Below are positions 1 to 64,000 of a stretch of DNA of 64,000 nucleotides, piece by piece. The stretch is from positions 1,364,001-1,428,000 of the forward strand of contig AP026126.1 of assembly GCA_030295235.1 (NCBI GenBank), read 5' to 3'. The position numbers were made by a program, and so were the translations under genes. Every line of letters begins with the position of its first letter. Position 1 is the first letter of the stretch. Below the pieces are notes generated by a model. The model was not told where the DNA came from and ran no database searches. It saw only the letters and a list, made by a program, of their open reading frames with translations. The stretch comes from Fistulifera solaris. Lineage: Eukaryota > Bacillariophyta > Bacillariophyceae > Naviculales > Stauroneidaceae.

Positions 1-582
1 TTCGGGTACGAGCCAGCTTCGACTAAATCGCTCACTCCCGCTTCTTCAGGAGACATGATTTTCAAGTGTTCTAGGACAACATCGTCAATCAAGTAATTCG
101 CTAATGCATTGGAGCTGTCTCCCACGACTTCCGAGAAACCGCACTCTTTCGTCAAGCCCCACTCTTCATCTGCTTTCTTAGCGCCAGCCTCACCTTCGCT
201 CGTCCACCCAATCAACAAGCATTTTTCGTCTTCTTTTTGTTGTGCTTTGAGGAAGTTTCCCAAGCGTTGAAGATAGTATTTGTCGTACTTACACCAGGAA
301 CCACGGAAGATGACTAAACAGAGAATATCCGGCTCTGTGGCTTTTTCAATTATCCACTATAATTAAAAGTGCGGGCGATAAAGGAATAAAGAGAGGTTTT
401 AGACGATGTAATGAATTAAAATAATGCATCGGTAATTCTTCAGCCGTTCAACATTAAAATTAACTGTGCTCTTCGCAACGGGACACGAAGAATCTACCTC
501 GCGTGCTTCGAAAAAAAACGGTGACGAAAGGCATGAAGTTCCTTACCTTTTCCGGGTCGGATACAAACGTAGCTTCAGACAT
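1..582 (-). CDS. Redoxin / peroxiredoxin-like protein, 3' end outside window
   Basis: Two exons are visible. Exon 1 (582-547) encodes MSEATFVSDPEK. A GTAAGG donor and a TATAG acceptor bound a 190-nt intron (546-357), and exon 2 runs from 356 off the window edge. The second exon reads in frame as a thioredoxin-fold redoxin: a beta strand leads into FRGSWCKYD, which resembles the single-Cys FRG-x2-C-xY-C motif of AhpC/TSA-like PRXL2 proteins, but the second position is D rather than C. Such proteins are presumed thiol oxidoreductases. No targeting peptide is visible, so a cytosolic location is likely. The C-terminus is missing, so length and family subtype are open. The intron phase (0) and frame agree with the called start. 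Confidence 0.6.
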
Positions 583-1134
583 GATTAAAGACGTGATTTA
601 CGATGACAAAGCTCTTTCTTGTTGATTCAATTGTGATGATTGCGTTGCAATTGCACTGCAGGTGCCATCAACATCAAAAAAGTAGTGAGAGGCGGTGTTT
701 GTGTTTGCGGGCTGTTGGTACCATGCAAAGGAGTACCAGTATACTCCTTTGTACCATGCTTCGATCATTACCAGCTACCGGTCCCTGGTACAGTACTAGC
801 TAGTACTTGTACAAGTATTATCGCATCGATCATCGACCGCCGTGATGTCCGAGAGAAGGCCGCAAGCCGCAAAGGACTGTGGCTTGTGATGTACACTCTA
901 TTTGATACAGGTGAGTTAGACGAAACGTATTACACGGATCCTAAATAGGAACGAAAGAATTTTAGCGATACGAAGTACCCGAACGCGACTAACCGTAGTC
1001 GGCCAGACGAGTGATGAAAAGAAATAATAATAATAACAAAAACACGTCAAATCCGAAAAGCGTCATGTCTCCTTGCATTCTATTCGAACTCAAAAGTCTT
1101 TAGTGAGCGTCTTTGATTATTTTTAATCTATAAA
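583..1134. promoter_or_regulatory. Divergent intergenic region with GTAC-rich palindromes
   Basis: About 550 bases lie between the divergent redoxin and cyclophilin genes. At 708-816 there is a dense cluster of GTAC-containing palindromes: a stem CAAAGGAGTA / TACTCCTTTG, a perfect 16-nt palindrome at 792-807, and a perfect 12-nt palindrome at 805-816. Small ORFs here have no recognisable product. The position suits a bidirectional promoter; that role is inference. Confidence 0.4.
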
Positions 1135-2412
1135 ATGAAAGCATATATGACATTTCAGCATGGCAGCCAGCCGCTGGGGATATTGTACATGGAATTGGAA
1201 CCGAAAGTCGTTCCCAAAACAGTGCGAAATTTTGAGACATTTCTTCGAAAGGGTTACAAAGGAACGAATGTGCACCGACTGATCAAAGGCTTTATGCTTC
1301 AAGCGGGTGATATCACAGCAGGCGATGGAACAGGAGGATATTCTATTTACGGGAAAACATTTGCGGATGAAAATTTTATTCTTCGACATGATCGCCCCGG
1401 GCGTTTGAGTATGGCGAATGCGGGGCCGAATACAAATGGAAGTCAGTTTTTTATTACGTTCAAACCGACTCCTCATTTAGACGGGAAACATGTTGTGTTC
1501 GGCAGCGTAGACTTGCAGAGAAGTGGGGCGTTGTTGAAAACTCTGGAGCAAATTAAAACGCTATCAAACGACAAACCAAAACAAGAGTTGACAATTGTCG
1601 ATTGTGGTATCCTAGAGGAGGCCTCCAACAGCGCAAAAACGACAGCGGTCGCTGAAGCTGCTGATGTTGATGCAGATGAAATCGACTTGGAAGAAGAAGA
1701 GGATGTTGAGACTGGAAACGATGTTGTAGAGGAAGTTGTTGAACCGGAGGAGGAGGAGGAGGAGGAGGACTCGAAACCGTTAAGTAAATCAGAAGCGTTG
1801 AAGAGGCGATTAAGGAAGCTCAAACAAAAGGTCAACCAAGCGAGACAACTTAATAAACAGGCAGTGAAAGACGAAGGAGAACGGTCGACTGACGAGGGCA
1901 GTGCGTCTGCTCGGAAGAAATTAGCGGCTTCGAATAAAGAGGGCAAGAATTTCATCTGGGCACAACAGAATGCTAAGGCTTTGTCCATTGCCAACGAATC
2001 GGGGGTAGATGCGAAGCATCTGACAGAACAAGCTGTAGATTCAGTTTATAAGGCACGACTAGCCGCTGAACGAGCGGAAACGCAACCTCACAAGTATCTA
2101 CGAGATTTGAAATCTATTCCTCGAAATTTGCCTCAATCCTCAGAGACTGGTATTTTAACCTTCAACCCACTACAGAATGAAGTGAATCCCGACAAAGAAC
2201 GAGAGGGGGCGCGGCGGTTGGCTCTGGAAATGCACAAAAGAGTGGAGAAGAATACGAAACGATTACTTTCTGTCAAGCGCAAAGGTGGCGATGGCGGTGA
2301 CGTTTCTTACATCAACAAGCGGAATAAAATTTTCAATGAGAAAATCAGTCGTGATTATGATAAGCACACGGCGGAAATTCGAGAAAGTTTAGAACGGGGC
2401 AGCGCTTTATAA
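1135..2412 (+). CDS. Cyclophilin-SYF2 fusion protein (peptidyl-prolyl isomerase plus splicing factor)
   Basis: A single-exon gene of 425 residues. Residues about 1-165 form a cyclophilin PPIase domain with [13 protein letters not shown], the [15 protein letters not shown] segment and [10 protein letters not shown]. The catalytic Arg is present, while the position equivalent to CypA Trp121 is His, as in many large cyclophilins with weak cyclosporin binding. An acidic linker with a run of seven Glu follows (about 180-220). The C-terminal half reads as SYF2: a basic helix with [11 protein letters not shown], then [21 protein letters not shown] and ESLERGSAL at the extreme end, as in human SYF2. 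SYF2 is an NTC/Prp19-associated splicing factor, and several cyclophilins also sit in spliceosomes, so the fusion points to a nuclear splicing role (inference). The frame is uninterrupted across the junction. Confidence 0.85.
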
Positions 2413-3083
2413 AAAAAATGTCTATCGATCATCTATGCCGAATGTTGGAAAACGCGCGGATCGTTTCCTTCCGACTTTACTATACTTTGTAGGCCCAAGA
2501 TTTTTCGAGCCAAACTGCTACCTAACTTCCGTTCATTCTACCAGTAGAAGATTATTGCGATGCAACGACCTTTGGCATTTTGGGTCGGTTATTGACGACT
2601 ATAACCCTTCAAGATCGCTGTGTTCATTATCGACTATATCATCAAATTGTAGGCGACGTTTCACCACGACTGCATTCAGTCATGAATAACGATTCTCTTC
2701 CGCGACGCTGAAGGAGCTTCGTAGGCTACATGTCATGCTTTTTCATTAGGATGAAATATTGACAGCTTTACAATGCGCATATCGGGCAAATATCCCGTTG
2801 GTCTCTCGTCTCTACGTAGAAACGTCAAGATCTTTGTGGATCAAAATCGAAGTCGCAATTACTATAGTTCCAGTATGTTGGCTTGATTGATTGATTGATT
2901 GAGGCGAGGGCCGCCCGCCCATCCATCGTCCGTCACATTTCGCCGCTCCGCATTTGCCGCCTTCACAACAACAAAAAAGTGTTACAAGTACTTTGTAGTT
3001 GTTGCCATACCTCTAGTACTCCGTACAAAATTGTTTCTTTTGATTGAGCTTTGTGTATTTACTCTGCATATATTTACGAAAAT
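2413..3083. promoter_or_regulatory. Intergenic region upstream of NUP93 with dispersed palindromic motif
   Basis: About 670 bases without a convincing gene. It holds a copy of the dispersed motif CCACGACTGCATTCAGTCAT at 2664-2683, a short (TTGA)n repeat near 2883-2900, and the 9-mer TACTCCGTA at 3017-3025, which recurs as TACGGAGTA elsewhere in the window. It probably carries the 3' end of the cyclophilin transcript and the NUP93 promoter. Confidence 0.4.
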
Positions 3084-5561
3084 ATGACGGCCATGGACTG
3101 GAATGACCTCGCGGCTCGACCTCTATCAAGTGTTGGAGGAACTTCGGGAAATGCTAGAACTCCTCATGATTTCCTCCCTTCTTCCGGAGATCAGAATCTA
3201 ATGGGAGACCTGCCGCGCTGGATGAATCAAAGCTGGAACACAAATGCACCAGAATCATCATCCCATGGACAAGCGTCTGAAACGCTTAACTTTGAAAGCT
3301 TGGAAGATCATCTGTTGCATCACGAACAAAGTATCATGACCAGAATCTTACACGAGGCAACAGAACAAGCCATTGCTAGTGCAGATGCGATGATTGAAGC
3401 GCAGCTTCAGTCTGCTTGGGAGAAGGAACGCGAACGCTGGAAGAAAGAATGGTTTGGTTCCGTTGTGCGTCGTCATCCGAACCGTCACGGTGCTCTATTG
3501 GAAACCAACAGTGCCGCAGCGGGCCTGCTGGTTGCCAAAAATGACAATGATCCTTCTATTGAAACCTCCACCCGCGGATCTACGTTACTTGCGTTGCCGT
3601 CCTTGTGGCAGCCCAAGCCCGCTGACGGACGATTGCCTCCTACCCAGGCCCCACTGGACATTGCGTCGGCATCAGCTCACCTCCAAATCTTTCAGCGGAT
3701 GGAAAATTCTGACAGGGCAGTGAACGAATTTCTCAATTTACTTACACCCCAACCAAATATTCCAAGCTCTCCTGTTGACTTGGGATATCGGTTTGCCTGG
3801 CAACTTAACAGAGACTTGCTTCGTCACAAACGATCTTTGACGCTGTCACCGGTTGCGCAAGCAACGGCCGCGTTGGAGCATCTTTGTTTGAACTTTCAAT
3901 CCATGATAGCGAATCGTATTCGTATTGATCAAACAATTGCACCACATCATTTCCGGAATAATATAGCCAATCAGTGCATGCTTTTCTGCAAGCTGCTATT
4001 GGCTGGGGATCAGCAATCCGTGTGGCCGCCCGTGTTTTATTGCTTGCGCTGCGGTGATGCTGTGGCCGCTCTCGAAATTTACCAAACGACTTTAGAACCA
4101 AATGCTGCCGTGCTCCAACTACTAATGAGTCTTGCCGGTAAGCAAGGGAGCTTACCGACAGTTTGGTCTCCTCCAGACACTACTTCGCATGGATTGATTG
4201 TTACGCCGTCTCCGGCAGACCGCCGATCCGTCGGTGATCTTTGGGAAAACTGTCAGTATCGAGACAGACCGGTTGATCATCACGAACAAGGTGTCTATGC
4301 CTTACTGTCTGGAGTCGCGTTGCTCCCCGCCTCCGAAGGCAGCAGTGTCCCTGGGCTTTCGACCATCGAGGACTATTTAGTGGGCGCCATTTGGAAATGT
4401 TTGTCACAGCCAAACCCTGCTCAAGAATTAGAGAATCTTGCTGCTACGATCCGCGACTTTGGTCCGGACTACTTTGGGAGCCCTGGCTCCGGAGGATGGG
4501 ACTTTGCTCGTCCCCTTTTCTTGACTCAGCAGTATGAGCGAGCACTGTTACATTTGACCGAGTCAGGGGGTGTCAATGGTCTTTTGCAAGCCACGCATTT
4601 GGCTTATGTCATGATTACCAGTGGTGTTTTACCCCGAGAATCTCTGAGTGATTCGATTGTTACCTCGTTGTTGGTCTCGTACGCACAACAGCTTGTGGGA
4701 GCGGCAAATCTGGGTCCCAAAGCATCGTTGGAATATGTTGCCCGTATTCCTGATCGACGTCAAGCGCGACAAGAAGTTTCGAAAATTATTTCGAGTACTG
4801 GCAAAATCTTTGAGTTGGTTGGAAGTATCAGTTCCGAAGGAACAAGGGTTAGAAGTGAATCGGTCATAGACATGTACTTCTCAGAGTCCGAAGTTTCCAT
4901 GTTACTTGCGGAAGCTGCCGAACTGATGCTTCATGGCAACTACCAACAGGGAACGTCGAAGACGCATTCGGTAGGCCTCGCGGCCATGTGTTATATGTTG
5001 GCTGGACGTTACAGTGATGTCGTGAGTCAGCTCAATCAAATGATTGCACCTCCCGAGAAATCCGATGAGAACCGAACATTTTGGTTGCAGCAAGTCAAAG
5101 ACTTTCGTGATACATATCTGAGCAAGAAGACAGAAGTTTTGGTAGCGTTGGAAAGGGATGGCGCCCAGCTACTGGACACAAACAACATATTGGTCGAATT
5201 GAACAAGTTCTTCATCGCGCAGCAGCAAGGCCAGTTTCAAGAAGCTTGGAGTATGATCGACCGACTCAACTTGCTACCAACTGCGCAAGCTGATTTGGGT
5301 TCGAAAGAACGCAGCTATCAGAGTCTCGATCCGCTGGTGAAACAGTCCTTCCCTGCGATCCTCGTCGCATCAATGGAAATGCTTCATGGCGATTATCGTC
5401 GATTGAAAATGCAAGTTCAACCCAATACTGAGGGAATTGTGCGCGATCGTTTGGGGCAGATTCGGGCAAGAGCCAGTTTGTTCGTCACCCTAGCTGGCTT
5501 GGTAGACGTTGCTCCAGACGAAATGGAGAAGATTTCCCGGCTAGGATCGCTCATGATTTAA
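3084..5561 (+). CDS. NUP93: Nuclear pore scaffold protein Nup93/Nic96
   Basis: An intact single-exon gene of 825 residues. I start at the Met in MTAMDWND (3084); an upstream in-frame ATG at 3051 would add 11 unlikely residues. The N-terminal ~100 residues are low-complexity and then helical. The rest is all-alpha, typical of the Nic96 family: a segment FGPDYFGSP leads to LFLTQQYERALLHL (compare the LFLTAQFE region of human Nup93), then an AELMLHGNYQ helix. The end, LFVTLAGLVDVAPDEMEKISRLG, resembles the conserved C-terminal helix. Length matches human Nup93 (819). The protein would be part of the inner-ring scaffold of the nuclear pore. It converges on UTP11 with only 55 bases between stops. 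Confidence 0.88.
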   Translation: MTAMDWNDLAARPLSSVGGTSGNARTPHDFLPSSGDQNLMGDLPRWMNQSWNTNAPESSSHGQASETLNFESLEDHLLHHEQSIMTRILHEATEQAIASADAMIEAQLQSAWEKERERWKKEWFGSVVRRHPNRHGALLETNSAAAGLLVAKNDNDPSIETSTRGSTLLALPSLWQPKPADGRLPPTQAPLDIASASAHLQIFQRMENSDRAVNEFLNLLTPQPNIPSSPVDLGYRFAWQLNRDLLRHKRSLTLSPVAQATAALEHLCLNFQSMIANRIRIDQTIAPHHFRNNIANQCMLFCKLLLAGDQQSVWPPVFYCLRCGDAVAALEIYQTTLEPNAAVLQLLMSLAGKQGSLPTVWSPPDTTSHGLIVTPSPADRRSVGDLWENCQYRDRPVDHHEQGVYALLSGVALLPASEGSSVPGLSTIEDYLVGAIWKCLSQPNPAQELENLAATIRDFGPDYFGSPGSGGWDFARPLFLTQQYERALLHLTESGGVNGLLQATHLAYVMITSGVLPRESLSDSIVTSLLVSYAQQLVGAANLGPKASLEYVARIPDRRQARQEVSKIISSTGKIFELVGSISSEGTRVRSESVIDMYFSESEVSMLLAEAAELMLHGNYQQGTSKTHSVGLAAMCYMLAGRYSDVVSQLNQMIAPPEKSDENRTFWLQQVKDFRDTYLSKKTEVLVALERDGAQLLDTNNILVELNKFFIAQQQGQFQEAWSMIDRLNLLPTAQADLGSKERSYQSLDPLVKQSFPAILVASMEMLHGDYRRLKMQVQPNTEGIVRDRLGQIRARASLFVTLAGLVDVAPDEMEKISRLGSLMI

Positions 5562-5616
5562 ATGCTAACATCACAAATAATAGGAGATGCGTTGATTAGT
5601 TGTTTTTACAGCGCTT

Positions 5617-6442
5617 TTACTTCAGTCTCTTCCTTCGCCATTTGTACTGAGCTGGCTGCCCTTGCTCGGCTTCCTTAATTTTTCGTTTTCGGCCCTTTCC
5701 TGCCACTAATTTCTCTGTGAGTAGATGTGCTTCTGCTCGACTCATTGCAGCCGCGCGTTTCTCCCTTGCTTTCAGTTCACGATACGAACTTTCTTTGGCT
5801 CTTGCCAACTTCTTTGCTGCTTTTTTTGCTTGTACCATTTGAGCCACCAAATCTTCTCGAGACTGCACTAAGTCTTCATCGTCGTCCGACTCCGCACCCC
5901 CAAGACATTTGACTGTAAGCTTTCGATCTTTTGACGATTGTATGCTCGTCCAACAAGCTCTGGTAATGTACCAAAGTGAGAAGCTGCATCAAAATTCTCC
6001 GCAGCCTCCTTGTCAGCAACAAAAATGGTATGTTTTCTCTTTTGTGCTGGCACATCCAAGCCGTGCAGAGTCGCTCGCAATTTCTCGACCTTCTTTTTGT
6101 CTTTTTGTTTCTGCATACGAATGTAACTGAGGTCCTGGTCCTTCATGATTCGTATAGTGTCGGATCCGAGTTCTTCCTCGAATTTCCGTTGCTCCGCTTC
6201 CTTCGTTCTCCGATGCTTTCCGTCCTGAACTTGCGCGTTGTGCATCCCAAAATAGAATTCTTCAGGATTTTTCATGGATGCTTTTAGCTTCATCGCGTTA
6301 ATGCGATCTTCCTTTTGTGATAATCTTTCGCTCGAACGACATAGTCTTTCTTCTTTTGCAAAAAACCCATGTGCGATCGGTGCTGCGGCTGCGAGCGCTC
6401 CTTGTGCGTGATGCGTTTGACCGCATTCCGAAGCGACGACAT
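5617..6442 (-). CDS. UTP11: U3 snoRNP protein UTP11 (SSU processome), frame broken twice
   Basis: The start at 6442 gives [19 protein letters not shown] then [18 protein letters not shown], matching the UTP11 N-terminus. Conserved blocks follow: [19 protein letters not shown], a [13 protein letters not shown] helix, [14 protein letters not shown] and KIESLQ, then a basic C-terminal end YKWRRKRLK. Two single-base deletions interrupt the frame, one in an A4 run (6313-6316) and one in a G5 run (5897-5901). Adding one base to each gives 275 residues, close to human UTP11 (253). UTP11 acts in early 18S rRNA processing in the nucleolus. The breaks look like assembly errors rather than decay, since everything else is conserved. 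A real pseudogene cannot be excluded from sequence alone. Confidence 0.85.
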
Positions 6443-6833
6443 GCTTATCACGCAATGTTCGGTAAAACGGAGTACAAGTCCTTTCTTATTCTGTTTTCGA
6501 AAAACGAGTTGATGTTGCTCAAGTGCAAGTTCTGTTCAATAAAAAAAGCAAAATTTCCTTTTCGTGGTCAAGATTCAAGATTGGTGATTGAGGCACATGG
6601 AATACGGAACTTGTTTGTGATTTGAAGTTCAAGAGTAAAATTCCTCATTCCTTAGCAACGGAATATCACTGACGTCACGATTGGCCTGACTTTGTATGTT
6701 GCAAAAGTGTTCAAGAATAATCACTATCCGTGCGAGCGTGCGGACCTGTGCGGAGAGGCTGTGTGCAACCGTATTATGAACCTTTCCACCATTCATAAAA
6801 TAATTGCAACCCGTGCAAATGTTGATATCGAAA
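6443..6833. promoter_or_regulatory. Divergent promoter region between UTP11 and peroxiredoxin
   Basis: A short divergent spacer of about 390 bases. It contains one copy of ACGGAGTA at 6467-6474, close to the UTP11 start. No gene is supported here; small ORFs on both strands are low-complexity. Confidence 0.35.
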
Positions 6834-7548
6834 ATGAAGCTCTTCAAAGCATCTGCATTTCTTTCGGCTGTCGCACATGCGGCGGCCTTTACTTGTCGCA
6901 GCGCTTTCGGTGTGCGCTCAATGTCTGCTCTCGGAATTGCCGTAGGCGACAAGATCCCTGACGTTGGTCTTATGAAAGGCTTCCCTGATGTCAAGACGAC
7001 CAGTGTTGCTGACTATGCCAAGGGCAAGAATGTTATCATTGTTGGGCTCCCCGGAGCCTTTACACCCACCTGATCTTCAGTGCAGGTCCCGGGTTACCTC
7101 GAGAAGGCTGGTAAGTCAAGTAGAATGCTTTTCGACCTCCTGAATTTATTCCATAAAAACCTAACAATTCATTTACTCTCACTTCAACCCAATAGATGCC
7201 CTCAAGAGCGCCGGGATCGACGGAGTACTTGTGTACTGCGTCAACGACCCCGCTGTCATGCAGGCCTGGAGTGAAAACCAGGGTGTCAAGGGTGACTTTG
7301 TTACCCTCATGGGTGATCCATCGGGTGCCTTCACCAAGGCCCTCGACTTGGAGATGACCCATCCCGGCCCCGTTTCGGTCGGTATCATTGGTCGCAGTAA
7401 GCGCTTTGCTTTGATCGTCAAAGACGGTACTGTGACTCATGTTGCCGTCAGTGAGGCCGAAGGTGACCCAGCCGGTGACTCCGATCCTTCTGCATCTTTG
7501 GCTGAAGCTATGCTCGAGGCCATTGAGAAAGGTGTCCTTTCCAAATAA
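6834..7548 (+). CDS. Plastid-targeted type-5 peroxiredoxin with TGA (selenocysteine) at the active site
   Basis: Exon 1 is 6834-7110 and exon 2 is 7196-7548, with a GTAAGT donor and an AATAG acceptor, giving 209 residues. The N-terminus MKLFKASAFLSAVAHAAAF is a signal peptide ending in an A-F motif, the diatom bipartite plastid signal. The Prx5 core follows: GLPGAFTPT-TGA-SSVQVPGYLEKA, then GVLVYCVNDP, GDPSGAFTKALDL and IIGRSKRFALIV. In Prx5 the residue after FTPT/G is the peroxidatic Cys; here the codon at 7071-7073 (residue 80) is TGA, and the frame stays open and conserved on both sides. The simplest reading is selenocysteine insertion. A candidate SECIS lies in the 3' region. The enzyme would reduce H2O2 or alkyl hydroperoxides in the plastid, and the neighbour on the other strand is plastid ascorbate peroxidase. 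Confidence 0.82.
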
Positions 7549-7619
7549 ATTGTAGGCTATAGTTGGCGAGCACCAATATTAGAATGGTCACACAGAGACT
7601 ACGCATCGAGCTGAATGAT

Positions 7620-7720
7620 GTCCATGTCGTCTATGACTATGGGCTGAGCAAGCATTTGACCGTACTTTCTTTGTGGTTGTTGTTGTATTGGTGCTTGTCT
7701 GTGGTTGATGCTGTTTCCAG
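7620..7720 (+). promoter_or_regulatory. Candidate SECIS element in the peroxiredoxin 3' UTR
   Basis: Downstream of the stop, ATGA (7633-7636) is followed after 13 nt by AA (7650-7651), with TGAT at 7706-7709. The stretch CTATGGGC after ATGA can pair with GTCTGTGG before TGAT (8 pairs, about half of them G-U). This fits the SECIS order ATGA ... AA ... nGAn, with the A-G tandem pairs at the base of the stem. Wobble content is high and the helix below the quartet is weak, so this is only a candidate, found because the gene needs one. Confidence 0.38.
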
Positions 7721-7919
7721 TATCACGGAATGACGTCGCTCTTGTAAAATCTCCAATTCAACCCGAGAGACTGATATCGAAACGAATTGGCCAAATGGCG
7801 TCGGTTACAGACTCTGCAGTATATGTAGCCTATATTCAATTAACTTAGAATACAATCAATCATATGTGGAGTATTTTAATATCGTGTAAGGTAGTTACTG
7901 CTCCACATGTGCTGATTGT

Positions 7920-8998
7920 TTATTCGACGGGTTCAAATTTGCTGCCGAGTTCGGAAAGCTTCTTGTGAGCTTTTAGCGTACGACTCGAAGAAAGCATCTT
8001 GCGAGTCGCGAAACTTTTCGGCGAATGGTTTGAAGCCGTCGTCGTCAAACAAAGTTTTGTCCGTAGACAACTTGAGAAGTTCAGGGTCAGCCTTCGAGTC
8101 CGCCATCGTAGTGAAGTACGAGTTGTCAAAAACGACTATCCAATGAAAGGAAAAGAACAAAGGATGTGTGAGTGTAATACACGAAGCCAAGGACGAGAAA
8201 ACGATCATCACTTACGCCAGCGCTCGGTCCAACTGCTGCCACCAGGATTGTACTTGGCTTCAGTCCCATCAGCTCGAATTTGCTTACTTCCGTTCGTGAA
8301 CTTGGTTTCTGTTGCGCCGAGACCCGAGCGATCCTTGTACGCGCGTCCGAATGTATGAGCTCCGCTCAAGGCAACAATCTCTTCATCGTTAAGTCCCATG
8401 CGGTAGAAAACTTTTCGCAAGTGGCCATTGGGAGTCTTGTCCTCAGTTGATGCCGTGCCACCCGGTCCGCCGTATTTTCCCTCCGGAGAAGGCTCGGCAT
8501 CGGGAAGATTTCCTTCCTTGCTGCACTGGTGCGGACCAGTAGTGTCGCAGCGACCGTACTTCATATCGATTTTGGGTCCACCCGCGAGTTCGATGGAACG
8601 CGCTGACGCCATTTGGAAGATGTCAGCGTAACTAACATCAGGGAAGGCAGCTTTGACAGGCTCTAAGAGTTTAACGGCACCTGCCAGACCTGCGTTTGCG
8701 CCGTGATTGATTTCGGGCTCGAATCGGATAGAGCCAACAGCACCTCCTGCAGCGGGCCACTCTTCCTTGATCGATGCATCATAGGTACCTGCATCGTGCC
8801 AAGCGAGGCGGACCATGACAGGGCCGCAGTTTCGCTCGAGAAGGATCTTGTCAATCATTTCTTGGGCTCCTTCGAGGTCGGCCCGGGTTACTTGAAGAGG
8901 GAGACACGCGACGAAATGGCAGGCTTGTTCTGCACGAAAGCCGCCACATCGCTGGTGCAAAGAGCAAGGACGAGGAAGGTGAACGTGGAAAGTTTCAT
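7920..8998 (-). CDS. APX: Plastid ascorbate peroxidase (class I haem peroxidase)
   Basis: Exon 1 is 8998-8216 and exon 2 is 8135-7920; an 80-nt intron begins GTAAGT and ends ATAG. The N-terminus MKLSTFTFLVLALCTSDVAAF is a signal peptide with an A-F plastid motif. The mature part has the distal haem site VRLAWHDAGTYD, the EINHGANAGL segment, and the proximal site ALSGAHTFGRAYKDRSG, where the second His ligates haem. DNSYF and the C-terminal FFESYA / KLSELG end complete the APX fold. Two single-base errors break it: a missing A near 8892-8893 (before VTRADLEGAQ) and an extra A in the run at 7971-7974. Corrected length is 332 residues. It detoxifies H2O2 with ascorbate and is convergent with the peroxiredoxin. 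Confidence 0.88.
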
Positions 8999-9473
8999 GA
9001 TTGCGCAAAGATGCTGAGAAAGTTGCCGTATCTTGTATGATTTGTAAGACAATAATGAGATTCGAGTCAGAGGTGCGAAGGTCGGCAGTTTTTTTACCTT
9101 TTCCTTGCACAGACATCATCCGTCAGCCATCATCACCATTATCTTGTGGTTCGGACCTACAGTGAGCAGTCTACACGTTAGGCCTATACGATCGATTTCG
9201 AGGATCTTCGTTGGCGTTCCCTTGTTCTCCCATTGGCACAAATTCTGGACCCGAAGGTTCAGGTTCAAACAATTTTAGTGATAACCTTAGTCTAGAATGC
9301 AAAGTTTCACTTTATTCACCACTAACGCGTTACGCGTTGCCAAGGTTGATACAATAATTTATTTGATTGGGAATAAAACGAATAGCGCACCAGGATTTAC
9401 CTTTTGATCAAATGTTGTTTCTTGAAAGACGACTAAATAACCAAGCTTAAGGTACATTAACTCAAGCTATTTA
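8999..9473. other. Intergenic region between APX and RING gene
   Basis: About 475 bases between the APX start and the stop of the RING gene on the same strand. Nothing recognisable is present beyond AT-rich sequence and a short ACGCGTTACGCGT near 9325. It presumably holds the APX promoter. Confidence 0.3.
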
Positions 9474-10748
9474 TTACCCAATTCCGGTTTGCAAGTTTCT
9501 TCGACAAAGCGGGCAAGTTGTTCGTTTAGCTCGCCTTCTTCGCCACGATGAACTCGTTTCTGGATTACTACTACCTTGCCATCTTCCTCCAATCCACCTT
9601 GCAATGCACTGCTGATGAAATAAATGATCACACTTCGTAGCACGCACAATTTCTTCGTCAGCGTCTCCCATCTCTTCCTTCTCGCCGCTTTCAATATCGC
9701 ACTGGAATCTTTCATCCTCTTCTTTGATTTGAAAATCACTCATACAAATGGCGCACTCGTGAACACCCCGTGCATCACGTCCTTTTTCCATCTTTTTCTC
9801 GCCCTTCGATATAATCCAGACCGAATTTGTATAGCCTTGACCTCCACCTTCCTTTCGTCTTACAAGTTGCACTGTCTCTAGTTGGTCGATTATCTCCCCA
9901 GCTGATACGGTCGGCGCACCTGATAATAAGGTCTCTTCCTCTTCTCGAAAACGTTCTTGTAACAGATTCAGCGCTTCCTGATCTGCCGTCACTTGTCTCA
10001 GAAACCAAAGATATACACACGGCAAACAAAGAAGAGGCAGTATCAAACTCAGTGTAAAAATCTCCAATGCGGCGACATATACCGAGAGCGCGGGGTATAA
10101 ATTAGGACAAGTAGCAGTACATGTCCCCAGGTGTTCGCCGCTTGAGTTGGTGTCATCTCCTTTCTGTCCAACGGGGATACTGTCTTCGTCCTCTCTACAG
10201 GTCTGTACCAGTGTTATTCCAGCATAAACGTACAAAAGAGCCAAGGTGTGAAAAATTTGATCGTATCGTCGAACAATCAATGGGCGATTCGGTCCATCTC
10301 GTGATCGATCGTATGAAAACATAAAAGCTCGAATGCTGGTGTGCGTAGGTACATAAACTATCCAGAAAATTGTGGCCGCCGCAAATGATTTGATAGGTCG
10401 AGAGCATGGTTTGTTGATGTCGAGTAAAAGTGCGTATAGGAACCACAAAAGGGCAAGGAACGCAAGAGTACCTGTGGGTACGATCGGCCACGTGATGATA
10501 GCAAACAGACACCGCAAACGTGTTGTAAGCGTAGACAGTGTCCTGTTTTCGGTCTCATCATCACTTTGTACAGATTGCTGCCCATCATCATCGACGTTAT
10601 TTCCGAGTAGATGGTTATTACGGGTCAATGCAGCATCAAGGTGCGTTCCGTAAGAGAATCGAGACATTTCATCAGCGTCTGATCTGCTTCCCGGATCACG
10701 CGGTGAACTGGATCGTAAGCGAGTGCTTTCGTCCGGCATTACATCCAT
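9474..10748 (-). CDS. Multi-pass membrane RING-H2 finger protein (putative E3 ubiquitin ligase)
   Basis: An intact 424-residue frame. The first ~75 residues are Ser/Asp-rich and probably cytosolic. Hydrophobic segments follow: LFAIITWPIVPTGTLAFLAL with LLWFLYALLL, a segment around FAAATIFWIVYVP, another near LALLYVYAGITLV, and LEIFTLSLILPLLCLPCVYL. The C-terminal domain is a RING-H2: CAICMSDF, a charged insert, then ATKCDHLFHQQCIARW and CPLCRRN. The spacing is wide on both sides of the His pair, an elongated RING. Architecture (membrane spans then cytosolic RING) is that of ER, Golgi or endosomal E3 ligases; substrate unknown. It is divergent from the type I membrane protein gene. Confidence 0.75.
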   Translation of the reverse strand: MDVMPDESTRLRSSSPRDPGSRSDADEMSRFSYGTHLDAALTRNNHLLGNNVDDDGQQSVQSDDETENRTLSTLTTRLRCLFAIITWPIVPTGTLAFLALLWFLYALLLDINKPCSRPIKSFAAATIFWIVYVPTHTSIRAFMFSYDRSRDGPNRPLIVRRYDQIFHTLALLYVYAGITLVQTCREDEDSIPVGQKGDDTNSSGEHLGTCTATCPNLYPALSVYVAALEIFTLSLILPLLCLPCVYLWFLRQVTADQEALNLLQERFREEEETLLSGAPTVSAGEIIDQLETVQLVRRKEGGGQGYTNSVWIISKGEKKMEKGRDARGVHECAICMSDFQIKEEDERFQCDIESGEKEEMGDADEEIVRATKCDHLFHQQCIARWIGGRWQGSSNPETSSSWRRRRAKRTTCPLCRRNLQTGIG

Positions 10749-11298
10749 TGTTGAGTACCAGGTACGATTGGGTGACTTCAGCCAGCGTTGTATTCGTGTA
10801 ACGTCGATGGTGGTTTGGCTCGGTTCCTTTTGTCCATTTTTGATCTTTCGACGTGATGATTACTTTCGTTTCGGTGCGTGAATACCACAAGAAAATGTCG
10901 GACGTCGTACCAGTACCGCCTACTGTATGACTGACACTCTTGCTTCCAGGTCGACACTTGACACCACGGTCATTCATTACAATAAGCTGCACAGTCCAAC
11001 TCCAACAGGTATCCGTTGGGTTCAACTGAAAACAATCGCTTAAGTGTTGCAACCGCAAATAAAATACTCGTATACGATAATGAATATATATAAAACTGAA
11101 TGTTGACTCTCTGCATAGCCACATTTTGCGCATCGTTGCAGAACGTTGGAGGTGCGCCATTTGTTCTGCTGTCACTGAAAAATCAAACTGCTCACAGTCC
11201 TTGCAAGGTTATTGCAAAGATTTCACACCTTGTGTTATTTTGTTGCATTATTTAGCAACTGTTTCAAGGCGTGTTTACTCGGAGAAAAGATTGCAACC
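10749..11298. promoter_or_regulatory. Divergent intergenic region, no gene seen
   Basis: 550 bases between divergently transcribed genes. Long frames on the minus strand overlap the 5' part of the RING gene and show no domain. No repeats or motifs stand out. Confidence 0.3.
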
Positions 11299-12698
11299 AT
11301 GTTCAAGAGAGAAAACTTGGCTGCTGTTGTCACCTTGTTGGTTGGTCAGGCAATCGCCGTCGATGCTGGATACAACATTATCCCCAGAGATACGCATCAG
11401 CGCCATCTGCAACCCCCGGCTGCATCTCCACAGCCAATTAGTTTTGATGGAGACTTGGACAGAATCATTTCCCTTGCGCTGGAACGTGCTGAGGGCTTCA
11501 ACCCCGATGAAGCGTCGTCGCCGACAGTAACTCCCGCGCCTACGATCACTCCCTCACCTACGGTTAGCCCGGTGCATTCCCCCCAATGTCTGTGAAGGAG
11601 CTGATTTGAGTCGGTTAGAGCTGTTCAAGTGGAAGTATACGATCGAGACCGTCGCGCAGGCAGACGTGAATGCCGTGATAGGGCAGGTGGAAGAAATGTT
11701 GCAAGAAAGGCTTGTTCCCTTGGTGCTGTCTTGCAACGCCAAGAATGTCGCAAACGCTTCGATTGTAGCAATTGATTGCACGCTTCCTTTGGATACTATT
11801 TCTTTAGAAGGTGAGTTCTTATTGTGCTATTCAACCTTTTGATCAGTGCTCTTGACTAACATTCCGTAATCCAGCTGTGTGTGCCCCTGAGCTTAACTCC
11901 GACCACAATTGCACTGCAGTTGATGGAACAATGCGTGTCTTCCTCTCAGATCCTGAAACTGCCTCGGAAGCACTTTCTCTCACCGATCAAATGGTTAAGA
12001 AAGTTATCGAAGATCCTGCATTCGTTGATGAAGTAGGCAAAGGGTTGATGAAAATTACTCTAATTGACAACGATGTGCCAGTCGACAGTATATCTCCAGA
12101 CCCAGAAAGAGCTGTCGGCGAGCAAGGGTTTAGTCCGTTCTCGTTTGTCATTGTTGCCGTAGGCAGTGCCGCTCTCATCGCCTTTGTCGGCTCTGTGTAC
12201 TATTGGAGACGAGGGGGCGAAGTGGATGGTGATGCTGCAGGAGCGGCAGGTTCGTCCCTCTACACAGATACTTTTACGTCAGGTGGCAATACTGAATCAC
12301 CTTTCGCCGAGATGGTACCTTCAGCGTATGCATTTAACGGAAACATGAGTGTGTTGACTCCCCCGAATGGTATGAGTCCTGTTTTGGAAGACGACAATTC
12401 TTCTCAAAGTCCTCTCGAAATGGACTCATTCGACATGCCAGCAGCATATTACGACTCAAATTCCGAATCACAAGATACTTTGGGAGCTCGAAAGCGTGCA
12501 GGAGGTACTTTGACTGCGGGACATCACTTATCAGACAGCCTGGATGCAGAAGAGGGAACTCCGACTGAAATCGATGATACGCAGGGTCCTGCCGACAATG
12601 AAGATTTGCTTGGTCTTCAAGACATTGACATCTCCACGGATAACGAAAGCAAGGTCTCGGAGACGATATCTCAACAGCTCTTCAGCGACTTTGTCTAA
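11299..12698 (+). CDS. Single-pass (type I) membrane protein, lineage-specific
   Basis: Exon 1 is 11299-11810 and exon 2 is 11875-12698 (GTGAGT donor, CCAG acceptor, phase 1). The protein begins with a signal peptide (LAAVVTLLVGQAIAVDA), then a Pro/Thr/Ser stalk with repeated PT-x-TP units. A luminal domain of about 200 residues with paired cysteines (NVCEGADL, LSCNAKNV, IDCTLP, VCAPELN, HNCTAV) follows, then one membrane span (SFVIVAVGSAALIAFVGSVYYW) and an acidic Ser-rich cytosolic tail. One extra C in the run 11579-11584 breaks the frame; removing it gives 444 residues. I do not recognise the family. The layout suggests a cell-surface or endomembrane receptor-like protein. Confidence 0.7.
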
Positions 12699-12868
12699 TT
12701 ACATGTTACAAAAGTGTTCTGGGCTGGAATCGCGTCGTTTGGATGATTTTTTAGAGATTTATGAGAAGGAGGTCTAGAAATAACAACTAAGGAATATGTT
12801 TAGGATATAAAGTCTCTTAACACAATGCTTCTTGTGCTTGCATCTCCGCGTCAATAATTCAGAAACAT

Positions 12869-15800
12869 TCATTCCAGAGACCGGTCCATTGTTTCGCGTA
12901 AAAACAGCAGAAATAGCTCGTCACTCCCAGATGTTTTCTCTCCCCAATGAGAGCGTTTGCGAATGTAACTTTCAAGAAGCCTATAATTTCTCCTAGAATC
13001 GGTTGTCGCTCCTCCTCGGCACAAAGAAAGAATCAAAGGAAGTGATCCATCCGTGTCCTTTATTGAAAATCCTTCCAACAGACTTAGCGAAACCTTGTCT
13101 GTACTTCCGTTCTGTGCGAGCAAAACTCTATCGAGCGAAACCGAGGTTTGGGACCTGGTGTTCGATAAGAGTGATCCACATGTCGTAATGACTTTGTGAC
13201 AAGATTGGAGACCATCTAATGGAGTCGATCGTTTCTTGACAAAGATAGTGCTACATCCTTGGTAATCTTTAAATCGAAGCTTCAGAGGAAAATACTCTGG
13301 CGATGCGATCTTCATTTGTTGCCGTTTTAGATCAGAATTTCTCAAAAGAGCTGGAACGGTGACGCGATCCGGGTCCGCGCAATCATCGGACAAAATTTCG
13401 AGCTGAATGGCAACGTCTCTACCAGAATCGACATCCACGGCTCGGACCTCTTGTCTCTTGACTGCTAAAGCGTAAAGATGTCGCAGAGGCTGAAGATGAC
13501 ACTGGTTGTCCGAAGTCGTAGATGGGAATCTAGGGAAGAATGATACTAACAGAACTGCGATATCCTCAGGATCACGTCCCAGTGTACTGGTTCCGCCGCC
13601 GAGAAACAGAAGACCTATCGCCATTCCACAAATCATGTGGAATCCATATCGCGCTTCTTCGTCGCAACGCCAACGGAGCATTTTAAAGATCTTCAGACAA
13701 TGGATATCGCCAGTCCCGGTCATTACCATGGCAAGAGAAATCGCAGTGCATCCTAGAGCCGTCTCTAGAATTTGAAGCTCAGGCTTGGAAGCCACGGCAA
13801 CTGGATCTTTTGATTCGCGGAGCGCGTAAAGCTCAAGAACAAAATATTCAATGGCTCTTTGCGCATCTTTGTTTCCAGTTCCGGCAAAACGCAGCCCCAT
13901 GCCAAAGCAAGCACCTGCGATAGCGTGTACATAGATCTGACGAGTAGCTCGTCGATCAAAAGTCATGTCAGATTTGATTGTTGCGAGAGGGGCCTTGCCT
14001 TCTGTTGCACGCTTGGCCATTGTGCGCATAAGCGCGCAGGCTTTGTTTACAACGGAAGGAACCTGGTTCTCAATCCATTCGATAGATGCTACGACATCGT
14101 CCCAAAGAATCAACGATCTAGCAATGATTCTGTATGTTAGAAGATCGGGTCGGACAAATTCCAAGAGAAAATGTGTATCAGGAAGCGCAAGCGCAGATGC
14201 CAACGTGTGATTCCCAGATTTCATGTGCATTAAGCCCAATGCGAGAGTTGCACCAGGAGCAGTTACTTCTGTGTTAATTAGATCCCCTTCATGAATCGTC
14301 GAGCATTTCTCGTTGTCGCCACCAGGAACGGTACTAGGTAAACTAAAGCGGTCGTTGGCTTCTCTCGTTCGTTCTCGTTCCTCCTTGTCGACACCACCCA
14401 CCACGTATTTATGAAGTCTTTCTTCCAGGTGAAGATCCGCCAGACCTGCTGCGCGATCAATTCCATCACTTTGGTCAGAAAGACATAAGTTGACCATTCC
14501 CAGAGCTATGCCGCAAACCAGATTGTACGATTCCCTATCGAAGGCACTAGCATCACTGTCGGGGCGCTTTCCTATTTCATTCAAGAGGAACTCCGTCATC
14601 ATACGATGTGAAGAGCCCTGAAAAAGTAAGCCCGTTCCAAGAATGGCTGCTGCTTGAACGGTACTAGCCACATCTACAGCACTGAAATGTTGGGGAATTA
14701 ATGACGGTATGTGGAGGCACAGCATCTTGGAGACAGCAATGTCGCAAGAGCCCCGCTTATCGGCAGCTAGGCCCAACAATATACCTACTGTGGTAGTAAC
14801 GGTGCCTTGGGTCAAGTATTCATATAGATCGGACATCTCCAGGGCGGTAAGGTGCCCCCGCAACCCTAAAGCCAGGAGAACACCTGCATGAGAATGATTT
14901 TTAAAAAGGACCTCACTGTTTGGCTCTGCTCCTTCGGTAGTCTGTTCTTGATGAGGTGGTGGCTTGTTGTAAATTATCCACGTTCGAGAAATATGAAAAC
15001 CCGACGTATCCTTTTGCTCGGTAGTCTTAAGCCGGCAGCAACTCCATTGTGAAATTCGGGCCAAACTCTCAAATCAGAAGGACTATCCGTCAAATCTAGG
15101 GTAATACCTGCGTTTGTGGGAGGCACGCGTCCACGAAGACAAAGCTCGGGTACAGGCAAGGGCTCAGCTGGAATTGGTTCAAGATTTCCGATAGTCAACA
15201 TACCACGACCAACGGAGAGTGCGAGACTCCGAAGAATTAAAGAATGAAGTCTCTTTTGTTTGAGCCGCTCAAAATCGTGGTCATTGAGTTCAACTGCCCT
15301 CGCCACTTTCAAAAACACTGGACGTGATGAGCGCAGGAGTCGAGTGGCTTCGTGAATTCTATTATCTTCACGAAAAAGTAATGCCGAGCTTAACTCAAGT
15401 GGTACTAGACCGTCCATGTCGGTATCAGCAAACGTCTTCACGTCGACTTCCTCAATCATCTTTTCTGATAACCCTCCTTTCCATCTTTCGAATAGATCTG
15501 TTTGGTGTATCGTATTTTCTTGCTGGGCAAGATTCATGCTAATATCCTCTCTTCCAACTAACTTCCAACTTTCTGGGGTCCATGATTGCATCATATCACT
15601 TGAAATATAATTGAAATCTCGAAATTTCCTGAGGACTTCGATCATGGGCAAAACAAAACCGGGTGGAAAACTTTCATTCAATTCGAGAACGCTTGCGTAG
15701 CCTTCAGTCAGAATGCGACTAACTACATCCTGGCAGTTCCGTTTACCATTCAAAGGAAAGAGTACTTCCGCTATTCTAACGAGCGAATTCGTTTTTCCGA

Positions 15801-17958
15801 AATGTGAACTTAGTAAATAGCTTGGAAAGCCAAAAGGTTCTCCATCCTGCAGATCTCCGCTCATTCTTTTCTCAAACCAACCAAAGATTGAGGGAATTTG
15901 GTCGGTATGAACTAACGAAGAGAGCACCGCGCGGCCACTAGTGGATGCCTTTGTCCCAGTGCTTGGTTTATCGTTATCTTTTGAGTTGAAATCAGCATAG
16001 TAGAATCTCCGAAACTTCAGAACATTGAAATTATCTGTGTCCGGAAAAGCTTGACATAATTTCACAAGAAGGCCGTTCACACTTGCAGCATCCATCCCCT
16101 GTGATTTCGTCAGTTTCATATCTTCATATAGTAAGTGGAGATGATCGAACACGCAGGGAAAAAGACCACCTAACCTTTCCGACTTCAAAAAATTAATGGA
16201 TAAATGTGCCGTTTCATTTAAAAAATCCTGTAGTCCACGCTTTGCTATGAAGCTTGTGTTCTTGCTGAACGGCGTTTCATAGCCAGATTGTTCAAACTTT
16301 CGATGGCAATCGGAAGCGAGCAGAAGTTCCCACGAAGACAAATCACCTCCTGTACTATCCTCCGACGCAACGGAATCATACCATTCGAATTTTGCGAGCG
16401 CAACAAGAACATGTTCTAGTGCTGTGAACGTCGAAGCGATTTGGTTGGCGAGCCTGTAGCAGTCGGCACGAATTTTCAGTGCTAGGATTCGGTAGTGGTG
16501 TTCCTTTCCCTCGTTTTTCGAGGCCAACCAATCAAAAGCCGCATCTAAAGTCTTCAAGACACGATCAGTCAGTAGATCAGTATCTATGTTAAGTGAGAGC
16601 TTGGCACGAATTCGCCGATCAGAAATTTGTAGAGTGACACGATCACGGAAAGGGTCTTGCATACTCAGAACCGGATCCAAAACGGAGCAATCACTCACGA
16701 GGTGCCATGCACGAAAGCATGACAATGTCCCATCTACTTTGTGTACAAGCAATTCGGTACTCCCTCGTATCGTTTGCAAGGGAGTGCTCCAAGACATGCA
16801 ATGCTTGGGTAGGATATTACTTTGACGGCATTGCTGGCATCCCTTTCGAGAGACCAAAACTGTAAACTTTTCGCAGAACTATTTGGAGAAACACAGCAAA
16901 GCACACTGTTTGATGTTGCGGATGTATTCGAAACGAGAAATGACGACTCCACTTCGAGTTGGACCGGAGAAGCATACAAAAGCTCCAATGCTATTCGCGC
17001 GTGTAGGGGTGCGAAAGGAGTGTCACTATTAGAGGATCCTCTCGGACGTGGTGACAAATATGCCGTATCTGCTTTTCGTGGAGACCTTCTGAGCCCCAAG
17101 GCATCGGCCAATGCTTCTTGGCGAGAAGCAAACGGAGTGAGTTGCGAGGAGCCCAACAGGTCCATGTCGAACACCATCAAATCGTCGTGCGCCGGAAATC
17201 GCGTCTGTTCATACACAGCGGGTTCTCGTGGCGGTGGAGGTGCATCACGTACTGCCCACAAGCGGTGGCGTTTTTGCAGGGTGTGGTAGGATAGGACTAA
17301 TAGCAACGGTTCCTCCCCGTGTACGGTCCCCATCCATGTCCATTTCTCGTGTACATCCGTCACAGGAGGACAATCCATACCAGTTTTTGTCATGAGACAC
17401 ACCGGTAACAAGTCTTGCAGCGGATGAGTTAGAGAAAATAGGGAAGGAACTGCCGAAATGACACGCCGCGTTGCCGTGGGTGGTGACTTTAATATGAAGC
17501 CGTCTACAGCTGTCTCTTCATCCTCCGTGTACTCGAGCCGCTGCAGTAATATTCCGCGTCCTTGAATCGCCAAAATGTTCAAGCACTCAAACGGCAGTGA
17601 TATCGTCCATCCTTCTGCGGGTAAACTCAACGAAGCTTCCGACTGTTGCGGGTAAACATCCCAAATGCATACTTGTGTTGTGTGTAGCAAGGCACAAAGC
17701 ACGGAATGGTGAGGAGCATCTCGAAAGTCGTCCACACCACGTCAAGGATATCGGTGTGGACAGCAAACGAAGCATGTAAAATTCTCGGTGAAGAGTCGGG
17801 ACCACTGTAGACGCAAATTTTCCCATTGTTCCAGGTCGTTTCGAGCGAGGCGTCGGGAAAGAGGGGTGCGCGGTGACGACACGTTGCGACGGCGGACAGG
17901 TGGACGCGTCCTTCAGTTCAAGCAGTGTCTGCATAGAAATTGCAGCAGGGTCTGTCAT
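12869..17958 (-). CDS. APC1: Anaphase-promoting complex subunit 1 (APC1)
   Basis: A single large coding region of 1697 residues after correction. The N-terminal part is beta-propeller-like (KICVYSGPDSSPRIL, CALLHTTQVCIWDV, FSLTHPLQDLLPVC). The C-terminal half holds the proteasome/cyclosome repeats: HAGVLLALGLRGHL, VGILLGLAADKRGSCD, HIPSLIP, VQAAAILGTGLLFQG, YNLVCGIALGMVNL and GATLALGLMHMKSGN, closely similar to APC1. Four missing bases split it: GGG 17855-17857, AAA 17724-17726, GGG 16779-16781 and TTTT 15012-15015 on the plus strand. Restoring them makes the length divisible by three with no introns. APC1 is the scaffold of the APC/C ubiquitin ligase that controls mitotic exit. Confidence 0.9.
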
Positions 17959-18319
17959 TGTTGTTGCGTTGCATTAATTAATTCACAATTCAATATCCTT
18001 TTTCTATAAGTAATTATACAATACGGAGTAAACAACGGCGCCTCTTTTCTGGTCATTTAATTATTTTTTTGAGATCGGTGGCTCCGTCGTCCGTGCGGCA
18101 CATTATTATTTTACATGGTATAACGTATAACCTCAAGCCTTACTTGATTTCAATACCGTCTGTCCGTCTAGGCCTCACATTAATTCTCGTCCCCCATTCT
18201 TATTTCCTTGTCATCTTCCCATCACCTTCTTCCCATCATCATCATCATTATTGCTTGCCAGTTCATTCAGCAAATCGCCGTTTCTCTGTATTTCTTGACA
18301 GTTCCTTGCAAGAAGAAAG
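17959..18319. promoter_or_regulatory. Divergent promoter region between APC1 and the next gene
   Basis: 360 bases, pyrimidine-rich towards 18319, with a short CATCAT microsatellite near 18235-18248. It carries TACGGAGTA at 18022-18030. No gene is supported. Confidence 0.35.
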
Positions 18320-19796
18320 ATGTTGCGAAGGTGTCTCCCATCTCCCAGAATAACAACGAGGCGCGTTCGACTCCTGTCGACTACGGCGTCCGATCGTCTC
18401 GTGGGTTACTCACCGATGGCGCAGGGAGGACCGGTAAACACCAACAGCACGTATATTCCTACAGAGAAAGATGTCACAACTGCGGGAGGCGTTTGGGCAC
18501 CGACTTCTGCCAAACGGGATGCTTTAGCTGAGTTCAAAACGGCCGCGGCGGGGAAATCACTTGACGAACAAGCGACGAAAGAAGAAAAGTTGGATTTGTA
18601 TCTTGTCGATGGAATGGTTCTTATTGGAAAATGTACCGATGGTTCTTTATTAAATTTATCAGACCCAGCTGACAAAATGAATGCAGTCGAGACGTGGTGG
18701 ATGAAAGAAAAGGTTACTGAAGATACCCTATTGTATCAAGTGCAATGGAAAGAACGACTCACAGATTTGAGCAAGAAGATGGATGCACTTTTGGCTTCAA
18801 TGCCGGCCGATCGATGCCTTCGGGATATTCGCGACTATATGGATGCGCAAGATACGTTAACTGACGAAGACAAGAAACAAGAGACGCCACTTGGCGAGCG
18901 GGCATTTCCCCTAATGACTGGTTTGGACGGAGAGGAGCTAACACAACAGAAGGTAACGGAGGAGAATCTGGAACAAGCAATTTCGCGATTTCGTCTAATC
19001 ATGGCACAAGAGGCGGCCAAAATGTTGATCGAGCGATGGGATCATTTGACAACGCCGTCGGATCATGATGTCGACCGGGCGGCTGTCCAGGGGATCGATT
19101 TGACCAAGCAAGACAAAGTACTTTCGCACCTACAGATGCAATTGGTTCTAGAATCATTTATTCAAGGTGACTGCGCCAGTAGAGTAGAGTCGCTTTGGGG
19201 AATGTTCAATAAAGAAGGGGATGGTTTACTCGATGAGGATAAAATGAACATGGTGTGCGAATTGGCTATAGAACCAGTGGGAAAAGCTCTCGAGCGATTG
19301 CACGACGAGTCGCTGGCTGCATCTCCTGCTCGAAAGGTACTAGAAGAGTTCTCTGCAACTCCGCCTTCTATGGGATGGAGAGAAGGTCGCAAAGACACTG
19401 CAATTAAGAAGAATTTGAAAAGATGTTTCGAACAACATGTAAATATCACTTTCGCGATGAAGTAGAAGTGAATCATAGATTACGGTGCATTTATGCATGG
19501 GCGAATAAAAACATCAAGACAACAAGATAGAGTCCGTTCATGTGGAAGAACAAGGGCTTACAGGACGAAAACGATATGTTGAGTTAAAGCCAAAAATAAG
19601 TTTGGAAGAATTTCGGGAAGTGCAACGTATTCATTTTACACACCTGGACCGCGTAGCTCAAGAGTTTTTGAAGAGTTATCGGGAGGATATTCTCATTAAA
19701 CAGGGTAAAGGAAGGCGGCGCTCTGAATTTTATCGTGAATCGGCACTCTTTCTGACTGTTGTTGCTATTGCTGACTTCATCATAACGTCCTTATAA
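18320..19796 (+). CDS. Conserved protein of unknown function, probably mitochondrial, EF-hand-like segment
   Basis: The start MLRRCLPSPRITTRRVRLLST is rich in Arg and Ser without acidic residues, a mitochondrial presequence. The remainder is mostly charged helices. One stretch, FNKEGDGLLDEDKMN, resembles a degenerate EF-hand loop (N, D and E at suitable positions). Two missing A bases (19441-19443 and 19507-19511) divide the C-terminal part. Corrected, the protein is 492 residues and ends in a hydrophobic helix (SALFLTVVAIADFIITSL) that could be a tail anchor. I do not recognise the family. The next gene on the other strand (MCM9) ends 110 bases away. Confidence 0.6.
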
Positions 19797-19906
19797 TGAA
19801 TAATTATTCTAAACATCTAAAAATCTGGGAAACTCAGCTTTTACTTTGACTTAATGATGCGAATAGTCTACCAGAAATCCTTTCATTGTACTCTCTGCAA
19901 TTGTCT

Positions 19907-22354
19907 TTATATTCGCGGACGCTTGCTTTGCGACCGATCAAAATGGAACCGACCATAATGGTCTTGCGTCATGATCGGTTCAAACGCGTTTTGCTCAAAT
20001 GACGGAGACGGATTTTCGACGTCCTTCCAGCTCGTCGGCACTCCCAATGCTGTTTGGCTCAAAAGAGCACTGGCCTTCTTTTTCATTTCCTCATCCATGT
20101 AATTGAGCATGTTGTAGCGATGTAGGGTACGATATTGATGGCAAATGAAATCAGAATCAGGATCATCACAAAAGTCAATGGTCATTGGATCGCAGTATGA
20201 TCCATCATGGTCGTTTCCATCGAATCCACCGCACGCAAATGCAGTGCATTCCATTACTTCCAAAACAGCCACAGCGTCTTCGAGTAGTACTACAGAACGA
20301 AACATGAGTCGTGCGTGGGCTTGCGATAACCTGATCAGCGATTCGAGGAATCGAACAGTTACAGGGATCGTTGTATTTCCATTACATGATCGGCACTTCT
20401 CGTAGTGCCGCTCGAGCAGCAGCGCCGCCTCATCGCTGATTGAAGGCTGATAGCGATCCTTGACGATCGAAATGTAAGCACGAAGCTTTTCCATGTTCCA
20501 AGGTGTGTTACTAGATGAGTTTTCCTCTCCTTCAGGGGCGTTCATCTCAAAATTACCACTTTGGATGGATTGATTCAGCAAGTAAGTTGTCACATTGTAG
20601 TCTCGATCGGCATCGGAGCTATCGATAAGTTTGAATATTAAATCGAACCGAGACAACAAGGGCGTTCCCAGACCAGTGTTGACGGAAAGACTAACGTGAT
20701 CATCGTACAGGCAATCACGCGGATTCATGACAGCGATGATGGTTGCACGGCAGTTTAATTTGCATACGATGCCAGCCTTTGCTACAGAAAGCGTCTGTTG
20801 CTCCATAGCCTCATGAATCGTAGTTCTGTCTTGATCACGAATGCAACCGAACTCATCGATACAACAAACTCCTTTGTCGGCCAGCACGAGCGCTCCGGCT
20901 TCTAGTGAATACTCTTTCCCGTCACCATCGCGTACTGCTGCACAAGTAAGACCAGCTGACGTAGTCCCCACGCCAGTCGTCAAAACTGAACGGGGAGACA
21001 AAGCAGCTGCAAAACGTAAAAATTGTGACTTACCCGTCCCAGGATCTCCCACGAGTAGCAAATGAGACTGGTGACGACGACGAGTTTGTACTTGCTGGGG
21101 AGTACGGGGCTGTCTTGCTTTTCTTTGACCGTCATAATAATTCGTGACCGGTTTTTCCCTCGTTTGATTTGTCATGACCTGGAAAGGTATAGGACCTTCC
21201 TCATCTTCACCAGTATGACGTTGTGTTGAGTTTTCTTCCGTAGCATCGCTCGATGCACCACCAATAATGGTCAGCAGCAAACCTAACTTGATCATTTTCA
21301 TTCCGTACAATTTGGGACAAACGGCTCGACAGATAAAATCGCGCGCCTTGATACCGTGATTGTTTCGCCAGTAGGTCTCAAATTCTCCCCTAAAGTGGTC
21401 GGTACTCTGCAGAGCCGATGTCTCAGCTATTACTCGAACCGAGTGAGCGGATAATGCCAAACCCACGGAACATTCTTCGTCGGGAAATACTGATTGCCAC
21501 TGCGCGAGTAGACTGCCAACAATCACCACTTCATCACCTGGCTGACATGTATCCACCAGATCATGATGCAGCTTGACTAATAATGATCTTGGTAGCTTTT
21601 CATCGGATGCTGATTCTTGCAATTTGATTTCTTGGTAATCGGTGTGAACGGAACCTTCGGGGACAATTTGAAACTTGCATTTTCCTTTGCACTGATGAGG
21701 ACAACTCGTAGGCGTGGGCAAAGCATTGTGTCGTTCTTCAAGATCCGCGTGAACAATAAATGGACGCTTGCAGTTGGAACACGTGTACGCTCGAGCGGAC
21801 TCGTACATTTGAACGGGTCGAGTGCGAACCACCGTCCCCGACACTTGAAGAATCTTGCCCACGCTCGCTGCCGACCAAGTGGTTTGACAGCAAGATGGCG
21901 GTAAGTGCACGAGTCGCGCATGCACGCGGGTGACGCTGGGTCCTTGTTTTAGGCCTTTAATGGAGAGTGCTTCCATGTCAACACTGTCTTGAGGGTATTC
22001 TTGTAGGAGGGCTTTCTGTCCCCGAACGATCGCGTTTTCGAGTAACGGTAACAAGGTAGCAGGAAAACGGAGAAGCATTTGCCCTAATATCGGATCGTTG
22101 TCGAGTAGATCGAATGCATCGATTGTGACAGAGTAATCTCGGGTCGTTGTACTATTCTCTGCCAAAAGGTTCCGCATCGATTGCACACAAGACGGGTCTC
22201 CCATTAAATGCCGGTAAAATCGCTCTTCTACCACCGCAGGACTTCCCAGATCTTTGTAGGAAGCCTGTACTAATTTCTCGGCACTCCATACTTGTTGCGT
22301 TGTATCGTCTTGGACGAAAGAATCTTTTTCGTCGTCATAGTCGTCGCTGTCCAT
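19907..22354 (-). CDS. MCM9: MCM9-like replicative helicase family ATPase
   Basis: An intact 815-residue frame. The N-terminal OB domain with a zinc site (CSNC ... CPHQCKGKC) is preceded by VGKILQVSGTVVRTRP. The AAA+ core has Walker A GDPGTGKSQ, the VLTTGVGTTSAGLT strand, Walker B CCIDEF, sensor-1 region AVMNPRD, and the arginine-finger region LLSRFDLIF. The HEAMEQQTLSVAKAGIVCKLN block and GVGTTSAGLT fit MCM9 better than MCM2-7 or MCM8. MCM9 works with MCM8 in homologous recombination and mismatch repair. It has a shorter C-terminus than animal MCM9. No frameshift is seen, in contrast to its neighbours. Confidence 0.85.
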   Translation of the reverse strand: MDSDDYDDEKDSFVQDDTTQQVWSAEKLVQASYKDLGSPAVVEERFYRHLMGDPSCVQSMRNLLAENSTTTRDYSVTIDAFDLLDNDPILGQMLLRFPATLLPLLENAIVRGQKALLQEYPQDSVDMEALSIKGLKQGPSVTRVHARLVHLPPSCCQTTWSAASVGKILQVSGTVVRTRPVQMYESARAYTCSNCKRPFIVHADLEERHNALPTPTSCPHQCKGKCKFQIVPEGSVHTDYQEIKLQESASDEKLPRSLLVKLHHDLVDTCQPGDEVVIVGSLLAQWQSVFPDEECSVGLALSAHSVRVIAETSALQSTDHFRGEFETYWRNNHGIKARDFICRAVCPKLYGMKMIKLGLLLTIIGGASSDATEENSTQRHTGEDEEGPIPFQVMTNQTREKPVTNYYDGQRKARQPRTPQQVQTRRRHQSHLLLVGDPGTGKSQFLRFAAALSPRSVLTTGVGTTSAGLTCAAVRDGDGKEYSLEAGALVLADKGVCCIDEFGCIRDQDRTTIHEAMEQQTLSVAKAGIVCKLNCRATIIAVMNPRDCLYDDHVSLSVNTGLGTPLLSRFDLIFKLIDSSDADRDYNVTTYLLNQSIQSGNFEMNAPEGEENSSSNTPWNMEKLRAYISIVKDRYQPSISDEAALLLERHYEKCRSCNGNTTIPVTVRFLESLIRLSQAHARLMFRSVVLLEDAVAVLEVMECTAFACGGFDGNDHDGSYCDPMTIDFCDDPDSDFICHQYRTLHRYNMLNYMDEEMKKKASALLSQTALGVPTSWKDVENPSPSFEQNAFEPIMTQDHYGRFHFDRSQSKRPRI

Positions 22355-22698
22355 GGTCGATGGAGAAAACTAAATTACGGTACCGGTACAGTACCAGGTA
22401 AAGGACAACAAGCGCTTTTCGAAATTCATCAATGAAAAATTGCTGGTACAATAAGGTACCGGGTACCGGTACCGTAACTCACACCTCCCTCCACAGAAAC
22501 TAACACTCGCGATTCAGATTTGCAGTCACGGGTCAAGCATAACCTGGAACCTGGAACTATAAAACGCGATGATCCAATGCCGTATCGGTACTGGCAGTTG
22601 GCAGACGACGGTGAAGGATCCAACAAAAACCACAAGATCTTTTCTCTTCTTTCTTCTCCTTTTCACCATAAACGGCTCTCCCTGCAACGAATCTCGCC
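22355..22698. promoter_or_regulatory. Divergent promoter with GGTACC-rich cluster
   Basis: The 344-base spacer between MCM9 and the EndoU gene has repeated GGTACC / ACCGGTACC words at about 22378-22400 and 22444-22482. These are self-complementary and resemble the clusters at 708-816 and 26007-26032. They may be binding sites or unstable short repeats. Confidence 0.4.
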
Positions 22699-24219
22699 AT
22701 GAATACACAAGCCACTAAATTCTACCGCAACTTCTTTTCCGATCTATCTATCGATCGATCCGAAGCCGGCGAGCTAACGGCGTTTCTGAACAAACTGCAA
22801 CCGCCGCCAGGGAAACTCGTTTGGTTGCGCTCACAGGCCTTCCGCGTTGGTAATGAGTTCTTGACGGACGACAAAGAGAAGAATAAGTCATTGTTGCGAG
22901 CAATTAACTATATCGTGCATGCCATCGAAACAAACTGTTTGCAGTAAGTAACGGATGCTTCCGCTTCTATTGTGTCTTTACTCTCCCTCATCGCTCATAC
23001 TGCTCAGACCCAAGAACGTGGATCGCGTCGATGTAGAAACGGATACACTCAAAGAGTTTTATGCGAATCTTTATCAAGACTTGACTGTGAATGCGGCGGA
23101 GAATCAAGATATTCTCCGTTTTTTCCAGAAACATCCTCCCAGTGATTTGATCACTGCTCGAGCTACGGCATTTCAAGTGGCTTGTGATTTTCTCAGTGAG
23201 GACAGAACCACGAATGTCGCTTTGTTGGGCTGTATCAATGCGGCTGTTAACAGTCTGGAGTCAGCTTTGTATGAGCCACGCGATTATCATTTGAAGGCGC
23301 CGCAAGAAGACTTGTCCGGTTTTTCGTTGGAACAAGCTGTTCAGAAACTTTGGGAGCTCGACGCGAACCGATTGGAATCCGGCGATGATTACGTTATCAA
23401 TGTTCAGGGTGGCAGAAGCCCTACTGGAAAGAAGACTCGGCAACCGATCCTTTGTTCCAGTCAGTAGATAGCGAAGTTTGGCAACGACCCACTTACAAAG
23501 CCTTTCACACGCTGTTGGATAATTATTCCAGCGAAATTGGTGCCTCGGAAAGCGTTTCGGGAGCTGAAAGTCGTGAAGTTCTCGCATTCTTGGACGCTAT
23601 TTGCCAGACTGCGCCCATGCAGTTCTGTCATTATTATTGCCGGGCAAAACATCCGGACCGTACTCCAGAAGATTTGGCTGAGTTTAAGACCCTTCTCAAC
23701 AAGATCTGGTTTGAGTTGTATCGTCGTGGCGATACCAATGAGAAGGACAGTTCCGGATTTGAGCATGTTTTCCTGGGTGAAGTTCGCGACGGTGAAGTCA
23801 CTGGGTTTCACAACTGGATTCAGTTTTACCTCGAGGAAAAGAAAGGCGAGCTAGACTACCGCGGTTACCTTAAGCCCAAGGCGAAGAATGATGCCGAATC
23901 CAACGGCAATGATCACTTGTTGACCTTACAGTTTCATTGGAAGGGTGTCGAGAAATTCGCCGGCACTTTCTTTGTCGGCGTTAGTCCCGAATTCGAAATG
24001 GCCTTGTATACAATGTGCTTCTTGATAGGCGAAGAAGAGAATAACGTCGAGCTCGATACCGGTGTCGACGTGTTTGGCCTGTGGTAAGATCCTGTATGCT
24101 TTTGTTGTGTTGCTTATTTCGTGAACCTCTAATAGATGTATAGTATCAAATGCTACCGGATGGCTCAAGATAAAATCGGTACAGCTTTTCCGGAAGTAAC
24201 CTCTCAATCGGAAGAGTAG
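22699..24219 (+). CDS. EndoU/XendoU family endoribonuclease with duplicated N-terminal domain
   Basis: Three exons: 22699-22943, 23008-24083 and 24144-24219. The last acceptor (ATGTATAG) is chosen because it restores IKCYRMAQDKIGTAFPEV, the conserved EndoU C-terminus. The catalytic half shows SSGFEHVFLGE with the first His, GFHNWIQFYLEE with the second, and the terminal region around FFVGVSPEFEMALYTMCFL. A missing base near 23415 breaks exon 2; corrected length is 465. Residues about 5-80 and 90-165 are two copies of a helical domain (FYRNFFSDLSID ... and FYANLYQDLTVN ...), the boundary coinciding with intron 1. EndoU enzymes cleave RNA at uridines, usually Mn2+-dependent. No signal peptide is seen. 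Confidence 0.82.
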
Positions 24220-24301
24220 AACTTCGTTTTCATGAAATGTGAAAGACGATCTTTTGGGATACAACTGAAAATACATATGATAAAGATACTTTCTTAAAAC
24301 T

Positions 24302-25531
24302 TCAGTCCTCGTCTACTAATGCAGGATTAAGCAACGGTGCTTCTCTCTTCCAGTCCGGCCTCCTTTTTGGTTGCTTTCCCATTATCCAATCACAAACTTC
24401 TTGAACAAGTTCATTCAATTCATCTTCGTCACCGTAGCTCGCTTTTTCAAACCCTCCCATGGCATCTTTCACCATATTCCGTGCGTCAATATCCGGAATG
24501 GTATCCAAACCAAGCTCAAAAAAGACCGGTGTCAAATGCGTCCCGTTCAGACCTGACACATGAATTGAAGAGCACGCCTCGGACAATTGAGCACTATTGT
24601 GAAGCGTATCACGGTCCATGGCAAACAATCGCGTCTTTCTCTGTATTTTCTCGTCAAATTTACTGGCTATCAGTTGATAAGTCTGAGACGGAGTAGGACT
24701 GAAATCAATACCCATAGCCGACACGGCTGTTTCTGCAAAGCCGAAGAGTTGGTTGAAAAGGGCATCGCTTTGTGGTGGCATGTTTCCACCCGGTCCGCCG
24801 ATATTACTCTGCAGCTGCTGCGCAAACTCACGCGTCATACGGACCGTTTCTCCGAAACCAAAGTTGTTGAAACCGATGATACCCATTCCGGCATATTCGG
24901 GCTTCATGGCACAATAGTGAATGATACTCAGTTTGCCTCCTAAACTGTGTGACAAGGAGTAAACGGGGAGTACTTCTGGATACTGGAATTTGTCTTGACA
25001 ATGCAAGACTGCCTGCAAAGCCCGTTCTCCCGTTTCTTTCGCCAACGCGAAATGGTCCAAGGCAATCGTGTAAGGCACCGCCAAAACTGCGGCATTGAGT
25101 CGATTCGACAAACGCAACAGGAGTTCATTATAGGCAATTTGCGGGTATGTACCCAAGCCTGCTCCTCCCACAAACAGAATAATACAGCTCGGTATTGATC
25201 CGTACGGTGGTTCCAGTAGATATACTTTGTCTTTACCAGTACTATCAGCAAAGAGAGCCCACAAAGGATCGCTCGATGTTGGTCCAGAAGAGTTTGCGGA
25301 CGATTCCGAATCTAGCCGTAAAGTCTTCCAGCGCGATGCACCCGGTTTCGTCCTTTGCTGAATCTTCCATTGTTGATCAAGTCGGGCTAATGTGTTGGTG
25401 AGTTCTGAGAAGTTATCGCTGTACAATCGTGTCCTGGAAATTCGCTTTTCACGATTCAAGACCGAAAAAGCAAAGGTGCGTTTGAGACAAAAGAACAGTA
25501 GGATCGAAGCAACGCGATATCCCGCAACCAT
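24302..25531 (-). CDS. DUF1350 family protein, plastid-targeted
   Basis: An intact 409-residue frame. The start MVAGYRVASILLFFCLKRTFAF is a signal peptide followed by an A-F motif, as in diatom plastid proteins. The mature part matches the DUF1350 alpha/beta-hydrolase-like family: CIILFVGGAGLGTYPQIAY, LAVPYTIALDHF, the nucleophile-elbow-like SLSHSLGGKLSIIHY, and IGFNNFGFGE. A Ser in SHSLGG sits where a hydrolase nucleophile would be. DUF1350 proteins occur in cyanobacteria, plants and algae without an established reaction; a lipase- or esterase-like role in plastids is a guess. Confidence 0.78.
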   Translation of the reverse strand: MVAGYRVASILLFFCLKRTFAFSVLNREKRISRTRLYSDNFSELTNTLARLDQQWKIQQRTKPGASRWKTLRLDSESSANSSGPTSSDPLWALFADSTGKDKVYLLEPPYGSIPSCIILFVGGAGLGTYPQIAYNELLLRLSNRLNAAVLAVPYTIALDHFALAKETGERALQAVLHCQDKFQYPEVLPVYSLSHSLGGKLSIIHYCAMKPEYAGMGIIGFNNFGFGETVRMTREFAQQLQSNIGGPGGNMPPQSDALFNQLFGFAETAVSAMGIDFSPTPSQTYQLIASKFDEKIQRKTRLFAMDRDTLHNSAQLSEACSSIHVSGLNGTHLTPVFFELGLDTIPDIDARNMVKDAMGGFEKASYGDEDELNELVQEVCDWIMGKQPKRRPDWKREAPLLNPALVDED

Positions 25532-26122
25532 TTCTAGATATCTTTTGCGAAAGATGTGTTGTATTTTACTCTAGATAGGAGGTAATGATCGTCGGAAGTC
25601 GGATGAATGAGTCAAATCTAATTTCGACGATTTGCGTAGACTGCTCGTGCAACGCGTTAATGCGCCCCATGCCTGGAGAACCCAGTCACGTACACTTTAA
25701 AACTACAGTGAACTTGGATACCATCGATCCGGATGCGTTTTGACGCATTTTATAATCAACATTGCGCGAATTTGCAAATCAGCTTTGTTTTTCTTATATT
25801 GGTATTTCGAAAGTTGAGTTGGCGCTTCCAGTATACTTTCGATGGTGAACCTAGTGTCATTGCTGCTGATCCCTGATCCTTTCAGATTTATTCATGACTG
25901 AAATTCAGTCGTGGCGAATGTTGAGTTGGAATTATCCCTATGCTAAAAGGCTTCCCGTATAGGGATAAGTGATTTTATGCTATACGAGTGAGTAGATGCC
26001 CACAGATACCGGTACCGGTACCAGTACCAGTCAGCCGCCGCGCAACGCCAGCAGCACACTATCGCAATAAAGACACAAGATACATGATGATACAAGCAAC
26101 CAACTATTAACCAAATCCATCA
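25532..26122. promoter_or_regulatory. Divergent promoter with dispersed palindrome and GGTACC cluster
   Basis: 590 bases between divergent genes. They contain a copy of the dispersed element in reverse orientation (CATGACTGAAATTCAGTCGT at 25893-25912), a GGTACC-type cluster at 26007-26032, and an inverted pair CTATACGGG / TATCCCTA type sequence near 25936-25966. No gene is supported. Confidence 0.4.
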
Positions 26123-27067
26123 ATGTCATCCGATTCGACAAATACAGAAGAAGCTTTGCGAGAGAGCCTACGATCTGCGCTGCAAGCGCTGAGTCGCCGA
26201 GAGCCTTTCGATCCGACCTACAAGCGCCTCCTCGCCAACAACAATCGTTTGGCAAACCCTCCACTTTTATCGAGGGATAAATTCTATCGAAAGGTTGGAT
26301 CGGATTTTCGAGCGCGTGTTGAAGTCTTCCTTGCGCAAACCGCTGGAAAGGAACCTTTGGATCGCATCGCACAGCGCCAGCCACTAGAAGACTCGGCCAT
26401 GAGAGCATCTTTTACGTTGCGAGAAGCGAAAGAACACGAGCAACAAGCTCTTCTGGAAGCTACACTAGCTTCATTTCCGAAACGAAATGGGTTGGATGCT
26501 TTACAAAGAAAGCGTTACTTTCATGAAATAGTGCTGGGCTTGCAACATCAAAAGAAAAAGATCAAGACAAAAGCTTCCTCCGGAATATCGGAATGGGAGC
26601 GTCAACGAGATCAAGCCAGAGCCAGAGAAGAAGCAAGGAGACTAAAGGAGCAGGAAGAAAACAGACAGAATGATTATATGAGAAAGGCTCAGACACCTCA
26701 ACAAGCGTTGTACAAGCATTATTTTCCTATTTTCAAAAAACTATGGGAAATGGAATTCGCGCACTTGGGAGGTATCAACCCATTCCGCGTGGTGATTGAT
26801 CGAGAAAACTGTGCTTCGGTGGGAGCACCAGACTACTTTGATATTATTGAAAAACCAATGAATTTGACCTATATTCAGCAAAAAGTAGAGGGCCGGAAGT
26901 ATGAATCGTTACGACCCTTCTTCGAAGACGTCGAGCTGATGCTCCGGAACGCAATTACTTACAATAGCGACGTCTCCAATCCCTACCGAATCGCTGCAGA
27001 GGAAATGAAGAAGATGTACATCAAACTAAAGAAACGGCTACGTGATGCCATTCAAAAGAAAAGATAG
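26123..27067 (+). CDS. Bromodomain protein
   Basis: An intact frame of 314 residues. Residues about 1-150 are helical and basic; about 150-190 form a charged coiled coil (ERQRDQARAREEARRLKEQ). A bromodomain occupies about 195-310: the first helix with YFPIFKKLWE, then PDYFDIIEKPMNLTYI (ZA loop), and NAITYNSDVSNPY with the acetyl-lysine-binding Asn. The protein probably reads acetylated histones. No second domain is visible, so the complex it belongs to is unknown. The region N-terminal to the bromodomain does not resemble a family I can name. Confidence 0.85.
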   Translation: MSSDSTNTEEALRESLRSALQALSRREPFDPTYKRLLANNNRLANPPLLSRDKFYRKVGSDFRARVEVFLAQTAGKEPLDRIAQRQPLEDSAMRASFTLREAKEHEQQALLEATLASFPKRNGLDALQRKRYFHEIVLGLQHQKKKIKTKASSGISEWERQRDQARAREEARRLKEQEENRQNDYMRKAQTPQQALYKHYFPIFKKLWEMEFAHLGGINPFRVVIDRENCASVGAPDYFDIIEKPMNLTYIQQKVEGRKYESLRPFFEDVELMLRNAITYNSDVSNPYRIAAEEMKKMYIKLKKRLRDAIQKKR

Positions 27068-27163
27068 TGTTTGATGAACAATTCATAAGGCAATAAGTGC
27101 TTATTTCGTCTACTAAGCTAAACATTACGGAGTACTTTCTGGTGTATTTTTAGTCAGGGGGAC
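27068..27163. other. Short convergent spacer
   Basis: 96 bases between two converging stops (bromodomain protein and NUP160). It contains TACGGAGTA at 27126-27134, a position in a terminator region rather than a promoter. Confidence 0.3.
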
Positions 27164-30100
27164 TTAAGCCAGAGTTCGAGCACTAACTAGTCCACTTTCA
27201 CTAATGTTGAGCAGTTCAAAATGCTTTTCAAGAGCTCTTTCCATGTCACTGCGGGCTGCTAGCAGGTCTGCCAGGAAGACGCTCTGAGCGTTAGCTCCTA
27301 CCTCCAATTCAATGGAATTCCACAAAAGGTCTATTTTGCGATGAGGGACGTAATCGATGTCACCCCTTTCTGGAAGGCGGGAGGATGCTTTCGTCTGACG
27401 ACCCCAGGATCCTGAGCCGCTTAGCACGGAGCTCACAAGCCTGCACGCTTCAATAAACATACCACGTTTCATGTACAAGCTCAATAAGGCATTTGGGTCC
27501 CCCGAGTATAATGAATCGTCTTTAGTTGATCGTTTTGCGAAAAGACCGGGTCGTTCAATATCAGCATTACCGTAAGTCAAGAAATATTCGAGCCATGCTG
27601 GTAACTGCGCGGCGCCGATTTCTGAGAAAAGAAAAGCTTCGGCAACTTCTTTCGCAATATTGTTTTCAGGAGTTGTATATAAAACGATCAGACTGTGACA
27701 TAAAGCATTGGCACCACATTTTACAGCATTCGCATATAAACCAGACAAGAAGATTCCTGATCGTAGCGCCAAGACTGGAGGGCGCGTAGTAAGTAAACCA
27801 GTTATTGTTTCATGGGCTGATTGGAGTTGCGAAAGGGTCGGTCGTGTGGTAGGCACTAGTTCACCGGATGCCAGCGGTACTAAATAAGTGCACAAAAGAT
27901 GACCAAGAGCATCGACAAGGACGTCTCGACCACAGGGCTTGCTCTGGAGCAGCTTCTTTGCTGATAGGCAACAATCAGTCCGTCGTGATAGTATCCGCAA
28001 GCAAAAAGGGTGTCGACGCATGTCTTTAAAGTATCACTTGTAATCGATTTTTTAGCAAGAGCGGAAGTCGCAAAAGCTTTCCCAACAGGTGTTAAGTCTT
28101 CATACAAATTCTTCAAGGCGATTTTCCAGACTGCTCTGGTCGCAAGCTCGTCTTTTGTGTGAAAGGCGACATCATTGCCACTTCCAACCAGTAATGCTTT
28201 AGAGCCCATGCTGGGTGCTAGAAAATCCCCTTGCGTACCTGCTACTTGATTCAAGGCAAGACGACACCCAGATGAACCCAAGACGAGATCTTCGATGATC
28301 AGCTGTTCTCTGCGGTCTAACGCTTGAGGGGATAAATCCAAAATGTCCGTGGTGCTTAGGAAAGCGATTTGAGCTCTTTTGTATCTAACGTGCATCGAGT
28401 GAGCCGCGTTCTTCCATTTACCCTGCGACACATGGAGGGAGTAAAGAGCACCGAAGTAGTCTGACAAAGGCTCGGGTTCAATCGCAAGGTGTGAGTAATG
28501 ATCACGACAGCTATTCTCCTGGAACGTTTCGACGGCTATAGAATACAACTCATTGTTTCTCTGGAGAGCTTCGATAAGGCCTTCTTCTTCGACACTATTG
28601 TCCAAAAGGAGACTCATATCGCAAAGAGTAGCCAAAGCACCACTATCAACCATGGCTCTGACGAGCCTTTCGATACGTTCACGCCGTGCTTGCGCATCGG
28701 AACAACTTATGGATGCCTTCATCGCTGTTTTCCAGTCCCTTACCAAAATTGGAAACAGAAAAGAGAGACAGCCATAGTTTTTCCACCCCTTCTTCGCCAT
28801 CGACAAGCGTGCAATGAATTGCTTCCATGATATAATCCTGCAAGACACTCGCATGTCGGTATTGTCCTGCAAGGTGGTGGCACAGCGTTTGCAAATTTTG
28901 CATCGACACGCCCATATCAGAGGTATCAAATGCCAACAGGACCACTGCCCGTTCAACCATGTAGACGGCTTCTGAGTCGTTCGCCGTACGAGACGCAGTC
29001 AACAAACACATAGCGAAAACGTGCTTCCGTTTATTATCTACGATTCGACTGTCGACCGAGTTGGGCAGTGACATACTGACTGCCAAAAGTCTTAATGCGA
29101 GCTTAGGTTCATCAGTTACGTTCCCAGTCGATGGAGGAATCGATGCCAGCTCTGGAAGTCTGACGTCGTTGAATGGCGAGCCATCTGCGTTCGCGTCGCA
29201 CATGTAGCGGTGGATGGCATCAACAGTAAGCTGAGTTACCGACGTGGTAAAGGCTGGCGATGTCGGTGAAGTTTCAAAGTCGGAAAGATAAATCAGTAAC
29301 GAGTCGATTGAGACCGTTTTCTCATGCATGCCATAGACCTCTAAGACACTGCTCAATCCCTCAAAGGGCATACGTATTGGTCTTTGTGATCCAAACGCTA
29401 GTGACTGCAAAGGACGAGGCCCGGAGAAGACAAAGCGCATATTTACACGCTGAGCCGATACATACAAGCCCGTCACAGCTTTAAGATAGGCCCGCAAAGC
29501 GGCTACGGCAAAATCACCTGTCACTGTTTTCAGAACAACCAATCGACCCAGGAATACACGACGGAGAATATCAAGTGTGCGAATAGTCAGACCTGCTGCA
29601 GCAAGCCTTTGTTGTGCGGACAAAACGCCTTTCCCATTAGAAGCACCAGAAATTGAAATATCCTTTGAAGACAGCAATTGAATAAGCGGAAGGCGCTTAA
29701 TCCTTTGAGCATCTTCGTGTGCAAATTCAATTTTTTCAATCTCCGAAACTTCGTTCGCGGTCAAAAGTGTATCTAGAAGCGGCGAAGCTTTCCTGCATAC
29801 TTCAGCAAGGTATATTTCAAGACGGCTAACACTGTCAAGGTCAATCCCAAGTTTACCTCGACGAACACAATCACACGCGATACACTCAAACTCCGCAAGC
29901 GCCGAATACTCGTTTGAACATTCCATAGCGTTAAAAGCTTTCCAACTCACTTCGTCGATAAGACTGTTACTCTGTGAAAGTCCTGCGCATCGTATAATTG
30001 AAATAGACCCTGCACGGACTACCACAGCTTTGTCGCTATTAGCACTGATCGCAGCAAAACATAGCTGTACTCGCTCGCGACACTCTTGCTCCCAAATTTC

Positions 30101-31958
30101 AGATAAGAAAGATCTCCACCTACTCTCATGATCTTGGCATGCAATGCGCCAATCCCCATCTACTTGTATTTGTTCGAGCTCAACTACATCTTGAGCTTCC
30201 TGCTCACTTTCTTGACGAGATGACTTGTTGACTGAATCATAGATGGAAATGCTGCTACTGTTCCCTGTAATGAAGCTGTGTTTCACAGGTGTATTGGGTT
30301 GCATGCGCGACGCGTCCTTACGACGCCAAGCTTGCACAGCCTGCAAAGTCTCAAGCTCGATTGAAACGCTGTTATTAGACGGATAGCTTTGGAGGGTTCG
30401 ATCCATTTTCATTAATCCACGTCGAATGTAGAAAGGCAACGGTGGGAGAACTGTTCCTGTCCCTCGAGGATGCGAGGGTCGAAACAAGAAACTTAGGAAG
30501 CGCTGGTCAATATGCTGGATTCTGTCTTCAACTGATACAGGGCCGTCGGAGTCCCTCGTGAACGTAAGTTCACTCATGAAAGTTAGCTTCTCTATTTGCT
30601 GTCGTTCTCTTGTTGCTAGATTTTCGAGAAAGAGGAATTCCGATTGAGCATACGGTTCACTTCTCATCATTGAATTTCCGTCTTTCTTGAATTCGGCATG
30701 GATGGAGCACTCGGATAAAGTGCTCTGAAAGACAACACTGAGCGAAATAATTCCATTGTCTCGGAATGACATTGCGAGCACAGAAGTAGCTTCAGCTGGG
30801 GTCTGAAGTCGCATGTCGATTTCCTTTCTGGCAGAATCACCATCTAGAGGTCCTTCCAAAACAAATAAATTCGCATACCCCCCTGGACATCAAGGACTCG
30901 TTAGATTCGAGCAGCTCTATGTCGGTGTCTTCCTCCATTTCAACTTCATTATCGGGAATGCGTGTTCGAATATGAATAGCCAAAGCATAATTGTCCTGAT
31001 AGCGTTTTGCTGTCATGGATATAGCAAAACTATCGTTCCCATCCCAAAGTTCTCCTCGTGGAATGCCCTGAACCGAAGGTTCCGTCACAGCCCACGGTAG
31101 CATTGACGGCAGTGGCTCATTTGAGTCTTCGAGTGTCCAGTGTCGTACAATCCCATCAGTATGCAAAGAGAATACGTGACGCGCATCATTATCCGCAACA
31201 GCCAAAGCAGAGACGGGCTGCATATCAAAAAAGGTTTCATTAATTGCAAAAGCCGAAGCGCGAAAAACACTAGTGTATCGAAAAAGCACGGATGCGCGTT
31301 CTTTCATTCGTTCCTCACATTTCAATTTGCTCCATTGACACGTCTCCCGTGTCTCCAAATCACCAGCAAGCAAGAACGGATTCAAAGCAAGCAATACCCG
31401 AGCATGCGAAAGAACAGCTACCATCGAAGAGTTTAGATGAGCACGAGTCACGGATTCAAGCTTCTCCGCCAACTCTTCACCAGCTTTCCATAAAATAATA
31501 TCTTCGTGCGGTTCTAAAGATTTGAGATCCAATTTGATTCTGAGTATGGTTGCCTCTTCCGTTGCGACGATCAGGCCTACTGCATCGGACTGATCCCACG
31601 GAACAGCTTGTACTTTGATAGGATTAATAAAACATGAAGCTTGTGAACCGAGGTCGATTTGGATCATAGATGACGCGGAGCCATCATCCGGTAATAAAGT
31701 AACAACCAACACAGACGGGTTTTCCCCAAGCGGCGATGTCACAACCTTGCAATTCGCCAACGACGAAACGCTGGCCATGCCTCGTAAGCGAGACAAGTCA
31801 TCCTCCAGAAAATTATCAAGGGGAGAGTTGTATAACGTCAAGGACGAATCATTGCTAACCAATCGTAGAGTATGGCTGATCTCATTAACAGCATATCGCC
31901 GTATGCCAACCTCCAACGAGGGAAATACGACGGGAACTTCAATAGCAATTTCCTTCAT
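27164..31958 (-). CDS. NUP160: Nuclear pore Y-complex scaffold Nup160/Nup120
   Basis: A single coding region of 1597 residues after correction. The N-terminal half is a beta-propeller with HVFSLHTDGIVRHWTLED, corresponding to the region of Nup160 where the last blades sit. The C-terminal half is alpha-solenoid, including YFGALYSLHVSQGKWKNAA and HVRYKRAQ, which match the Nup160 YHMLYALHI segment. Three single-base errors interrupt it: an extra base in the run at 30878-30883, an extra base at 28744-28747, and a missing base at 27967-27968. Correcting them gives a length divisible by three. With NUP93 it is the second nuclear pore scaffold in this window. Assignment rests on motif recall and overall architecture. 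Confidence 0.78.
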
Positions 31959-31997
31959 GGAGCAAAGGTATCGTATATCTAGTAAGAAAATGAAGAT

Positions 31998-32229
31998 TTA
32001 CTTGGCAGCGTTAGCAATTTCAACAACCTTGTGGTCCATATGGTCGATAAACCATGTGAGATGCGCTGAACAATGAATCCTTGCGAGCAAAGGCCAGACG
32101 ATATTTTTGATACGTAGTATTCATGAATGACTGAAATGCAATCTTGGTTACGTCGTGGAAACACCGCAATGAATTTCCGACGTTAAGCATCGAGGCATTC
32201 AATGAAGATGATGCCGATGACAACTGCAT
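31998..32229 (-). CDS. Possible short gene (76 residues) of unknown function
   Basis: A small frame starts at the ATG at 32229 (MQLSSASSS). It reads CFHDVTKIAFQSFMNTTYQKYRLAFARKDSL, then, after removal of one T near 32083-32084, SAHLTWFIDHMDHKVVEIANAAK. The result is 76 amphipathic residues ending in TAA. It resembles a genuine soluble protein end more than random sequence, but I recognise no family. It lies just upstream of NUP160 on the same strand. It may be spurious. Confidence 0.3.
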
Positions 32230-32552
32230 TGGGATAGCGATATACCAAGCTAGCAGAATAACCACAGAGTTAAGGTAGCAATCTGACTATGACTTCCTAA
32301 ACAAGTCCAACAATCAAATATCTTGATCAAAGTTATCAGTCACGAATCACCGTGATTTGCCTAGTTGTTGACGTTAGTTTTTGTTCGGTCAACTAGATTG
32401 ATAGAGCAACAAACAGAATCGAAATGAATTATCTACATAAAGTCGACCACAGCTAATGATTAAATTGGGCAATCTCTACCGATCAATACAGAGTAAAGAA
32501 CAAAAGAGAAGTTGGCTTAATCCGAAGCGTTCAGCACGAGATCTGGTCTCCA
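32230..32552. other. Intergenic, no gene seen
   Basis: AT-rich spacer of 320 bases between the possible short gene and the channel gene, both on the minus strand. No recognisable features. Confidence 0.3.
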
Positions 32553-35040
32553 CTATCGCATCATTTCACGTTCGAATAGAACCGCGACGAGTTTTTTGAT
32601 CTCATTCATTTCACTCACAATTTCATGCTTTTTCTCTGCCACGAGAGACTTCATTTGCATTACTTGCGTTCGGTCCAATGCAAGTTCTTGCAAGAGTTCA
32701 TACTTAAGGCCGTTTACTTCCTCTTCAAGCTTTTTAACCTGAGTCTTTCGGAGCTCATCTTCCATCTCAATATCTGAGGAATGTTTCGAAATCACGCTAG
32801 TAAACACAGCCTCACGGATCTGAGGCGGCCAGAACCAACCCATCGTTAAAAGTCCCAATAAAATCCATAGCGGAATGATGAATACAGCTGCCACCACCCG
32901 AAGCAGTGTGTAAGCAAGAAAGTCGAAGGAAAAGTAGCCTTCTTCGACCTCGTCCTCAAAAAAGTTCTGTGATCTGCTTCCACAAGTCTTTCCCAAAAGG
33001 GCGACTTTTAGCTTGCGAAACGCCCAGAGGGCCCAAGTAATTTGCAATAGCGTCCATCTCAGACACGAAATCAAGGCGATTGGTCCAAAAGACAATAGCC
33101 GCGCGTTGATCCTGAATAACCTTATAAGAATCTGATACAATCGCAATAAGGACATTGGCCAAAAGAATGACTACCAAGAACATAAACACGATAAAGAGTG
33201 CTGTCGCTACTCCAGAATCCGAAAAGCTGCTCTCATCGACTTCTCCCAATAGCATAGTATAGACACTAAGGAACGAATCCCATAAGTTGCAATATGGCTG
33301 AATCTGACTGACTTCGCATCGAGTTTCGTGCAAGGTTAATTCAGGATCTTGTTCGGGTCTCATCAAGCAGTACGGGGTTTGTTGAAACGTCGTGTGAAAC
33401 ATTTGCGCAAAGGCGATCAATATGACAATCAATGCTGTCAAGAACGCAACAAGCCGACGGACAACGTAGAATACACCACCGACAAAGACAGCAAAGTCAA
33501 TCATCATGTTTCGTAAATAGGAAAGCAGCTTCAACCACATGATCGAAGCGCTCACAGCGGCTGCTACTCGAAAGTAGTCTCTGTCACCCGTGCCCGTGTT
33601 CATCCTTATGATCCAAAAGAAAACCAAGAAGACCAGCGATAAGTTGACGGAGTTACTCGAATCATACAAGTACAAGTTCAGTGACTTGAGAGACATTAAA
33701 CTGATAACCTGAACAATCTCACGGAGAGTGAAGTAAGACCCACCAATATATAACGGCAAGAGTTCAATCAAGCCTAGAGCATCATCATTAGGATCGTCAT
33801 TGAATCGTAGCTTGATTGACTTTTCCACAGATCTGAAATAAAAGACAATTATCATGACGAGCACGTAAAAGTCGAGCATGAGAACTGCTGTAGGAAAGCG
33901 CTGTGAAATTTTTTCGTTCAATAAATTTTGCACGATAGGCATGACGACAGCTTTTTCTGACAACCAAACCGGAAGAGACTGGAGAGCCGTCAAAAAGTCA
34001 GCACTAGGTTCTGGATTTGCATTTAGCAAGTGTTCTAAGCAGCGAAACACAGATTCTTGTTTTTCTTCCCGCTTATCGTCTTCTGTTCGAACCGTCGAGG
34101 CATACTCGGCCAAGACACGTAGCGGGAGGGGTCCGTTGTCGACCGAATTGACAATCTCTCGATTAAGACTCAATAACAATCGGACCGCGGAAGGCACAGA
34201 CTTTCGTCCTGCATTCGACAGTGCGAAGTGAAGAGGTGTTCGATCACGCTTGTCTTTTGTTTGAATCGCTTCAGGGTAAGCGTCCGTGAGCACATAAAGA
34301 ACTTCTTCCGACGCACCAAAAGCACAAGCGTAATGCAAGGGCTGATAAATTGTAATTTCATGAGAAATTGTGAGTTGCAGAACATGATGAATGGAAGATT
34401 TGCACAAACGATAACGTACCAGCATTCCAATTTCGTCAGGAAGTTTCGCTGCTCCCGATGAACTCAGCAGAAAAATAACATCCGGGGAGGCAGGCTTGTC
34501 ACCCAATGCAAAGTGTAGCGGCGTACGCCCGCGTCGATCGACAGCTGTCTTACTTTCCGGATAAGCGTCCGCCAAGGCCTTGATGACCTCTGCCGAGGAT
34601 CCCGAAGCGCATAAATAATGAATGGGCAGCCAACCGAACGAATCCGGCCATCGTACAGTATCAGCCGCGATAGACAAGAGAACATCAATCACATCCAGAG
34701 GAGGGACGTGTCGACACGCAAAGTGCAAGGCCGTCAAGCCGGACTCTCCTCGTTGTTCCGCAGCAGCTCGAACTTCAATGGCGTTGCGAGATGACAGCCA
34801 CTCTCTTACAGGATGCCAGGATTCTTCAGCTTCAATGTGTGATTCTGGGGTGTCTTTTGGAGCTTTGGCTCTTGCACAGAGAAAGTTGAGTAGCATCACA
34901 TCGGGCACGCTGTCATCAACTGTTGTGAAAGTGTCATTCGCATCGCTGAGGAAAGAAGCCTCTTCACGCATGTTGTGCATTCTCTCGTCCTCTTGGCGTG
35001 CCGGACCCATCTCGTACGATTCATCGTCATCCTGCGACAT
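32553..35040 (-). CDS. Ankyrin-repeat TRP-like cation channel
   Basis: The N-terminal half has at least five ankyrin repeats (GLTALHFACRHVP, GWLPIHYLCASG, GRTPLHFALGDK, PLHYACAFGAS, DRTPLHFALSN). A hydrophobic domain follows with six candidate spans, for example TAVLMLDFYVLVMIIVFYF and the last, ATALFIVFMFLVVILLANVLIAIVSDSY, which matches the TRP S6 end. The C-terminal part has another hydrophobic stretch and a coiled coil (KKLEEEVNGLKYELLQELALD). An intron at 34419-34342 (78 nt, in frame, without stops) is inferred because skipping it joins IGML to PLHYACAFG. One extra base (32958-32963) breaks the frame; corrected length is 802. Ion selectivity cannot be told. A TRP-family Ca2+-permeable channel is the likeliest class. 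Confidence 0.78.
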
Positions 35041-35421
35041 GATTTTTCACTTGTTACTAAAAGTAATGAGGTAACTATTGTTTTTCCGACTGCAGTTTCT
35101 TTGATCTAAACAACAAGAACTCATTCGATCGTCTAGCTCGTTGCGAGGTGTCGAGAGACATTTTTACTGGTACGCTTTTTTGTCCCGCCTATTAATCTCG
35201 ATGACTTTTCTTTCATAAACGAAAAGTATCTTAGCGGTATAAAGCTAGTAACTCAAAACTCTATCGTTGATTGGAGTTCCTGGTAATGTGCGCGCACTGC
35301 AACAACATGCGAACATGGACTTTTCTTGTCTTTCTCGTCGAACAGGTGCTGACGCTTTTCTTATTCATTCAAAGGAAACAGGAAATAATAATGAAGCCAG
35401 ATCATTTTTAATAATACAAGC
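35041..35421. promoter_or_regulatory. Divergent spacer between channel and ATG4
   Basis: 380 bases between divergent starts; AT-rich with poly-T segments. No repeats or motifs of note. Confidence 0.3.
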
Positions 35422-36981
35422 ATGACTACCGCGTCAATTTCATGTGCCATAGACCGTAATGATGCGAGCATCCCGGCGGATACTTATTGTTCACGAAAGG
35501 ATGAACAAAGACTTCAACAAACGGCGGAGGACCGTGACGCAACAGAATATCGCAATCCGCTCATGAATTTCTTTGGAAGCAATAACACCCAGCGTCTCGA
35601 TCACGACGAAATAGAGTTGGATGATATTCGTGTTCTTTCTTTCGTCAGCCGAGAGCGCGAACCCGAATTCGACGATTGCCCCGAATACAGCTATGATTCT
35701 GACAATGAAAATACCTCGCAGGACGATTATCACGTGACACATGGTTCCGACGAGGCAGACGAAGTCAAATCTTTGCAAACCTACATTCTCGGAAAGAAAT
35801 ATCATCCCGTTAACGACTACACGCTTCGGAGAGAGGACGAAATATCACTATTTTGGTTCACCTATCGCTGCGATTTCCCTGAAATGAAGCCATATCGAAT
35901 TCAAAGCGATGCCGGCTGGGGTTGTATGCTGCGATCAGCTCAGATGATGGTCTGTCAAGTCCTACGACTACACTACAAATCACGTACATGGAGACCTCCC
36001 AAGTCGTTAGCAGCACGGCGACAAGACCCGTTCGTCAGGAGATTGATGACTTGGTTTGCCGATTTTCCATCGACCACAGAATGCTTTTATTCCTTCCAAA
36101 ACATGGTAGCGGCTGGACTGAACTATGATAAATTACCCGGCGAATGGTACGGACCTGGCACGGTGAGCTTTGTCATTCGCGATTTAGTAGCCATGCACGA
36201 CCAACAGCGGCAAGAGTTCGGCAAGCCTCTATTTCGAGTGCACGTTGCAAGCCAAGGGACTGTGTACCGTGACGAAATTCGCCGACTAATGATACAAGGC
36301 GCAGTAACCGCTGTTCTTACAAGTGGACAAAGTGCATCGAGGCCCCGTGCTGCGCATCCGTTGGACCACGCTGCTTGGGAAGAAGATCGTCTCGAAAAAG
36401 TACCCGATTGGGACACTGCTTTGCTGCTGTTAATCCCTTTGCGCTTGGGTCTGAAAACGTTCAATTTGGACTACGTCCGACCACTTGCTCATACCTTTTC
36501 GTTGCCCCAGTCTGTCGGCGTTTTAGGGGGTCGCCCACGGGGAGCGCGGTATTTTTACGGCGCATTTTCCGATGGATCGAAAATCTTTGGTCTCGATCCG
36601 CATACTGTTCAAGCTGCGCCGCAGCGAGCTTCTGTTAGCATCAACGGAGAACTGTCGTCAGTGATAGATTTATCGGACAACTATCTTCGGTCCATACATA
36701 CAGCCGACCCCGAATCTATTTCCCTCGAGAAGATGGATCCGAGCATCACCCTAGGTTTTTATTGTGAAAACGAACGTGATCTACAATTTGTTTTTGAAAG
36801 CGTACAACAGTGGAAGAGGACACACCCTGGGTCACCGGAGTTGTTTACGACGGCAAATTATTCGCCGGACTACGCAGCAAATGTTTCGTCAACCATGAAG
36901 AAAATCATGCTATCCAGTTCCTCGCTCATTGACACGGAAGATGATCAAATAAGCGATGAAGATGACTATGTCATGCTGTGA
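35422..36981 (+). CDS. ATG4: Autophagy cysteine protease ATG4
   Basis: An intact 519-residue frame. The catalytic core carries SDAGWGCMLRSAQMM with Cys168 as nucleophile, and IFGLDPHTVQ with Asp392 and His394 completing the triad. FWFTYRCDFPEM, YSFQNMVAAGL, WYGPGTVSFV and SVGVLGGRPRGARYFYGA are also typical ATG4 blocks. The N-terminal 110 residues are acidic and low-complexity. The C-terminus ends in Asp/Glu-rich EDDYVML, and Y-x-x-L / ED-x-Y motifs could serve as LIR (ATG8 binding) sites. ATG4 processes ATG8 and deconjugates it from lipid. A fragment of the gene is duplicated 550 bases further on. Confidence 0.93.
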   Translation: MTTASISCAIDRNDASIPADTYCSRKDEQRLQQTAEDRDATEYRNPLMNFFGSNNTQRLDHDEIELDDIRVLSFVSREREPEFDDCPEYSYDSDNENTSQDDYHVTHGSDEADEVKSLQTYILGKKYHPVNDYTLRREDEISLFWFTYRCDFPEMKPYRIQSDAGWGCMLRSAQMMVCQVLRLHYKSRTWRPPKSLAARRQDPFVRRLMTWFADFPSTTECFYSFQNMVAAGLNYDKLPGEWYGPGTVSFVIRDLVAMHDQQRQEFGKPLFRVHVASQGTVYRDEIRRLMIQGAVTAVLTSGQSASRPRAAHPLDHAAWEEDRLEKVPDWDTALLLLIPLRLGLKTFNLDYVRPLAHTFSLPQSVGVLGGRPRGARYFYGAFSDGSKIFGLDPHTVQAAPQRASVSINGELSSVIDLSDNYLRSIHTADPESISLEKMDPSITLGFYCENERDLQFVFESVQQWKRTHPGSPELFTTANYSPDYAANVSSTMKKIMLSSSSLIDTEDDQISDEDDYVML

Positions 36982-37035
36982 GCAGGGAATAGGGAGACGT
37001 GGATGTCATACAACGTTATTTCTTTACACCAAGGG

Positions 37036-37136
37036 GACGTCTTGAAAAAGTACCCGATTGGGACACTGCTTTGCTGCTATTAATCCCTTTCTGATTGGGT
37101 CTGAACAACGTTCAATTTGGACTACGTTCGAGCACT
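37036..37136 (+). repeat. Partial duplication of ATG4 coding sequence
   Basis: About 100 bases match ATG4 at 36386-36487 with roughly 90% identity, including CTTTGCTGCT and TTCAATTTGGACTACGT. Small insertions and substitutions shift the frame, so it is non-coding. The duplication is direct and lies just downstream of the gene. It was found by comparing the two segments by eye. Confidence 0.8.
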
Positions 37137-37331
37137 ATGTGGTGCAAAAGCTGCGAGAGCGATGCGAGACGCATAGATTGAATACCGCACCGGCAAAGAA
37201 AGTGCATCCACAATCGCACTGGTACCCAATTGTTTGCTGAAGCATGTGATCCGTTTGGAAGCACCACAACAATAAAAAAATGCACCATGGCGCGCAAAAC
37301 TTTTATTGCTAGTAACAAATGAAAACAAAAA

Positions 37332-37423
37332 GAACGCTCATAAGACCGGCACTCTAACCACTGAGTTACTAGGGCATTAGCAATACCCTAGACGGGGTTT
37401 GAACCCGTGGCCTCCGGCTCACT
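37332..37423 (-). tRNA. Circularly permuted tRNA-Ile (anticodon UAU)
   Basis: On the minus strand the 3' half comes first (about 37421-37384), then an 8-nt spacer TTGCTAAT (37383-37376), then the 5' half (37375 down to about 37337). Joined in normal order they make a full cloverleaf: acceptor GCCCTAG with CTAGGGT (one G-U), D arm ACTC / GAGT with loop AGTGGTTA, anticodon stem CCGGT / GCCGG with loop CTTATGA (UAU), variable AGGCC, and T arm ACGGG / CCCGT with loop TTCAAAC. A-box-like TAACTCAGTGG and B-box GGTTCAAACCC are present in reversed order. Flanks AACGCT and AGCGTT can pair, which would hold the two ends as a splicing-endonuclease substrate, and TTTTT (37331-37327) follows as Pol III terminator. 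No ordinary tRNA can be drawn from this region. G37 is unusual for an Ile tRNA. Confidence 0.85.
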
Positions 37424-38968
37424 AGCGTTAGGATTAATTATCTTATCCCCAACTCCCGTGTGGATATTAGCAAAACGCGACATTTTTATTGTATATAAAA
37501 TGTACAAATCTATAAAAAGCACATAAAACAAATTATCTGGTGATGTAGTTCATCCGTAACTTTTCTTTTCAACCGTTCCACCTCAAAATTCTCACCCTGG
37601 TCACTATCAGCGCCATGGTCGTATAGTCAAAACAGGTTTGCGAAATCGTCGGAGGCACTATTTGCACGTCAAAGTTTATGCGGTTTCAATACAAGTGCTT
37701 CTTTCGATGCTCTACTGCTCTTTCCCTTGCTTGCTCTTCCCCCAAATCTGGAGTAGAAAATATGCTGGTCTTGGAATTGAACCAGTGGGTCTGCTTGGTG
37801 TATATTCACAACCCAATGCCACCCAGGAAGCGTGTTTACTGGCGTCCTTGTGGGTCCTGAAAACACCAAGTACTGTCGTTGCCCTTCTGTTTGATGTTTC
37901 TTTTGGTTGTTGGCTTGATGGATAACCCCTAGCGGCAGGAGATTTCCACATCTATTGTTTGTACAGTCTATGTCAGCATGGTACATGTTTGGCCTCTCTT
38001 CAATTTTTTCCAGTATGACATTCAACGGCGAATCAAGAGAAACTTACAGTCCTCCTTATAACACCCGCAACCGTAAAGTGATCTGAAATGAAATTTTCCC
38101 ATCCACTGTGCTAACCTTCATTTGGATGGGGACGTGTCTTCGGGTTAGGGAGTTATAGGCATACGTCTATTCGTCATTGACATGTAGAAAGAGGCTTTCC
38201 CGCCAATTATCAATGCCTTTGCGGAAGCGATTCATGTCGCGAAACAGTGTGTGTGTATCATACATTTTCTTCTTTTCAATATCAGAAGAAATTCAGAAGA
38301 AGATTCTGATGAGTCTCGATGGCCTTTCAACAGGCAAATGATAGTAAAACTTACCTTTTGTTTTGCATCAGATTGTGTTTCTTGTTGTTATCTGACCGAG
38401 AAATCCAAGCTGGCTTTTCAGTTCGACCGTCGTAAATTGTCAATAAAGACCGACAAAGCACATCTCAACATGACAATTTTGTGGCTCTCCAAGACTGATA
38501 TCCCTCAACCTATTTTCAATGCTCTGAGAGGGTTCCTTTTAATTCAATTGCAATATTCCAACTGTCCTCATTGACAGAGAATGGTTGAAGAGACATGTTT
38601 TGCGAGTTGCGAAATGTGTGTCGGTGCGCCAAGGAGAACTGTCCCAATTTCCGGCCTTTGTCATACATGTTAGCCCGGCTTCAACTAAAACAATACAAAA
38701 GAATCACTAGAGTCGCGATCAAACTATCATTCTTCGACGAAAAATACTGTCAGAACTAGCATCGTTGTCGAAATGAGTGTACTGTTAAGCTGTATGTACA
38801 AAATAAGAGTTAAGGATATCTCCGCGAACAGCAGCTGTAATAAAGCGACCATGGTGACCAGTAACCACACATCATGAATATGAAAAAGTGTGGCCGTTTC
38901 TGTCGCCTCCGCATTTTTACAAACAATCTTCATTCGAATTACTTCATCCTGGCTTACCGATAATACAA
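37424..38968. other. Gene-poor stretch between the tRNA and LSM2
   Basis: About 1.5 kb. ORFs on both strands are short, lack domains and overlap each other (for example 37638-37925 plus and 37669-38025 minus). No second tRNA cloverleaf was recognised. It may hold noncoding transcripts or decayed sequence. Confidence 0.3.
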
Positions 38969-39347
38969 ATGGTAAAACGATTATCGATCGCAGGGCGAAA
39001 CCCGTGACCGAATTGGAATCGCGTTCTAAACTTTATTCTTTTGCAGATCTTCCTTTCTTTCTTCCAAAACGCTGGTTGGCAAAGAGGTGGCTGTGGAGTT
39101 AAAAAATGATGTGGTAATGATGGGGACACTTCATAGCGTAGACCAGTATTTGAATGTAAAATTGTTAAACGTTCAAGTCGTTCAGCCAGAAAAGTATCCG
39201 CAACTTACGGCTTTACAGAGTTGCTTTATTCGAGGAAGCGTCGTGCGGTATATCCAAATTCCACCGGAACACGTTGACACCGAATTGTTGCAAGACGCAG
39301 CGCGCAAAGAAAATGCACCCGCTTCTGCTAAGGCAGTGAAATCTTGA
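38969..39347 (+). CDS. LSM2: LSM2, Sm-like RNA-binding protein
   Basis: The main exon (39047-39347) encodes the Sm fold: VELKNDVVMMGTLHSVDQYLNVKL then SCFIRGSVVRYIQIP and LLQDAARKE, nearly identical to LSM2 of animals and fungi. Just after the acceptor TTTTGCAG, an IFLSFFQTLVGKEVA segment is restored if one A is removed from the run at 39066-39069. No coding start is left in this exon, so the start codon probably comes from ATG at 38969-38971 directly before a GTAAAA donor. That makes the first exon's coding part just the start codon (75-nt intron). The result is 100 residues. LSM2 is in the LSM1-7 decay and LSM2-8 U6 complexes. Confidence 0.8.
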
Positions 39348-39433
39348 GATTAGCGACGTCGTTAATGAAGAATGGGGACAAGTTTCGATTAAAATGAAAT
39401 TATTATCTTATTGGACATACGAATTAAGTTATA

Positions 39434-41968
39434 TTATTGAGAAGATTTGAGAACTTCTACAGTGAGGACCCAAAATTTAGTACCAACGTGCAGCCCGTAT
39501 GGATTCGCATCAGTCCCTATTTCTCCAGCAACAAGCTCTTCTTGGTAAATAATGCGGCCAAGGACAAAGTCGGGTGACCCCTTGATGCAATCGGTCGACA
39601 GGTAACGATGCGGACAATTCGTATGAAACGCAAGATACATCCGCTTGCCCCCTGTACCGCGACCAGTAGGCATGAAGAGACCAACATCCCCTATGCGGAA
39701 GCTGCTATGACTTATTTTGTCATTGAGCTGATTCGATGCCTCTAATTGATGCGTCGCTTTTTCCAAAAGAACCTTGGTCTTGTCTAGTTCTTTTCGAAGG
39801 GCCACAACTTCCTCTCCGGCAACATCAGCCGCACCATCCTTAGCGCGTGCTTCTTCAATGTAGGCTCGAGGTGGCTTGGCGCCTAAGCGTTCCAAAGTTT
39901 GTCGCAGGATGCAGTTCTCGTAAGCGAGAGTCTTTGCTTCGGCCTCAATAGCAGTGTTTGAAGCAGGATCGAGAATGATCTCATCTCCACTTTGTTCATC
40001 CGCACTGACAATCAAGTGTTCCGGCTGTTGAGCTGGTTCTTGCCCCGCTACCGCGGCACTTGTCATCATATTCGCACTTTGCTGCGGGTGATGACTCTCG
40101 GTGGTAAGTGTTGATGCACTGCCCCCTCCTTGCTCGGCAACTGTGGCGCTTTGCTGCATCAAAGCATCTGCGGCTGAATCCGCAGCGGACGACATCCCAA
40201 CGTTTGGTATTGTGTCCAACTCCACTAGCGCCGGAAGCTGCGGTGTAAACAAGGGAGGAGGTGTAGCCAAAGTAGGTACAAAAATGTCATAAAACGCCGG
40301 CATCAAATGTCGCCCTGCCCCCCTCAAAAACTTTTCTCTCGCTCGGACCTCGTCATCTCTCATTGCCGCCACGCGATCCATCATCGCTGTTGCCGACGCC
40401 ATGACCGCCTGACCATAGGCTCGGCGACGGCGGAGCTCCGACAGGAAGACTCGATACGATTCAGGAAGTTCAGAAACATGTTCTAAGTGAATCATATTTT
40501 CGGCTTGCTGCACAAGCGCTTCCCGAAGAACACCAACGCTAGACAGAACTTTCTGTATCGATGACTGAGCCACACTGACTTCCCGCAGCCTGGCTTTCAT
40601 ACGCCTCATCATACGATTCTTTGCATCAGCCACACTCGCCATCAATTCTTTAAGTTGTTCATCATCTTTCCGCATTTGCGAAACCAAATCCTTTGTCGAA
40701 TTCGACATCTCGCGAAGAGGAGTAAAAACATTCTGTATCTCGTCATCGCTCTGAGAGTTCATAGCATGCGTTATCCTTTGAACAGCATCCCGATGAGCAT
40801 TTCTTAGCATATCCAGTCGCTGCGCTTGCGCTTCATTTATATTTTGGACTGCCTCTTCAACTTTTGACCAAAGGTTGTTGATTTCGTTTTCGGCGTCGTG
40901 ATCTCTTTGTGCAATATCTTCACGGGAAGACGGAGAAGCAAGCTGATTGAATGTGATTTCAAGCTCTCCAAAAGGGAAAGGAGCCTCTGATGAGAATGTA
41001 GGCATTGCGTAGCCCATGCTCGCTCACGCTCTACAGGAACCGTGTCAAGGAGGTTATCCATATTGCGTCCAGCAGCTCGTGCTATCGACACTAATGATGG
41101 ATGCAAAGGGATTGTAGCCAAATTCGAAAGAATAGAATCAAAGCGCTGCAAAAGAGCTCCGTGTGCGGACGTTTTTGCTTGAAAGTTTGCCGTAAATTCT
41201 GCACGTGTTCGGGCCGCCCCATGATAATGGTCTGAAAGATTCGAGACTGCGGCACGCAGAGATCTAGCCATGACCGCCTGCTCCTGCACGCATGATCGAC
41301 AAGCTGCCATGCGAAGATCTGCCCCGTCGGCTAAAACACGCCCTTGGGACATGTGAAGCATAAATTGTCGTTCAAAAGCAAACAAGGGAAGATGCAAAGG
41401 CGGGGCCCCGCTGGGATCGAGCGACAAAGGACTCGGTCCAGGTGCTTCCGTTGGTAGCGTAAGAGTAGTGGGTTCCAGATGACATATAGGAGGGTCGGGT
41501 GCATTTTCAGACAAATCAAGCTTCGAGAATAGAAAAAGGCGTTTCGCACCCGAACGCTCAGATCTTGTCAAAAGAGTTCTTGGTTTAGTGACATCTTCTT
41601 GGATGGGGTCATCTTCCATATCCCCCAGACGCAAAGCATTTAATATTTCCTCTGATTGTAAAGTTGTATTTTTGGGGACTTTGTACGGTGGTCCTAAAAG
41701 AAGAATTTGATTTTGTGGAGGGACAGCAGCGGCCAAATGACTGCGAAGATTTGTCACCCTGCGAAGCAAGAGGCCCATCAGAGAATACGATACAGAACGA
41801 TGGAGGAAGTACAGGACCGCACTTCTATACGAAGCAGTTTCGGAATCAAAAGAGAAACATGAACAGAATAGCATTTCCATCATCTATCACTACCAAGAGT
41901 CTTCCGCAGTCACAGAAATTGCTGACTTACGTGAGTTCTGAAAGCTGCAGCTTTATCTTATAGGTCAT
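39434..41968 (-). CDS. ATG11: ATG11/FIP200 (RB1CC1)-like autophagy scaffold
   Basis: The C-terminus holds a Claw/ATG11 domain: SFRIGDVGLFMPTGRGTGGKRMYLAFH, then PHRYLS, VLGRIIYQEELVAGE and LHVGTKFWVLTVEVL, like the FIP200 claw. Upstream are long coiled-coil helices and a region rich in Ala/Gln. The N-terminal region has NQILLLGPPYKVP and RLFLFSK, matching the ubiquitin-like start of FIP200, plus an ERERAWATQCLHSHQ helix typical of ATG11/17. Exon 1 (41968-41931) and an intron (41930-41825) are inferred from splice sites in phase. One missing base lies in the run at 40970-40973. The corrected length is 809. It would tie the ATG1 kinase complex to cargo. The N-terminal residues are the least certain part. 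Confidence 0.75.
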
Positions 41969-42891
41969 CCCTGTACTCGCAGCGAGCACGCGTATCGTCA
42001 CCGACTGCGAATGATTGCTTGTCATGATTATTTGTGCATTCTAATAAAAATAAGATTAGATGTCAAGGAGTAGGAACTGCATCAACGCCTCAAGTCAAAC
42101 ATGTTTTCTTTCACTCTCCTGTCAAGCAGACGAAATAAAAAACACAACGAAAACGCGGCGAAACCAAGACCTGAATACTTTGTACGAAGAAGCAGACTGC
42201 ACTTACCGCTACGACTTTTACATACATCATTGTAGAACCGCTTCTCCTATTTATAAAACATGCTAGGAGTCTTGTTCTTAATTTGCCGCATTTTTTTAAA
42301 TGGAAGACGAGGAAGGTGACACAGGAAAAGCGAGAATTCTGTCCTCGTGCTATTGTGATCTTTGAGGCTTTTTGATTGCCGGGACTGAAAACCTGTTGAG
42401 TTGAAATCGCGAGTGTCATACTTTGTAAAAGATTTGTAAAGACAGTAACAGCAATCTTGAAATAGCCGTACCAATGGACCACGAGTAAATTAATGAAAGT
42501 GATACAAATGGCGGTGCCACAAAAGTCGCGTCAATTTGATTAAAGAGAGAGCCTGGCGTTGGAGGAAAGTACTTGAACAAGTCCACAACGACCAAGGTGA
42601 CGCTACTGACTTCCAAAAGCCCCAGAATCTCAGATTTTCTGTGAACGTAAAAACACCACATCCATAGATTTTCTGTGGACGTGTTGACACGACATCCACA
42701 TACTCGGAGTAATATTTCCGCCCACGTGAAGACACGAAATACACAGATTTTCTGTATACTCATCAAGACAACAAGAACATTGAAACCATGAGGACGACGA
42801 CTGACTTTCAAACTTTGCAAAAACTTAATTGCTATTGCCTTTGTAACAACTATCGAGGAGTCGTATTCACAAATTATATATTCGATGATTC
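41969..42891. promoter_or_regulatory. Divergent intergenic region with small imperfect tandem repeat
   Basis: 920 bases. Near 42628-42760 the words AGATTTTCTGTG and CATCCACAT recur, giving three imperfect copies of a roughly 40-55-base unit that include GGACGTGTTGACACGA. The minus-strand frame 42416-42820 runs through the repeats and is not convincing as a gene. Confidence 0.4.
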
Positions 42892-43518
42892 ATGTCGTGC
42901 CCTAATGACTTGCACCACCAAACGGCTGCACTGACAGCGATTGAGGCGACATGTGACAACGATCTTCGGGTGCCTTACTTTTGTGAAGAAAACGTCTGGC
43001 GCCTCTGCTACCGCAAGATGCGCGAGCAGCCTGACAATCACTTCTTTGCTGTGTTTATCTCCAATAGCAAGCAATGTGTACCAATCTTTCATCAACTTGC
43101 CGCCTCGGATCCTAGTAAGCCTTGCTGTTGGGATTATCATGTTATATTGCTTTGCGCAACGCGGAGCGATGGAGTTTTTGTTCATGACATCGATAGTACC
43201 TTGCCGTATCCAACCCCGTTACAGACCTATCTCGAACTGTCTTTTCTACAAGACGAAACCTCGCCGTTTGCTCCTATGTTTCGAGTAGTCCCTGGACACG
43301 TCTACATCCGAGAATTTGCCAGTGATCGTAGTCACATGTACAATGCCGAAACGAATAGCTGGAATGCCGCTCCGCCTACCTATGATTGCATCAATATGAG
43401 CCACGGCAGACACAGTACGTTTATACAGTATAACGATTTTGCTCATGATAATGCGCGAAAGCAAGATCCCATTATGTACGGAGCCGTTATTACGAAAAAA
43501 AGATCTGGAGGGGTATGA
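42892..43518 (+). CDS. NTAQ1: Protein N-terminal glutamine amidohydrolase NTAQ1
   Basis: An intact frame of 208 residues, as in other NTAQ1 proteins. It has VPYFCEENVW with the catalytic Cys (residue 31), the family name motif CWDYHVILL with the catalytic His, and the HDIDSTLPYPT block with the catalytic Asp. FRVVPGHVYIREFASDRSHM and CINMSHGRHSTFIQY are further family signatures. The enzyme deamidates N-terminal Gln to Glu, feeding substrates into the arginylation branch of the N-degron pathway. It faces the uridine kinase gene tail to tail, 82 bases apart. Confidence 0.93.
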   Translation: MSCPNDLHHQTAALTAIEATCDNDLRVPYFCEENVWRLCYRKMREQPDNHFFAVFISNSKQCVPIFHQLAASDPSKPCCWDYHVILLCATRSDGVFVHDIDSTLPYPTPLQTYLELSFLQDETSPFAPMFRVVPGHVYIREFASDRSHMYNAETNSWNAAPPTYDCINMSHGRHSTFIQYNDFAHDNARKQDPIMYGAVITKKRSGGV

Positions 43519-43600
43519 TTACATTGGAGTCGAATAAAAGAAGTGTTAGGTATCGCAACGACGATCGTTCTGCTGTTTCTTGATCAAAATTTACGTTCGA

Positions 43601-44565
43601 CTATGAAAAAGCCATCTTGATTCCTGCTTTGGTGCTTAAATGGTTGGCAAGGACTTCGCATGCGACAGCCATGGAATGAGGATTTTCATTGTTGACAATC
43701 ACATCCGCTTTGTATTTGGAGGGTTCGACGAACTGTAATAGAAAGTGAGAAACAGCCGGGTTGTTGCGATGTCCCGACTAGCTTTTCAACGTACCATCTC
43801 GTGCATGGGACGAACCGTTTCATTGTATTGACAAAGGACATCATCGACTGTGCGTCCTCTTTCTCGTAAATCTCTCGAAAGACGACGAACTAAACGAATA
43901 TCTGCCGCAGCATCCTGCAATTGTAAACGAGAGAATGAGTCGGTAATTCATTTGCTCGACTCGGCAAATCATTTACTTTCACGTAACGCACCACGTAGAC
44001 CATGACATCCAATTCTCGTCTTAGATTTTCATCGCTCAGAATGAGAATACCCTCAACCAAAATAATTTTCTGCGGTGTCACACTTTGAGTTCCTTTGGCT
44101 CGCGTGTGTGACGCAAAGTCCCATAGCGGTACATCCACAGCTTCGCCTCGCTTGAGACTTTGAATATGTTCGATCAATAGCGATGTTTCCAGCGAATCCG
44201 GATGATCGAAGTTGTTTCGAGCCCGGTCTGTGGGTGTTAGATGTGAAAGGTCCCGATAGTACGAGTCATGGTGCAAATAGGATACATTCTCACTTTCGTC
44301 GAGTTTCTGGAAAAGGCGATGGGCTAAGGTTGTCTAATTATGGCGCGAGGCAAAATTAAAATGTAAGAAACGCTTCTCACTAAGAAAGAAGTTTGACGAA
44401 AACTCTCAATCTTACTTTGCCAGCTCCTGTTCCTCCCGCGATGCCTTGTTGTTTGCAATTGATGTAAGCAATGAAAGCATTGTAAAGAAGCAGGTGAGTA
44501 GGGACTGTGACGACCTTTTTCAGGGATCATTCCAACGTACCAATGGTTACAACTGGAATCGGCAT
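43601..44565 (-). CDS. Uridine kinase (uridine/cytidine kinase)
   Basis: Five exons: 44565-44541, 44444-44416, 44333-43992, 43914-43795 and 43732-43601. All have GT-AG borders and consistent phases, giving 215 residues. The N-terminus [22 protein letters not shown] is a P-loop split by two introns, the second falling inside the loop. [43 protein letters not shown] and a long [18 protein letters not shown] with [11 protein letters not shown] complete the UCK fold. The C-terminal [18 protein letters not shown] is conserved in Udk enzymes. It salvages uridine and cytidine to UMP and CMP. No frameshift is seen. The first exon encodes only eight complete residues and one base of the next codon. 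Confidence 0.9.
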
Positions 44566-45090
44566 TTTCTGTGATATTCTTCTTTTCGTAAATAAATTTC
44601 GCGTAGTTTTTGTTGGCTAAGCTACAAAAGTCTAACTGATTGCTTTGTTGCAAATTTGTTTTTCTCGTTTCGTCGTCCTGCTATTTTGGCATTTGTCTGC
44701 CGATAATGAGGGTGCAGGAGGGTCGACGAGGAGTCGTCGACGAGAGAGGATGATAGGTGCGCAGGGGGCAGGGGGCGACACAATCCTACAAAACTAACCA
44801 TTGTGCTGGTACCAGTACGTCTTCACATTGCTATACGGAGAAAGACCTAAAAACGTCGCAATACAAGCTAGGGAGAGAAAAAGCGACAAGCAACAAGACT
44901 TGGAAGTCGACGGATCGCCTCGTGACTCGTGACCTTCGTTTGCAAGAAAGAGACGCGAGTGCACATGATTCTAATTCAGCTCATGCCTTTAAGCGACTTT
45001 GATCCACTCACCAGTTTGTCCTTTGGCTTACTTAATTAAATTCTTTCAAAGCTTTTATTGTCCGATGAACCATAGAATTGAAGATTTGTA
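44566..45090. promoter_or_regulatory. Divergent spacer between uridine kinase and lipase genes
   Basis: 525 bases. A GTCGACGAGGAGTCGTCGACGAG stretch at 44722-44744 is an inverted-repeat-rich GTCGAC cluster, and GGTACCAGTACG lies at 44804-44815. Other small ORFs are unconvincing. Confidence 0.35.
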
Positions 45091-47552
45091 ATGCCAGCCA
45101 TTTTACTTTTTTCGAGAAGGACCGCGTTAGGGGGAGACGACCTTCAGCCTGCCGCATTTGTGTCTATTATTCTCCGCATCGGGCAGTTCTTGGTGCTACT
45201 AATCCCCATATTCGCACGAATGCGTCTAGATGTAGTACGAGCCGGTGGATTTATCGAATATCTCCTTTATGATCCCAATGACCAAGATTCGACTTGTCGC
45301 AATTCACATTTCTACTGCTTATTGACGTTGATTTATGCTCTCTTGACAGCATTATACATTATTGCTGCTATTATTCTTGACCAGAGAATAGCTTTCTGGT
45401 CCAGTCAAGGTTCACCGACCGAGCGTGAACCTCGATCATCCAAAGTCGCCCATTTACTTGAATTGAAGCTACTACCTGTTACAATTGTGCTCCTCCTCGT
45501 TTGGGCAACAGGCTTGAGCACAATATCTACTGGAAAACGGTACTACCGTTGCGTGTACGAAAGCGAATTGGCCCATGATCCAACTTCCACGCCAGTTGTT
45601 TACTGGTGGGTCCCGTTGGTTATATTGCTGTCCTTGCAATTCACCGAGATGCTGTTTTCTTGGAGATTCCTTTTCGGTCTGTGTCGACAACCGAGAGTAA
45701 TAAACTCCGCATCATGGCATGGAGACGAAGAAGCCTATTTAACGGATCCAGTCAATCACGAACTGATTGAGGAAATGTGGGCGGAACGATGTGCTTCATT
45801 TTGCCAGTGTTTGTCGTGGATGAGCTGCTTTCTGTTTGGAGGACGCGAGTTAGCAGGGCAAGCTGAATTCGGAGACGTGGCTAGAGCGCTAGCAGATTAC
45901 CTTGAGTATCGAGGAGTGCTAGATGTAGTGCCATCGGATATTGTCACTGGGCTGATCCTCGTCCGAAATATTCAGCAAGAAAGGATTTTGAATTATCGAA
46001 GAGAATTGCGATCGAAAGCCACTAGCACGTTGAGCACAGCATCAACGCCAGAGGGACGTACATATACGACCGAAACTGGCGAAGACAGCGGGCTACTGGG
46101 AAGTGATACTGTGTCACCTATCAATCTTCCAGCTGCCATCAGTTCTACTCAACCACTAATGGATGAAATTGATCCACTCGACCCAGCTGATCGAAATGGA
46201 AGGCTACTGGACAGAAATAGTTTTTCGGATATGCAATGTTTAGAAGAAGGCGCCCGCTACGCTAGTTACGCGCTAGCAATCTACACGTGGGTTTTGTACG
46301 TCTATGAGCGCCCAATTTCCGGTCCGTTCGAACTCTTGGGTCGGGGGTGCATAGCATGCTGTCGAGGAAAATACAAAAGAGCGCACTCTCCGGACGGACT
46401 GAACATATCAGGGGAGAATGAGATTGTTGAAATAGGAGAAGCTGAGTTCCATGGCGATAATATGTGCCGCACACACCGCAATGCATTACTCCTCAGTGCA
46501 AATCTGTCCGACGCTGACTTGGTATATGCTCAGTTGCGCAGCGGCTTCCGCGATAACCCATACTGCATAATTTTAGACCACGCATGGAAGACGGTGGTCG
46601 TTTCGATTCGAGGACTTTTAGTCTGGAGGATTGTGTGACCGATGTCTTAATTCAACCGGAGTCACTTGAGAAACTTGGTGTAGATTTTGGCTTTAACGGA
46701 CACGGACAATTCTGCCATGGTGGAGTTATGAATTGCGTACGAAACATTTACAGAGACTTGGAAAGGCATCACCTCCTTGAGAGACTTCTACTGGGACCAA
46801 ATGCTGCATACCCTGACTATTCGCTGCGAATAGTCGGTCACAGTTTAGGTGCGGCAACTGGTACGCTTCTTTCTTACATGCTACGGAATAAGTACCCAAA
46901 TCTGAGGTGCTTGAATTATTCGCCAGTAGGCTGCGCATTCACATGGGATCTGGCAACTGGTTGCTCTGAATGGTGCGACTCTTTTTTTGTTGACTCAGAT
47001 ATTGTACCCAGACTTTCACTTGAATCAATGGACAAGCTCCGTGATGATATGCTTGAAGGAATTGGACGGCTCAAGGTGCCGAAGATTCACGTTGCCCGCC
47101 GCGCCGTTGGTCACTACGGTTTACTCGCGTGTGGTGACTTTTGTTACAGATTTTTTTCAGATGAACATGCCTTACAAGATACGGCAGAGCTTCTACATGA
47201 ACCTGAAAATGTGCCTGATTCTGCGTTTCAAGATCAGTTATCTCGATTTAAGTTGATGCAAGCTGAACGAAAGCGTTCTCGAGGTGTGATTCGTTCCACC
47301 AAGCTCTATCCTCCTGGTCGTATGATCCACTTGGCAAAAATAGGAGAAAAGCGATCTTGTCTTCACGGATGCGCTAGATGCTTGACGTGCTGTTCGACCA
47401 GTTTCGGCTCCGAATACGTTCCGGTGTGGGTCAGGAATGACGAGCTTCACGAAATTGTGGTAAGCCCAACAATGGGCACGGACCACTTTCCGAATCGTTT
47501 GCGCAAAATACTTGTTGATGTTGCATCGAGTCATGGAATGAATGCTTCCTAG
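45091..47552 (+). CDS. sn1-specific diacylglycerol lipase-like protein (four transmembrane spans plus class 3 lipase)
   Basis: The N-terminal 200 residues have four hydrophobic helices (FVSIILRIGQFLVLLIPIF, LLTLIYALLTALYIIAAIIL, LLPVTIVLLLVWATGL, VPLVILLSLQFTEMLF), as in DAGL alpha/beta. After a loop region, the lipase part has VVVSIRG-TFSLEDCVTDV and the nucleophile elbow GHSLGAA. LNYSPVGCAF and SDIVPRLSLESMDKLR, with Asp and a later His, fit the class 3 (alpha/beta hydrolase) fold. A missing G at 46612-46613 breaks it near the RGT block; corrected length is 820. DAGLs release the sn-1 chain of diacylglycerol. The terminal segment after about residue 700 has a Cys-rich HGCARCLTCC. Confidence 0.85.
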
Positions 47553-48627
47553 GCTCGCGTCTATGATCATCTGAACTTTCTATGCTTACCACTTTGCTGG
47601 TGTCCTTAGCTATCCATCAATTATCCATGCATACTCAAAGAGATAAGCTAAATGGGCGGAAGGAAAGGGCGCGGACGGAGTTGCGACAGTGAAAGGATTT
47701 TCTCTGACGACGGTGCCCGATTAAGGAGGCTTTGGCTCCCGAAGACCCTACATAGCAATTCGAATTCCAAATACAGATGATAGGTGATCGGTGGCAGATG
47801 ATAGGATCACGATTTAGAAACGTTAGTTGTAGAGTCTAGAGTTCTAGGTTCTAGGTTTTCATCACGCAACACTACAAGAGCTACTGCTATGGTTAGTCGT
47901 AGTCTATTAATACTTGTCATTTATTTGTTGCAGGCTCCAAGTCCTGCAATAACAAAAAACGAAGGAATCGGAAGGAAGAACTAAGCAGCGAGCGGCCAGC
48001 GGGGCGTAAGGCGTAAACGAGTTGCACGATGTTTATGATGATACGGGAAGGACGTTAAAATTCTTCCTCCCAGTACAAGATTCTACGTAGCGTCTACAAC
48101 GAGGCAGAATTTTAACGCCGTTCCCGTACCTGGTAATTTAAAGCGGACTAAAAAGGATAAAGAATCGTCGATGGTCTTGTGTCCAACAGGCCCTAAAGAC
48201 TGTGAGGAGTACTTTTGAATCATGAATTCGTTGAGATACAGTTAGCCAAGGGGCCGTTAAGACTCAAGAAAGCCCATAAATCCCACTCCTTCAAACACAA
48301 GAGTGAGGTCGTCAGATGTCCGATGTCCTCTGTCCGAAACCGGAAAGGTCATTGTGAACTTTTTACGCTCTGACTGTTACACATTCCATCCGTTGCACAT
48401 TAAAAATCATTGCGATAGCTGAGAGCATTCTGCGCTTTGCCGAGGTCGTGAAGCGTGAAAGTCGTCAAGTGACCGTTTTCTTTGACGGCACGAACAAAAC
48501 GCATGCCGATCCCCGCTCACAAAACCCACCGTTTATCGTTTCTTTCATAGAAGTAGGACCCGTCCAAATCATTTTTAGCAGCACCCTCTTTCATAACCAA
48601 CCAAAGTTTCCTCTCTAGGAGCTAGCA
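47553..48627. other. 1 kb gene-free region with a long hairpin and repeats
   Basis: No convincing gene. A near-perfect inverted repeat lies at 48042-48064 and 48106-48128 (21 of 23 pairs, 41-nt loop). A small direct repeat of GTTCTAG occurs near 47840-47853. The region may contain a noncoding transcript or promoter for the small ORF at 48628. Confidence 0.35.
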
Positions 48628-48981
48628 ATGTGCATGTCAACCACAAATAATAGCTGCGAAATGGAACCTACTTCACGAACTTTATCTGAGCCAGTCCCGA
48701 AAAAACCAGATGTGCAATTTGCGATTGGCACCGCTGGATCCGTTCATGACATGAAATTGCAGTCACACAACAATCGGCGGAAATACGCTCGAAGAGGCTC
48801 TAAGACTCCTTTCATGTTGATGCTGAATGTGAAGCAGCTATCGCCAGTCAGTGATTACGACATTTCCATGACCGACAACACCTTCAACCGCAAACGCCGC
48901 ATGTCTGTCGTCTCGTCTCTCATACTGCAGTTTGAAGATTCAATATGCATTGAAAGCAAGTGTATAAAGAGAGACCGCTAG
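48628..48981 (+). CDS. Hypothetical short protein (117 residues)
   Basis: An intact ORF of 117 residues with a basic middle segment (NNRRKYARRGSKTPF) and a C-terminal basic FNRKRRMS. It matches no domain I know. No signal peptide or membrane span is visible. It has its own 5' region and does not overlap other genes, so it may be real; the codon usage looks like that of neighbours. Confidence 0.4.
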   Translation: MCMSTTNNSCEMEPTSRTLSEPVPKKPDVQFAIGTAGSVHDMKLQSHNNRRKYARRGSKTPFMLMLNVKQLSPVSDYDISMTDNTFNRKRRMSVVSSLILQFEDSICIESKCIKRDR

Positions 48982-49259
48982 CAATTTTGTATGCCTGCTT
49001 AAGCCATATGTTTAATAATGCTTAAAAAACGCTATTCTTTCACCACTCTGGTCTTTTCATTTCCGCTTTTTCTTCAGACTCGTACCAGGTTACGTGCGCC
49101 TTGTCTGCATGACATTACTCAAAACAGACTACCTGGTAGAAAGCAAAAACCACCGCTGCAAGACGCAGCGTTAAAATTCAAAGGTAAAAGCTGAGTTGAA
49201 GAAAGAAAACTTAGGATGTATTACGGTTCTTTTATACATCTCGCCTCTCGTACAGACTT

Positions 49260-49946
49260 TTACTCGGATTCATCTTCAGCGTCCTCTTCTCTCGCGTAAA
49301 TGACATTATCGATGACTCCGAATGCGAGCGCTTGCTCTACATTCATGAAGTAATCACGATCCATACGACGCTCAATTTCTTCCAAAGATTGACCCGTGTG
49401 ATAAACAAATAGATTGTTCAAATTGGCCCTCGTGCGCAGAATTTCCTTGGCTTGTATATCAATGTCGGCAGCCATTCCTTGTGCTCCTCCGCTGGGTTGA
49501 TGAATCATGATACGCGCATTTGGCAAAGCCTTGCGACAACCTTTGGCGCCTCCCGCCAACAAAAGGGAACCCATAGATGCTGCCTGACCCATACACATGG
49601 TGTGTATTTCCGGCCGAATGTATTGCATAGTATCATAAATCGCCATACCCGCCGTGACTAATCCACCTGGGCTGTTAATGTACATGTGCACGGGCGATCG
49701 GGGGTCTTCGGCTTCTAAGAATAAAAGCTGCGCTGTCACGAGAGATGCCATCTGATCGGTGACTTCTCCATGCACACAAATGATTCGTTCTCTCAAAAGG
49801 CGCGAATAAATATCGAACGATCGTTCACCCAACGCCCCACTTTCTAATACAATTGGGACAGTATAAGATCGAGTCGTTGCGATAGCGGATCTGGTGCTCG
49901 GCGCTCGTGCTGCTTGCGCAAGGTATTTCATCAGCAAGCGTGTCAT
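49260..49946 (-). CDS. CLPP: ATP-dependent Clp protease proteolytic subunit ClpP
   Basis: An intact 228-residue frame. The first 30 residues ([28 protein letters not shown]) form a mitochondrial-like presequence. The ClpP fold follows: [39 protein letters not shown] with catalytic Ser124, MIHQPSGG with His149, and RMDRDYFM with the Asp of the triad. It would assemble into a heptameric chamber with ClpX or a similar unfoldase in the mitochondrial matrix. A plastid motif is not seen. Total length fits nuclear ClpP homologues of mitochondria. Confidence 0.93.
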
Positions 49947-50413
49947 AGTAGGATTACTCTAACGGTGATGGGAATGAGTACGATTACAATAGTTTACAAA
50001 GACATAAACTGAATGATCAACTGCAATAAGACTGATCCCATTCATCATGGCGGAGTGCATCGAGCATCGAGAGACGAGATATCGTCGTCGTGGTGACGAC
50101 TGACACATGACTGAAATCCGATCGTAGTGAAAGGTCGTCTACTTATTGTGATATAGTAGAAGCGTACGATATGATTTTATTGTGAGCCGTCCTTTATTCG
50201 TCCGTCGACGTGCGATTTTTCGAACAACAAAGAATTCAACGAGCAGGCACAACAACCGAAAGAACAGTCAAGAATGCAAAATCAAAGCATTTTGATCACA
50301 ACAAGACCACTATTATCATTCTTTGAAATACATCCTCATAAATCTGGGAAGTTTTGACTGAACGCGCACGGTAAAGCATTACACGCGTCACTTGCAAGTT
50401 GACGCATTTGAAT
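49947..50413. promoter_or_regulatory. Divergent spacer between ClpP and HMA gene
   Basis: 465 bases, AT-rich. A degenerate copy of the dispersed element (ACATGACTGAAATCCG) lies near 50104-50119. No gene is supported. Confidence 0.3.
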
Positions 50414-51408
50414 ATGCAGACGCTACGTTTACTTTGTGTTGCTCTCCTTTCGAGGCCCTGGTCGTTTACCTCCAGCACCGTGATGCAACCTGTCCTTGGT
50501 TTCACACAAGCGTCTTCGGTAAGGTACAGCGGAACCGGAATTGCGTTAGCAGATACGGAAACAACGTGTAAAGCCGTTCCTACGTCTCAGTCAAATGCAA
50601 CGAACCATCCGCTTACATGGCGACAAAAACTTCAAAAAGGGATTGAATCGTCTCAGTTGAATACGTATCATTTAATTTGGTCAAAGGGGCGTGGAAGAAG
50701 CTTACGACGGGAACCATATCTCTATTTGCGGCGAATACTCTGTTTTCTCTTTACCCACAAGCAAATATCTTTCAGACTATATTGGATTACTTGAGCAAAT
50801 CGCAATTCGAGCCACTCTCTGCTTTGGCTACGGGCATTATTCTGCCTTTTTTGGCCAGTGCATGCTGTCTCCTGCAGCTTTGGATTAACCTACTGGCAGG
50901 TGGTTGTGCGGGATTTAACACGATTTTGGGGCCTGTACGTCCTTACTTTCTCTCAATTCTATTCTACATCACGCTGACCACTGGGCGGTGGCATTCTGGA
51001 AAATGGTATTTAGTGACAACGACTCGATGGCTAGTTGCGCTGTCGCCCGAGTTGCTGCATATCTGGAATGCTTGGAGTGAAAACAGTCGCCAGCACATCT
51101 CTTCCGACGTTTTAACGATGCCTTTCCAGGCCACTTTGAAGTTGGATATACCCACCATGGGATGTGTGGCATGTATCAACAAAATTAATTCGGCACTAAA
51201 CACAGATGGACGTATCTTAGAAGCAAATTCCGAACTAAATCCGTTAGGCGCGAAAGGAGGATACGCGACTGTTCGTGTCGCGTCGCAGACACGAGAAGAA
51301 TTAGATCAGTTATGTGAAAAGATTGTTCAGTCGATTGAAAAGGCTGGCTTTGAGCCGTGCCGTATTGAATCGATGGAACTGGTCAAGACTCCCGATCTTC
51401 TGCAGTGA
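50414..51408 (+). CDS. Membrane protein with C-terminal heavy-metal-associated domain
   Basis: The N-terminus MQTLRLLCVALLSRPWSF may be a signal peptide or targeting sequence. After about 90 residues come hydrophobic stretches (PLSALATGIILPFLASACCLLQLWINLLAG, FLSILFYITLTTG). The C-terminal ~85 residues form an HMA-type domain with DIPTMGCVACINKI, the CxxC metal site, and a conserved beta-alpha-beta pattern to EKAGFEPC. A missing G in the run 50686-50689 breaks the frame; corrected length is 331. Metal-binding domains anchored in a membrane suggest copper or zinc handling; substrate is unknown. Confidence 0.68.
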
Positions 51409-52749
51409 CGCAAAGGTAGTTTGAAGCCAATCTATATAAACATCACTTGGCTAGCCATGAAATTGAAAATAACTTCGGCGGAAATGGGTGATAAACGTCT
51501 TTTAAATTTAACTAATCGCACTGCTTATTAGACATTGAGCAGTAATTGTACAATATTCATCAAGCATATGTAGGCTGCATCAAGCTGGATAAAGCACGGC
51601 AAACCTGGCAAAAATAATCATTTTTCGAAAAATGATTATGGCAAACGACCGCCGCACCCACAATCCTATGATCGTCAAGCAGAAAAACTTCCGAGCAGCA
51701 TCAATCCTGAAATACAGGGTTTTAGTTGAAAGAGATAATTGTTGCCAATCGGAGAGATGGCCGATATCGGAAGTGTATCTTTCAGAGTAGGAGGAGTCGG
51801 CGGCTTGCAGAAGCGTTTCGACAGCAGAATCTGATGCTTGACAACAGGATAATGACCACAACATGTTTTCTAAAAGCTATATGAGGAAGTCGCCGCAATT
51901 TATTACAAATAATACGGTTGATCATTGCAAAATGTGCCGTGACCTGATAGATGCGTCAATGAGAACAGTCGACACCTTGTCACAAAAATAGGAAGAAACG
52001 GGGCACCGAACTGCCTTTGCGTCATTTTTCGTACCCTCGATGTGTCTCATACTATGGTTGATAGGTAGGTATCCGCAAATCGCCATGAAATTGGAAAGAT
52101 ATCTATGCTAAGGTCATCGATGGCCTGAAAGTGGCAAGAAAAGGGCCAACAATCGTTTCCATCAGCATTTTTTAGCCCAAGAACACGGTTTGCTCACACT
52201 AGAATTAAATAGTTCACGTAAGGTCAAACTACTACTAGTTCCATTAAAAAAGTCAAGGTGGCTTCGGAGCGGTACTCCTGCTTTTGGGATTGTCGCAGTC
52301 GCCTTGGGTGCATGGACAGACTGTACCCGTTTATGGCTCGTGACTAAATATTTGTTGACCTCTTCCGGGACTTGATGTTTAGTGTACAATTTGTGTGGCA
52401 GTGAGACTGCAAAAATTCTGCTCTCTTTTTTTCTTTACGGTGTCTTTTCCGATGAACAGACGATTCGCTTTACGAAGATGTTCCTTCCAATGAAGGCAGG
52501 TGAAAGTAATTTGTGCTTAACGCGTCCACATAGCTGATCAGAAACGAATCGGCCGATGACTGAGGGATGATGATGCACCTTAATCTCATGTTGTTGCTCT
52601 TCTCTCCGACAAATGTGGAAGGATTCGTGAAACTAGTGTACCGCTCAACAGCCATCTTGTCTTTCTCTTTTGCTCGAAAATGGGTAAATTCTTCTCCTGG
52701 AGTCCTTCCGCGGCCCGCTTGACACGGGCTGTTATCGGTTCGAGCTGTG
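51409..52749. other. Gene-free region with a perfect palindrome
   Basis: 1.3 kb. At 51614-51639 there is a perfect 26-base palindrome with half site ATAATCATTTTTC. Minus-strand frames in this stretch (for example 51580-51864 and 52470-52772) have no recognisable product. The region precedes the wrecked lipase maturation factor. Confidence 0.35.
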
Positions 52750-54491
52750 ACAGTACCCGTTGAATCGATCAACTTATCGATTCCAACTTATCTCATCCGG
52801 ATCGTTTTCTTACGAGCAATGGCTTTTGTGAATTTGGTGGCATTTTGGATTGCTTATAAGAAAATAAAGCACTGATCGGAGATAATGGTCTCACTCCGGC
52901 CCCGCGAAAATCTCGACGCTGCTGAACAAAGAGGCCGACAAAAGATGCAACTACGACTGGAGTGGCGAAAGCAGAATCATACAGAGCCCTCTATTCCGTT
53001 TTCTGTACGTTGAAGAAAAGATAAAATACCGCGGTGGATAGGAAAGTGCGTGAATCAGAATCCTCGTCTTTTACGTGCGAGGGAAGTTTTATGGGATCGG
53101 TCTAATTCACTGGATCGACCGCTCCCTACAATGTTATGGCTTGTCAAAGATCGAGAACGACTGAATCTTTCGCTGGATCGCATCGCCCTTACTGGATTAT
53201 CCGTATCGGGGAGATTTTCTTCTTGGGGCGGCCAATGTACCTCTCGTTTTGGCGGTAGGTAGGCTAGTTAATCGTTCGTGCTTTCGGAGAACAAGTCGTT
53301 ACTCATTTTCTGACTCAGCTCTGGCTCTGTCAACGCTCTCTGATGGCAGTTGGTGGACGTTGGCACAGTTTCGGGTGGGAACCTCAACTCGCTGAACTTA
53401 GCCTTCATTCTCTCTTTCTGGTGCCGTTTCTGCCTCTCAATCCACTACCCAAAAAGATGTTTCCGCAGCGACACAGTGGACGATTCGTTGGATGCTCTTT
53501 CGTATCATGATGGGGGCTGGATTAATCAAACTTCGTAGCAAAGACAAGAAGTGGAAAGATTTTAGCGCAATGGATCATTTTTACGAGACACAGCCCGTTC
53601 CAAATCCACTGAGACGGTATTTTCACTGGATGCCGCGATGGTGGCACAAGGGGGAAGTTTTGGCGAATCATTTTGTGGAACTCATAGCGCCATGGTTTGT
53701 CATTCTTCCCGGTATACCTAGGTCATGGCGCCTTTTCGGTGGATTGACACAAAAAAATATTTCAGCTCATTCTCATCATGGCGGGCAATTTTTTCTCAAC
53801 TGGCTGACAATGGTTCCGGCAATCATGACTCTGGACGATGCTTTCTGTCAAGAGCATTTCCACCACCTTATCGGCAACTAGCTTTAGAGCGAGCTTTGGC
53901 TCATGACTCATCTTTGCACACGCAAGCCATCAGCCTACTCTTCATTATTCTTATTGTAAGGTTAAGTGTTCCGGTGGTGCGCAACTTACTATCAAAACAC
54001 CAAAAAATGAACTCTTCCTTCGATCCCTTGCGCCTGGTGAACACGTGAGGTCTGTACGAATTGATTGTATCGTCTGCATCGAGTCAAACGGAGAATGGAG
54101 CGATTATGACTTCAAGGTGAAGATAGGTAATATCGACCGGTCTCCACGATTTATATCTCCTTACCATTATCGACGGGATTGGGTCATGTGAATTGCTGCG
54201 ACAGAAACACGAAGTGTGGACTAATGTCTCTGGTTGTATCGTTTGTTAAGCAAATTGTTACAACAAGATCGCGAAGTGCTTGGTCTACTCGAGAAGGATC
54301 CCTGGAAAGACACTTTCGTCAAACCAAAATACATCAAACTCGATATGAATTTGTATCGATTGCACAGAAAGCAACCCGAAGAAGAAAACCCACCCTACTG
54401 GGACCGCAAATTCATTAAACGCATATATCAAAAGGGACGTTTGGCATCTTTGAACGATCTAGACGAGAGAATAGAATTTTTGTCACGTTAA
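52750..54491 (+). pseudogene. Lipase maturation factor (LMF1/LMF2 family) remnant
   Basis: Segments of the LMF family are spread over three frames. They include RIVFLRAMAFVNLVAFWIAY and ALIGDNGLTPA at the N-terminus, WEPQLAELSLHSLFLVPFLPL, and the hallmark RIMMGAGLIKLR ... MDHFYETQPVPNPL. Then come VLANHFVELIAPWF, FLNWLTM and FISPYHYRRDWVM, and the C-terminal tail YIKLDMNLYRLHRKQP. Several frame shifts are needed. Two stops also lie inside an otherwise open frame: TGA 54189-54191, where LMF has Trp, and TAA 54222-54224. Part of the NTYG region near 54040 seems deleted. LMF proteins are ER membrane factors for lipase folding. Sequencing error alone is less likely here than for neighbours, but not excluded. 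The 5' end is not resolved. Confidence 0.7.
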
Positions 54492-54556
54492 ATGACTTCA
54501 TCAAATAATTACTGTGAACATCACTAGCTACATTTCTAAAAAGCCCGATCACCATT

Positions 54557-55318
54557 CTAAACGGACATAAGTTCAAGAGAAGTTCCCATTCCCATGTTCA
54601 TCCCATTGTATTGAGCTACAGCCTTCTTGGCAGATTCGATGTCTTCAAAGGTAACCTTTCCTTTTAGAATCATGGGAAAATCTTCATCGACGGCGCATTC
54701 GAAATCCGCCACGGCACCGAGAGACTCCAAAGTCATCCTGCAGGCGGCTTCTCCCATGTTCGCGGGAAATCCACTGAACACAATAGTGGGACTATTCACC
54801 GGCGGAGGGGCATTCAAAGCCGCTTCACACTTTCGCAACAAACCCTTGTAGTCCTTTCCGTATCGCTGAAGCGCCAAGTCCGGGTTGGTGAGATACTCCG
54901 TGACGGCATTCATCGCATTGTGATCATCCTTCGCTTTGAGTCCGTTGTAAAATTCGGCAAAAGCGGGCTTGGTCCACATGGCCTCTTCAAATTTGGAAGA
55001 AAACTTCTCGGGTCGTTTCTTTTCCGTGGTGCCTCCCAACTTTCCGGAAAATCGCAAGCGTACTTCTACCAACATGAGTTTGACATCCATTTCATTCATT
55101 GCTTGACTGACGCGAATTCCTTTTTCTAAAAGTTCTTCTTCTACTTCTTCGAACGTCATTGGCTGCACATTGTTGAATTCTTGAGCGACCAGAGGATCGT
55201 TGTAGTCTAACGCCATTTTCAGCGCCGTTGCCTTGGTTCTCAGCACCAAGGCAGCCGGAACCTAAGCATGCGATACTGCTAGTGATGCAACGACGAAAAG
55301 AGAGCTGAGTCGTACCAT
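54557..55318 (-). CDS. Plastid-targeted protein with C-terminal RRM-like domain; in-frame TAG at codon 19
   Basis: The frame from ATG 55318 gives MVRLSSLFVVASLAVSHA, then TAG (55264-55262), then VPAALVLRTKATALKMALDYND. Reading the codon as Phe would make the classic SHA-F plastid cleavage site, which suggests a sequence error or nonsense mutation. Otherwise translation could start at MALDYND (222 residues). The rest has a helical N-terminal domain (EVEEELLEKGIRVSQAMNEMDVKLML) and a C-terminal RRM-like fold: TIVFSGFPANMGEAACRM, then LKGKVTFEDIESAKKAVAQYNG. This suggests a plastid RNA-binding protein. I know no closer family name. Confidence 0.62.
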
Positions 55319-55668
55319 GGTTGATTGCAAAAGAGGAAAATAAAGCTTGCAAATGTAATTTCGTGTCGAGCTTCGAGGACTGACGATGACGCTTTCTTGA
55401 TTTCTTGATGTGCGAGCGACAGAGGGCTTTTTTGTGGAATGGCAAGCTCCACGCGTTACAAAATTGTCGCACTCTACGTCATCAGCGGACGAGAACGTGT
55501 TGGTTACCGAAGCGATCTTTGACGGATAGCCAAAAAGGGAGAGATCCAAGAAACAAAGGACCAACGACGATTTTGATGCAGTCAAAACAAATGAAGCAAA
55601 ATTAAAATAATCACTCTTTAACGAATAGAAAGGTGAAAGACGCGCTGGCGAATTCGTATAAGAATAGA

Positions 55669-58634
55669 ATGTTTTACAGAATAAAGGAAAATTGCTCCCG
55701 GAAAAGGCGGCGATTCGTCGCATGGTGCGAACTTTTCATAATGCTGACGCTACCGATAGTCTGCGTCTTTTCTCAGGATTCGGAGGAAATCCTAGACAAA
55801 AATGCCGGCTCACACGCGCGTCCCGTCGTTGTAGATATTCCGCAATTCGGTCGGGTACAAGGCAAACGTCTTTCGGGTACTGACTTCTTTGGAGGCGTCC
55901 CTTATGCAGCACCCCGGTCGGAAATCTCCGATGGGCCCCTCCGGAACCAGCAGCTCCTTGGAGTCCAGCGAAACTCGACGCCTCTCACTTCGGTCCCGAC
56001 TGTTGGCAAATATACGATCCTCTTATCAACCCGACAGCGGATATTGATCAAATGTCCGAGGATTGTTTGTATTTAAATGTGTTTACACCAGCGGGGCACT
56101 CGGCACGGAGTGATCGGCTACCGGTTATGGTTTGGTTACATGGAGGCGCCTTTCGACAAGGCGGGGCCAGACGAGCTGAATATGACGGTCGACGACTCGC
56201 AGAACGGGGTACGATTGTGGTTACACTTAATTATCGGCTCGGGGCGTTGGGATTCTTGGTTAGTAGTTCGGACGGCTTACTTGGAAATTTCGGTCTGATG
56301 GATCAAAGAGCGGCCTTGTTTTGGGTTAAAGAAAACATTCGCTATTTTGGCGGCGATCCAGATAATGTTACCTTGTTTGGCGAGTCGGCGGGAGCTGTCA
56401 TGACGCTTCTGCATCTCATGATGGATGGCGCAGGAAAACTCTTTCACAAGGCCATCATTCAAAGTAACCCGCTGGGCTTTCAATTCCGGTCAATCGTTGT
56501 TGCAGACTTTATAGGTGAAGCACTAAAACATTCCGTGGATTGTCGTGATTTGGCTTGTTTGCGGTCCGAACGAGTTGAGGAAATCATGAGGGCACAGTCG
56601 AGTTTGATGGGCGTACCTCGAAGTGTGGTATGTATCAGCCTTGCTCTGTTTTCAACTATTGTTGCCCCATTGCTTATTGATCATTCATCTACGCTAGGGA
56701 GATTTTTTTACATGGGCACCCACATTGAGTGATTCTCTTAAACTTGTCGTGGGGATACCAAAGGGAGGCTTCGGAAACGGATCACCGTTGAGTCGCGGCC
56801 ATGACATGTTTCGCGACTTGGATTCGTGGAAGTGGCAAATGAATAGAGATACGGCATGGGCAGCTGTTAATGTCTCCCAGCCACTGAAAAACCTGGATCT
56901 GATTCCAGATGATATTCCTATTATTATCGGAGCCAACAAGCATGAGGGTGAAATGTTTGTTCACGGGGCTTTTCCAATTACAATGTCAAAGGCCGTGTAC
57001 TGGATGTTTGTGGGCGCTCTTTTCCGTGACAGTGCTTCGCGCGTTTTGCGACACTACCGTGGGTACGTGGATCAGATTGAGAGAGAAGCCCAGGAGCTTG
57101 CGCGATTCCAAATCGAGGAAGAAGAAAATCGCCAATACTACCTCGAAAATCGGGAACAGCTCGAGAAGGAGTATCAAATGCTTCTCGAAATGAATGTATC
57201 CAGTACAGATGACGTGACCGAAAGACCAGGGATAGAAGAGTTCGTTGCGACGTGGTCGAGAGGAGGAAGTATTGCGAGCAATCACGGAAACTCGAGCCGT
57301 AATTTTTTTTACTCGATTGTGGCCGTTCCCTAGCTATAGAACATCGCTTTCCGACGAGGAAAAGTCAAGGATTCGAGAAGAAAGGCGAAAAGTGAGAGCT
57401 AAAGAAAAAGCATTGCGCGAAGCGGCCAAAGTTGTAGTTGACTACCGGCCTGTTATGAGCAGAATCATTGACGATTACTTATTTCGCTGTCCTGCATGGC
57501 ATTTCGCTCATAAATTGAGCCAAATGAGGTTACGAAAAGGACATCCAAACAATGTCTACGTATACCAGTTCAGTCATTCGACACATATTCCAGGATTTAA
57601 AGAGTGCTGGGGAAAGGCATGTCATACAGCGGAAATTCCCTACGCTTTTGAAGCAATGGACATTATTCGGGCAAATTATTCTACGCTTAGTCCAATTGCT
57701 CAGAGAGAAGCACCTCAATCACCCGAATACCCGTACACGGATTTTCTTGCCGCATACCGAGAGGCGTTACAAGCCGCCGACCGCGACGATGCAGAAGAAC
57801 CTGGAGACTTGGGCGATCACAACTACACCCAATCAACAAATTTTCAGCGCATCTTAGATCATTTCTTCGGAGATTATTTTAAAGAAGACCCAGATGAAGA
57901 TATCGCAAATGACATGGCGAACCGGTGGTACGCATTTGCCCGGAACGGCGATCCTAACTATCTAGAAAGCAAGGCAAAATGGAGACCGTGGCGCTATGCT
58001 CTAGAGGAACAGGAAGGCGACAATCAACGCTTTGAGAAAGATTTTCACAAAATCGGAAAAGAATTTGACTTGGATCACATCTTCTCACTTGAAAATATTG
58101 GCGACGAGGAGCGGGACAATTCAACAATGACGGAAGGCTTCTCTTGGTCCGGGGCATTTGAGGAGCGAGTTTTTCGACGCCGAGTTCTCGACGAGCTTGG
58201 GATGGAAGTTGCAGCAGAGGATGTTTTCCAAACGATGCTTCGAAGGAAAGTAAAACCTGGCGAAGATCAAGATTACTCCTTTAACAGTCTACTATTTGGA
58301 AGCGTCACGGGCCCCAAATCTCGACAAGGAAGCCGGGAACAGCAAAGAAGACGTAAAGCCTTGAGGCAACTAGTTCAGATAGCTCAAGACATGAAAATTA
58401 TGGGGACTGGTATTCAAGGTGACCACCGAAGAGGGCAAACAGTTAGTTCATTGGAGGACGATTTCTTTCCACAGATATTGGAATTAAAATGGCCACCAGA
58501 AGATCGGTTGGTCGAACGAGACTGCACATGTGACATGTGGGACAGAATACGATGTAAGTACATTTACGTTTCAATCCATAAAGTGGCCGATCAACTGACA
58601 CACTTTCAATTCATAACGACTAGATCGATATTAA
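55669..58634 (+). CDS. Large type-B carboxylesterase (cholinesterase-like)
   Basis: Three exons are inferred: 55669-56627, 56698-58553 and 58624-58634 (the last very short and less certain). The N-terminal KRRRFVAWCELFIMLTLPIVCVFS is a signal anchor or signal peptide. The esterase core has the QGKRLSGTDFFGGVPYA and EDCLYLNVFTP blocks, VWLHGGAF, and the nucleophile elbow FGESAGAV; a conserved His should lie in the C-terminal half. The protein is 941 residues against about 550 in typical family members, because of a long charged helical insertion (about 460-540) and a C-terminal tail. A missing C (55912-55915) and an extra T (57303-57310) break it. Substrate unknown. Confidence 0.75.
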
Positions 58635-58815
58635 TAATGGAAGCATTCTAAATTAAAAGAAAGTCACGCTATTCATTAAAGGATAACAATCTCCGGTACA
58701 TTTCCGTATCGTTCTTTCCCTTCGTCCAACATCACCTTCATATCAATAATTTGGGGAAACATTCTCAAAACGTTTGTACTTTGCGTGTTCGTTCGGAAAC
58801 GAACTTCTAGGCATT

Positions 58816-60282
58816 TCAGCTCTTTTCGCATATCACAACCAGCGGAATCATTTCTTCACTGTAGCGCCGAAGTCTTCTAAGGAGAAACTCTTGGTTAGCC
58901 AGAACTGCGAGATGCGAATTGTCTGGGCAGTGTTTCCACAAACCAAGATTCAACAGAGACGAGGCGTATCCTTCTAGCATCCTCCATCCGCCCTGGCGCT
59001 CGATCTCTTTCCTTACTTTAGGAGCAGTCCAGAGACTTACAAGAAATTTACAAGCCTTTGCGGCCGCCAAGAATTTGTACGCATATTCGATCTCAGTCAA
59101 TATCTGAGCGAGCTGATCGTCATCAAGCGAGATAGGGGTTCCTTTTAAATGGAAGCGAAGGTCGGGCTGTGCGAAGAACGTCTCTTTAAGCAAAGGCTTC
59201 TCCAGTTTCTCGTCAAGTAAACTTTGAAGCCCAAAGAAATTGTTGACGTGAAACAGTGCGGAGGACACAATTGCTGATATGCAATTGTCTTCCACTACCG
59301 CATTGTCAGCCTTTGATGCCACTTTCATTGACACAAATTCTGTGATCTTTGAATACCTTGCACTCCGTTCTTCGTAATGAATATCCTTAGGCGTCAAACG
59401 AGGTGGGGCGCAGTTGAAAAGTTTTCGAAGGTAGTACCGGATGCCATGGCCGAGCTTCTCGATCAATCGCCGTTCGGCAAGTAGGAGGTCGACCTCATGT
59501 ACACGACCCATTATGCGGTCCAAGACGTTTTCGACCTCCTTCTTATAGTCTCCCATGACTTTCTCAATACGCTTGGTGTTTTCAATCCCTACAGCTTTGG
59601 CACATTCTTCCAGCAAAGAGGTACTAGACGGAATAGAATTCTCTTTCTTGTCAACTGCTCCAAGAAAGTTTATCAGGTCCCTCATTTGAAACATAGTAGT
59701 ATTCATGATGACTGCATCTTTCATATCCGTCAGTGATTTTACACAAAGAACAACTTTGGTTAAGGCGCTGATTGCTTTGTGTTGATGCCCTGTTGAAGTT
59801 TCTCCCTCCCGATCGACGGGCACTACCACGGACGAACAATCGTGAGTACTAAAGGCCACACGTCGTTGCCCTGTCTTCTTGTTGACGCCATAGGATGGAT
59901 CTGCCGAGACAGCCTCTACTGCCACAAAAGCACGAAGAAGGTCCAAAAGGGGACTTTCGTTGTAGTCATATCTCTTGTTCGACGTTAAAAAGAAAAGAGA
60001 AAAGACTGACGGAAGGACAGCATCCTGTATACAGTCGAATTTGTGAGAAGAAGGAAGGGAATGGGCACAAAAAGCTGGCGTAAAACAAAAAAAAGTACTG
60101 ACCAGTCGGGCCGCATCGGGGAAAAGTTCTTTTTTGCACGCAATGATAGCGTCGGCTGTAACACCATTGTCTGGAAGAGTGCCACACGACGACGAAAATA
60201 AACGTTTGGGAGTTTTGTTCGAATCAGATGCCTCCAGAGCCTCCGCCTTGCGCTTGATGGCGCTCCTCGTTCTTGCGGTCAT
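58816..60282 (-). CDS. Conserved protein of unknown function
   Basis: The start at 60282 gives MTARTRSAIKRKAEALEAS with a basic, NLS-like segment. A probable intron (60102-59974, GTCAGT donor, 129 nt) is in frame and pyrimidine-rich; skipping it joins DAARL to RYDYNESPLLDLL. The remainder is mostly helical: SALTKVVLCVKSLTDMKDAVIMNTT, LLEECAKAVGIENTKR, VHEVDLLLAERRLIEKLGHG and LARILTEIEYAYKFLAAAKACKF-like helices. No catalytic motif, membrane span or known domain is recognised. The protein is about 445 residues without the intron. Function is not assigned. Confidence 0.5.
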   Translation of the reverse strand: MTARTRSAIKRKAEALEASDSNKTPKRLFSSSCGTLPDNGVTADAIIACKKELFPDAARLVSTFFCFTPAFCAHSLPSSHKFDCIQDAVLPSVFSLFFLTSNKRYDYNESPLLDLLRAFVAVEAVSADPSYGVNKKTGQRRVAFSTHDCSSVVVPVDREGETSTGHQHKAISALTKVVLCVKSLTDMKDAVIMNTTMFQMRDLINFLGAVDKKENSIPSSTSLLEECAKAVGIENTKRIEKVMGDYKKEVENVLDRIMGRVHEVDLLLAERRLIEKLGHGIRYYLRKLFNCAPPRLTPKDIHYEERSARYSKITEFVSMKVASKADNAVVEDNCISAIVSSALFHVNNFFGLQSLLDEKLEKPLLKETFFAQPDLRFHLKGTPISLDDDQLAQILTEIEYAYKFLAAAKACKFLVSLWTAPKVRKEIERQGGWRMLEGYASSLLNLGLWKHCPDNSHLAVLANQEFLLRRLRRYSEEMIPLVVICEKS

Positions 60283-60570
60283 GTTACCGAAAATGAAAGT
60301 AAATATAAGCAACTGGAAACGTTCTTTCTGACACAAGCAAAAGGATAAACGCGATAGTGGTTTTAAACTCATCTTGCTGTGAGGCGCAGCGTTCCTTGTT
60401 GCCGCATTGTGACAAGCAAACAGAATGTTGGCATGCGCGCATTTAAATTCTGGTCGACTTTGATTTAGAGGTCTGAAAAGAACAAAGTACACAAATAAAA
60501 TATGTCAGTTCCGTTCAAAAGTTCCGTCTCTATCTGAAATCCAAGAAGGAGTGCTGTACTCAGTTCAATA

Positions 60571-61410
60571 GCGGTATCGGTAAAAGTCCTAGGGGTGCTA
60601 CGTGAAACGTGAATCTTACGTAGACCGAAGCATTGTATCTTTGCTATTTTTTACGTTTCGATTTCAAATCGATTGTGAACATCGTTTTTAATAGTGCGAC
60701 TTACCAATGTGGGTTCAGAATTTCACTGCATTATGGAAAGTCTTGAATCATCATCAGAAAATATCCCAGTATCCCTTTGTCGATAAATTTCCCTACGAGA
60801 GCTACGTGAACTTTACGTAAACATTCGAAGCGTCGCATCGTTCGTTTTTTTCGTATTGATGTCAATCTAATGTCAGCTGTCGTTTCTTGGCACTATAAGC
60901 GATGAAGGTATTGGTGCACAATCGGCCTGAAAATGGTGGCATCGAAGTTTATGATTTTCTACTGAAATGTCCGCCTGCCTCCTGTGTCAATAAATTCCCC
61001 TTCGAGAGCTACGTGGACTGTACGTAACATTCGAAGCATCGCATCTGTTGTCCTCTTCATGTTGGGTGGGCTGTGTTCTTTCGTTTTTCGCCACGACTGC
61101 ACTTCAGTCATGACTACATATGCTTTGGAGCGACCATGCTGCCTCCAATACCAGGTACAAGTACGTTCGTTTAGCAGATTTTTTTGTTTTGGAAACCATT
61201 TGTCGTTATTGCAGTGAAATAGGCTTTAGCAGCGCTTGTACTACACGCCTTAATATTTGTATGTCGAAAGCCTTGTCTATGGTAAATACGCAGTTCACGT
61301 TTCGCAAGCCTTAATCTTATGACTGATCTACATCGATAAAATTCCTACTGGGGCTACGTGAACTTTACTTTCGAAACAATGCAACTACATCAATTCTTTG
61401 TTTTGGCAAT
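60571..61410 (+). repeat. Degenerate array of four ~75-base repeats
   Basis: Four copies of a pattern TATCGATAAA...CTACGAGAGCTACGTGAACTT...CGAAGC...GCAT...TTTTTCG start near 60571, 60779, 60985 and 61330. The core CTACGTG lies at 60598, 60802, 61009 and 61354, so spacing is 204, 207 and 345. Copies 2 and 3 are closest, copies 1 and 4 more diverged. The intervals between copies also look loosely related, which suggests an old 205-base tandem repeat. One copy of the dispersed palindrome (61091-61112) is inserted after copy 3. Confidence 0.6.
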
Positions 61411-61752
61411 TAAATACAGTCCAATGGTGTCAACTACGATGATTTTACCATGTTTGGAGAAGTTGAATTCACGTGTGAGCCAAGCTGATCCAAAAGTTAG
61501 CATGAAACGGCAAGGATAGGACGTAAGCATGGTAAATATTTGTCATTTTGATATTTGGTACGACTTAAGCGGATTGCAGTCCCACGTGAATGGTCGAATG
61601 AATTCGTTTTTGCTTGTTGGTTGTTGATAAAGAAGTGCTGGTTGTGGTCTTTATTTGGTTTTTAGAAAATTAAAGCGTAACACCGATACTGCTTTCACTA
61701 ATAAGCACTTCAATTTAGCGTGAACGACCCGCTTCCAAGTATCTGCGCGCTC

Positions 61753-63509
61753 ATGAGTCCACCGAAGAAGCGTGTCAAACTCGCCGCCGCTGCAGCAGAT
61801 GCTGCTGCTGCAGCGGAGAGCTCTTTATCGGGTGATGTCAATTTGGAAAGCATTGACGGCTTGTTCTCTAAAATAATTTCCAAGCTGAAAACCATGAATT
61901 CTGGAAATGCAAAAGAGGATGGTACGAATCTCATGTTGTCTTTCATGAAACTTAAGGCGTGGCAGAATGAACTTCTAGAGAAGCTCGACGTATCTCAAAC
62001 GGAGCTGACACAGGCTATCACAAGGAAGGAACGACAAGAGCGAGCTCTAGCAGCCTTAGTCTACGAGAAAGATCAGCTAGATCGAGAGCTTGTTCAGTGT
62101 CGAGAATTCGAGTTAAAATACTTGAAAAAATTAGCCGGCGAGGAGGTAGGACCCGATTGTGACGGTAACACAGAAACGTTTGACCAAGAAGCCCTGTTTG
62201 TAAAATACTTGAACGCAAATGTTCACGATCCAAATGACAAGCAGAAAATTATCGCTACTCTGCATCAGGAAATCACGGCTCGCGGAAGTTTTGAAAGAGA
62301 CCTCAAACTTAATGAGGGTCAGCTAGAACGGATCAAAAAAGATCTGGCCATTAATGCTTCATTCCTCAAAAGTCTCCCAGATAATCTGTCCGTCATCGAA
62401 AGGGCGACGATGCCTTTGCAAAAATTCATGGCTCACAAAACACCGCAAGGAACATTGCCCGTTGCAAGAATGATTGGCACGGACCGGAGACGTCGTTTGG
62501 ATTTGGCTCGATTATTATGTGGACCTCTCTATACCTTGTTCGCACAACTGCAACATTATCTGGATCGCCCCGTTAGACCGGAGTCTGCAGGCAATTCGTT
62601 TCTATCGTGCGCGGAAACAATGTCGCTGAGTATCTCGCCGGATGATTCCACGCACAGTGAGGTTATCCTGCATATTCCGATTCCCAACATATTAAATTCA
62701 TCGACCGCACCAGGACAAACCAAAAAGTTTTAATTCACTTCCGCTACTACGAAAAGCATAATGTTATCACTGCATTTGCTAGCGGTGCAAAAACAACACT
62801 GAATCAGGAGATTCTTCTCGATGAACTTTTTCCAAACGATTATCCGGATTCAATTGCCGATACAGACGGAAGACCTTACCACTGGTGTAACTACCTTGGA
62901 GGTTTGCATGTTACCTACAAAAAACAAGAAAGCACGAGTCTTGGAGTTGTTTTGAGAGCCCTTGAACGACGCATACGGGCCAACGAGACGCTGAAGCATA
63001 TATTACATCAGCTAGAGAGGTGCTATGTGCCACAGACTTCTGGAAAAGAGACGCCTTGTCGACTTATCAAATTTGAAGCGACAGAGGAAGGAGAAAACAA
63101 CAAAAGATCATTGGAAAAGACCTACACAGTAGTGTTCGTTCCAAGAACGAGTGACGCTCAATTTATTGTCTCGGTATGTATCCATATGGCGCGCTATCCT
63201 GCAGTCCCTCCACGTTGGATGCTGAGTGGCAGCCATTTGGTTACATCCAACGACTGGAATGTAACCGATTCACCTCTTTACGATACGCATCTGGCTTCGT
63301 TGGAACGTTATGTCAACGCAGATGGATTAGTTGAGCTTCTGCAAAATAGTTTGTCGCCAATAAGAAACGACGAGGCAAATTACGAATGGATTCTTCTATA
63401 CCAGCTTCGATGTATTTGCGAACGCATTGCAACTAACTATAACGTTTCCCAAGCCGGTACTCGGCAGTTCAAAGGTCGCGATCATGCTCCAATCGACACT
63501 CAAAATTAA
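61753..63509 (+). CDS. THOC5: THO complex subunit 5 (THOC5)
   Basis: The start MSPPKKRVKL has a nuclear localisation-like signal, followed by an Ala-rich stretch. The body has coiled-coil segments (QNELLEKLDVSQTELTQAITRKERQERALAALVYEKDQLDRELV) and the THOC5 motifs LDLARLLCGPLYTLFAQ, then a second domain with YHWCNYLGGLHVTYKK, comparable to the LWVQKLGGLHF block of human THOC5. One missing G near 62727 splits the frame; joining gives 585 residues with VLIHFRYYEKHNVITAF across the gap. THOC5 belongs to the THO/TREX complex, which couples transcription with mRNA export. The end at 63509 is followed by a convergent gene. Confidence 0.8.
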
Positions 63510-63657
63510 CTCTGTTTTAAACACCTTTCCATTATTTATTCGTAGCGCTTTCTTTGTAAAGAAATTCGGAAGAGGATTTTTATCGTAATATACAGCTATC
63601 CCGTTTGCGTAATTGGGTTGAACTCGCCCCAATCAGTCAGGCCAAGATTACAAAATT

Positions 63658-64000
63658 CTACATTCCACCATCTCCAACGGCCTGACCCTGTTTTTGTTTT
63701 TCGATAGCACGCGCCAGCTCGGAACCCTCAATCGTACCGTCCAGGTGGGTATTCGTAATTCGCTGATTTTTTCTTTTCGTAGTATCGTCTTTTCTTTGGC
63801 TTGCCATCGTTGTCTAGATTGGTGCCCGTCCTGCTCAACCGTGGTCGCCGCACTGTTTCTCCGGGATCCAAAAGCTTGTGCTCTCGTAACTTTTGCTCCA
63901 GTTCGTGATCAGACTTTGGAACCTCTTTGCGCGTGGCCAGGTACATATCCCTGACATCCAGTGTGCAGCCATGACGACGCGCGTGATTATAAAGAGACAG
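63658..64000 (-). CDS. Probable TFIIE-beta (GTF2E2/TFA2)-like protein, 5' end outside window
   Basis: The last ~115 residues of a gene on the minus strand. LYNHARRHGCTLDVRDMYLATRKEVP continues to RRPRLSR, GKPKKRRYYE, then (after removing one A from the run at 63767-63772) NQRITNTHLDGTIEGSEL and a C-terminal GDGGM. The basic region followed by ITNTHL resembles the conserved end of TFIIE-beta (TNAHL / NDHLAGVL). TFIIE loads TFIIH at RNA polymerase II promoters. The main winged-helix part lies outside, so the call is tentative. Confidence 0.5.

Follow-up and report, generated by a model that had tools for sequence, protein, structure and literature searches.

Probable circularly permuted genes for tRNA-Ile(UAU) and other tRNAs in the nuclear genome of the diatom Fistulifera solaris

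In the diatom Fistulifera solaris, we identified a locus that is very probably a nuclear, circularly permuted gene for tRNA-Ile(UAU), with its junction between positions 37 and 38 (type II) and with maturation via an RNA circle. The locus lies in a 64-kb window (the whole stretch of DNA that was analysed). As had been predicted from the letters of the window alone, the 3' half of the tRNA is encoded ahead of the 5' half on the minus strand (37419-37339), and just 8 bases separate the two (Table 1). RNA from this gene would probably have to be circularised before it could work. From their sequences, at least two further types of tRNA in this genome, Cys and Arg, look as if they share the permuted plan.

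If the halves of the Ile gene are rejoined at 37/38, they yield a 73-mer that ARAGORN calls as tRNA-Ile(tat), both for the locus in the window and for a second copy that is described below. The complete cloverleaf of the original prediction is thereby confirmed: there is a 7-bp acceptor stem (with one G1.U72 wobble), a 4-bp D stem, a 5-bp anticodon stem (with one U31.G39 wobble), and a 5-bp T stem. The marks of ordinary tRNAs that are described for rejoined permuted genes are U8, R15:Y48, G18G19, U33, and U54U55C56 (PMC3978253), and the rejoined Ile sequence carries T8, G15 and C48, G18G19, T33, and TTC. No CCA is encoded (TTG follows A73), as is required of a eukaryotic permuted gene. In the unrearranged 64-kb window, neither ARAGORN nor Rfam (at its gathering scores) called any tRNA; this silence is predicted for a permuted gene.

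Position 37 of the Ile tRNA, beside the anticodon UAU, is G, a point that the original prediction had passed over. Because the bases GA are common to both ends, G37 stands for any nearby choice of cut. A37 is the usual base next to the anticodon UAU, and G37 is unusual; a G there would bar the usual t6A37.

Table 1. Parts of the Ile gene in the window, and the permuted Cys and Arg genes elsewhere in the genome
Feature	Location	Strand	Remarks
3' half of tRNA-Ile(UAU), A38-A73	window 37384..37419	-	encoded first; A38, 3' anticodon strand, variable region, T arm, 3' acceptor strand, discriminator A73
8-nt spacer TTGCTAAT	window 37376..37383	-	separates the two acceptor ends
5' half of tRNA-Ile(UAU), G1-G37	window 37339..37375	-	encoded second; 5' acceptor strand, D arm, anticodon UAU
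Leader strand AACGCT	window 37424..37429	-	complementary to the trailer AGCGTT
AGTG	window 37420..37423	-	immediately precedes the 3' half; the 3' cut presumably falls between 37420 and 37419
Trailer strand AGCGTT	window 37333..37338	-	pairs with the leader sequence; the 5' cut presumably falls between 37339 and 37338
T5 run	window 37327..37331	-	presumed Pol III terminator
A box, T8-G19, TAACTCAGTGG	window 37358..37368	-	downstream of the B box; from the sequence
B box, G52-C62, GGTTCAAACCC	window 37395..37405	-	upstream of the A box; from the sequence
Permuted tRNA-Cys(GCA)	L072 1486-1565 (C3); L074 1486-1565 (C4)	+	
Permuted tRNA-Arg(ACG)	L073 1483-1564 (C3); L075 1483-1564 (C4)	-	
Third permuted Arg copy	L076 1485-1570 (C4)	+	about 6 kb from the second Arg copy (L075), and inverted

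Fistulifera has been called allopolyploid (PMC12159174), and the Ile gene has a second copy. Our DNA searches covered an assembly of 51.7 Mb in 61 contigs, and a 161-base stretch of the Ile locus matched one other genomic locus, on the partner contig C5, at 86% identity. The C5 copy retains the permuted order. All 27 pairs, including six pairs in the flanks, hold in both copies (the window's copy is on contig C6). Three changes between the copies are double and compensatory, and one is a single change that keeps the pairing: the T stem has two of the double changes and the single one, and the acceptor stem has the third double change. The covariation of these two sequences, taken by themselves, is not significant, since the same level was attained in 58 of 500 shuffles. 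The two copies do not differ in the anticodon arm or at the junction, the loops are kept too, and the 5' half is identical at 36/37 positions. What counts against a simple picture is that the spacer (8/9) and the nearby flank downstream (65/81) are better conserved than the 3' half (29/36).

To look for other permuted tRNA genes, we searched the genome with a pattern in which the B box precedes the A box. This pattern had 33 matches, as compared to 19 in a reversed control; it fixes a single form of the D loop, so other permuted genes may escape it. Seven of the 33 are permuted loci (two Ile, two Cys, and three Arg), and six are on contigs C57-C61, which we take to be organellar because of their clusters of tRNAs.

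We also trained a covariance model, R1, on three of the permuted sequences, which came from the Cys and Arg genes. No Ile sequence was used in its training, and the spacers were masked with N because the real spacers made MAFFT misplace gaps. R1 found the Ile locus in the window with 56.9 bits (E = 4.8e-14, although the E-values are rough) and the C5 copy with 46.7 bits. The second-best site in the 64-kb window scored 10.2 bits (E = 3), and the best score in 60 other loci, 30 of which had been picked as tRNA loci, was 19.4 bits. Among the 30 B-then-A matches with loci, only the seven permuted loci scored above 17 bits. A conventional Arg(UCG) gene (L022) had a weak R1 match (18.9 bits), and reading its sequence shows no 3' half.

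Read from the sequence, the Cys and Arg genes also rejoin at 37/38, and in each of them the 5-bp anticodon stem is perfect. Position 73 of the Cys genes is U, which we take to be a mark of tRNA-Cys in eukaryotes, and the loop of the Arg genes, CUACGGA, is presumably the same as in other tRNA-Arg(ACG) from eukaryotes. The Cys copies on C3 and C4 are identical in both halves (36/36 and 36/36), while the spacer matches at 4/8 positions and the 80 bases upstream at 33/80. For the two sound Arg copies, the halves are identical at 36/36 and 35/36 positions and the spacer at 7/10. The T arm of the third Arg copy is disturbed by extra bases and this copy has no TATA-like site; it is probably decaying.

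We placed the seven permuted loci in one alignment, which combines different isotypes and had been fitted to the structure. In it, 97.3% of 147 cells are paired, and there are double changes at 15 of 21 pairs. The number of cells with double changes (41) exceeds that of all 500 shuffles. The number of pairs with double changes was reached by 3 of 500 shuffles, and the number of pair types by 265 of 500.

Could the locus instead encode a non-coding mimic of tRNA, similar to YrlA (a Y-RNA-like RNA), which sits on a basal stem and is never cut or made into a tRNA? Descriptions of YrlA give it a basal stem and a tRNA-like domain that resembles the D, T, and acceptor arms. It is the only Rfam family to respond to the permuted loci when thresholds are relaxed, and its model (RF02553) matches five of the seven permuted loci at E values of up to 1 (25.8 bits for the Ile locus in the window and 34.5 bits at best). 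But none of these scores comes near the gathering score of 69, and mimicry would leave unexplained both the three anticodons with matching anticodon stems and the absence of detected conventional Ile, Cys, and Arg(ACG) genes. We read the weak response to YrlA as reflecting the same order of arms, not kinship, and we consider mimicry to be very unlikely.

We give equally little weight to the idea that the Ile locus is a dead relic of a formerly permuted tRNA gene. G37 would fit with this, as would the existence of a decayed Arg copy; but unlike that copy, both Ile copies keep their loops, junction, and 27 pairs. It is barely conceivable that the halves are chance neighbours, either unrelated fragments of tRNAs or the inner halves from a tandem pair of conventional tRNAs (such tandem tRNAs do fit the same box pattern on the organelle-like contigs), because the halves complete each other's acceptor and anticodon stems, on two contigs. 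In addition, at none of the seven loci did the 600 bases upstream contain a further 5' half, or the 600 bases downstream a further 3' half, that scored above shuffled sequences. Given the R1 score, the copy on C5, and the parallels from Cys and Arg, the best reading is the one originally predicted, namely that this diatom has a circularly permuted gene for tRNA-Ile(UAU).

We did not find conventional counterparts of the permuted genes. When we compared the rejoined tRNAs to the whole assembly, all of the matches (4/4 for Ile, 4/4 for Cys, and 6/6 for Arg) were to the halves at the permuted loci, and there was no conventional copy of any of the three; the search ignores common words and would therefore miss a conventional gene that has diverged strongly. 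The genome does contain conventional nuclear tRNAs, such as Thr(UGU) on C23 and C24 and Arg(UCG) on C23. (The Rfam search for tRNAs scored 63 of 1908 candidates, so it is of no use as a census.)

We also tried two patterns for conventional genes. The pattern for conventional Ile(UAU), in which a C-U-UAU anticodon loop comes after an A box, had 34 matches, as compared to 79 in the reversed control; it needs G10 and one spacing of the D loop, and would miss A10, which the permuted Ile gene has. Five of the 34 had three or four D-stem pairs, including an identical pair on C15 and C16, and the C15 match lies inside an open reading frame, with no tRNA there. A broader UAU pattern was uninformative (1469 matches, versus 1708 in the control).

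The original prediction had suggested that the window's gene might be the sole source of its tRNA, and that the genome should be searched for a conventional tRNA-Ile(UAU). Only permuted loci turned up in our DNA search, and the second permuted copy on C5 means that this locus is not the only one. A tRNA-Ile(AAU) that carries inosine might read AUA as well, so the argument for essentiality is stronger for Cys(GCA) than for Ile. On balance, we lean slightly towards the view that the only cytosolic genes for Cys(GCA), Arg(ACG), and Ile(UAU) are permuted in both subgenomes, that translation depends on circularisation, and that AUA is decoded by a tRNA with G37. If a permuted gene is indeed the sole source of tRNA-Cys, then circularisation would be essential, and this could be tested in a culturable alga.

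A run of at least four T's lies within 11 bases of the 5' half at all seven permuted loci. For Ile, the run is T5 on C6 and T4 on C5, and each starts 8 bases past the 5' half; the run in the window is the presumed Pol III terminator. TATA-like sites were found upstream of both Cys genes and of two of the three Arg genes (the decayed copy being the exception), at -39 to -50. Upstream of the Ile genes, the only such sequences are ATAAAA on C5 (at -28) and TATAT on C6 (at -78), and the first 50 bases upstream of the C6 copy contain no match to the TATA-like pattern. Both the A box and the B box that were predicted for the Ile gene are present, but ordinary use of TFIIIC is doubtful because their order is reversed. 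Ordinary use of TFIIIC is considered doubtful for permuted genes in general (PMC3978253).

The 6-bp helix of AACGCT with AGCGTT is found in both Ile copies, and it extends six bases beyond 37423, where the original prediction had ended the gene. That these flanks are complementary was correctly foreseen, but their proposed role in holding two open ends together is not what the minimum-energy fold of the precursor shows: the anticodon loop pairs with the leader, in a stem that crosses the junction, and there is no textbook bulge-helix-bulge. Folds of the Ile precursors with an open junction are 8.0 and 10.0 kcal/mol above the minimum, due in part to a longer acceptor stem. The minimum-energy folds of the rejoined tRNAs are cloverleaf-like, and some are inexact, as in the D arm of the C5 Ile copy. 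The leader of the Ile gene (window 37420-37427, minus strand) and that of the Arg gene L075 end alike (GCTAGTG, GCTAGTGT); this common ending is possibly a shared junction signal.

In the red alga Cyanidioschyzon merolae and in green algae, permuted genes are reported to be expressed as one RNA, which is cut at the junction by the splicing endonuclease and ligated to form a circle; RNase P and tRNase Z then remove the spacer and CCA is added (PMC3978253). We propose a similar route in F. solaris. One transcript would contain the leader, the 3' half, the spacer, the 5' half, and the trailer, and would end at the T run. Pairing of the leader with the trailer would bring together the two ends at which the anticodon arm is interrupted. 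Both strands would be cut at 37/38 by the tRNA splicing endonuclease, and a ligase would seal the ends to give a circular RNA. RNase P and tRNase Z would then cut out the 8-nt spacer, after which CCA could be added. For the Ile tRNA, we infer transcription, cutting, circularisation, ligation, charging, and use by the ribosome.

Some of the enzymes for this route have candidates in the genome. The domain of the splicing endonuclease (PF01974) was found on C19 and C20 (49.3 and 48.8 bits) and on C10 (27.4 bits, with a cut-off of 27), and 2'-phosphotransferase (PF01885), of the 5'-phosphate ligation route, was matched on C9 and C10. A search of the genome did not find RtcB. RNA ligase PF09511 had no match in the genome either, and the control for this search was also silent; according to a review, homologs of Trl1 occur in diatoms (PMC4090602). 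We expect the ligase to be of the Trl1 type.

As for how permuted genes arise, the favoured model is that an intron-bearing tRNA gene was duplicated in tandem and that the outer halves were then lost (PMC3978253). Under this model, the complementary flanks would be the remnants of a split intron.

A 2014 survey lists 34 permuted genes from six algae and one archaeon, and none of the listed genes is from a diatom or is for Ile(UAU) or Arg(ACG) (PMC3978253). Our search of the open literature, which was not exhaustive, found no report of a permuted tRNA gene from any diatom. The closest parallels are in the prasinophytes Ostreococcus and Micromonas, whose genes are also of type II, with the junction at 37/38, a short spacer, and no intron, and which also have a permuted Cys(GCA) gene (PMC3978253). 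They differ from F. solaris in that our host is a diatom and in that Ile(UAU) and Arg(ACG) are missing from the 34-gene table (PMC3978253). In C. merolae, as in F. solaris, the 3' half comes first and a T run lies downstream; its spacers are of 7-74 bases, TATA-like sites are frequent upstream, and the circular intermediate has been shown there (PMC3978253). However, C. merolae is described as having several junction positions and extra introns, whereas the Ile, Cys, and Arg genes of F. solaris all have the junction at 37/38.

The nucleomorph tRNA-Ser genes of the chlorarachniophytes Bigelowiella and Amorphochlora are also reported to have the junction at 37/38 (with a spacer of 5 bases in B. 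natans), but these are Ser isotypes and they reside in a relict green-algal nucleus rather than in the host's nucleus. In the green alga Auxenochlorella, the tRNAscan-SE set is described as incomplete, with permuted genes filling the gaps. Bacterial YrlA likewise is said to have a basal stem that bears tRNA-like T, acceptor, and D arms, but it has no anticodon arm to rejoin.

If there truly are at least three permuted isotypes in a diatom's nucleus, then this extends permuted tRNA genes to the stramenopiles. The diatom set would suggest either another gain of permuted genes or a wider spread, which may have been overlooked because standard tRNA finders miss permuted genes. Also, since each gene is present in F. 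solaris as two diverged copies, they form a natural experiment on which parts matter.

The YrlA model, which responds weakly to positions 37330-37429 (minus strand) of the window and to L001, L002, L072, L073, and L074, could serve as a crude finder of permuted genes. In a collection of viral contigs, the 5' halves of Ile and Arg, as exact patterns, had 0 matches each. Finally, the Ile gene sits between genes for an ATG4-type peptidase (C54; window 35422-36981, plus strand) and for a protein with an ATG11 domain (39434-41017, minus strand), so both of its neighbours are related to autophagy.
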